From Armatimonadota bacterium (GTDB lineage Bacteria; Armatimonadota; Armatimonadia; Armatimonadales; Armatimonadaceae), in assembly GCA_026392155.1 (NCBI GenBank), contig JAPLCP010000138.1, forward strand, positions 1 to 33,448: a DNA stretch of 33,448 bases, in the 5' to 3' direction. Below the pieces are notes generated by a model. That model saw only the letters and a program-made list of their open reading frames with translations. It did no database searches and was not told where the DNA came from. This document shows, in pieces, positions 1 through 33,448 of this stretch (position 1 is the first letter of the stretch; every line of letters begins with the position of its first letter). The position numbers and the translations under genes were made by a program.

Positions 1-1215
1 CAAAATGTCATAGATCTCACGCTTCGCTCCCACATCAATCCCGCGGGTTGGCTCATCTAAAAGCAGCACTTTGACGTCCTCGCTCAGCCAGCGCCCCAGA
101 ATCGCCTTTTGCTGGTTCCCCCCCGAGAGCAGGCCAATCTGCTGCTCTAAGTTCGGGGTCTTGACCCGCATCGCCTCGACTTGCTGGGTGGCGTTCTCCC
201 GCTCCGCAGGCTCGTTGATCCAGAAGCTCAGCTTGGAGAAACGCCGCCGTGCCGAGAGATTGATGTTCTCCGCCACCGAGCGCACGGGAACAATGCCCTC
301 TTTCTTCCGATCTTCGGGACAGAGGCAGATACCGTTTTTAATGCTCTGCGCTGGGTTAGCGTAGATCTCTTTGAGTAGCTCCGTGCGCCCCGCCCCGACG
401 AGGCCAAAGATCCCCAAGATCTCACCACCAGATACTTTCAGGCCATGGCTGTCGAGGACGATACGTCCTATCGTTCGTGGTCGCCAGCCCCAGATATCGG
501 CGATGTCGCGGCCTACCATGCTCTTGACCACGCCTGCGGCATCGGTCTGGGCGCTGGAAATGGTCTCGATGTGCTTGCCGTCGCGCAGGACGGTCACCGT
601 GTCGCAGATCGAGAAAATCTCATCCATGCGGTGCGAGACATAGAGAATCGCTTTCTCCTGGCGCTTGAGTTTCTCGATAATCGCAAAGAGCGTCTCCACT
701 TCCCGCGCGGAGAGCGAGCTGGTCGGCTCGTCAAAGGCGATCACTTTCGCGTCGCGCGAAAGGGCCTTGGCGATCTCCACCATCTGCCGCTGCGCCAGCG
801 AGAGCTCGCCCACTTTCGCATTGGGATCAAGCGCGATTCCCAGCTCCTCCAGCTTGCTTGCTGTCTGCATCACCAGGTTCCGCTTGTCCACCCAGCCGGT
901 TCTCGACGGCAAGTGCCCCAGAAAGACATTCTCGGCCACGGTCATCTCGGGAACCAAGTGCAGCTCCTGGTAGATCACCGCGATCCCGGCTTTTATGGCA
1001 TCAAACGGCGAGCCAAAACGCAGCGGCTGGCCCTCCAGCACAAGCTGCCCGGTGTCAGGCTTGTACATCCCGGAGAGAATCTTGAGGAGCGTAGACTTGC
1101 CCGCCCCGTTCTCGCCACAGAGCGCATGGACACTGCCACCCGTGACGGCAAACGAGACATCGGAGAGCGCCTGGACGCCTGGGAAAGCTTTCGAGAGATT
1201 CTGGAATTCGAGCAT
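1..1215 (-). CDS. araG: L-arabinose ABC importer ATPase AraG (3' end beyond window)
   Basis: Tandem-ATPase subunit of a CUT2-type sugar importer that powers arabinose uptake at the inner membrane. The 405 visible residues start at the ATG at 1215 (MLEFQNLSKAF) and run off the left edge; about 95 C-terminal residues are expected to be missing. The first ATPase domain has Walker A GENGAGKS (34-41), signature LSLAQRQ (138-144) and Walker B IAFDEPTSSLS (159-169). The second has a degenerate P-loop GLVGAGRTE (271-279), LCPEDRKKEG (298-307), signature LSGGNQQK (363-370) and DEPTRGIDVG (387-396). The second half is strikingly close to E. coli AraG as I remember it, and the upstream gene is araF, so the arabinose assignment is firmer than 'generic sugar'. 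Domain 2 looks about 30 residues shorter than E. coli AraG, through two in-frame gaps. An araH permease would be expected next, outside the window. Confidence 0.9.
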   Translation of the reverse strand, partial: MLEFQNLSKAFPGVQALSDVSFAVTGGSVHALCGENGAGKSTLLKILSGMYKPDTGQLVLEGQPLRFGSPFDAIKAGIAVIYQELHLVPEMTVAENVFLGHLPSRTGWVDKRNLVMQTASKLEELGIALDPNAKVGELSLAQRQMVEIAKALSRDAKVIAFDEPTSSLSAREVETLFAIIEKLKRQEKAILYVSHRMDEIFSICDTVTVLRDGKHIETISSAQTDAAGVVKSMVGRDIADIWGWRPRTIGRIVLDSHGLKVSGGEILGIFGLVGAGRTELLKEIYANPAQSIKNGICLCPEDRKKEGIVPVRSVAENINLSARRRFSKLSFWINEPAERENATQQVEAMRVKTPNLEQQIGLLSGGNQQKAILGRWLSEDVKVLLLDEPTRGIDVGAKREIYDIL

Positions 1216-1226
1216 GATGTATCGTG

Positions 1227-1353
1227 TCCCGCCGGTTGGAGCGGCGGGACTGTAGAGCTAAAGCTACAAAGGGCGTGCCGCCCATACCGAATTATGGCCG
1301 GGACGGCCTTTGTAGCCGAAGGCTCTCCAGCCGCCCCGCTCTAACCGGGGTGG
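1227..1353. repeat. Structured palindromic repeat, copy A (araF-araG intergenic)
   Basis: The araF-araG gap is almost entirely one imperfect inverted repeat that begins directly at the araF stop codon. Each outer arm is itself a small GC hairpin, starting CCGCCGGTTGG on the left. The inner left arm contains CTACAAAG followed by the hairpin GGGC-GTGCC-GCCC (1271-1283). The inner right arm contains GGCC-GGGAC-GGCC (1296-1308) followed by CTTTGTAG. A clear homologue lies at 7560-7693. The position inside an operon suggests a role in mRNA 3'-end stability or in separating araF from araG expression, as REP elements do in maltose operons; that role is inference. Confidence 0.85.
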
Positions 1354-2385
1354 CTACTCGATGCCCTCTTCTTTGAGCTTCTCGGCAAAGTTGGCGCGGT
1401 CGATTAGTGTGCCTTTGGTGTAGGTCTCTTTGGCGGGCTCTTTGCCGTCTTTGATCCAGTTGTACATCGCCTCCGCCGTCGAGAAGCCGTGGGTGCGGGC
1501 GGAGAGGAGTACGGAGGCATGGAAGCCCGTCTTGGCTTTCTTCAGGTCGTCCTTGCCGCTGGTGCCATTGATCCCAATCCCAATCACATTCTCGGGCGCG
1601 ATAGATTTTTGCTCGGTGGCGCGGACAAAGCCCAGCACACCATCGTCATTGGACGAGTACGCGACCCAGTGCTTGATCTCGGGGTGCTGGGTGAGGATAA
1701 TATTGGCGGCATTAACCGCCGTTTCCATTTGTTGTGGTTTTTTCCAGGCGCTGAGAAAGAAGTTCTTCTCCGGCAGCCCCGCCGCTTTGAGAGACTCACT
1801 CGCGCCATCGGTGCGCTGCTTGCAGGACTCGATCTCGTCGACCGTGAGCACCGCCGCCCCGACTTCCGCTAGGTTCCAGCCACGCTTCTTGGCTTCTTCG
1901 GCGAGGGCTGTCCCCACGCTCTTGCCGATCTCAGAGGCGGAGATTCCGAGGTAGGCAACATCGGTGAGGGGCTTGCCATCTGGGCCCAGAAGCCTATCGT
2001 CCACGGTGAGTAGCTTCAGGTTCTTCTCTTTGCACTTGGCCACAATTGTCGCACCCAGCTTGGTGTCGGGGGTGCAGATAATCAGGCCCTGAGCGCCCTG
2101 CGTGGCAATATTGTTGATCGCACTGTCCACCCCCTCCGCGTCTTTGGCCTCGATCTTGATCAGCGTAAATCCGTATTTTTTCGCGGCCTCGTCGGCGAAC
2201 TTCCACTCGGTCTGGAACCAGGGCTCGGCGGAGTCTTTGACCACAAAGCCAATCTTAACATCGGACTTGGGCGCATCGACAGCGGGCTTGTCGCCCCCGC
2301 TCGCTGCCGGAGGGTTGCTACTCGGGCACCCGGTGAGCGTCAGTGCCCCCAGGGCTGCCATCATCAGAAAATATCGTCGCTTCAT
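1354..2385 (-). CDS. araF: L-arabinose-binding lipoprotein AraF
   Basis: Periplasmic sugar-binding protein that delivers L-arabinose to the AraG/AraH transporter. It is 343 residues long with a lipoprotein signal: a positively charged start MKRRYF, a hydrophobic stretch, and lipobox LTGC with the lipidated cysteine at residue 20. The mature part follows E. coli AraF closely: KIGFVVKDSAEPWFQTEWKF at the N-terminus, then ICTPDTKLG, TVDDRLLG, QHPEIKHW, IGIGINGTSG and YNWIKDGKEP. The EPWFQTEWKFAD block is characteristic of arabinose-binding proteins rather than of ribose or galactose binders. The gene precedes araG, with a structured repeat between them. Only 36 bp separate its start from the upstream ATPase stop, so read-through from the preceding operon is possible; I see no convincing operator. 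Confidence 0.92.
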   Translation of the reverse strand: MKRRYFLMMAALGALTLTGCPSSNPPAASGGDKPAVDAPKSDVKIGFVVKDSAEPWFQTEWKFADEAAKKYGFTLIKIEAKDAEGVDSAINNIATQGAQGLIICTPDTKLGATIVAKCKEKNLKLLTVDDRLLGPDGKPLTDVAYLGISASEIGKSVGTALAEEAKKRGWNLAEVGAAVLTVDEIESCKQRTDGASESLKAAGLPEKNFFLSAWKKPQQMETAVNAANIILTQHPEIKHWVAYSSNDDGVLGFVRATEQKSIAPENVIGIGINGTSGKDDLKKAKTGFHASVLLSARTHGFSTAEAMYNWIKDGKEPAKETYTKGTLIDRANFAEKLKEEGIE

Positions 2386-2421
2386 ACTGTCTGAGTTCCA
2401 CAGCCAAAGCCGATTTTCCTG

Positions 2422-3234
2422 CTATAGTCTTGGGAAGAGGGCGTGGATCTCAGCGAGGACACGCTGATACTCGGGGTCGCCTGTGATTCCCTCACGCCAG
2501 GCAAGGCCACAGGCCATGAGATCGAAGACTTTTTGGACACGTGCGCCGGGGATAGGATTGCCCACTTCGTCGCGATCTCTGCCCAGAAGCCAGAGGGTGT
2601 CGCAGGTCTCGACAGCGGCCTCAATGTCGTGGGTCACTAAGACAAAGGTCTTCTGTTCATCCACCGCAGCCGCCTCGCCAAGAAGCTTGATGACATTTTG
2701 AACCGCAACCGGGTCGAGGCCAGAGAAGGGCTCGTCCATGAGAACAAGAAACTCGGAGCAGAGGAGCTGCTGGGCAATGGCGACACGCTGGCGCTGGCCG
2801 CCAGAGAGCTGGATCGGGTATTTCTTGGCGTGCTCTGCCATCCCAAAGCGCTCCAGCAGGTTCATCGCCTTGGCCGCATCGTTGTCCGTGGCGACTAAGA
2901 GATTGGAGAGAACGGTGCGGTGGGCAAAGAGTGGGTAGTCCTGCGCCACGACACCAACCGTGCCGCGTTTCACGGGATGGCCATCGGCTCCGAGTAAGAC
3001 GCGTCCGCTGGTCGGCTCCATCAGGCCCGCCAGAATCCGAAAGAGCGTCGTCTTGCCCACGCCCGACGGCCCGAGGAGGCCCACGATCTGGCCTTGCTCG
3101 CGTCCGGGGACATGGACGTTTTTCACTTCTGCGTTGACCTCTTTTAAGATCGGGCGGCCACTATAGCTATGCGAGATGTTCTCCAGCTTGAGCAGTGTCT
3201 CCCGAACTTCGTAGATGGTGCTGGCTGTGCTCAT
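2422..3234 (-). CDS. ABC transporter ATPase, NitT/TauT-type
   Basis: ATP-hydrolysing subunit that would couple to the permease encoded immediately upstream. The 270 residues carry a complete set of motifs: Walker A GPSGVGKT (55-62), Q-loop in VAQDYPLF (96-103), signature LSGGQRQ (143-149), Walker B FLVLMDEPFSGLD (162-174) and the switch histidine in VTHD (200-203). It resembles SsuB/TauB/NrtD importers of sulfonates, taurine or nitrate. The C-terminal 50 residues (from VGNPIPGARV on) carry an extension of unknown use. The start codon overlaps the permease stop as ATGA (3231-3234), so the two are translationally coupled. Substrate is unknown, and the unusual OmpA-fused binding protein in the operon argues against a routine nutrient importer. 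Confidence 0.85.
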   Translation of the reverse strand: MSTASTIYEVRETLLKLENISHSYSGRPILKEVNAEVKNVHVPGREQGQIVGLLGPSGVGKTTLFRILAGLMEPTSGRVLLGADGHPVKRGTVGVVAQDYPLFAHRTVLSNLLVATDNDAAKAMNLLERFGMAEHAKKYPIQLSGGQRQRVAIAQQLLCSEFLVLMDEPFSGLDPVAVQNVIKLLGEAAAVDEQKTFVLVTHDIEAAVETCDTLWLLGRDRDEVGNPIPGARVQKVFDLMACGLAWREGITGDPEYQRVLAEIHALFPRL

Positions 3235-4010
3235 GCATCGCTCCGCTCTTTGTTTAAGTCCGCCCAGGGGCAGACAATCTGGCGCAAGAGACCCAGAGCG
3301 TAGTCCTGGAGTAGCCCGACAGCGAGCACGAGAAGCTGGATCGCAAAGACTTTATCCATGTGGAAGTACTTGCGCTCGATGTCGAGCTGCACGCCGAGGC
3401 CACCCTCGCTACGATAAAGCGCCTCGACCATCGGCAGGAGCGTCCAGCCAATCGCGGCGTTCTGGCGAATAGCGTCGAAGACTTTATCCAGCGGCCCACG
3501 AATCACCACCTCCCAGACCACGCGCCACTCGGAAAGGCGAAGCGTTCGGGCATAGTCGTACTGCGATCGTGGAATCTCGGCGATAATGGCGAGAAACGAC
3601 GTCAGCAGAAACACGCTGATCCCGAGGGTCATCATGGCGAGCTTCACGGGTCTATCGCTGCCAAAGGCGAGCATGAAGACCACGGAGAAGCCGACGAGCG
3701 ACAAAAAACGGCCCCGCGAGATCACCAGCGCCAGTGGTCGAAAGATCGGGAGAACGGTCAGGTAGGCTAGTCCCAAAGAGAGTAGCGTCGCCAGGCCGAG
3801 TGACTGGAGAAACAGCCCGAAGCTGGTAAAAAGCTCCGTCCCTATGCCACCGCGCCAGAGCCCACCGAGCGCTGAAAAAACCTCGCCAGGCTGTGGCAGC
3901 ACTTTTAATGTCGAGGTCAGCCAGATGACTAAGAAAATCACCGCCTCCCCGAGCAGAATCAGACGAAACGTGGTCGGGGAGATGACTTTGTTGGGAGTAA
4001 AAATTCCCAT
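3231..4010 (-). CDS. ABC transporter permease, SsuC/TauC-like
   Basis: Integral inner-membrane subunit of 259 residues with about six hydrophobic segments, beginning around residues 13-35 (LILLGEAVIFLVIWLTS). The segment YDYARTLRLSEWRVVWEVV, followed by IRGPLDKVF, matches the cytoplasmic EAA loop that docks on the ATPase in binding-protein-dependent transporters of the SsuC/TauC/NrtB class. It starts 8 bp after the stop of the OmpA-fused binding protein and ends in an ATGA overlap with the ATPase gene, so the three form one translational block. The transported molecule cannot be read from the sequence. Confidence 0.8.
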   Translation of the reverse strand: MGIFTPNKVISPTTFRLILLGEAVIFLVIWLTSTLKVLPQPGEVFSALGGLWRGGIGTELFTSFGLFLQSLGLATLLSLGLAYLTVLPIFRPLALVISRGRFLSLVGFSVVFMLAFGSDRPVKLAMMTLGISVFLLTSFLAIIAEIPRSQYDYARTLRLSEWRVVWEVVIRGPLDKVFDAIRQNAAIGWTLLPMVEALYRSEGGLGVQLDIERKYFHMDKVFAIQLLVLAVGLLQDYALGLLRQIVCPWADLNKERSDA

Positions 4011-4018
4011 GTTTTTTC

Positions 4019-5830
4019 TTAGTTGGCTCTTAGAACGATCTCAACACGACGGTTTTTGCTTTTGCCATCTTCGCTCGTGTTTGGCGCAACGGGCTGGGTC
4101 TGTCCGTGCGAGAATACCTTGATCCGGCCTGTCGGGAAGTTTGCAGGAGCGGTTTTCTCTAGCCAAGCTTTCACCGCAAAGGCGCGTGCCTCCGAGAGCT
4201 GCATGTTCTTTGTGGGGTCACCAACATTATCGGTGTGGCCATGAATCTCGACTGCCGTGTTCGAGGCAACCAGCAGGCTACTCTTGAGCTTCTCCAAGTC
4301 TTTGATGGAGGTTGGGTTAAACTCCGCCTTGCCGGTCACGAACTGAATCGGCCATTTTCCCTCCGAGAGCTTGGCTTTCGGAGCACTACCGGTGCTGACC
4401 TTGGGCACTAGGTTGGTCTTTGCCACCGTGACGGCGCCGCTACCAGCACCTGCAATCACGGCTTTCAGGTAGGAAAGATCCTGCACCTGCTCTGCCGAAG
4501 GGTAGCCACTGACCACTTCCGGGTACTGCTTCACGACCAGATCACCAAAGACTTTGTAGACGGCGGCGTAGAGATTGGCAGAGCCGGGAGCAAGTCCGAA
4601 CGTGTAGGCCGCATCCGAGATGTTGTTGGCACGGGAGCCGCCTAGCTCGACATCAAGGCCCGTCTTGTCTTTCTCCACGACGCCCTTGTAGTACTTTTTC
4701 CAGTAGGCGGCATCGCTCTCTTTATAGACAGCCGCGCTGATCTCCGCTGCCTGCCCAAGCGCTTGATCGCTCTTTTGAACGGCTTCGCCGCCCGAGAGTG
4801 CGGCCTTCAGCAAGCCTTGAACCAGCTTCGGGTTCGCTTTGCACCACTTATCCACCCCGATAATCACGCAGGGCATCTGGCTGGCGTACTCTTTGGTGGA
4901 GACGATCGAGACGAGGCCGCCTTTTTTCTGGGCAACATTGACATCGCCGGGAGTCCAGGTGACCACGCCGTCCACCTTGATCTTCATGGTCTGGCCGGTC
5001 TTCTTGCCGTTGCGCACCACGGGACGCTCCTCGGTGTAGCCGGTGATGTACTTTTCCCCCGCGTCTAAGTAGTCGCCGGTATTGATCCAGTTGATCGCAT
5101 CGGGGTCGTAGGTCTTCTCATCGGGGTTGGTCTTGAGGTCGTTGTCGCCGATCCACTTCTGCGCGATATTCCAGTCACCGTCGCGCAGGACGCCCGCAAC
5201 GACGCCGCCACGGGCGCTCTGCGGGTCTTTCTTCCAGTCCACAGGCCCCATGAACTTGTCCTCACCACGAGAGAAGCCAATCGCGCCGATCACTTTGGGG
5301 CGGTACTCTGGCCCGATCTTGGCGAGCGCATCGTCCACGCCTTTGAGAAACGCCGCAGAGCCGTCGCCCATCACCGTCACAAAGTGCGCCCCTGCCGTCG
5401 GGTTTTTCTCGCCCTGTGAGAGCTTGGTCGCAAAGGTCACCAGCGCCTCGGTGAGCTTATCGTTCATGTCTTGGCGCGCGAATTTTAGGTTCACGCCGTT
5501 CTGACACATCAGGCTGCCCTTGGTGGATTGTGGGCCGCCGTTGGCAAAGTGTAAGCCCATGTGCGCGTTCCAGGCATAGCCCAGAAGCCGCACTTCTGGC
5601 AAGTCCGTACAGCCAGGTTCACGACCAGGCATGACGACGGGGCCTTCATCAGGTTTGTTAGGATCGGTGCCCGGCACTCCACCAGGGAGATCCAGCTTAT
5701 CGCCTTTCACCGAGGCTTTCTCGGTTCCAGCAGGAACCAGCTTGCTACCAAAGAGGCGGTAGGCACCCGCGGCACCTCCGACGACCAAGAGAAATATAAC
5801 CGCTTTTCCAGCGGGAGTGAGTTGTGGCAT
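4019..5830 (-). CDS. Membrane-anchored solute-binding protein fused to OmpA peptidoglycan-binding domain
   Basis: A 603-residue fusion. Residues 8-27 (AGKAVIFLLVVGGAAGAYRL) form an uncleaved-looking N-terminal membrane anchor. Residues 75-470 or so resemble NMT1/SsuA- or PstS-like periplasmic binding proteins. Residues 491-603 are a classical OmpA C-terminal domain, with IQFVTGKAEFN at its start, HGHTDNVG (530-537) carrying the conserved peptidoglycan-contacting aspartate, and KNRRVEI (592-598) carrying the conserved arginine. The protein would sit in the periplasm tied to both the inner membrane and the cell wall. A strong Shine-Dalgarno (AAAGGAGG) supports the ATG at 5830. It lies between two helical-protein genes and an ABC permease/ATPase pair. 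Binding proteins are normally free or lipid-anchored, so cell-wall tethering implies a structural or sensing job; this is inference. Confidence 0.82.
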   Translation of the reverse strand: MPQLTPAGKAVIFLLVVGGAAGAYRLFGSKLVPAGTEKASVKGDKLDLPGGVPGTDPNKPDEGPVVMPGREPGCTDLPEVRLLGYAWNAHMGLHFANGGPQSTKGSLMCQNGVNLKFARQDMNDKLTEALVTFATKLSQGEKNPTAGAHFVTVMGDGSAAFLKGVDDALAKIGPEYRPKVIGAIGFSRGEDKFMGPVDWKKDPQSARGGVVAGVLRDGDWNIAQKWIGDNDLKTNPDEKTYDPDAINWINTGDYLDAGEKYITGYTEERPVVRNGKKTGQTMKIKVDGVVTWTPGDVNVAQKKGGLVSIVSTKEYASQMPCVIIGVDKWCKANPKLVQGLLKAALSGGEAVQKSDQALGQAAEISAAVYKESDAAYWKKYYKGVVEKDKTGLDVELGGSRANNISDAAYTFGLAPGSANLYAAVYKVFGDLVVKQYPEVVSGYPSAEQVQDLSYLKAVIAGAGSGAVTVAKTNLVPKVSTGSAPKAKLSEGKWPIQFVTGKAEFNPTSIKDLEKLKSSLLVASNTAVEIHGHTDNVGDPTKNMQLSEARAFAVKAWLEKTAPANFPTGRIKVFSHGQTQPVAPNTSEDGKSKNRRVEIVLRAN

Positions 5831-5885
5831 TTCTTAGCCTCCTTTACTTTCTACAGTGAGATCAGACCCGGTATGCGCCAAAAGG

Positions 5886-6653
5886 TTACGCGGCATATCT
5901 CGAGGGGCCGGTATCCAGGCTGAAAAACTCTAAAATATCGTCGATTTTATCGGCCTCGGACTCGCACCGGGCTTGTGCGGTGGCGAGCTGCTGCTGGATG
6001 CTGGCGACAATGGCCTTTTGCTCTTCTATCCGCGCTTGGAGCGCTTCGATCTCGGCCTGGGCATAGCTGACACGCTCCGAGGTGACTTTCTGCAAGTCCG
6101 TGACATAGGCTGAGAGGGCGGCGAGCTTGCGGGAGGCATCGGCGACAATGGTCTCGGCGCTGGCTCCCATGGTCGCACCCATCGTGGTGAGAGTCGCGGC
6201 AACCATCTGGCGCTGCATGTCTAGGGAGAGCCCGGCGGGGAGCTTGCCCAAGAGCTCGCGGGTCTGCTCGGCACCGAAAGACACACTGGGGAGCTTGGCA
6301 CCGGCGTAGATCGCCTGCACATCCACGTTGCCATCGGGGAGAAGTGCGCCTGAGGTCTGCTCGGCGGAGACCTTGATCTCGTCTAGGTTGGGGCCATCAC
6401 TCTGCCGCACAAGCTGCTCAATGGTCTGAGGGAGCGGGGGAGGAGTCGCCGCGCCCACACCTGCCGCAATCGCCTGGGAGCGTTTCTCAATATCGGCAAG
6501 CTTCTTGTCTAAGTCCGACATCTCCGCGCTAGGAGCAGGGGCGGAGGTGGGGATGGGACTTGAGAAGTTGCGCGGTGCGGGCTCTTCTTCCTCGCTTTCG
6601 GGCATCACCACAAAAAGCCCGACAGCTTTGCGAAGTTTATCAGCAATTGGCAT
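5886..6653 (-). CDS. Coiled-coil cytoplasmic protein of unknown function
   Basis: 255 residues with no signal peptide or membrane segment. It starts MPIADKLRKAVGLFVV, followed by an acidic EEEE patch and a proline/serine-rich linker (about 20-45). A first short helix (45-65, LDKKLADIEKRS) and a central glycine/alanine-rich region (about 110-170, including GKLPAGLSLDMQRQMVAATL) follow. A long C-terminal coiled coil spans about 180-240 (YAQAEIEALQARIEEQKAIV). The end is DDILEFFSLD. I do not recognise the family. It is the second gene of the five-gene unit, 28 bp after the first and 55 bp before the OmpA-fused binding protein, so it probably acts with them at the cytoplasmic face of the membrane. 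Confidence 0.7.
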   Translation of the reverse strand: MPIADKLRKAVGLFVVMPESEEEEPAPRNFSSPIPTSAPAPSAEMSDLDKKLADIEKRSQAIAAGVGAATPPPLPQTIEQLVRQSDGPNLDEIKVSAEQTSGALLPDGNVDVQAIYAGAKLPSVSFGAEQTRELLGKLPAGLSLDMQRQMVAATLTTMGATMGASAETIVADASRKLAALSAYVTDLQKVTSERVSYAQAEIEALQARIEEQKAIVASIQQQLATAQARCESEADKIDDILEFFSLDTGPSRYAA

Positions 6654-6681
6654 AGAGTTGTTTTACCTTACAAATCATAGA

Positions 6682-7536
6682 TCATAGATCAAAGCGACGC
6701 GACATATCATCGTAGGCCGCGATTTCATCTAAAAGATTGGTCATGGCATCGGTTTGCGTGACCACGCCCTCAATATCCGCGAGAACTTGCTCCGGTGGCC
6801 TTGCGCGGATCTGGTCGTTGATCAGGCCAAACGAGTCCTCCAAGAGCTGCATCTGGTGGCCCAAGTTCGTTAAGATTCGCCCGATCCGCCCGACATACTC
6901 ATGGCGCTGGGTCAGCACCTCTTTACGCTTGTCGAGAACAGCCTGCGTGTTGGAGTCTTCCTCCGACTTGCCCTCGATCTGCGCGATCTCATCGTCGAAG
7001 CGCTCCTGAATGGTGGTCACCATCCGGCGGGCACGGTCTTCGTTGGGAATTGGCGGACCATCTTTGTCGCGCCGCTTGCTCTTCAGCCCTACCACCACTT
7101 CGGCGTAGACATTTTCGAGATACTGCGCAAACTCCACCTCGCGGCGGGCAAACATTAAGAACTTCTCCAGCAGATAGTCCAGCTTGCGGCAGACCTCCCG
7201 CATCCAGTTCTCATTGGAGAGCGCATGGCCATCGAGCTGCGTGCGAATATCCTCTAGGCGCGTGAATCGCTCTTGGACATTCTCCGAGATCACCAGAAAG
7301 ACATCATCTCTAAGCTTCTTGCGCCGCGCGGTCACTTCCGCATCGAAGCGGTGGGCGAGGCGCTGCTGGTACCAGCGGGAGTCGGGGACAAAGAGCAGAT
7401 AGGCCGCTTCTGCGACCACCCCAAAAAGTAGAGGAAGAGGATTGAGAAGCGCTGCCGAGAGAGCCGCAGCCCCCGCCAGCCCGACGACGTTGTAGTTCTC
7501 CTTAAATGCTTCGGCCAGCCGATTCTTACGTGCCAT
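6682..7536 (-). CDS. Membrane-anchored helical protein of unknown function
   Basis: 284 residues if translated from the ATG at 7536 (MARKNRLAEAFKENY); an in-frame GTG at 7554 would add six residues. I prefer the ATG because a TAAAAT box lies 8 nt upstream, as for many other genes here. Two closely spaced hydrophobic segments (about 16-31 and 33-50) are followed by an almost wholly helical, highly charged domain (60-284), with arginine/lysine-rich stretches (RRKKLRDD, LKSKRRDKDG) and predicted coiled coils. I know no family with these features. It is the first gene of the unit with the OmpA-fused binding protein and the ABC transporter, and probably provides a membrane scaffold for them. Confidence 0.7.
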   Translation of the reverse strand: MARKNRLAEAFKENYNVVGLAGAAALSAALLNPLPLLFGVVAEAAYLLFVPDSRWYQQRLAHRFDAEVTARRKKLRDDVFLVISENVQERFTRLEDIRTQLDGHALSNENWMREVCRKLDYLLEKFLMFARREVEFAQYLENVYAEVVVGLKSKRRDKDGPPIPNEDRARRMVTTIQERFDDEIAQIEGKSEEDSNTQAVLDKRKEVLTQRHEYVGRIGRILTNLGHQMQLLEDSFGLINDQIRARPPEQVLADIEGVVTQTDAMTNLLDEIAAYDDMSRRFDL

Positions 7537-7544
7537 TGAGCTGT

Positions 7545-7550
7545 ATTTTA
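7545..7550 (-). promoter_or_regulatory. -10 box (TAAAAT) for the five-gene envelope operon
   Basis: TAAAAT lies 8 nt upstream of the ATG at 7536, too close for a Shine-Dalgarno leader and therefore consistent with a leaderless transcript. It fits the TANNNT pattern seen before at least eight other genes in the window. No good -35 is evident. Confidence 0.45.
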
Positions 7551-7559
7551 ACACGAATT

Positions 7560-7693
7560 GCCCCGCCGGTTGGAGCGGCGAGGCTGGAGAGCACTTCGTG
7601 CTACAAAGGGCGTGCCGCCCATAGGGAGTGCATTATGGCCGGAACGGCCTTTGTAGCTTTAGCTCTCTAGTCCCGCCGCTCCAACCGGCGGGA
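7560..7693. repeat. Structured palindromic repeat, copy B
   Basis: Homologue of the element at 1227-1353, again placed directly at the stop codon of a minus-strand gene (DUF1552 stop at 7695). The outer arms pair almost perfectly (left 7563-7581, right 7671-7693). The inner left hairpin is GGGC-GTGCC-GCCC (7608-7620) and the inner right hairpin is GGCC-GGAAC-GGCC (7637-7649), flanked by CTACAAAG and CTTTGTAG. It also ends about 10 nt before the -10 box of the divergently placed upstream operon, so it may insulate the two transcription units. Confidence 0.85.
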
Positions 7694-7694
7694 T

Positions 7695-9044
7695 CTAAAA
7701 GAGCTGCTGAACCTTGCCGGTGGAGTCGCCGAGGGTCTCGCCGGGGACGCCGAAGCGATCCAGCATGGTGATGAGCAAGTTCGTCATCGGGGTGCCATTT
7801 TTATACTTGATGTGCTGACCGCCCTTGAGCGTTCCACCCGCGCCGCCTGCGATGAGCAGTGGCAGGTCGTCGTGGTTGTGCCGGTCGCCGTCGCTGATCC
7901 CGCCGCCGTAGACCAGCATGGTGTTGTCGAGAAGCGTGCTCTTGCCCTCTTTGACACTCTGCATCTTCTGGAGGATATAGGCAAGCTGCTCCACATGGAA
8001 GCGGTTGATCTTCTTAAGACTCTCCAGCTTCTCCGGGTTGCGGCCATGGTGCGAGGTCTCGTGGTGACCGTCGTTGATGCCGATCTGCTTGTAGGCGCGA
8101 TTCGACCCCTCGTTGGCAAACATAAAGGTCGAGATGCGTGTGATGTCGGCTTGGAAGGCCAGCACCATCATGTCCCCAAGCAAGCGCACGTGGTCTGGAT
8201 AGTCGGGCATCCCGCCGGACATCCGGGCCTTGAGCGCCTCGCCGCTGACCCCCGTCTCCTTGCCCGCTTTCTCCAAGAACGACATGCGCCGCTCGATCTC
8301 GCGGATCCCCGTGAAGTACTCGTCCATCTTGTGGCGGTCGTGCGCCCCTAAACGTCCCTGGAGCGACTTGGCATCTTCCAGCACAAAATCTAAAATGCTC
8401 TTATTGTTGAGCTTGCGCTGCTCGCGTGCCTCGGCGCTCTCGTTCACATCTTCTCCACCAAAGAGCCGCTCAAAGACGAGGCGCGGGTCGGTTTCTTTTG
8501 AGACGGGGGAGTTCTCGGTGCGCCAGGAGATCGTGTTGGAGTAGGCGCAGGAGTAGCCGGAGTCGCAGTCGCCTGCCAGCCCGCCGCGCTCACAGCCGAT
8601 CTCCAGGCTGGGGAAGCGAGTGAGAGAGCCACGCTTGGCTGCCGCAAGCTGATCCGCCGAGAGCCCCACTTTGATATTGGCACCACTGGTTTTCACCGGC
8701 TTGCAGCCTGTCAGCCACGCCGCCGCCGAGCGCGCATGGTCGCCGCCGCCATCACCGTGCGCAAAGGCCCAGTTCTGGGTGAGGCCGGTGAGCACATTGA
8801 AGTGATCTTTTAGCCCTGCCAGAGGCTCCAGTGCGTGTGGCAGCGCTCCCAGAGCACCTTCGGTGGCGGGGGTCCAGTGCGCCATGTTGATACCGTTGGG
8901 CACGAACAGAAACGCCATTCGCAGAGGCGCTTCGCCCTCGCTCTTTCCCGTCTGGGCAAAGGCAATCGCTTCCAAGTAAGGCAGAGCGAGTGCCACGCCC
9001 GCTCCTCGCAAGAGCGTCCGTCGTGTCATGTTTGCATTTTTCAT
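7695..9044 (-). CDS. DUF1552-family secreted protein (Tat signal)
   Basis: 449 residues from the ATG at 9044 (MKNANMTRRTLLRG); an upstream TTG at 9056 is less likely. The start is a twin-arginine signal (TRRTLLRGAGVALALP), so the protein is exported folded. The body matches the DUF1552 family: FLFVPNGINMAHWTP, ARSAAAWLTGCKP, DYPDHVRLLGDMMVLAFQAD, HHETSHHG and a C-terminal LLDNTMLVYGGGISDGDRHN with HDDLPLLIAGGA. Such proteins resemble the alkaline-phosphatase-like DUF1501 group and are almost always paired with DUF1592/DUF1588-type cytochrome-like proteins, as here (60 bp downstream of that gene). The biochemical role is not established. A TATAAT at 9056-9061 could give it an internal promoter. 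Confidence 0.85.
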   Translation of the reverse strand: MKNANMTRRTLLRGAGVALALPYLEAIAFAQTGKSEGEAPLRMAFLFVPNGINMAHWTPATEGALGALPHALEPLAGLKDHFNVLTGLTQNWAFAHGDGGGDHARSAAAWLTGCKPVKTSGANIKVGLSADQLAAAKRGSLTRFPSLEIGCERGGLAGDCDSGYSCAYSNTISWRTENSPVSKETDPRLVFERLFGGEDVNESAEAREQRKLNNKSILDFVLEDAKSLQGRLGAHDRHKMDEYFTGIREIERRMSFLEKAGKETGVSGEALKARMSGGMPDYPDHVRLLGDMMVLAFQADITRISTFMFANEGSNRAYKQIGINDGHHETSHHGRNPEKLESLKKINRFHVEQLAYILQKMQSVKEGKSTLLDNTMLVYGGGISDGDRHNHDDLPLLIAGGAGGTLKGGQHIKYKNGTPMTNLLITMLDRFGVPGETLGDSTGKVQQLF

Positions 9045-9104
9045 GGTGTTTTCCAATTATACTTGAAGTTGTATCCCCTTCGCTTGCCGGAGGGGGTCGC
9101 CGTC

Positions 9105-11549
9105 TCAGCGGCGGGGGGAGGTGGATTCATCCCCGCGCCGCTCGCGGAAGGGCTTGCTGGTGATCACTGCCTCCACCATCGCGGAGAACTTGTGGTTTTT
9201 TGCTGCGACGCTCTTTGCCATCGCGTCTAGGTTACATCTATCGGTGCGCTCGACACCACGCCCCAGAGCATAGGTGAGTAGGCGCTCAGTCATCGCCTTG
9301 GTGAACTGGCTTTTCTTGCCCAGTAGCACGCGCTTGAGCTCCTTGGGGCCGGTGAACTTATTGCCATCGGGGAGCGTGCCACTGACATCCATGGGCTTGC
9401 CCGCATCGTCGGTGCGCCACTTGCCAATCGCATCGTAGTTTTCCATCGCCAGCCCAATCGCATCCATCTGCGCATGACAGCTGGCACAAGCGGGGTTGCT
9501 CCGGTGAATTTCCAGGCGCTTTCGGAGATTTTCGGCCTCAATCGGCTTGCCGGGAGCGTCCAGAGCGGGGATATTAGGCGGCGGTGGTGGGGGCGGTGTT
9601 CCCAGAAGATTTTCCAGCACCCACTTGCCACGCTTTACCGGCGAGGTGCGCCCCGGATTGCTGGTCAGCGTCAGCACCGAAGCCATGGAAAGCACGCCGC
9701 CGCGCTGCGCTCCTTGAAGGGCTACTCGCCGGAACTCCTCTCCTTGAACTCCCGGCGTGCCGTAGTGCTTGGCCAGAGTCTCGTTGAGGTAGGTGTAGTC
9801 CGAGTCCAAAAACTCTAGGACACTGCGGTCTTCCTGGACGATACCCGAGAAGAAAAGCTCGGCTTCCGTGCGCATGGCGTTGCGGAGCGGGTCGTTGAAG
9901 CTGGGGAAACGCGCGGTGTCGGGCTGCACAACACTCACTTTACGCAGCTGGAGCCACTGCCCAGCGAAGTTCTCCGCAAGTGCACGGGAGCGTGGGTCTT
10001 TGAGCATGCGCTTTGCCTGGGCCAGTAGCACCCCCGGGCTTTGGAGCTTCTTCTGATCCGCCAGCCCCAGTAGCTCGTCATCGGGCAAAGACGACCACAA
10101 AAAGTACGAGAGGCGCGTGGCTAGCTCATGGTCGTTGAGCTGCCGCCGGTAGCTGGGGTCATCAGGCTTGGCATCGGGCTCGGGGCGGAACAAAAAGCTC
10201 GGCGAGACGAGAATTCCCTGGAGGGCAAGCTGAATCCCTTTTTCAAAAGACTGCTTTTGCGCCTTTGCCAGCCGCGAGAGCCCGATCAAGCGGGTGACTT
10301 CTGCCTCGGTCACAGGCCGACGGAACGCGCGGTGGGCCAGCGGAGCCAGCACGGCCTTGGCGGCACGGTTCCACTCGGCATCGCTGGTATCGTCGGGCGT
10401 GTCAATCACGATCTTGCGGTGGGAGAAAGGCAGCTCGCGCCGTGCGGTGCTATTGATCACCTCAGGCGATGCCTCGATACTAACAGACTCAATGTAGAAA
10501 TTGCGGTCACGACGGCCCTCAGGGAGCTTTTCGTCGTAGGCATCGTTGAGGAAAGCAACCCCGATTTTCTGCTTACCCGCCTGCTCAATCACTATCGGGG
10601 TTTTGTAGTCTTGCTGGTTGTTGGGGCCGGCAAAAACATCAAAGCCTCGGATGGCGGCTCCTTTGTGCTGAATCGCCATCTTCGCGGGCTCCGGCCCCAT
10701 TTTATCGGGTTTACCGTCCTTGCCCTTGGCGATCAGACGGGTATCTCTGCCAAACGTGGACGCGCCCGCTCGCACGATAATCGTGTAGGTGCCGGGAACT
10801 GGGAACGTGTGCTCGATCGTGGCCTCGCCGTTGGTGGCAAGCTGGTAGCCTTCTGCGGAGATACTGCCAGGGCCTTGGAGCAAACCCGCAGGAAACTTCT
10901 GGAGGCGCGGCTTGTCTTCGGCAGCGATAATGGCGGCTTGAGCGGTCTTGGCGGCGGCGCTCAGATACTTTTCCATCAGCAGCGGCGAGAGCGAGAGCAC
11001 GTCCCCGATATTGTCGAAGCCATAGCCCACATCATCGTTGGGGAAGTCATCCGCAGGGCGCACATTGACCCCGAGCAAGTCCCGGATCGTGTTGTTGTAC
11101 TCGGCGCGATTCAGGCGGCGCATGGTAACACGGCCAGGGTCGTTGATCTGGCAGTCCGCTTGTGAAAACAGGCTCTCCAGCGTGTTGCCCATGCGCTTGC
11201 GCTCCGCATCGGTGGGCTGGGGCATATCGGCGGGCGGCATTCGCTTCTCCAAAACCACCCCGCTCACCCGATCCCATGAGGTGCGGCTCTTGAGCACCGC
11301 CGCGAAGCTTTTTTCGCTGCTCAGATTGATCGCTCCGGAGCCATTGGGAGCCGTGTGGCAGCCCACACAGTATTTTTGGATCAGCGGCAAAACATCACGC
11401 TCAAAGTTCCCCGCAGGTTGGGTGGGTGCTACTTTTGTGCTGGCTGAGGCCGTTTTTTTCTGCGTGGTTTTTTTTTGGGGCAGAGCCGCCCCTGCCGTGA
11501 GAGCGGCAAGAGGTAGGCCAATAACGAGAAGGGTTGCGTATCGAAACAT
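9105..11549 (-). CDS. Planctomycete-type cytochrome protein (DUF1587/1592/1588/1585 domains)
   Basis: 814-residue exported protein. It has an N-terminal signal (residues 1-22), then a lysine/threonine-rich linker, then a haem-binding-type motif CVGCH (61-65) in the PSD1-like position. This is followed by RRLNRAEYNNTIRDLLGV (DUF1587), a jelly-roll-like region around 230-365 (ending in DRNFYIESVSI), DUF1595/1592 segments (RAFRRPVTEAEV, LATRLSYFLWSSLPDDELL), DUF1588 (RGGVLSMASVLTLTSNPGRT, then PVKRGKWVLENLLGTPPPPPP) and a second CASCH motif (688-692) before DUF1585. This architecture is typical of planctomycetes, verrucomicrobia, acidobacteria and armatimonads. It is thought to act in extracytoplasmic redox or polymer oxidation, but the substrate is unknown. 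The DUF1552 partner gene follows. Confidence 0.9.
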   Translation of the reverse strand: MFRYATLLVIGLPLAALTAGAALPQKKTTQKKTASASTKVAPTQPAGNFERDVLPLIQKYCVGCHTAPNGSGAINLSSEKSFAAVLKSRTSWDRVSGVVLEKRMPPADMPQPTDAERKRMGNTLESLFSQADCQINDPGRVTMRRLNRAEYNNTIRDLLGVNVRPADDFPNDDVGYGFDNIGDVLSLSPLLMEKYLSAAAKTAQAAIIAAEDKPRLQKFPAGLLQGPGSISAEGYQLATNGEATIEHTFPVPGTYTIIVRAGASTFGRDTRLIAKGKDGKPDKMGPEPAKMAIQHKGAAIRGFDVFAGPNNQQDYKTPIVIEQAGKQKIGVAFLNDAYDEKLPEGRRDRNFYIESVSIEASPEVINSTARRELPFSHRKIVIDTPDDTSDAEWNRAAKAVLAPLAHRAFRRPVTEAEVTRLIGLSRLAKAQKQSFEKGIQLALQGILVSPSFLFRPEPDAKPDDPSYRRQLNDHELATRLSYFLWSSLPDDELLGLADQKKLQSPGVLLAQAKRMLKDPRSRALAENFAGQWLQLRKVSVVQPDTARFPSFNDPLRNAMRTEAELFFSGIVQEDRSVLEFLDSDYTYLNETLAKHYGTPGVQGEEFRRVALQGAQRGGVLSMASVLTLTSNPGRTSPVKRGKWVLENLLGTPPPPPPPNIPALDAPGKPIEAENLRKRLEIHRSNPACASCHAQMDAIGLAMENYDAIGKWRTDDAGKPMDVSGTLPDGNKFTGPKELKRVLLGKKSQFTKAMTERLLTYALGRGVERTDRCNLDAMAKSVAAKNHKFSAMVEAVITSKPFRERRGDESTSPRR

Positions 11550-11623
11550 GGCTATCTTATAGATGGTTACCGAGAGAATCTGGTTCAGGTTCCTGGTTTA
11601 TTTTAGGTTTATTTTTTTTCCGC

Positions 11624-11629
11624 CATAAT
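11624..11629 (+). promoter_or_regulatory. -10 box (CATAAT) before acyltransferase gene
   Basis: CATAAT lies 7 nt upstream of the GTG start at 11637, the same geometry as the TANNNT boxes before other genes here. Its sequence context (ATAATAGAGA) is shared with the promoter before the PMT gene at 26567. It suggests a leaderless mRNA and supports the GTG start. Confidence 0.4.
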
Positions 11630-11636
11630 AGAGAGT

Positions 11637-12800
11637 GTGCAGGAAAAGAAAAAGCAGGAGCTACTCCCTAGCCGTCTGGAGGTGCTCGATGGCCTCCGTG
11701 GGCTTGCTATCGCCTTAGTGGTGTTCTTTCATCTCTGGCAGAAGTCCTGGTGGAACCCACTCGAGCGCTTTGAGACACTGGGCCAGCTCGTGCCACGCGG
11801 CTACCTAGGAGTCGAGCTGTTTTTCTTTTTGAGTGGCTTCTGTCTCTACTGGCCTCTTGCCCGTAGGGAGGCTCTGCCCTCTTGGCAAACCTATTTTTCG
11901 CGGCGGGCAGGGAAGATCCTGCCATCTTATTGGCTCTGTTTGCTCGTCGCCTGGTTTGCTCTGCCTGATCCGATAGCCCACGCCGACCCGCACCTGCATC
12001 TCTTGGCGCATCTGAGTTTTTTGCACCCGTTTCTCTTGGAGACCTACGGCTCGATTCATGGAGTATTCTGGTCACTGGGCGTCGAGGTGCAGTTCTATGT
12101 GGTCTTCCCACTGGTGGCGTGGCTCTTTCGCCGAAGCGCACTGATCGGGACACTGCTCTTGGTGGCGCTGGCCTGCCTCTACCGCCTCTGGGTGTTCCGT
12201 AGCTTTCAGCTGGAGACCGAAGGCTTGGCCTACACGGGACGGATGAACCAGCTCCCTGCGTTTCTGGATCTTTTCGGTGGGGGAATGGCGGCGGCGGTAC
12301 TGGTGGCGCGGGTACAGAAGCGTGTCAAGCCGCATTTGGCGTGGGGAATTGTCTTGCTACTGGGGCTCGTGGCGTGCTGGTGGGTCTTTCACTCGTTCCA
12401 GGGCCTGCCCAACGGCCGCAACGGGCAGATGAACCACCAAGCGGCAGTCCGCTTGCCCTTTGCCCTAGCACTTCTGATCACGACCGTAGCAGGCTCGCTG
12501 ACCCCGCTGAAGTGCCCGCTTCCGCTACGCTTTCTGGCGGCGATCTCCTACAACCTCTACCTCTGGCACACGCTGGTGGCAACACTCCTGCAAAGCGCGA
12601 TGGGAATTACCGAGCCCTGGAAGGTCACCGATGAGAGCTTGCGGGTGCGCTTCACGCTGGTGAGCTGGCTGGTGTCGCTGGCACTCTCCACACTGATCAC
12701 GTACGCCTTTGAGCTGCCGATCTTGCGACGAATGTCACGAAAGGCTAGGGGAGGAGAGTCTGCCAGTGGGGCCGAAGTACCTGCCCAAGTGACGGAATAA
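11637..12800 (+). CDS. Acyltransferase 3 family membrane protein
   Basis: 387-residue integral membrane O-acyltransferase of the OafA/Acyl_transf_3 family, which moves acyl groups onto surface sugars or other envelope molecules. Hallmarks are LEVLDGLRGLAIALVVFFHL at residues 13-32, with the catalytic-type histidine at the end, then GYLGVELFFFLSGFCLYWPL, followed by a YFSRRAGKILPSYW block, SLGVEVQFYVVFPLVAWLF and about ten membrane segments. The C-terminus is basic and cytoplasmic. The start is a GTG at 11637 (MQEKKKQELLPSRLEVLDG). The gene is divergent from the DUF1592 gene (87 bp, AT-rich gap) and overlaps the convergent CBS-DUF1385 gene by 56 bp at its 3' end. The acceptor is unknown; nearby hldD and the deacetylase hint at LPS or cell-wall glycans. 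Confidence 0.85.
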   Translation: MQEKKKQELLPSRLEVLDGLRGLAIALVVFFHLWQKSWWNPLERFETLGQLVPRGYLGVELFFFLSGFCLYWPLARREALPSWQTYFSRRAGKILPSYWLCLLVAWFALPDPIAHADPHLHLLAHLSFLHPFLLETYGSIHGVFWSLGVEVQFYVVFPLVAWLFRRSALIGTLLLVALACLYRLWVFRSFQLETEGLAYTGRMNQLPAFLDLFGGGMAAAVLVARVQKRVKPHLAWGIVLLLGLVACWWVFHSFQGLPNGRNGQMNHQAAVRLPFALALLITTVAGSLTPLKCPLPLRFLAAISYNLYLWHTLVATLLQSAMGITEPWKVTDESLRVRFTLVSWLVSLALSTLITYAFELPILRRMSRKARGGESASGAEVPAQVTE

Positions 12801-13935
12801 GAAGCCCAAGCAGAGCTAGAGTGCCCACGCCGAGCGCAAAGCCCAGGAGCATCTGCGGCATTCCGCTATTCCATAGGCGCTGTTGCAGCGTGGCAGGTTC
12901 AGGACGGGCCTCATGGCGCTCTAAGAGGGTCTTGGCCGCGCCAATCGCCTGCGTGAGCTGCGCCTCCGTGGCCGGGCGTGTCGTGAGATGCTCCTGGAGC
13001 CAGCCTCCAAACGAGCGCCAGAAAAATAGCGCCAAAATCCCCGAGAGAATATAGCCTGCCTCGCCCAGAAGTGGCCCCAGAACTCCTCCCAGACCCAGCA
13101 GAAACGAGCCCGCTAAGAGATTGGTGCCACAGCGCGGGTGCACACGCGGCATTCGTCTTACGGGATCCACCAGAAGCGGCACATGGCGCTCCAAGGCATG
13201 CACGACTTGGTGCTCCGCCGCATGAAAGCCTGCCAGGGGCGAGAGCCGAACCAGCCCGAGAAAGACCGCCAGTGTGATCACTGCCCTCAGCGCCAGCTCG
13301 ACCGTCTCACGCCACACCAGTGGGAGCGGCAGGGCGGGCAAGTGGGGCTCTAAGAGACTCAAGACAATAATCAGGGAGAGCTGGGTAAAGAAAAAGCAAA
13401 AGCCCGTGAGCACCAGGGCCGCGCCACTAACACCAGCCGAGACTGTGCCCGTGGAAAGATGCACCCCCACCGGAGTCGCCATCCCACCTAGAGGAGGCAG
13501 GGCCAAAGGACGAAGCAGCTCGCGCACCAGATCACCATGCCCGACCATCCCGTAGTAGAGCCCACTGCCTTCTGCAACCGGCAAGGCATCCACTCCCTCT
13601 TCCTCAAGGGCCGCTTGTAGCTCCGTCACGCTCAGGAGCGGAGAGAGGGCACCTGTCGGAACTAAGACCGTGCTCTCGACTTGGGCTTCAAGCCAGTGAC
13701 GGCGCTTAGGGCCAGTGGGGGCGCTGTGTAAGTAAGTGGCTAGGGACGCTTCGGTGACAAGCCCTATCAGAATCCCACCCGAGACCACCGGGACGCACCG
13801 GTAGGGAGAGACACGCACCCACTCTGCCGCTGCCCCGACCCGCTCGTAGGGAGAGATTCCAGGCAAGGGGCGAGCAAGCTCATGGACAAGAAGAGGATCG
13901 GGAGGTGAGGCGGGAGCAGTGGCAAAGGCAGACAT
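12745..13935 (-). CDS. CBS-domain protein fused to DUF1385 membrane domain
   Basis: 396 residues. The N-terminal 140 residues form a CBS pair (ISPYERVGAAAEWVRVSPYR, then VPVVSGGILIGLVTEASLA; second repeat ending VDALPVAEGSGLYYGMVGHG, then DLVREL), which usually senses adenine nucleotides. The rest is a DUF1385 membrane protein: GGMATPVGVHL (150-160), four to six membrane segments, FHAAEHQVVHALE (237-249) and RVHPRCGTN (264-272). The histidine-rich AEH and HPRCGTN motifs are the family signature and look like metal ligands. DUF1385 proteins normally start near the GG motif, so the CBS module is an added domain. The last 90 residues carry a helix and a final membrane segment. It is head-to-head with the deacetylase gene, sharing a very short promoter region. 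Confidence 0.8.
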   Translation of the reverse strand: MSAFATAPASPPDPLLVHELARPLPGISPYERVGAAAEWVRVSPYRCVPVVSGGILIGLVTEASLATYLHSAPTGPKRRHWLEAQVESTVLVPTGALSPLLSVTELQAALEEEGVDALPVAEGSGLYYGMVGHGDLVRELLRPLALPPLGGMATPVGVHLSTGTVSAGVSGAALVLTGFCFFFTQLSLIIVLSLLEPHLPALPLPLVWRETVELALRAVITLAVFLGLVRLSPLAGFHAAEHQVVHALERHVPLLVDPVRRMPRVHPRCGTNLLAGSFLLGLGGVLGPLLGEAGYILSGILALFFWRSFGGWLQEHLTTRPATEAQLTQAIGAAKTLLERHEARPEPATLQQRLWNSGMPQMLLGFALGVGTLALLGLLIPSLGQVLRPHWQTLLP

Positions 13936-13965
13936 GCTATGCTACACTTTACCACGCCTCCTCCC

Positions 13966-14736
13966 ATGCCCCACCAAGCTATCCTTATGCCCAAACAAGA
14001 CCCTCGTAGCTCGCCCGAGTACCGCCGTCTCGTCGCGCTTGCCGCCCGTGATGATGCCGAGCGCCAGAAGGGAATCCGTGTCACCAAGGTCGTGACGGGT
14101 GACCCAAGCCAGCGCCTTGCGGCTCTCACCTTCGATGACGGCCCCCACGGCTGGCGCACCCTAGATCTTCTGACGATTCTCAAGCGCCTCAACGTGAAGG
14201 CGACTTTCTTTGTGGTGGGGAAGATGGCCCTGCGCTACCCCGAGATCATTGAGCAGATGGTTCTAGATGGCCATGAGCTGGGTAACCACACCTACAACCA
14301 CTACCGCTTGCCTAGGATCCCCTTGAGCCAGGTACCAGAAGAGCTCAACCGCACCCGCGATGTCCTGACCGGGATTGTTGGTGCGCCCACGCGGCTCTTT
14401 CGGCCTCCCGGCGGCGAGTACAACGATGCGATTCAGAAGATCATTGCCCAGGAAGGCTACACCAACATGCTCTGGACCGACGATCCCGCGGACTATAAAC
14501 TAGGGCGCTCCAGCCAGAAGATTACCGAGCTGGTGATGCGCGATATCACGCCGGGGGGAATCATCCTGCTGCACAGTGGCCTCATTGCCACCATGAATGC
14601 GGTTCCCATCATGGTCAATCGCCTCCAGGCTCAGGGCTATCAGTTTGTCACCTGCTCGGAGTTAATCCAGCGCGGCAACGGCCTGCTCCATCTACAGAAT
14701 ATCCCCACCCGCATCAGCCGCACCGCCGCGACTTAG
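13966..14736 (+). CDS. Polysaccharide deacetylase (NodB/CE4 family)
   Basis: 256 residues from the ATG at 13966; in-frame ATGs at 13939 and 13987 are alternatives, and the 13939 start would leave only 3 bp to the divergent gene. It removes N-acetyl groups from chitin-like, peptidoglycan or exopolysaccharide amino sugars. CE4 motifs are all present: TFDDGP (55-60, catalytic aspartate pair), HTYNH (108-112, metal-binding histidines), RPPGGEYN (146-153), WTDDPADY and IILLHSG near residue 200. No signal peptide is evident from any of the candidate starts, which is unusual for an enzyme expected outside the cytoplasm. The 3' end overlaps the convergent hldD by 4 bp. Confidence 0.85.
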   Translation: MPHQAILMPKQDPRSSPEYRRLVALAARDDAERQKGIRVTKVVTGDPSQRLAALTFDDGPHGWRTLDLLTILKRLNVKATFFVVGKMALRYPEIIEQMVLDGHELGNHTYNHYRLPRIPLSQVPEELNRTRDVLTGIVGAPTRLFRPPGGEYNDAIQKIIAQEGYTNMLWTDDPADYKLGRSSQKITELVMRDITPGGIILLHSGLIATMNAVPIMVNRLQAQGYQFVTCSELIQRGNGLLHLQNIPTRISRTAAT

Positions 14737-15710
14737 AGATACGGTTGTGGAGTGGCGAGGTGGTTCTGGACATAGTCTGTGACCGCCTCTTCCAGTGAGC
14801 GAAATGGGACATCGCAGCCCGCGTGACGTAGTTTCTCAATGGTCGCTTGAGTGTGGTACTGGTAGTTTCCCTGAAGCCGCTCGGGCATCTCAATATACTC
14901 AATGCGTGGCTCACGCCCCATTGCCGCAAAGACCGCGTTTGCCAGCGCGTTCCAGGGGCGGGCATTCCCTGTGCCGATATTAAAGATCCCGTTCTCTTCG
15001 GGGTGCTGTAAAAACCAGAAGAGCACCTCCACACAGTCTTTCACATAGACAAAGTCTCGTGTCTGACCGCCATCGGTGTAGTCTGTGTGGTAGCTCTTGA
15101 AGAGCCGGATCACACCCTCGCTCTGCACTTGCTGAAACGCCTTGTGCACCACGGAGCGCATGTCGTCTTTGTGGTACTCATTGGGGCCAAAGACATTAAA
15201 GAACTTAATCCCCACGATCTCCTCGGTGAGGCGCGTGCGGAGCGCATGGAGATCAAAGAGATGCTTCGAGTAGCCGTAGCGCGTGATGGGCCTCAGCCGA
15301 GGAACCAGCGCGTCATCATCGGCGAAGCCTAGGTCACCATCGCCGTAGGTCTGGCCGCTGCTGGCATAGAGAAAACGCACCCCCCGCGCCGTTGCCCACT
15401 CCGCCAGGGTCTTGGTGTAGTGGAAGTTGTTCTCCATCAGGTAGTCCGCGTCGGCCTCCGTCGTCACCGAGCACGCCCCCAGATGCACCAGCGCATCGGG
15501 CTGGAAATCCAGCTCTCCGGCCTTGAGCTGCGCCAGAAAAGTGTCTTTGTGCAGGTAGTCTGTGTAGCGCAGTCCCAGCAGGTTGCGCCACTTCTCCGAC
15601 GTGTTCAAGTTGTCCACGATCAAAATATCGTCAATGCCTGCCTGATTGAGCCGCCAGACCATGGCGCTTCCAATAAAGCCTGCCCCGCCCGTTACAATAA
15701 CACGATTCAC
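14733..15710 (-). CDS. hldD: ADP-L-glycero-D-manno-heptose 6-epimerase
   Basis: Last enzyme of ADP-heptose synthesis. It inverts C6 of ADP-D-glycero-D-manno-heptose to make the precursor of the LPS inner core. The 325 residues match HldD/RfaD in length and order: NAD(P)-binding TGGAGFIG (7-14), IVDNLNTSEKWRNL, HLGACSVTTEADADYLMENN (77-96), LYASSGQTYG, catalytic YGYSK (Tyr145, Lys149), FFNVFGPNEYHKDDMRSVVH, RDFVYVKD and GIFNIGTGNARPWN. The start is a GTG at 15710, confirmed by homology from residue 1 and by a -10 box 7 nt upstream. It implies an LPS-type outer membrane. No other heptose genes are adjacent. Confidence 0.93.
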   Translation of the reverse strand: MNRVIVTGGAGFIGSAMVWRLNQAGIDDILIVDNLNTSEKWRNLLGLRYTDYLHKDTFLAQLKAGELDFQPDALVHLGACSVTTEADADYLMENNFHYTKTLAEWATARGVRFLYASSGQTYGDGDLGFADDDALVPRLRPITRYGYSKHLFDLHALRTRLTEEIVGIKFFNVFGPNEYHKDDMRSVVHKAFQQVQSEGVIRLFKSYHTDYTDGGQTRDFVYVKDCVEVLFWFLQHPEENGIFNIGTGNARPWNALANAVFAAMGREPRIEYIEMPERLQGNYQYHTQATIEKLRHAGCDVPFRSLEEAVTDYVQNHLATPQPYL

Positions 15711-15717
15711 AGTGCGT

Positions 15718-15723
15718 AGTTTA
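15718..15723 (-). promoter_or_regulatory. -10 box (TAAACT) for hldD
   Basis: TAAACT sits 7 nt upstream of the hldD GTG, inside the 26-bp gap after the MetE-like gene. This geometry suggests hldD has its own leaderless transcript rather than relying on the sulfur operon upstream. Confidence 0.45.
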
Positions 15724-15736
15724 CCATCTACTTGCG

Positions 15737-16870
15737 CTACGCACGGAGGGTCTGTGCGGCAAGGCTCAGGCTCTCCAGCTTCTTTTGTGCGACATCCAGC
15801 GTGTTGATCGGGCGGTCCGAAAAAGTCCCAAAGCCACAGTCGGGGTTGAGGAAAATACTCTCTGCAGGCCGGTAGGAGAGCAGCTCCTGCACCCGTGCAA
15901 CAAGCTGTTCCACAGGCTCGATCTCGCTGGTTCTAGGGTTGACCAGCCCCAGCCCGATTTCTTTGTCATCGGGGAGGGCGGCCAGCGGCGCAAAGCTTCC
16001 AGCACGCTCGGTGGCGTACTCCAGCACGAGCTGATTGACCTTCATCCGCGCAAAATAGGGCACCAGGGCATCGTACGGCCCGGCAAGAAGCACCGACTCG
16101 TCGCGGCTCCAGTTGCCCCGGCAGACATGTAGCCCCGTGCGGATGCCCTCGACGCCTTCGACAACCTGGTTGATTAGCTCCACGGCAAACTCCAGCTCGC
16201 TCTCCGGACTGGCTTTCTCGCTCAGTGCTGCGCACATAAAGCTATGTGTGGCGTGCGGCCCAGCAAACGCCACTTCGGAGAGCACTGGCTCGTCGAACTG
16301 CACAAAGTCCGCTCCTGCATCGCGCAAAGCGATGAGCTCCGCACGCAGCACCGCCACCACATCCGCCCCGAGGCTCTCTTTGGTGGGGTAGGTATCGGCG
16401 GAGAGGCGCTTGACCCACATCGAGCGCGAGAGCAAGTACGGCCCCGGCAGTGCCACTTTCACGGGCTTACCCGTATGAGACTTTGCCCACGCCAGCTCAT
16501 CGCCTGCCAGCGTGGTTTTGCGAGAGAGCTTTCCCTCGACCACGGGGTTTTTAATCGCAAACGCGGGCACGTCCAGCGCCGCCAGAAGCCGCTCAAACGC
16601 CGCTTTATCCTCTACCCAGTCCAGCATCTCCGCAAGGCTCATCAGTCGCACGCCACCCAGTTTCGTGGCGATAAAGCTAAAAAAACTATCGCGCCCCTGC
16701 TCGCCCTCGGAGACAATGTCCACGCCTGCCGCTTCTTGCAGCGCAAGCACCTCAACCCGCGCCTGCTCAAGCACATCAGCATCGGGCACCCCACGTCGCA
16801 GTGATCTTCGTAGCGCCTCAGGCCGAGGGAACGACCCGACCACTGTCACGGGAAACAAAGGAAGGCTCAT
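15737..16870 (-). CDS. MetE-like cobalamin-independent methionine synthase family protein
   Basis: 377 residues from the ATG at 16870 (MSLPLFPVTVVGSFPRP). This is the catalytic half only of the MetE fold, the short form seen in archaea and many bacteria, which transfers a methyl group to a thiol such as homocysteine. Zinc-site candidates are His248 and Cys250 in GLHVCRGNW, Glu284 in VLEYATE and Cys345 in NPDCGFGTF. QFDEP (191-195) and the N-terminal TVVGSFPRP are family signatures. The long MetE N-terminal domain is absent, so the methyl donor may not be the usual polyglutamyl folate. Its start overlaps the stop of the 67-aa gene as ATGA, which makes it the last member of the sulfur-related operon and suggests a link between sulfur trafficking and methyl-thiol chemistry. 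Confidence 0.82.
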   Translation of the reverse strand: MSLPLFPVTVVGSFPRPEALRRSLRRGVPDADVLEQARVEVLALQEAAGVDIVSEGEQGRDSFFSFIATKLGGVRLMSLAEMLDWVEDKAAFERLLAALDVPAFAIKNPVVEGKLSRKTTLAGDELAWAKSHTGKPVKVALPGPYLLSRSMWVKRLSADTYPTKESLGADVVAVLRAELIALRDAGADFVQFDEPVLSEVAFAGPHATHSFMCAALSEKASPESELEFAVELINQVVEGVEGIRTGLHVCRGNWSRDESVLLAGPYDALVPYFARMKVNQLVLEYATERAGSFAPLAALPDDKEIGLGLVNPRTSEIEPVEQLVARVQELLSYRPAESIFLNPDCGFGTFSDRPINTLDVAQKKLESLSLAAQTLRA

Positions 16871-17070
16871 GCGGCGTTTGTAGCCTTGTCGGACTCTCTC
16901 CAAGCGCGCCCTAGAGCCATTGCTTCATCGTAAGCAGCAAGGTCATTTTTAAAGAGTGCGGCTCTGCGTTTCCACCAAGGCTGACTCGGTGATTCTTTCT
17001 GACTACTCAAACGCTCGACCGCCTCTTCTAGGCGAGAAATACGCTTTTCGATCTCGGCATCTTTACTCAT
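16867..17070 (-). CDS. Small helical protein coupled to MetE-like gene
   Basis: 67 residues from the ATG at 17070 (MSKDAEIEKRISRLEEAVER), chosen because AAAGGAG lies 8 nt upstream; an ATG at 17076 would sit only 2 nt from that site. Residues 5-25 form a short amphipathic coiled coil. The rest (PWWKRRAALFKNDLAAYDEA and on) is helical and tryptophan/arginine-rich. I do not recognise a family. Its TGA overlaps the MetE-like ATG, and it begins 22 bp after the TusA-OsmC stop. The coupling suggests a partner or adaptor of the methyltransferase. No cysteines are present, so it is not itself a sulfur carrier. Confidence 0.65.
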   Translation of the reverse strand: MSKDAEIEKRISRLEEAVERLSSQKESPSQPWWKRRAALFKNDLAAYDEAMALGRAWRESDKATNAA

Positions 17071-17092
17071 GGCCATCGCTCCTTTACCTAAA

Positions 17093-17830
17093 TTATATCG
17101 TCTTAACCTCAATTGTAAGTGGCACGGGCCGGGTAAGAGAGTTCGCGACGGGCGAGGTGTGGAGTGTCTCGGCCCAGAGCTTTTGGATCGTGGCGTCGTC
17201 GGAGTCGGACTGGACGTAGGCGGTGCCGGTGATCTCTTTAAAGCCCGCGTGGCCGTCGGTTTCCAGCCCCAGAAAGACATTGATGTTCTCGATGCTGGCT
17301 GAGAGCGCCACTTCCAGCTCGTCAATCGTGACTCCCGCGCGTGAGGCGCGTAGCTGGAGCCCCATCGCAAGACAGGCCGCCAAGGCGTTGAGCACATACT
17401 CCACCGCACTTGGAGCCGCGTCTTTTACGTCGAAGCTGGCCGGTTGCCCTACGTCCCAGCCGTGGTTTCGCGCATAGACTTTTACCGTGTTCTCGCTCGC
17501 CTGCCAGTGTGCACGGGCGCGCCAGCGGTAGTTTTTCGCCTGCTCGGCGGCGGCATCGGACTCGGCCTTGCTCTCGCCGCCACGCTGCACAAAGAAGCGA
17601 TTCGTCCCTGTGCCAACCGACCAGCCCAGGTAGGGATTCTTGGTCATGCGACACCACGCCGGGAGATCCTCGCGCACGGAAATCTCCGTCGAGCGAATCT
17701 CCAGAACTCCCGACTGCGGCGTCTCCAGCATCGCCTTGCGGATAATCAGCAAGAGCCCCGAGCCACAGTCCAGGTTCCCACCGTCGCAGATATTGGCGAC
17801 GGCGGGGATTTCAACAAGAGTGTCGCTCAT
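17093..17830 (-). CDS. TusA-like / OsmC-like fusion protein
   Basis: 245-residue cytoplasmic two-domain protein. Residues 1-75 are TusA/SirA-like, with DGGNLDCGSGLLLIIRKAM carrying Cys22 at the sulfur-carrier position and DLPAWCRMTKNPYLG carrying Cys60. Residues 100-245 are OsmC-like (YRWRARAHW at the start; PSAVEYVLNALAACLAMGLQ with Cys153). The second cysteine of peroxide-reducing OsmC proteins appears replaced, with LHTSPVANSL where a CP motif would be expected, so this is probably a YhfA-type OsmC without classical hydroperoxide reductase chemistry. The start abuts the DsrE-like stop with no gap. A sulfur-transfer role is likely; the target is unknown. Confidence 0.8.
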   Translation of the reverse strand: MSDTLVEIPAVANICDGGNLDCGSGLLLIIRKAMLETPQSGVLEIRSTEISVREDLPAWCRMTKNPYLGWSVGTGTNRFFVQRGGESKAESDAAAEQAKNYRWRARAHWQASENTVKVYARNHGWDVGQPASFDVKDAAPSAVEYVLNALAACLAMGLQLRASRAGVTIDELEVALSASIENINVFLGLETDGHAGFKEITGTAYVQSDSDDATIQKLWAETLHTSPVANSLTRPVPLTIEVKTI

Positions 17831-18190
17831 CTAGTACGTCATGCTGGCAGCGCCCTGGGAGAGAAACTCGACGGCTTTTGCGCCACCGACGATCGTAGCA
17901 CCAGGGATGAGGTTGTTCTCGTCGAGGCCGCGTTTTTTGAAGCACGGGGAGCAGACCCAGATAATCCCGCCTGCCTCGACAAAGCTGGCGATCAGCTCGC
18001 CGAGCGGCTTGAAGCCCTCTTCGTGAATGTCATCAGCGTAGCCTTTGACGGCAAGGCGTGCGCCCTCAATGGACAGAAAGACAACGGTCTCCTGCTCACT
18101 GGCGACCGAGGCATTGGCGACGACAAACCCGACCGTGGCGCGGTCGGTATCGTTCTTGGAGTTGGTGACGCTAATCAGAATCTTTGACAT
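17831..18190 (-). CDS. DsrE-family sulfur-carrier protein
   Basis: 119 residues with the DsrE/F/TusD fold: a beta strand start MSKILISVTNSKND, a middle FLSIEGARLAVKGYADDI, and an IIWVCSPCFKKRGL segment carrying Cys80 and Cys83. In this family the cysteine at that position accepts persulfide sulfur from a TusA partner. The gene lies exactly between two TusA-containing fusions: its ATG directly follows the TAA of the cupin-TusA gene and its TAG directly precedes the ATG of the TusA-OsmC gene. This zero-gap arrangement suggests the three are made in fixed ratio and form a relay. The C-terminus LSQGAASMTY is ordinary. Confidence 0.82.
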   Translation of the reverse strand: MSKILISVTNSKNDTDRATVGFVVANASVASEQETVVFLSIEGARLAVKGYADDIHEEGFKPLGELIASFVEAGGIIWVCSPCFKKRGLDENNLIPGATIVGGAKAVEFLSQGAASMTY

Positions 18191-18754
18191 TTATTTAACT
18201 TTCTTTCTCAGATAGTAGTCCGGCGCAGTGGCTCGGAGCAGGGAGTGCCCGGTCATGTTGCACCAGGCCGGAATGTCGTGGGGCGCACCAAGATCGGTGG
18301 CGCGTAGGTGGAGAACCTGGCCAGGCGCAAGGGGCAGCATCGCTTTTCGCAGGGCGATCATCAGGTCACCGCAGCCCATCTCCTCGGTGTCGTTGAAGGC
18401 ATCGGGGAGCAACTCGCCGGTGGTAGCGGCTTCTTTGGGCATCGGAGCCTCGCCGCCCTCGGGGCCGTAGAAGAAGACCCAGGTGGCGAAGTCGTCGGAA
18501 AAATCTTCGAAGCGGTGGACGACGCCCGCTGGGACAAAGAGCATCGCGCCGGGCGTAAATGCCGTGCGCGTCTCGCCGCTCAGGAAAAAGCCGGTGCCCG
18601 CGATCACGACATAGACTTCGTCGCGGCTGTGCGGTTGCTGAAGATCCTCCCCGACTGGCTTGTAGATCTCCACAGCAAGCGAGCCGTGCGCGAAGACTCC
18701 CAGAAAGAGCTCGCCGGATCTCGTAAGCTGTGCCTGCGCCTCAGAAGCATTCAT
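18191..18754 (-). CDS. Cupin / TusA-like fusion protein
   Basis: 187 residues. The N-terminal 105 residues are a cupin barrel (PHSRDEVYVVIAGTG with His42 and Glu46 as metal-ligand candidates; MLFVPAGVVHRFEDF with His80). Residues 125-187 are TusA-like: EEMGCGDLMIALRKAM with Cys128 and DIPAWCNMTGHSLL with Cys165. This second domain is a paralogue of the first half of the TusA-OsmC protein, sharing the CG-x-LRKAM core. The cupin may bind a metal or a sulfur-containing small molecule whose sulfur passes to the TusA module; this is inference. It is the first gene of the operon, with a TAGAGT -10 box 6 nt before the ATG, and is divergent from the zinc-ribbon gene. Confidence 0.78.
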   Translation of the reverse strand: MNASEAQAQLTRSGELFLGVFAHGSLAVEIYKPVGEDLQQPHSRDEVYVVIAGTGFFLSGETRTAFTPGAMLFVPAGVVHRFEDFSDDFATWVFFYGPEGGEAPMPKEAATTGELLPDAFNDTEEMGCGDLMIALRKAMLPLAPGQVLHLRATDLGAPHDIPAWCNMTGHSLLRATAPDYYLRKKVK

Positions 18755-18760
18755 GGGAAC

Positions 18761-18782
18761 ACTCTACCCGGCGCGATAGAAT
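18761..18782. promoter_or_regulatory. Back-to-back -10 boxes for the sulfur operon and the zinc-ribbon gene
   Basis: The 35-bp divergent gap contains TAGAGT on the minus strand (18761-18766, 6 nt before the cupin-TusA ATG) and TAGAAT on the plus strand (18777-18782, 7 nt before the FmdB-like ATG). Each promoter's -35 region would fall near or inside the opposite gene, so the two units may compete for polymerase. Confidence 0.45.
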
Positions 18783-18789
18783 AAAAGCT

Positions 18790-19092
18790 ATGCCAACCTA
18801 TACCTACCGCTGCGATGGCGACTGTGAGACCTGCGGCGGGACGCAGGAGATCTTCCAGCGCATGTCCGATGCGCCCCTCACCCAGTGTGAGGAGTGCCAG
18901 AAGCCCATGCGCCGCATTGTCAGCCTACCGCTCCGCGCTGTGGTCAACAGCGGGAACCTCTCGGACAGTAATATCGAGGCCAAGGGCTTCACGAAGTACG
19001 TCCGCGCCGGAAAAGGCCGCTACGAAAAAGTGGCGGGCTCATCGGAAGCCCCCGCCACGCTCGATGGCAATAACACCTCGGACGGGTTGTAA
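18790..19092 (+). CDS. FmdB-type putative regulatory zinc-ribbon protein
   Basis: 100 residues starting MPTYTYRCDGDCETCGG, which matches the FmdB/CxxC_CXXC_SSSS family start. Zinc ligands are likely Cys12/Cys15 and Cys33/Cys36 (QCEECQKPM). It differs from most relatives by an extra CDGD insertion before the first knuckle. The C-terminal half is polar, with GSSEAPATLDG near the end. FmdB was first linked to formamidase regulation, but family members are of unknown function. It is divergent from the sulfur operon. The stop is followed by GC-rich repeats shared with the convergent MoaB gene. Confidence 0.8.
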   Translation: MPTYTYRCDGDCETCGGTQEIFQRMSDAPLTQCEECQKPMRRIVSLPLRAVVNSGNLSDSNIEAKGFTKYVRAGKGRYEKVAGSSEAPATLDGNNTSDGL

Positions 19093-19095
19093 AAA

Positions 19096-19194
19096 GCCCG
19101 CCCCCTAACCCCCCACCCAGAGGGTACCCGACGGGGGGACAATTAGGAATCCGATTCCTCTGATCCCCCCCGCTCTGCGGGGGATGGGGGGGAA
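19096..19194. repeat. G-run/C-run palindromic repeats between convergent genes
   Basis: The 50-bp gap after the zinc-ribbon gene and the last 50 bp of the moaB-like gene are made of C-runs and G-runs. They include CCCCCTAACCCCCC (19101-19114), ACCCAGAGGGTACCC (19115-19129), GGGGGG (19133-19138), a 7+7 palindrome AGGAATC-C-GATTCCT (19145-19159) and CCCCCGCTCTGCGGGGG (19166-19182). Related G-run sequences occur at 25736-25756, and ACCCAGAGGGT recurs at 24850-24860. The palindromes could act as a bidirectional transcription terminator. Confidence 0.6.
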
Positions 19195-19700
19195 GTTTTC
19201 ACCAGCTCCCAGGCGATATGCGCAAGCTCGGGGGCGATGAGCTTTTCCCAGGCCAAGACGACGGCTTTGTGAGAGCCGGGCGTGGAGAAAACGGCCATGC
19301 CTTGGTAGACTCCCGCCACGGCACGCGAGAGCATCGCCGCTGCGCCCACTTGCTCCCAGGAGAGCATGCGAAAGATCTCCCCAAAGCCAGGGAGCGTTTT
19401 CTCTAGCTTCTGCGCCAGGGCATCGTAGGTCGTGTCGCGCTGTGAGATTCCTGTGCCACCGTTGAAAAGCAGCACCTGCACGCCTGCCACAATGGCCGCG
19501 TCCAGCGCTGTTGCCACTTGTGCAGGCTCGTCCTCGATGATTCGGTAGAAAGCCAGTACGTGCCCCGCTGCGGCGACCTCACGCCTTAGAAACTGCCCGT
19601 TGAGGTCGGTCTCTGTCGTGCGGGTATCGCTGACGGTCACCACTCCCAGGGGAATCGGGCCACGCCCGTTGGCTTTTTGCTGGTGTTCTTGATGGCTCAT
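19143..19700 (-). CDS. moaB: MoaB/MogA-family molybdenum cofactor protein
   Basis: 185 residues of the MogA/MoaB fold, which binds molybdopterin and adenylates it before molybdenum insertion. Family motifs are LGVVTVSDTRTTETDLNG, LLFNGGTGISQRDTTYDAL, LPGFGEIFRMLSWEQVGAAA and MAVFSTPGSHKAV. The length is like MoaB except for a C-terminal tail (TSPPSPAERGGSEESDS) encoded by an intergenic-type G-run repeat. That tail is probably an accident of repeat insertion and not functional. A TACTCT box 8 nt before the ATG suggests its own leaderless transcript. No other moa genes are adjacent. Confidence 0.85.
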   Translation of the reverse strand: MSHQEHQQKANGRGPIPLGVVTVSDTRTTETDLNGQFLRREVAAAGHVLAFYRIIEDEPAQVATALDAAIVAGVQVLLFNGGTGISQRDTTYDALAQKLEKTLPGFGEIFRMLSWEQVGAAAMLSRAVAGVYQGMAVFSTPGSHKAVVLAWEKLIAPELAHIAWELVKTSPPSPAERGGSEESDS

Positions 19701-19708
19701 GGAAAGTT

Positions 19709-19714
19709 AGAGTA
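19709..19714 (-). promoter_or_regulatory. -10 box (TACTCT) for moaB
   Basis: TACTCT lies 8 nt upstream of the moaB ATG at 19700, matching the TANNNT leaderless pattern. No clear -35 hexamer accompanies it. Confidence 0.4.
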
Positions 19715-19794
19715 CCCGAATCTGTCACTCGGGGGATGCTAGATCTGTGGTTTGGGGCTACCCTGGGCACATGAGACAGATGGGTGGAGTGGAC

Positions 19795-20244
19795 ATGATG
19801 ACGCAGTCGGCGCTGACGAGTGTCTTGCAGGACGTGCGGGGCAGTGCGCTTTTCTACGAGAGTGCGGCGGGGCGCTACGGAAAAGCCTTTCCCTTTGCCG
19901 ACATGGCCCGCACGGAGCGCCGTCACGAGCGCCTCATGCTGGGCTTGCTCAAGACCTACTCGGTCACCGAACCGAGCTCGGCAAAACCAATGGGGAAGCT
20001 ACCTATTAGCCTCACGGAGACCCTACGGCTAAGTACCACATGGGAGCAAAATATGGTCAAGGAGTGCAGCCGCTATCTGGGCTTTGTCAAGCAGCAAGAT
20101 ATCAGCGATATCATCACCATTATCAAGATCACCTCGCGTGATCTCCACCTACCCCTTCTCCAAAAAAAGCTCGCTCCCCCCACTCCCACCTTGACGCCCG
20201 CTCAGGTGCGCAAGATACGAGATAAAGTCAACCACGGCAGGTAA
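19795..20244 (+). CDS. DUF2202-like (ferritin-fold) protein
   Basis: 149 residues from the ATG at 19795, chosen because GGGTGGAG lies 5 nt upstream; earlier in-frame starts at 19747 and 19771 lack this. The core MTQSALTSVLQDVRGSALFY, followed by ESAAGRYGKAFPFADMARTE and RRHERLMLGLLKTYSV, resembles DUF2202: an acidic/His helix pair of the ferritin-like superfamily (candidate ligands Glu, Glu and ERRH). The second half has a matching helix (TTWEQNMVKECSRYLGF) with fewer obvious metal ligands. Function is unknown. It precedes the symporter by 28 bp on the same strand. There is no signal peptide. Confidence 0.6.
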   Translation: MMTQSALTSVLQDVRGSALFYESAAGRYGKAFPFADMARTERRHERLMLGLLKTYSVTEPSSAKPMGKLPISLTETLRLSTTWEQNMVKECSRYLGFVKQQDISDIITIIKITSRDLHLPLLQKKLAPPTPTLTPAQVRKIRDKVNHGR

Positions 20245-20272
20245 GAGCGTCGCAGATGGCGAATAGCCCCGC

Positions 20273-21589
20273 ATGAATGGATTTTTTGCATGGTGGAAGG
20301 CAACCCCGCTCTACATTCGGATCATGATCGCCCTGGTACTGGGAGCAATTGTTGGGACGGCATGGGGCGAGGGGGCGGCCAATCTTGAGGTTCCCGCCAA
20401 GCTGATCCTACGGATGCTCGGGGCGCTGGCTCCACCGCTGATCCTGATCGCCGTGATCCAGGCCCTGATGAAGACCGAGGTCAAGGGCAAGCTCGCCGCC
20501 AAGCTCGGGGGCTTGCTGGTGCTCAATACCGTGGTCGCGATTGTGATTGGGCTGGTTGTCGCCAATGTGGTTCAGCCAGGCAAGTACGGCAAGCTGGAGC
20601 TGCCCGCGCCCAAGGCCACGCTCTCATCGAAAGAGACCGATCCCCAGAAAAAGCTGATCCTAGAGACCATGGAGAAATCGGGCTGGAAAGCGCCTGAGGC
20701 CAAAAAAGAGGTCTGGGAGCAGTTTTTAGACAACGTCCCCAAGAGCCTTGCCGGGCCGCTGGTGGAGAACAATGTCATCGGGATTATCCTGCTGGCGCTG
20801 GCCTTTGGAACCACGCTTCGCGCCATGAAAGACCGCGCCGTCACCACCGTAATGCAGGCGGTGGACATCGCGATGGAGACGCTTGTCAGCATCCTGCACG
20901 GCATTATCCAGATCGTCCCTATTGGCATCTTTGGCATCGTGGCCTCGATCGTGGGCAAGCAGGGCTTTGCGCCGTTCGCCGCGCTGGGCTACTTTATTGT
21001 CGCCGTCCTGATCGCCTTGTTCTTGCAGGCGTGCTACTACCTCACCCGCGTTCGTTTCGGCTCCTGGGTGCGACCCGGTCAGCTGTTGCAAGGCTGCCGC
21101 GACGCGCTGGTGATGGCCTTCTCGACGGCCTCGTCCACCGCGACCATGCCGGTGACGTTCCAGTGTCTCTGGACCAAAGTCGGGCTGCGGGAGCGCTCGG
21201 CGAGCATGGGCTCGCTGGTTGGCTCGAACTTCAACAACGACGGCACGGCGCTCTACGAGGCAATGTCGGCGCTCTTTGTGGCGCAGCTACTGGGGCAGAA
21301 CCTCACGCTCCAGCAGCAGCTTCTCATCGTCATTACGAGCATCGTGGCATCGGTGGGCGCGGCAGGAATCCCCGAGGCGGGCCTTGTCACCATGACCCTG
21401 GTCTTCACCGCCGTCGGGCTGGACGTCCGCTATATCGCCTTGCTCTTCACCGTGGACTGGTTCTTAGACCGCTGCCGCACCATGATCAACGTCATGGGCG
21501 ACATGAACATCTCCTGCCTGCTGGATGGAAAAGAGCGCGAGGAATCCAGCGAGCGCCTCCCCGACATCCCCCTCGGCGACGAATCGTAG
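20273..21589 (+). CDS. Dicarboxylate/amino acid:cation symporter (DAACS family)
   Basis: 438-residue inner-membrane carrier related to GltP, DctA and GltPh, which takes up glutamate, aspartate or C4-dicarboxylates with H+ or Na+. Eight membrane helices and two re-entrant loops are expected. Visible signatures are the serine-rich loop FSTASSTATMP, GSNFNNDGTALYEA (equivalent of the NMDGT motif), IVASVGAAGIPEAGL (second re-entrant loop) and VDWFLDRCRTMINVMGD (helix 8, with the substrate-contacting Asp and Arg). The usual NMDGT methionine, which helps coordinate sodium, is asparagine here, so ion coupling may differ. An extracytoplasmic insert spans residues 105-145. Its stop is immediately followed by a hairpin element. 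Confidence 0.9.
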   Translation: MNGFFAWWKATPLYIRIMIALVLGAIVGTAWGEGAANLEVPAKLILRMLGALAPPLILIAVIQALMKTEVKGKLAAKLGGLLVLNTVVAIVIGLVVANVVQPGKYGKLELPAPKATLSSKETDPQKKLILETMEKSGWKAPEAKKEVWEQFLDNVPKSLAGPLVENNVIGIILLALAFGTTLRAMKDRAVTTVMQAVDIAMETLVSILHGIIQIVPIGIFGIVASIVGKQGFAPFAALGYFIVAVLIALFLQACYYLTRVRFGSWVRPGQLLQGCRDALVMAFSTASSTATMPVTFQCLWTKVGLRERSASMGSLVGSNFNNDGTALYEAMSALFVAQLLGQNLTLQQQLLIVITSIVASVGAAGIPEAGLVTMTLVFTAVGLDVRYIALLFTVDWFLDRCRTMINVMGDMNISCLLDGKEREESSERLPDIPLGDES

Positions 21590-21723
21590 GCCGCCGGTTG
21601 AAACCGGCGTCTGCAATGGCGTCGTTCCTCCGCCGCAAAGCCCGTGCCGGGCTACCCAATCCCAGCCCGGCACGGGCTTTGCGGCATGCAGTGCCACTGT
21701 TGACGCCCCATTCCATGGGGCGG
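21590..21723. repeat. Structured palindromic repeat, element C (between convergent stops)
   Basis: Fills the whole gap between two convergent stop codons. A perfect 22-bp inverted repeat (21632-21653 with 21664-21685, 10-nt loop) is flanked by smaller hairpins, CCGGTTGAAACCGG on the left (21594-21607) and a GCCCCAT/ATGGGGC hairpin on the right. The inner left arm contains CAAAG then GCCC-GTGCC-GGGC, the same design as elements A and B but with the stem bases exchanged. Outer arms also start CCGCCGGTTG. It probably terminates or protects both converging transcripts. Confidence 0.8.
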
Positions 21724-23028
21724 TCAGAGCCGCACGACCAGATCTAGCTTCTCGCTGTTTTTCTCGCGCTTCGCAACCCCGCCATCATCGGTGTGATCCT
21801 GCCCGATGCTGTAGAGAAGACAGCCCGCGCCGTCTTTGCGGTAGCGGAGCGGTTGCTTGTCTGGGGAGAATGGATCGGCGGGGAGCGTGGGAGAGTCGGG
21901 GAAGCTGCCCGTTTTTGCCTTCTCCTCAAGTAGCGCCAGCGCCGTTTCTCGCAAATGCCGGAGCGCCGCCGTATGAAGGTGGGGCTTGACCGCTGCCTCG
22001 GAGAAGACAGGTGTCAGAATCAGCACCATCAGGTTCTGAGGGATATTGAGCTTGTCTTTCTGCCACTCCCCAACGGTCGCGTCGAACCACTTGCCCAGTG
22101 CTTCGTAGTCGCCCGTCTGCTTGCACTTCCTGGCCTGAACAAACGCGCCACGCCAGAAAAGAAGAAGCTGTTTCTCCCAGTAGGGTGTCGCCACTGGTGC
22201 CACCAGCGCTAGGGTTCGGTTCGTATCCGGGGTTTCAGACTCATCACTAAAGCTCTGAACCCTTCCTTGGCGCATCTGCTTCATGGCAACGGTTGAGAGA
22301 ATTACCTCACCGCCAAAGTAGAGCTCGGGATCAGGAGGTGCCCCAAATGCAGCAAGGGTCGCGTGGGCCTGTTGGCTGGGCCCGAAGCGTTTCAGAGTTG
22401 CGATATAGCCCTTGTCGGCAATCGCGTGAATGGCAACCGAGACCAACGCCGCGATCAGACAAGGAGTCTCACCTATCCGATTACCAAGCTGGGCAGCCTG
22501 CGCAATCGAAGTCCAGGCATGAGTAGCATCGGAAGCGAGGTATGCTTTTGCCGTAAGAATACGTGCAAACTGACGCAGAACCGCAAACTCAGGGAAGAGC
22601 AAATCTGGCCCCTGGCTCCAGTCATAGGCCATATCACAGTGTGGCAGTGCGCTCGCATCCTGGGCGAGGTGAATCAGTGTCGCGTAGCGCTGCTCACTAT
22701 CCAGGAATGTTGCCCGAAGTGCCTCATCCTCAGGGGCCTTCAGAAGGTCCCCTGAAAGTTTTTCCCAGGCAATACGCTCTTTTTCAGGAAGCGCACGGTA
22801 GCGCTTGGTAAGCTCTTTGAGGAGCGGCCCTGCGTTCTGGGAGTCAGGAATAGGCGGATTTGGGCGCAGGTCTTCGGGCGTCAGCGGAATCCCCTCGCGG
22901 CGTGCGGCGGCGCGCTGTCTCTCCAGCAAGCTTGGGCCAGAGATGGAGAGTGTCAAGAGGCCTACCACAGGCGATGAGGCAAGCGCGAGGCCGCTCCACT
23001 TTAAAATACTGCGTCGTGTCGGGTTCAT
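21724..23028 (-). CDS. Secreted or membrane-anchored protein of unknown function
   Basis: 434 residues beginning MNPTRRSILKWSGLALASSP, a Tat-like twin-arginine signal or signal anchor. The body is helical (about 60-330) with YRALPEKERIAWEKLSGDLL, a LAQDASALPHCDMAYDWSQG segment and AAQLGNRIGETPCLIAALVS. Near the C-terminus it has ADPFSPDKQPLRYRKDGAGC, then LLYSIGQDHTDDGG (about 400-420). That last block resembles the terminal 'DPF..PLRYR...LYSxGxDxxDDGG' signature common in planctomycete and acidobacterial surface proteins and in type II pseudopilin-like C-termini. No catalytic motif is recognisable. It is 31 bp after the preceding gene, so probably the last gene of a ribH-led operon. Confidence 0.65.
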   Translation of the reverse strand: MNPTRRSILKWSGLALASSPVVGLLTLSISGPSLLERQRAAARREGIPLTPEDLRPNPPIPDSQNAGPLLKELTKRYRALPEKERIAWEKLSGDLLKAPEDEALRATFLDSEQRYATLIHLAQDASALPHCDMAYDWSQGPDLLFPEFAVLRQFARILTAKAYLASDATHAWTSIAQAAQLGNRIGETPCLIAALVSVAIHAIADKGYIATLKRFGPSQQAHATLAAFGAPPDPELYFGGEVILSTVAMKQMRQGRVQSFSDESETPDTNRTLALVAPVATPYWEKQLLLFWRGAFVQARKCKQTGDYEALGKWFDATVGEWQKDKLNIPQNLMVLILTPVFSEAAVKPHLHTAALRHLRETALALLEEKAKTGSFPDSPTLPADPFSPDKQPLRYRKDGAGCLLYSIGQDHTDDGGVAKREKNSEKLDLVVRL

Positions 23029-23059
23029 GGGGGGATAGACGTAAAATCAGCGCGGTTGG

Positions 23060-23824
23060 TTACGGCCTCTCCCAGAGATTTCTGGTTCGGGTCTTGAGCA
23101 ATGCCATTGGGTTTTCGAGAAGCTCAGCGAGAGAGAGGTTAAAGAGATCACCGTCTTTCAATTCCAAAAAAAGCAAACCACTTTCTGATGATAGTTGCAC
23201 CTCAGGAATGTCATCTTCATTTGGCTCACTTCCTGGTAAAACGAGATGTGCAGTGGGAGGCAATTCTTCTTCACTTAAAGGAAAAACCGTAGGGTCTTGT
23301 GCCTCGTCATGAATTTCAAATGTAGCAGGTGGATCGTCTTGTTCCAGCCCATCGAAGTTAAACGAGTGTAGAAGTAGAAACTGCTGTGGCGCAATTTGGA
23401 AAAAGTAGTGGATTCCCACATCGTCGTCTCCTGTATTGAAAGAGATGCAGTGGGTACTTGTGACTTTTAAGACACTGATGCGATTATTTTTTAGCTCTGC
23501 TTGGAGCTGGCGCAAGAAGGGGGCCTCGCGTAACTTTTGATGGGCATCTAGGAGCTGGCGCTGGTTGCTACGCGCCAAGCGAAAAAGAAAACTAAAGAGT
23601 CCCATGCCAATGGCAAGTGCCATTAAAGCTGTCATGCCCATCTGCCAGAGAATAGCACTCAGCAGAGGGCATCCTACTCCTACTGCGATAACCCAGGAAA
23701 AAGCCTGGCGCTGGTCTTTCCGTGCCTGCGCCGCCAAGCGCTCTGGCGAATAGGTGGCAAGAACTTCCTGACGTTCTGTACGCTCCTCGGGTGTGAGAGG
23801 CCGCTCGCAGCGCTCAATCGGCAT
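23060..23824 (-). CDS. Membrane protein of unknown function
   Basis: 254 residues. A charged N-terminus (LTPEERTERQEVLATYSPER) is followed by two adjacent membrane helices (about 44-62 and 65-85), then a soluble cytoplasmic domain rich in acidic residues (SEEELPPTAH, SEPNEDDIPEVQLSSESG). The fold resembles nothing I can name. The DNA from about 23080 to 23500 is visibly richer in A and T than its neighbours and uses TTT, AAA and CTT codons more freely, which may indicate a gene acquired more recently. Its ATG overlaps the VOC gene stop by 11 bp, so translation is probably coupled. Confidence 0.6.
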   Translation of the reverse strand: MPIERCERPLTPEERTERQEVLATYSPERLAAQARKDQRQAFSWVIAVGVGCPLLSAILWQMGMTALMALAIGMGLFSFLFRLARSNQRQLLDAHQKLREAPFLRQLQAELKNNRISVLKVTSTHCISFNTGDDDVGIHYFFQIAPQQFLLLHSFNFDGLEQDDPPATFEIHDEAQDPTVFPLSEEELPPTAHLVLPGSEPNEDDIPEVQLSSESGLLFLELKDGDLFNLSLAELLENPMALLKTRTRNLWERP

Positions 23825-24203
23825 GATTTGCCACTTCGATCAGATTGCCGTCGGGGTCGCGGAAGTAGAGCGAGAGAATCGGGCCGGTGGCTCCGGTACG
23901 GGCGACGGGGCCTTCGAGAATCTCGACGGCGCAGTGGTCTAAGTGTGAGGCGATCTCTGTCAGTGGCGTGTCGGTGAGAAAGCAGAGGTCGGCGGAGCCA
24001 GGGGTCGGGAGCGTGGCTTTGGGCTCTAGCTCCCGACCGGCTTGGTGCAGATTTATCTTCTGATCGCCAAAGCGCAAGGCCACTCGGCCAACGCCGAAGC
24101 TCTGCCGCTCCATCCCGAGCACGCGCTCATAAAACTCTAGGGTGCGCGGGATGTCGGCGACGGTCAGAACTAGGTGGTCGAGCCTTAGGCCAGCGACTTG
24201 CAC
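23814..24203 (-). CDS. VOC-superfamily (glyoxalase/dioxygenase-like) protein
   Basis: 129 residues from a GTG at 24203, which overlaps the end of ribH by 19 bp. The paired beta-alpha-beta-beta-beta motifs of the vicinal oxygen chelate fold are clear: [20 protein letters not shown] with the first metal-ligand histidine (10), [13 protein letters not shown] with a second histidine, and [18 protein letters not shown] ending in the metal-binding glutamate. It most resembles small single-domain glyoxalase/bleomycin-resistance proteins; the substrate cannot be deduced. The overlaps on both sides make it part of a coupled ribH-VOC-membrane protein string. Confidence 0.8.
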
Positions 24204-24652
24204 AGGTTCGCCATCTCGATGGCAGCGACGGCGACCTCGGAGCCTTTATTGCCCGCCTTGGTGCCCGCGCGCTCAATGGCCTGCTCAATCGTGTCGCACG
24301 TTAAGACGCCGAAAGTCACGGGGGTATCGGTGGCGAGCATGGCTTGTGAGATGCCCTTGCTGGCCTCGGAGGCGATGTAGTCGTAGTGGTCGGTGGAGCC
24401 GCGAATCAGGCAGCCCAGACAGATCACCGCATCGTACTTGCCCGACGCGGCCATTTTTCGTGCGATCAGCGGGATCTCGAACGTCCCCGGCACACGCGCA
24501 ATCGCCACTTTCTCCGGATCGCCGCCGTGCCGCCGGAACGCATCAAGCGCTCCTTCGAGCAGGCGCTCGGTGATAAACCCGTTCCAGCGGGAGATAACAA
24601 TCCCAATCTTGAGCCCAGTCGCAACCAGACTCCCTTCAAAAACCTGAGGCAT
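24185..24652 (-). CDS. ribH: 6,7-dimethyl-8-ribityllumazine synthase
   Basis: Penultimate enzyme of riboflavin synthesis. It condenses the pyrimidine from RibD with dihydroxybutanone phosphate from RibB to give lumazine. 155 residues from the ATG at 24652, the usual family length. Motifs are [31 protein letters not shown]-type substrate loop ([17 protein letters not shown]), [20 protein letters not shown] with the catalytic-type histidine, and [20 protein letters not shown] with [15 protein letters not shown] (phosphate binding). It stands alone, without other rib genes. It is preceded by a TACAAT box 6 nt before the ATG, with no room for an FMN riboswitch before the palindromic operators. 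Confidence 0.93.
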
Positions 24653-24658
24653 GCAGCT

Positions 24659-24664
24659 ATTGTA
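24659..24664 (-). promoter_or_regulatory. -10 box (TACAAT) for ribH
   Basis: TACAAT lies 6 nt upstream of the ribH ATG, implying a leaderless message. The tandem palindromes begin about 28 nt further upstream, so a repressor bound there could cover the ribH -35 region as well. Confidence 0.45.
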
Positions 24665-24691
24665 CCTAAAACTCGACACGCTTTCGATCAT

Positions 24692-24728
24692 GTGCTAATT
24701 TATTAGCATTATGCTAAAAGATTAGCAC
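24692..24728. promoter_or_regulatory. Tandem 16-bp palindromic operators
   Basis: Two palindromes of form TGCTAA-N4-TTAGCA lie at 24693-24708 (TGCTAATTTATTAGCA) and 24712-24727 (TGCTAAAAGATTAGCA), 19 bp apart start to start. The outermost arms GTGCTAAT and ATTAGCAC are an exact 8-bp inverted pair. They sit just before a BlaI/MecI-like N-terminal coding fragment and resemble the paired dyad operators of such autoregulated repressors in layout, though not in exact sequence. The AT-rich dyads stand out in a GC-rich background. Confidence 0.65.
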
Positions 24729-24733
24729 TGATT

Positions 24734-24868
24734 ATGCACTTTACCGAGAAACTCAGCCGCCGCGAGCGGCAGATCCTAGAGGAAACTAAAGCGATGTTGC
24801 TCTTCTTTATTGTTGCCAGCATGCCAGTTTTGGGAGCCGCGAAGCCCGTACCCAGAGGGTGTCCCTGA
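24734..24868 (+). pseudogene. Remnant of a BlaI/MecI-type repressor gene
   Basis: An ORF of 44 codons starts MHFTEKLSRRERQILEETKA. The first 15 residues match the usual start of BlaI/MecI/CopY-family repressors (LSRRERQIM-type first helix). The family sequence then stops abruptly and is replaced by a hydrophobic stretch (MLLFFIVASMPVLGAAKPVP) that could come from the membrane partner or another gene. A full repressor needs about 120 residues. The likeliest reading is an internal deletion that removed most of the repressor and its signalling partner while leaving the start codon and operators. A small real protein cannot be excluded. Confidence 0.4.
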
Positions 24869-24903
24869 CGAGCCTAAGCGAGCCGGCAGGCAAAAGGCGC
24901 GGG

Positions 24904-24909
24904 TACACT
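24904..24909 (+). promoter_or_regulatory. -10 box (TACACT) for the PHP phosphatase gene
   Basis: TACACT lies 6 nt upstream of the GTG at 24916 and is the reason for choosing that start over the in-frame GTG at 24859. It follows the leaderless TANNNT pattern. Confidence 0.45.
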
Positions 24910-24915
24910 CTTGGC

Positions 24916-25752
24916 GTGATTACCTTTGACTACCATAGCCACAACGACCGCTGTGGCCATGCAATCGGGACGCTGGAGGACTATGTCCAGCAGGCAATAG
25001 TGCTCGGCCTGACCCACTTTGGGATGTCGGATCATGGCCCGGCTTACTGGCTGGAGGGCGACCATGCCCAGCCCGGCATCCAGATGGCGATCTCTGAGCT
25101 TCCAAACTATGTTGCCGAGGCCATGGCTCTTAAAGAGCGCTACGCCGATAGAATTGCGCTGGCCGTGGGGATTGAGGCGGACTTTATCGAAGGGCACGAG
25201 GAAAAACTTGCCGCCTGGCTGGCGGCGCATCCCTTTGACTATGTTTTAGGAAGCGTGCACTACGCCCTCGGCCATAGCGTCTTTAACCGGCGGCACTGGA
25301 CGGCACAAAGGCCTGAGCGCATCTTTCGCGACTACTACCGCCAGGTGATTTTAGCGGCGAAGTCTGGGCTCTTTGACATTCTCTCGCACCTGACGGTCAT
25401 AGATACCTACTCGCCCGGCATTCCCGAGAAGCTCGCCGCTGAGCTCTACCCACAAGTCGCGGCGGCGATTGCCGAGTCGGGCTGCATCGTCGAGCTCAAT
25501 ACGTCGTGCTACCGCAAGCAGCCTTTTTGGGATGCGCCGTACCCCAATCTACCGATGCTCACGGAGCTGATCAAGTGCGGTGTTCCTCTCACGTTTGGCT
25601 CGGACTGCCACGCACCCAGCGAGATCCACTTTGCCCGTTCAAAAGTCGAGATATTGCTGGAAGGATTAGCTATTTCTTTGGAAGCGCAACCAAATCGGGT
25701 AAAACGGAGTCACATTCAAACATTTCGCGCTCCCCCGCGTGGCGGGGGCTAG
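24916..25752 (+). CDS. hisJ: Histidinol-phosphatase, PHP family (HisJ-like)
   Basis: 278 residues from a GTG at 24916 (VITFDYHSHNDRCGHA); homology to PHP enzymes begins at once, so the upstream GTG at 24859 is unlikely. It hydrolyses histidinol phosphate to histidinol at a trinuclear metal site. Ligand motifs are DYHSHND (His7, His9), MSDHGPAYW, AVGIEADFIEG, VLGSVHYALG, DILSHLTVID and FGSDCHAPSEIH. The spacing follows HisK/HisJ of the Bacillus type. Assignment to histidine synthesis rather than another phosphoester is likely but not proved, as no his genes are adjacent. The C-terminus (RAPPRGGG) runs into a G-run repeat that supplies the stop codon. Confidence 0.82.
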   Translation: MITFDYHSHNDRCGHAIGTLEDYVQQAIVLGLTHFGMSDHGPAYWLEGDHAQPGIQMAISELPNYVAEAMALKERYADRIALAVGIEADFIEGHEEKLAAWLAAHPFDYVLGSVHYALGHSVFNRRHWTAQRPERIFRDYYRQVILAAKSGLFDILSHLTVIDTYSPGIPEKLAAELYPQVAAAIAESGCIVELNTSCYRKQPFWDAPYPNLPMLTELIKCGVPLTFGSDCHAPSEIHFARSKVEILLEGLAISLEAQPNRVKRSHIQTFRAPPRGGG

Positions 25753-25757
25753 GGGGC
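25729..25757. repeat. G-run palindromic repeat overlapping the phosphatase stop
   Basis: CTCCCCCGC-GTG-GCGGGGGCTAGGGGG forms a short perfect hairpin (CCCCCGC with GCGGGGG) followed by a second G-run. It is the same design as the sequence at 19166-19192 in the moaB tail. It encodes the last residues and stop of the phosphatase and may also serve as Shine-Dalgarno (AGGGGG) for the following gene. Confidence 0.6.
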
Positions 25758-25764
25758 AAGCTTT

Positions 25765-26571
25765 TTGGAGAATCTTCTTAACTTTCACTGGGTAAGTATG
25801 CCCAGCGCCTGGATTGGTCTGCTGACCCTGATCGCGCTGGAGATCGTGCTGGGGATAGACAATATCGTCTTTATCTCGATTCTCTCCGGCAAGCTCGTCC
25901 CAGAAAGACAAGCGGAGGGCCGTCGCAAGGGAATGGTGCTAGCGGTAATTCCGCGCATCTTGCTACTGCTCTTTATTCCCGTGGTGCTTCGGATGAAAGA
26001 TCCTCTGTTTAGTCTGCCGTTTCAAGACCCACACTCGCATGCCGCGACCATTGGGATCTCTTTGCAAGACTTGGTGCTGATCATTGGCGGGATCTTCTTG
26101 CTGGCCAAGGCTTCCCACGAGCTGCACCATAAGCTAGAGGGCGACGATCATATCGAAGAAAACCCAGAGGAGCGCAAGAGTGGCAGCGGGACATTTGGGG
26201 CGGTGATGGTGCAGATCATGCTGCTCAATATCGTCTTCTCGCTCGACTCGATTGTTACGGCCATTGGGATGATCCCTCCCAGTCAGGTCACGGTGATGAT
26301 CTTAGCGGTGCTGGTCTCGACGGGGATTATGGCGCTGACGGTCAATCCCGTGAGCCGCTTTGTGGAGAAGCACCCTGGCGTAAAGATTCTGGCGCTCTCC
26401 TTTCTCTTGCTGATTGGCTTTAACTTAGTGATTGAGGGCTTTCACTTTGAGATTCCCCAAGGCTATGTCTACTTCTCGATGGGCTTTTCGGTGTTTGTGC
26501 AGGTGCTCAATATCCGCGCCACTTCCGACAAGAAGAATAAAAGTGTGGAGCTAATCGAACCCAAGCTATAA
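25765..26571 (+). CDS. TerC-family integral membrane protein
   Basis: 268 residues if started at the TTG at 25765 (MENLLNFHWVSMPSAW), which has AGGGGG 8 nt upstream and a family-like N-terminus; an ATG at 25798 is the alternative. Seven to nine membrane helices. Family motifs are LIALEIVLGIDNIVFISIL with the conserved acidic pair, and IMLLNIVFSLDSIVTAIGM with its internal-repeat counterpart, plus a histidine/acidic cytoplasmic loop (HELHHKLEGDDHIEENPEER). TerC proteins were found with tellurite resistance. Several relatives export Mn2+ or load metal into exported proteins, so metal efflux is the most probable role. A manganese riboswitch is not seen upstream. Confidence 0.87.
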   Translation: MENLLNFHWVSMPSAWIGLLTLIALEIVLGIDNIVFISILSGKLVPERQAEGRRKGMVLAVIPRILLLLFIPVVLRMKDPLFSLPFQDPHSHAATIGISLQDLVLIIGGIFLLAKASHELHHKLEGDDHIEENPEERKSGSGTFGAVMVQIMLLNIVFSLDSIVTAIGMIPPSQVTVMILAVLVSTGIMALTVNPVSRFVEKHPGVKILALSFLLLIGFNLVIEGFHFEIPQGYVYFSMGFSVFVQVLNIRATSDKKNKSVELIEPKL

Positions 26572-26572
26572 T
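26567..26572 (+). promoter_or_regulatory. -10 box (TATAAT) for PMT gene, overlapping terC stop
   Basis: A perfect TATAAT overlaps the terC stop codon (TAA at 26569-26571) and lies 6 nt before the ATG at 26579. The following ATAGAGA context is shared with the acyltransferase promoter at 11624. It gives the PMT gene a likely leaderless transcript of its own. Confidence 0.5.
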
Positions 26573-26578
26573 AGAGAC

Positions 26579-28216
26579 ATGGAAAACCTGACACCTGCCC
26601 ACTTTATCCTGCCGCTGACGGTGGCGATGCTGGTTTTTTTTGCGCTTTTTAGCTTCTATCGCCTCAAAGAAAACAACGTAAACTCAGAAAATGGAGAGAC
26701 GCGTGGCCTGGCACAGGAGCCCATCGTTCGGCTGGACTACCTCTTGGCCGCGACGCTCTCCATGATATTTCTGTGCGTCTCTCTCTGGCGGCTGGACTTC
26801 CCGACCAAGGCGGTCTTCGATGAGTGCTACCACTCCCGAACCGGGATGCAGTATGTCTTAGGGCAAAACCCGATGGAGTGGACGCACCCTCCGCTGGCCA
26901 AGCTGATTATCGCGGTGGGGCTGCGGCTCTTCGGGGGAAACTTCAACCCACTGGAGGGGATCTACAGGCCCGACATGCTGTTTTCCCACGAGGCCGCGCT
27001 GGGCTGGCGCTTTGGCAGTGTGGTCTTTGGAGCCCTCTCGCTCTTTCTGCTCTACTTTTTGGCGCGTCAGCTCACGGGTAACCGGCTGGCGGCGCTGCTG
27101 GCGATGGGGATGCTGGCGCTGGACGGGGTCTTCTTCGTGCAGAGCCGGCTGGCGATGACCAATATCTACACAGTCTGTTTTATCTTGCTGGCGGCACTGA
27201 CGGCATGGAACTATCGCGTCGGGGGAAAGACCCGCTGGATGCTGGCGCTGGGCCTCGCGCTGGGCCTTGCGGTTGCAACCCGCTGGACCACCCTCTACGC
27301 CGTGGGGCTCATCGCGCTCTGGCTGCTCTCATACGACCTGCCCCGCGCGGCAAAATCTCCGAAAGTTCTTGCACTGGCCGGGCTGGGGGTGACGCTTTTG
27401 GTGGGGCTTTTCGTCAAAGCGAGCCAGTTCTACAAGGCGGACACTAGCTTTCCCGACAAACAGCGCCTGATCTTAGAGAGCTTGGGGCAGTGGGCACTCG
27501 GAGCCGTGGTGATCTATCTCGTCGCTTACGCGATTTTGCAGGCGCTTGATCCCAAGAACAAGCTCATCGCACTGCCGGGTCTGTACTTGCTGGCCTTTAT
27601 TGCCCTGCCGATCTGCCTCTACTTGCTTTCGTACCGGCCGTATATGCTCCAAGAGCCGAGGCATGACTTGTACAAAGTCTTCACCGAGCAGAAAGTGATG
27701 TGGGACTACCACGCCGGGATGAAAGAGACCCACCCGTGGAGCTCGCCGTGGTGGTCGTGGCCGCTGGTGCTGCGCCCGACTTGGTACGAGCGCGGTATCG
27801 TGGGGCCAGGCGATGGTAGAACCGTGGGGATTCTCTGTATCGGCAATGTCTTTGTCTGGTGGGCAAGCATCCCCGCACTCTGCATGGCGGTCTGGCGTGC
27901 CCAAAAAGAGCGCCACGCGGGCTTGGGCTTTGCTGCACTGCTGGGACTGGGACTCTGGCTGGCGTGGAGCATCCAGCCGCGCCCACTGGTCTTTCTCCAC
28001 TACTTCTTTGAGGCGCTGCCCTTTGCCTGCATCGTGCTGGGCTACTTTGGCGCACGCCTCGTCACCAGCCGCGACGAAGACTCACGCTCGATTGCTCTTG
28101 GCTATGGGGCGCTCATTCTCTTCTGGTTTGGCTTCTTCTACCCGCTCCTCTCCGCCCTGCCCATTCCGCAGTTTTACCTTCAGATGCACCTCTGGCTAGG
28201 GAAGCTCTGGAGCTAG
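26579..28216 (+). CDS. PMT-family (GT39) phospholipid-carrier-dependent glycosyltransferase
   Basis: 545-residue polytopic membrane enzyme that transfers a sugar from a polyprenyl-phosphate donor to protein or lipid on the outer face of the membrane. The first luminal loop carries FDECYHSRTGMQYVLGQNPM, with the catalytic-type Asp-Glu pair, and WTHPPLAKLI, the two hallmarks of PMT/GT39 proteins. Next come WRFGSVVFGALSLFLLYFLA, then GVFFVQSRLAMTN. The C-terminal part has the PMT_4TMC-type region with YHAGMKETHPWSSPWWSWPL and HYFFEALPFACIVLGYFGAR. It resembles bacterial protein O-mannosyltransferases more than ArnT. It ends 1 bp before the stop of the convergent regulator gene. Confidence 0.85.
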   Translation: MENLTPAHFILPLTVAMLVFFALFSFYRLKENNVNSENGETRGLAQEPIVRLDYLLAATLSMIFLCVSLWRLDFPTKAVFDECYHSRTGMQYVLGQNPMEWTHPPLAKLIIAVGLRLFGGNFNPLEGIYRPDMLFSHEAALGWRFGSVVFGALSLFLLYFLARQLTGNRLAALLAMGMLALDGVFFVQSRLAMTNIYTVCFILLAALTAWNYRVGGKTRWMLALGLALGLAVATRWTTLYAVGLIALWLLSYDLPRAAKSPKVLALAGLGVTLLVGLFVKASQFYKADTSFPDKQRLILESLGQWALGAVVIYLVAYAILQALDPKNKLIALPGLYLLAFIALPICLYLLSYRPYMLQEPRHDLYKVFTEQKVMWDYHAGMKETHPWSSPWWSWPLVLRPTWYERGIVGPGDGRTVGILCIGNVFVWWASIPALCMAVWRAQKERHAGLGFAALLGLGLWLAWSIQPRPLVFLHYFFEALPFACIVLGYFGARLVTSRDEDSRSIALGYGALILFWFGFFYPLLSALPIPQFYLQMHLWLGKLWS

Positions 28217-28217
28217 C

Positions 28218-30704
28218 CTAGAAAATTTGGAGCCGGGCTTCATCACGGGGGTGGCGAATATCACGCGGCGGGGCTTGTGTGGCTTGCTCGAAGAAGGCTT
28301 GGGCCTCTCGGGGCTTGCCTTCCCGATGCGCGATCCAGGCCATCTCCGCCAGTGTCGAGCCGAGCTGCGCCCCGATCCGGTAGCGGCGAAACTCCACTAG
28401 CGCTGCCTGAACACTGGCCCAAGCGGCAGCGAAGTCTTTCTGGCTTGCCAGCACGATCGCCCGGCTACGCTCGATAAAGGCGGGAAGCACATGGATCATG
28501 TTATCGTGGCAGAGGCGGAGCGCCTCGGTATAGTGGGCAAGGGCAGCGGTGGGTTGGCCTGTGTGGCGGGCGAGCTCTCCTAAAAGGTAGCGCACATTGG
28601 CCTGTCCCATCTCATCGGGCATCTGACCCAGCGCCTCGTGGACGATGGGCTCCGCCTCAGAGTAGCGCTCCTGGAAGATCAGCACTTGCGCAAGTCCATA
28701 GAGCGCATCACCGGTGCTAATGTGGCTCTCTAGCTGTCGTGCCAACACGAGAAACTGGGTGTAGCCCTGCTCCGCCTCGGATAGCTTGCCCTGACAGAGT
28801 GCCGCGACAGCGAGGTACTCCAGCGCATAGGTCTGCCCCGCAAGGTCGTCTTGGTGCGTAAAGCAGGCATGTGCCTCCTGTGCATAGCGGCGCACCGCAT
28901 CGGCATTACGCTGCTTCTCCAGCAGACAGAGCGCTAGCAAGCAGTAGCCACGCTCGCGCTCTAGGGCATGCTGTAGGGCCAGCGCATGTGCCTCGATCAG
29001 GAGCCGCTGAGCCTCGGAGTACTCAAGGGTCAGAGCCGCCAGAAGCCGCTGCGCCTGGATTCTCTGTGGGAGCGAGAGGTCATTGCCTGCCGCGCTCATA
29101 AGCCTTGTCAGGCACGTGTGTGAGGGAAAGCCACCGCTAAGGCGTACCCAGAAGGTCTCCAGCACGAGCATCAGCGCGATGCCTGTCACGGGACTATTTA
29201 TCTCAAACCAGGCCAGCGCTGCGGCAAACTCGCGGCGGGAGGCTTCGAGCTGCTGAACCCCCTCCCGCTGCTCAGGATGTGCGCACTGGGCGAGGGCATA
29301 AAAATAATGGGCATGGGCTCTGGCGGCGCTTGCGTAGGCAGGCTCTGCGCACTGGGAGCGGGCAAACGCGCGTATCGTCTCCAGAAAATGAAAGCGCGGC
29401 TCTCCACTGGCCGTGCGTGAGACTACCAAGAGCGACTGGCGCACCAGAGACTCCAGGAGCGTGTCGGCATCCAGCGTTTCGAGCACGGCCTCGGCGGCCT
29501 CTAAGCCCCACTCGCCTTGAAACACCCCCAGACGGATAAAGGCAAGGCGCTCGGGCTCGGGCAGCAGGCTGTAGCTCCACTGGATCGTGGCCTCCAGAGT
29601 CGCCTGTCGTGGGATTTCTCCAGGTGAGGTCTGGCTGCGCCGCAGGAGCCGCAAGGGGGTTCCAAGGCGCTCACGGAGCTGTGCGGCGCTCATCAGGGTC
29701 AGCCGTGAGGCGGCCAGCTCAATGGCGAGCGGCAGGCAGTCCACGCTCTGGCAGATCGCCTCCACCGTGGCATCGTGGGCATCGCGGGCGTCGCGTGGGC
29801 AAGTCACTCCCAGCGCGGCGGCGTGCTCCCGAAAGAGCGTCGCGGCAACGTCTAGCTCCAGCGGGGGAACGGCAAGAGGCTGCTCCCCCTCACAGCCCAG
29901 CGGAGTACGGCTCGTGGCCAGAAAACGAACACCGGGAAGGGCTGTGATCAGCGCAGCGCACGCGGCGCAGACTTGCTCACAGTTATCAAGAACCACCAAT
30001 GTCGAGCGTCGCTTGAGCTGCGTGGCCAGTGCTGCCTGGGGAATGTCCAGCGCCGTTGCGAGGGTGTGCCACAGCTCCTCAAGCGTGCTCTCTAAGTGCA
30101 TGGCAGGAGGCAGGCTCGCCAGGGAGACAAAGCCCACACCTGCCCCCGTGGCTTGCAGAGACTGCACCACCGCACGCGCCAGCCGAGTTTTACCCACGCC
30201 CCCCGGCCCCGTCAGCGTGACCACCGGAGCCGTGTCTAGCAGGGCAAGCGTGCTCTTCAGGAGCTCGTCGCGGCCTAAAAGCCGTGGTGTGGTGCGGATC
30301 GCAGGCTTCGCGCTCTGACGGGCTTGGCGGGCGGCCAGCACCCAGTCGTCCGTCCAGCCTTGAAGGATCTCTCCTTCTCCCTCTCCTGACGCTCCACGGG
30401 CCAGATCACACTCCGCTCCCTCTAGGTTAAGCGCTAGGGTGCGGGGAGTGGGCGAGAGCAGGCGCGTGGACTCGGGGCCGAGGGCTTTGCGCAAGTCCGA
30501 GAGCGTTCGTCGCAGATAGAAAAGCGCCTGTGCAGGGTCAGTTTCCGGCCAGAAAAGCCCCGCCAGATAGGCACGCTCCACCGGGCGACCTTTTTGCAAG
30601 GCGAGATAGGCCAAGAGCTTGCGGCCCTGTGGGTAGCGAAGCCCGGTGAGAGGAACGCCGTTTACCCAAAAGCTCGGGGAACCCAGCAAGCGTAGCGTCA
30701 GCAT
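28218..30704 (-). CDS. SARP/AfsR-like regulator: DNA-binding, NB-ARC ATPase and TPR domains
   Basis: 828 residues. Residues 1-95 form an OmpR/SARP-type winged-helix DNA-binding domain (LTLRLLGSPSFWVNG, RKLLAYLALQKGRPVERAYL, LRRTLSDLRKALG). A short stretch ends in ILQGWTDDWVLAARQ. The full bacterial transcriptional activation domain (BTAD) that normally follows appears reduced to this remnant. An NB-ARC/STAND ATPase comes next: Walker A GPGGVGKT (166-173), Walker B LVVLDNCE (236-243), ATSRTPLGCEGEQPL and DCLPLAIELAASRLTL. The last 380 residues are TPR-like repeats rich in alanine and tyrosine. Such proteins switch transcription on when a ligand releases the ATPase. A 12-bp tandem repeat in the divergent promoter region is the probable site. 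No sensor kinase is adjacent. Confidence 0.85.
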   Translation of the reverse strand: MLTLRLLGSPSFWVNGVPLTGLRYPQGRKLLAYLALQKGRPVERAYLAGLFWPETDPAQALFYLRRTLSDLRKALGPESTRLLSPTPRTLALNLEGAECDLARGASGEGEGEILQGWTDDWVLAARQARQSAKPAIRTTPRLLGRDELLKSTLALLDTAPVVTLTGPGGVGKTRLARAVVQSLQATGAGVGFVSLASLPPAMHLESTLEELWHTLATALDIPQAALATQLKRRSTLVVLDNCEQVCAACAALITALPGVRFLATSRTPLGCEGEQPLAVPPLELDVAATLFREHAAALGVTCPRDARDAHDATVEAICQSVDCLPLAIELAASRLTLMSAAQLRERLGTPLRLLRRSQTSPGEIPRQATLEATIQWSYSLLPEPERLAFIRLGVFQGEWGLEAAEAVLETLDADTLLESLVRQSLLVVSRTASGEPRFHFLETIRAFARSQCAEPAYASAARAHAHYFYALAQCAHPEQREGVQQLEASRREFAAALAWFEINSPVTGIALMLVLETFWVRLSGGFPSHTCLTRLMSAAGNDLSLPQRIQAQRLLAALTLEYSEAQRLLIEAHALALQHALERERGYCLLALCLLEKQRNADAVRRYAQEAHACFTHQDDLAGQTYALEYLAVAALCQGKLSEAEQGYTQFLVLARQLESHISTGDALYGLAQVLIFQERYSEAEPIVHEALGQMPDEMGQANVRYLLGELARHTGQPTAALAHYTEALRLCHDNMIHVLPAFIERSRAIVLASQKDFAAAWASVQAALVEFRRYRIGAQLGSTLAEMAWIAHREGKPREAQAFFEQATQAPPRDIRHPRDEARLQIF

Positions 30705-30712
30705 CTTTCCCC

Positions 30713-30718
30713 ATTGTA
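30713..30718 (-). promoter_or_regulatory. -10 box (TACAAT) for the SARP-like regulator
   Basis: TACAAT lies 8 nt before the ATG at 30704. A -35-like GTGACA (complement of 30738-30743) lies 19 nt further upstream, inside the tandem repeat, so the regulator could control its own gene. Confidence 0.45.
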
Positions 30719-30734
30719 CAGAACTTCACAGGGC

Positions 30735-30758
30735 TTGTGTCACGCTTTGTGTCACGCT
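30735..30758. promoter_or_regulatory. Perfect 12-bp tandem repeat, candidate SARP binding site
   Basis: TTGTGTCACGCT is repeated exactly twice with no spacer. The second copy ends 7 bp before a possible -10 box (GAAAAT, 30766-30771) of the plus-strand secreted-protein gene. SARP activators characteristically bind direct repeats one helical turn apart that end about 8 bp before the -10 box. The repeat is on the same face for both divergent genes. Confidence 0.55.
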
Positions 30759-30777
30759 CGGTGCGGAAAATAGAGCC

Positions 30778-31515
30778 ATGGACGATAGATTGACGCACTC
30801 GATGAGAAGCTTTCTGCTTGGTGCCCTCGCCGCATCGGCAACGGTTGCATTGGCGCTGGCTCCCCAGAAGCTTGTCCTCAGTGGCAAAGTGATCTCCCGT
30901 GGCGTGATCTCACAAGGGGGCCAGAGCTATGTCCCCGTTCGCGATGTCGCCTCAGGGCTCGGGATGAGTATTCGCAACATCGACGGCGGCTTTGAGCTCT
31001 ACCGCGAGGGAGGAGCGAACCGTGTCGAGGGCTTAAACGGCAAGCTGGGCGAGCAGCTCTTTGATGGTGTCTGGCGGCTGCGTGTCAAAGAGCTCAAAGA
31101 AGTAGACACCTACACGGATCGCTTCACTCAGAACCGTGCCAAAACGCACACCCCCAAAAGTGGCGAGAAGCTGCTGATTATTGAGCTGCAGGTGCGCAAT
31201 GGCCAGAAAGAGCAGAGCTACCTCGATCTAAATCTGGCGGACAATAAAATTGTCACCGCCCTCACGGACGCCGAGGCACACAGCTACCCCATCCGTATGT
31301 ACGACATGCGCACCGGCAGCGGTCAGCCTTTTGGCGGCGGCGGCAACTGGGATCAGTCTGAGAGCATCCTCCCCGGCGCGGCCTACGACTTTGTCGCCAT
31401 TGGTCGTGTTCCCAAAGACTTCACGCCCAACGAGCTTGTCTTCACGCTCTGCTATGCAAAACCAGCCACTCCCAAAAAATACAGCAACTTTAGAATTAGT
31501 TTGGTTAAGGAGTAA
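30778..31515 (+). CDS. Secreted protein with copper-amine-oxidase-N-like domain
   Basis: 245 residues from the ATG at 30778 (MDDRLTHSMRSFLLGALAAS). A signal peptide is followed by VISRGVISQGGQSYVPVRDV, then ASGLGMSIRNIDGGFEL (about 40-80), which resembles the stalk-type domain found at the N-terminus of copper amine oxidases and of many Firmicutes and Armatimonadota surface proteins. The second half (LRVKELKEVDTYTDRFTQNR, KLLIIELQVRNGQKEQSYLD, ending VFTLCYAKPATPKKYSNFRI) resembles a DUF4352-type immunoglobulin-like beta domain. Neither part suggests an enzyme. It is divergent from the SARP-like regulator and probably under its control. It ends 5 bp before a second secreted-protein gene. Confidence 0.68.
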   Translation: MDDRLTHSMRSFLLGALAASATVALALAPQKLVLSGKVISRGVISQGGQSYVPVRDVASGLGMSIRNIDGGFELYREGGANRVEGLNGKLGEQLFDGVWRLRVKELKEVDTYTDRFTQNRAKTHTPKSGEKLLIIELQVRNGQKEQSYLDLNLADNKIVTALTDAEAHSYPIRMYDMRTGSGQPFGGGGNWDQSESILPGAAYDFVAIGRVPKDFTPNELVFTLCYAKPATPKKYSNFRISLVKE

Positions 31516-31520
31516 AAACA

Positions 31521-32498
31521 ATGCAAAAATCTCATGTACTTGCCCTCGCCTTCGCTCTTCTCTGCGCAGGCAGTGTCTCTGCGCAAAAGCCTCTGCCTGC
31601 TCAGTCCAATTTGGGACAGAGTGCGAAAGAGGCATTACTGAATAAAGGCAGTGCAAGCCAAGGGCGCTTCCGGGCAATCCTAACGGGCTTTACGTGTAAT
31701 CGGGAGAGTGCTGACGATATCTTAGAGCGCGACGGTAGGCGTGATGAGATCTTCTTTCTCTCCCGCACCGTGGGCCTGGTGCAAAGTGGTGGGCAGTGGC
31801 GTACGGTTTCTCAGTCCACACCACTACGGAGCCTGGTCTATGGTGATCCGACGGGACGAACCGGGCGTGTCCAGGTAGGTAGTGGGATGCCAGGGCTCCT
31901 CGGAGGCGAGCCCGGTGGGATCATGACGGGCAACTCTTTTCCGACAGTTCCCTACCAGCGCCGAGGAGAGCCAACACCGACGAAACTGCCCCTCTTACTC
32001 TGGCAAGGTGAGCTCTCTATGGTGCTAGGTGCTCCCAAACTGATTCTGATGCCCACTGTCTGGGAGTGGGATGGCCCCGATGACCTTCTGACGATGCTGG
32101 GACGGCCTTTCATCAGCGCGCCGATCCTGAGCTTTCCAGATAGGTTGCTCGGTGCCCTGACCCAAAACTTTACCGGGGGAGCCGCCGCCGGTGGGAGCGA
32201 GGTGGAGCTCCTGAGCCGCATTGTGCAGCCCGTGAACGCGGAGTGGGCACTGGGCCGCGAAATACGGGTAGGGAAGAGCTTTTTAGGCGATGCCAAAGAC
32301 CGTCCTATCGGGATGAAGGACGCCAGCAACGCTGAGTACAGCTTTCAGCCCTTTGGCGTGGTCCTGACCTACGACACCGCCGACTGGATGAGTAAGACCG
32401 ACTTTGGAAATGGGCGTGGCATTATCACCGTGCGCTATGTGGATGCCGAAGCCCTCAAAGGCGACTACACGCTCTTTGTACAAATTGAGCGGCAATAG
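31521..32498 (+). CDS. Secreted protein of unknown function
   Basis: 325 residues with a clear signal peptide (MQKSHVLALAFALLCAGSVS, cleavage expected after SVSA near residue 22). The mature protein is beta-rich. It shows FRAILTGFTCNRESADDILE near the N-terminus, then RDEIFFLSRTVGLV, a glycine-rich loop (VGSGMPGLLGGEPGG), LLLWQGELSMVLGAPKLILM and AEYSFQPFGVVLTYDTADWM. The FTCNRESADDILERDGRRDE block, where Asp and Glu are dense, hints at a calcium-stabilised domain, which is only a guess. AAGGAG at 31507-31512 lies 8 nt before the ATG and overlaps the preceding stop, so it is co-translated with the upstream gene. I do not recognise a family. Confidence 0.65.
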   Translation: MQKSHVLALAFALLCAGSVSAQKPLPAQSNLGQSAKEALLNKGSASQGRFRAILTGFTCNRESADDILERDGRRDEIFFLSRTVGLVQSGGQWRTVSQSTPLRSLVYGDPTGRTGRVQVGSGMPGLLGGEPGGIMTGNSFPTVPYQRRGEPTPTKLPLLLWQGELSMVLGAPKLILMPTVWEWDGPDDLLTMLGRPFISAPILSFPDRLLGALTQNFTGGAAAGGSEVELLSRIVQPVNAEWALGREIRVGKSFLGDAKDRPIGMKDASNAEYSFQPFGVVLTYDTADWMSKTDFGNGRGIITVRYVDAEALKGDYTLFVQIERQ

Positions 32499-32533
32499 GA
32501 AAAGGAACGAGATCGTCACCCTTTCGAAAATTT

Positions 32534-32863
32534 ATGGAAAGAGAGCTTGAGGGCAGTAATCGTCTCGGAGGGATATCTTTTCGAAGGCCAAAACACGGGG
32601 AGCTCGCACGGACATGTACTTCCTCGATGGAGTGGAGCTTGCCAGCTAGCGTAATCTCTCATTCAGACACCAATAGCTCTCGTTCTCTCGGTAGCCGCTC
32701 TGGCTACCACAATAGTGTTGCGGAGATCAGCGCTCCCCTCCTCGGCGACTCGTTTAAGGGGCCAGATATCGAGCTGGCCGCGCTGGATGTCAAGCAAGGT
32801 CGGGGGCCACGTCGCCGCGATCAGCTCCCCGATATGCTTCAGGACATGAAGACAATGGCATGA
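32534..32863 (+). CDS. Weak ORF, possibly a degenerate gene
   Basis: 109 codons starting MERELEGSNRLGGISFRRPK. The first half has unusual composition (cysteine, serine and arginine rich). The second half (VAEISAPLLGDSFKGPDIEL, then LPDMLQDMKTMA) looks more protein-like. No strong Shine-Dalgarno or TANNNT box precedes it. Its TGA overlaps the ATG of the next small ORF, which argues for some coding history. It may be the 3' remnant of a longer gene. No family is recognised. Confidence 0.3.
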   Translation: MERELEGSNRLGGISFRRPKHGELARTCTSSMEWSLPASVISHSDTNSSRSLGSRSGYHNSVAEISAPLLGDSFKGPDIELAALDVKQGRGPRRRDQLPDMLQDMKTMA

Positions 32864-33000
32864 CGGACCGTGAGTTTGCTCCTCTTTTTCGCTCCGCAGA
32901 AGACTATGTCTTGCTGTGGGAGCGCTGCCAGAACTTCACCCGTGCTGCAAAGCTTCAGCGGGCCATCACCAACCCAAACTTTAAAAATTTGAGGCGCTAA
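32860..33000 (+). CDS. Small ORF overlapping the previous one (ATGA junction)
   Basis: 46 residues, MTDREFAPLFRSAEDYVLLW, then ERCQNFTRAAKLQRAITNPN, soluble and helical in appearance, with no signal peptide. It starts inside the stop of the preceding ORF. The composition is plausible for a protein but the length is short and no family is recognised. It could be a surviving C-terminal or N-terminal fragment of a lost gene. Confidence 0.35.
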   Translation: MTDREFAPLFRSAEDYVLLWERCQNFTRAAKLQRAITNPNFKNLRR

Positions 33001-33054
33001 GTGAGTATCCAGACCTGATAAAAATACTTGTTTTAAAATATAGGAGAAATCCAT

Positions 33055-33108
33055 ATGATTTTTGCGAATGTCGCTAATCCATTACTCCCTCATTTATTGC
33101 AAAATTAA
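33055..33108 (+). other. 17-codon mini-ORF with good ribosome-binding site
   Basis: ATG at 33055 preceded by AGGAG at 9 nt; it reads MIFANVANPLLPHLLQN and stops. It lies in an AT-rich gap (33001-33242) upstream of the sigma-54 promoter. It may be chance. I see no attenuator-like stem-loop pair attached to it. Confidence 0.2.
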
Positions 33109-33138
33109 ATAATCAGATTTTTCACTAATGCCTTTGTT

Positions 33139-33154
33139 TGGCATAATTTTTGCA
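33139..33154 (+). promoter_or_regulatory. Sigma-54 (-24/-12) promoter
   Basis: TGGCATAATTTTTGCA matches the RpoN consensus TGGCAYRNNNNTTGCW at every defined position, with the invariant GG and GC 10 bp apart. Transcription should start near 33166, giving a 5' leader of about 77 nt before the secreted-protein ATG at 33243. The leader holds a small hairpin (CTAGG/CCTAG, 33213-33227) and then the Shine-Dalgarno AAAGGAA. It would need an enhancer-binding activator, which is not encoded in the window. Confidence 0.7.
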
Positions 33155-33242
33155 ATCTTCCTTTTTTAGATTTAGACTTGCAGTTTGCTTGATGCACTGT
33201 GGCTACGAAATGCTAGGGGAAACCTAGAAAAAAGGAATATAG

Positions 33243-33448
33243 ATGATGGTTTTCAATCTTACAAATATTAAACGCGCTTTGCCTGGAGTGGTTGCTCTTG
33301 GTCTTCTTGCTGCCGGTAGCTCGGCCCAGGCCCAGAACCTGATTGCTCCCTCGACACTGACTCCTGCTGGAACGACTTTCAGTGGTGTGACGGTTACAAC
33401 GGTCACCGGAAGTATTGATGTTCTTCCGGTTGCTCTTCCGACCCCCGG
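33243..33448 (+). CDS. Secreted protein, N-terminal part (cut by window end)
   Basis: 68 codons are visible. MMVFNLTNIKRALPGVVALG is a signal peptide with cleavage likely after SSAQA. The mature start QNLIAPSTLTPAGTTFSGVT is threonine- and valine-rich, typical of exported beta-sheet proteins. The gene has an AAAGGAA ribosome-binding site and sits behind a sigma-54 promoter. In some bacteria this combination marks PEP-CTERM/exosortase surface proteins. The C-terminus that would show a PEP-CTERM tail lies outside the window, so that identity is only a suggestion. Confidence 0.7.
   Translation, partial: MMVFNLTNIKRALPGVVALGLLAAGSSAQAQNLIAPSTLTPAGTTFSGVTVTTVTGSIDVLPVALPTP

Follow-up and report, generated by a model that had tools for sequence, protein, structure and literature searches.

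The window, i.e. the whole 33,448 nt stretch of DNA analysed, contains five consecutive genes on the minus strand, separated by gaps of 28, 55 and 8 bp and ending with a 4-bp overlap; the ORF calls confirm this arrangement, which had been proposed in a preliminary description made from the sequence alone. The ORFs are gene 1 (6682–7536, 284 aa), gene 2 (5886–6653, 255 aa), gene 3 (4019–5830, 603 aa, with Pfam and alignment evidence), gene 4 (3231–4010, 259 aa) and gene 5 (2422–3234, 270 aa), the last two with Pfam and NCBIfam evidence. The alignment of relatives backs the ATG at 7536 as the start of gene 1, and not the GTG situated upstream at 7554. The gene contents are as first described: a helical pair, a binding protein fused to OmpA, a permease and an ATPase. 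A sixth minus-strand gene in the row (1354–2385), 36 bp beyond gene 5, codes for a sugar-binding lipoprotein. We rejected it as a further member because it adjoins the five genes in no genus but the window's; its partner is the RbsA/MglA-type ATPase gene at 1–1215.

The product of gene 3 contains an N-terminal membrane anchor, an NMT1/SsuA-like type II periplasmic binding domain and a C-terminal OmpA peptidoglycan-binding domain. The anchor (5745–5830, minus strand; LxPxGK...GxxxGxYR) is hydrophobic, looks uncleaved from its sequence and is common to the SBP_bac_11-type partners found in sister loci (see below), so that unrelated binding proteins have one common N-terminal membrane anchor. Indeed, the sole match of an SBP_bac_11 protein in the window's genome was to residues 1–54 of gene 3 (E 4.7e-4). 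The binding domain is diverged, matching NMT1 at 0.028, below the cut-off, versus values down to 4.1e-10 in aligned members, and its signature WEP is changed to WTPGD. The link to phosphate suggested earlier was not supported, the domain being NMT1/SsuA-like and not phosphate-like: its weak matches are to NMT1, and Phosphonate-bd appears in just 2 of 18 members. The OmpA domain (4019–4345, minus strand, about residues 495–603) matches PF00691 over residues 497–594 with E 2.7e-18 (66.6 bits versus a cut-off of 27.2), with PDB profile matches down to 1.8e-28, and its residues D534 and R549 are invariant in 18 sequences. OmpA-like domains bind peptidoglycan through a conserved Asp and a conserved Arg, which we take to be D534 and R549. 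The uncleaved-looking anchor and these two residues fit the earlier proposal of a fusion placed between the inner membrane and the wall. Gene 3 thus resembles YiaD, Pal and MotB in having an OmpA domain above the Pfam cut-off with invariant Asp and Arg, but here the domain sits on a transporter-type binding domain rather than on a barrel, a lipoprotein or a stator. In a plasmid collection no match covered 80 % of gene 3, and the matches listed fall on or around the OmpA domain.

Genes 4 and 5 follow immediately. Gene 4 codes for a type I ABC permease of the SsuC/TauC superfamily (BPD_transp_1, E 7.7e-9; top NCBIfam model TauC, 3e-6) with a non-canonical EAA loop, ARTLRLSEWRVVWEVVIRG. In all 16 permeases of the window's clade, Arg (15 sequences) or His (one) stands in place of the loop glycine and the proline after it is missing; in sister-clade permeases the loop is canonical (DIGAS...IPGALP). 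Gene 5 codes for an ABC ATPase whose catalytic motifs are intact: the 15 members of its family that were checked all retain the Walker A, signature, Walker B and H-loop sequences. Its earlier designation as SsuB-like stands at the family level but not beyond it, since the NCBIfam models CysA and PhnT outscore SsuB. The binding domain, permease and ATPase are therefore of the same superfamily as the SsuABC/TauABC importers of aliphatic sulfonates and taurine and the NMT1 family, but differ from them in the anchored, OmpA-fused binding protein, in the two constant helical partners and in the loss, in the window's clade, of the conserved Gly and Pro of the EAA loop from a system whose ATPase motifs are kept.

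Both helical proteins were said to be uncharacterised, and the profile and fold searches uphold this. Gene 1 codes for a short membrane hairpin (ca. residues 14–50) followed by an all-helical body, and belongs to no known family: profile, sequence and fold searches returned no Pfam family, no PDB sequence and no significant fold match. An alignment with 16 relatives contains 34 invariant columns, including E43 and the C-terminal block FGLIxDxxRARxPEQxL. Neither PF04012 nor Snf7 is among the Pfam matches listed for 16 members (E up to 1). With the AlphaFold model (pLDDT 75) nothing rose above the helical-bundle background. A likeness to BAR domains was considered and rejected: BAR and F-BAR chains reached Z 8–10, but designed bundles and gamma-tubulin proteins scored equal or higher, and with this tool unrelated helical bundles can reach Z 13; we treat the likeness as a common arrangement only.

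Gene 2 begins with a helix of the type MSIRxxLRKAAGLFVELP, followed by a proline-rich linker and a long helical C-terminus ending in EFFSLD..PS..A. It also belongs to no known family, with neither a Pfam family nor a significant PDB fold matched; PF04012 is not among the matches listed for 16 members (Pfam, E up to 0.1), and VIPP1, at Z 3.6 in the fold search (model pLDDT ~75), lies within noise. Its N-terminal helix is moderately amphipathic (mean moment 0.27–0.53), and PspA likewise starts with an amphipathic helix. The idea that either helical protein is PspA or Snf7 was rejected at the level of sequence, there being no Pfam match and a probability of ~1 % or less in profile comparisons; against the PspAs of sister loci, the values were 0.1 % and 1.1 %. 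Paralogues of gene 2 occur in unrelated contexts, one of them next to ParB.

The preliminary description had assumed that the helical pair belongs with the OmpA fusion, and a co-occurrence test set beforehand supported this assumption. Of 201 Armatimonadota genomes sampled, 25 have a usable PBP-OmpA gene, and gene 1 was present in every one of these versus 6 of the other 176; gene 2 (strong match) was present in 22 of the 25 versus 2 of the 176. The link also holds for other, diverged PBP-OmpA proteins, of ~21–26 % identity. Gene 1 and PBP-OmpA are no more than about 5 kb apart in 22 of the 25 genomes, usually with gene 2 there too; in the other three gene 1 is distant (58 kb in G004, 14 kb in G199, another contig in G144). 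Gene order varies by lineage, gene 1 being upstream in the window's genus and in G118 and 3′ of the ATPase gene in most others. Since co-occurrence and proximity persist despite these differing orders, the five genes form a genuine conserved module in Armatimonadota.

The periplasmic partner of this module is interchangeable: it can be PBP-OmpA with the ABC genes, an SBP_bac_11 protein (L095, L099, L102–L104) or a TonB_C protein with PspA (L094, L098), and in the last two cases no ABC transporter gene adjoins gene 1. PspA_IM30 genes lie next to both helical genes at three loci, all from one family (f6), and next to gene 1, along with a TonB_C protein, in a second lineage; among the sister loci with PspA (L036, L042, L099), L036 also contains an AAA ATPase gene. 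PspA (PF04012) is absent from the window locus, and the single copy above the cut-off in the window's genome lies elsewhere (C171). The L036 AAA ATPase had no full-length match in that genome, just AAA-domain matches of 25–58 bits. The closest variants of the module suggest a function in membrane maintenance of the PspA type, which the preliminary description did not consider. The module resembles the phage shock systems (PspA/IM30, LiaH) in the PspA of its sister loci, in the amphipathic start of gene 2 and in helical proteins expected at the membrane face, but differs from them in that genes 1 and 2 have no detected sequence relation to PspA and no PspA gene lies at the window locus.

A survey of phage shock proteins predicted operons in which an ABC ATPase, a permease and a PBPB-OmpA protein occur with PspA/Snf7 and an AAA+ ATPase, exemplified by OGG56892.1 and including a 'Snf7 with TM' gene; its account of these operons leaves the role of the ABC/PBPB-OmpA genes undecided (Ravi et al., 2024; PMC11237479). 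As these operons are outlined there, the window likewise has an ABC ATPase, a permease and an OmpA-fused binding protein beside helical membrane-associated proteins, but it lacks PspA and the AAA+ ATPase, and neither gene 1 nor gene 2 can be recognised as PspA/Snf7, gene 1, with its membrane hairpin and helical body, being at most a candidate for the 'Snf7 with TM' gene. The module is thus related to, or a variant of, a theme already in print. We found no published tests of this operon type in the literature, and a search on the annotation phrase returned nothing useful. New here are genes 1 and 2 as unclassified families, the swappable periplasmic partner on one anchor and the clade-wide EAA change.

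The five-gene set probably looks after the cell envelope. Our preferred reading, with a probability of about 50 %, is that its products form one wall-tied, ATP-driven envelope-maintenance complex; it rests on the co-occurrence and proximity of the genes, the PspA of sister loci, the published operon type, the common anchor and the combination of an intact ATPase with an altered EAA loop. The N-terminal helix of gene 3 would fix it in the inner membrane and its OmpA domain would grip peptidoglycan, a double attachment that would hold the binding domain in the periplasm beside the permease, itself powered or gated by the gene 5 ATPase. Gene 1 would sit in the inner membrane through its short hairpin, with a cytoplasmic helical body, and gene 2 could dock on the cytoplasmic membrane face via its N-terminal helix, both shaping the membrane or serving as scaffolds, the part taken by PspA in sister loci. 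The binding domain may read a periplasmic signal, either a ligand or the condition of the wall link, and pass it through the anchor helix, the permease and the ATPase to genes 1 and 2, which would locally stabilise or remodel the membrane. Against this reading stand the lack of any detected PspA/Snf7 kinship of genes 1 and 2, the operon without PspA, the failure to find the L036 AAA ATPase in the genome, the three genomes with gene 1 apart and the gene 2 paralogues in unrelated contexts.

An ordinary nutrient importer of the SsuABC/TauABC type, in which anchor and wall grip keep the binding protein near the permease and genes 1 and 2 are structural accessories, would suit the superfamily of the three transport components and the canonical EAA loop of sister-clade permeases; moreover, binding domains are tethered or permease-fused in ordinary importers such as OpuA and GlnPQ. 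We consider it somewhat unlikely, given the near-perfect co-occurrence with two helical non-transporter proteins, the loci at which gene 1 has an anchored or envelope protein as partner and no ABC transporter gene adjoins, and the loss of the EAA glycine and proline in every window-clade permease. The altered loop might instead suggest an unusual substrate or direction, as in a machine for trans-envelope transport of lipids or polymers with a role like that of Mla or Lpt, comprising an ABC motor, a wall-bound periplasmic adaptor and inner-membrane helical partners. Intact ATPase motifs, the wall-linked periplasmic partner and the TonB_C proteins of one variant agree with such a machine, but the permease is of importer type, the fold searches of genes 1 and 2 gave no lipid-carrier match, and no constant extra envelope gene (e.g. 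for an outer-membrane component) was found by the loci, a minority of whose neighbours were searched for families; this explanation seems quite unlikely.

It is also quite improbable that the system is a pure sensor that moves no solute, its wall-clamped binding protein informing genes 1 and 2 of a ligand or of the distance or tension of the wall. The clade-wide replacement of loop glycine and proline beside an intact ATPase, the change to WTPGD and the variants without an adjoining transporter would accord with it, but the conservation of the ATPase motifs implies a continuing need for ATP turnover, and no tension-specific feature was identified. A bolder version of the envelope-maintenance reading, which we regard as unlikely, would recast the ABC transporter as a trans-envelope transducer, in which a binding protein clamped to the wall and a permease whose coupling loop is rewired use ATP to control two new membrane-shaping helical families that replace PspA in Armatimonadota, gene 1 as a hairpin with a BAR-like helical body and gene 2 as an amphipathic-helix protein.

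Little is known, as far as we are aware, of how envelope damage is sensed and repaired in bacteria outside the model phyla. The locus is a compact, phylum-wide set that combines two unclassified families, swappable periplasmic parts on a common anchor and a clade-wide coupling-loop change, and this combination opens a link among solute binding, wall attachment and membrane maintenance to direct tests. A scan of a genome collection for gene 1, resting on two conserved motifs and thus liable to miss distant relatives, gave 30 records whose titles name an Armatimonadota lineage or a bacterium without a lineage name. One further record, SYKE01000058, is titled Actinomycetota, and its match position is that of G035, from the Armatimonadota sample.

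Open reading frame analysis of the locus, on contig C82 of the 4.77-Mb Armatimonadota genome, bore out the five-gene layout of the preliminary description in its coordinates, minus-strand orientation, intergenic spacing (28, 55 and 8 bp) and 4-bp overlap. Genes 1 (6682–7536) and 2 (5886–6653) code for helical proteins, for which neither Pfam nor NCBIfam gave a match above cut-off. Gene 3 (4019–5830) codes for an anchored binding protein with an OmpA domain (PBP-OmpA; PF00691, scoring 66.6 bits where the cut-off is 27.2), and Pfam identified BPD_transp_1 in the permease, gene 4 (3231–4010), and ABC_tran in the ATPase, gene 5 (2422–3234). The binding domain of gene 3 is diverged, and its NMT1 match (E = 0.028) is below cut-off; nevertheless, because aligned family members reach an E value of 4.1e-10 and its signature region aligns to the VVWEP of the sister clade, it belongs to the NMT1/SsuA type, and is no obvious candidate for binding phosphate.

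We surveyed 201 Armatimonadota genomes, finding a close full-length PBP-OmpA (55–85 % identity) in 18 and a diverged one in seven, that of genome G030 being recognised by profile. Gene 1 was present in all 25 of these genomes, counting G006, where only its start remains at a contig end, versus six of the 176 others (Fisher p ~1e-26, although the genomes are related and hence not independent trials); strong matches to gene 2 occurred in 22 of the 25 and in two of the 176. A 26th genome, G188, was excluded, having a contig-end PBP-OmpA fragment and no gene 1 in an assembly 73 % complete. In 22 of the 25 genomes, no more than about 5 kb separates gene 1 from the PBP-OmpA gene, the exceptions being G004 (58 kb), G199 (14 kb) and G144 (different contig). 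Genes 1 and 2 lead the set in the genus of the window and in G118, and are downstream of the ATPase gene in most others; being kept together despite rearrangement is a stronger sign of joint function than a single inherited order. On the first refuting condition of the preliminary description, a lack of co-occurrence in other genomes, these counts and neighbourhoods favour the proposed link between the helical genes and the OmpA fusion. The five genes form a genuine module, present in several families of the phylum.

Gene 1 contains a 29-residue charge-free stretch with polar flanks and a central proline-containing turn, closely followed by an invariant glutamate (E43). AlphaFold predicts two 16-residue helices and then six longer ones. 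The stretch could cross the membrane twice in short spans, or form a hairpin inserted half-way. The body of the protein, whose best-conserved part is a C-terminal block (FGLIxDxxRARxPEQxL), is only tentatively placed in the cytoplasm, because the charge balance around the charge-free stretch is weak. Gene 2 starts with a helix of the type MSIRxxLRKAAGLFVELP (mean hydrophobic moment 0.27–0.53); a variable linker comes next, and the long C-terminal helix finishes with the invariant EFF..D...S..A. Its family extends past this module, since the genome of the window contains three diverged paralogues (C95:27295–27750, C116:7355–7783 and C107:5841–6215), one of them directly after a parB gene, an observation that also applies to the sister genome G013.

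Gene 1 is also found with other partners. It is paired with an SBP_bac_11 protein at loci L092, L095, L102, L103 and L104, and the order in L099 (G004) is SBP_bac_11, gene 1, gene 2 and PspA. In L036 and L042 an anchored SBP_bac_11 protein is encoded upstream and a PspA_IM30 gene continues the operon, with an additional AAA ATPase gene in L036. A second lineage (G002, G031) combines gene 1 with a PspA gene and one for a protein carrying a TonB C-terminal domain; the latter two adjoin gene 1 in L094 and L098, which contain neither PBP-OmpA nor ABC genes. Gene 1 is thus constant while its partners differ by locus, and the periplasmic partner is therefore interchangeable. Most partners have in common an N-terminal anchor, with a (K/R)(L/I)(K/T)PxGK motif, a short hydrophobic helix and a GxxxG-(Y/W)(R/K) end, and the sole match of the SBP_bac_11 protein in the genome of the window is to residues 2–54 of gene 3 (E = 4.7e-4). 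One anchor carrying two distinct kinds of binding domain suggests that this anchor has a specific contact partner, the simplest candidate being gene 1.

The operon is of the same kind as that described by Ravi et al. (2024; PMC11237479), which contains genes for an ABC ATPase, a permease and PBPB-OmpA together with PspA/Snf7 and an AAA+ ATPase. The window contains neither PspA nor the AAA ATPase, and no link of genes 1 and 2 to PspA or Snf7 could be established: they had no Pfam match to either among the families listed, a probability of 0.1–1.1 % in profile comparisons with the PspAs of the loci, no Foldseek hit at E ≤ 0.001, and structural Z values inside the helical-bundle background. Gene 1 might correspond to the TM-Snf7 of that paper. 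We class the set as a variant of the theme as presented there and not a full member.

We favour, with a probability of about one half, an ATP-driven envelope-maintenance complex linking the inner membrane and the wall. A tethered importer is a less likely alternative. Catalytic motifs are kept in all 15 ATPases checked. ABC permeases have a consensus EAA loop, whose glycine is replaced in the 16 permeases of the clade of the window (by Arg in 15 and His in one), with loss of the following proline in all 16, whereas the four sister-clade permeases read retain DIGAS...IPGALP or similar; the change speaks against a textbook importer in the clade of the window, although transport may still take place there. 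A machine handling lipid or polymer is unlikely, and a pure sensor, of which the tension sensor of the preliminary description is one version, is improbable.

A nested palindromic repeat of ca. 140 bp (outer arms of 31 nt, inner arms of 24 nt), with around 40 copies in the genome, occurs at 7555–7694 and 1225–1354, flanking the five genes plus a sugar-binding gene, and is possibly a REP/MITE-like element or a terminator. The second copy separates the two genes of a sugar-type ABC system (1–2385), coding for an RbsA/MglA-type ATPase (1–1215) and a lipoprotein binding protein (1354–2385). On the other side, two adjacent genes (7695–11549), also conserved beside the module in G013, look like the DUF1552 and DUF1592-type (cytochrome-c-motif) genes that commonly occur as a pair in Planctomycetes.
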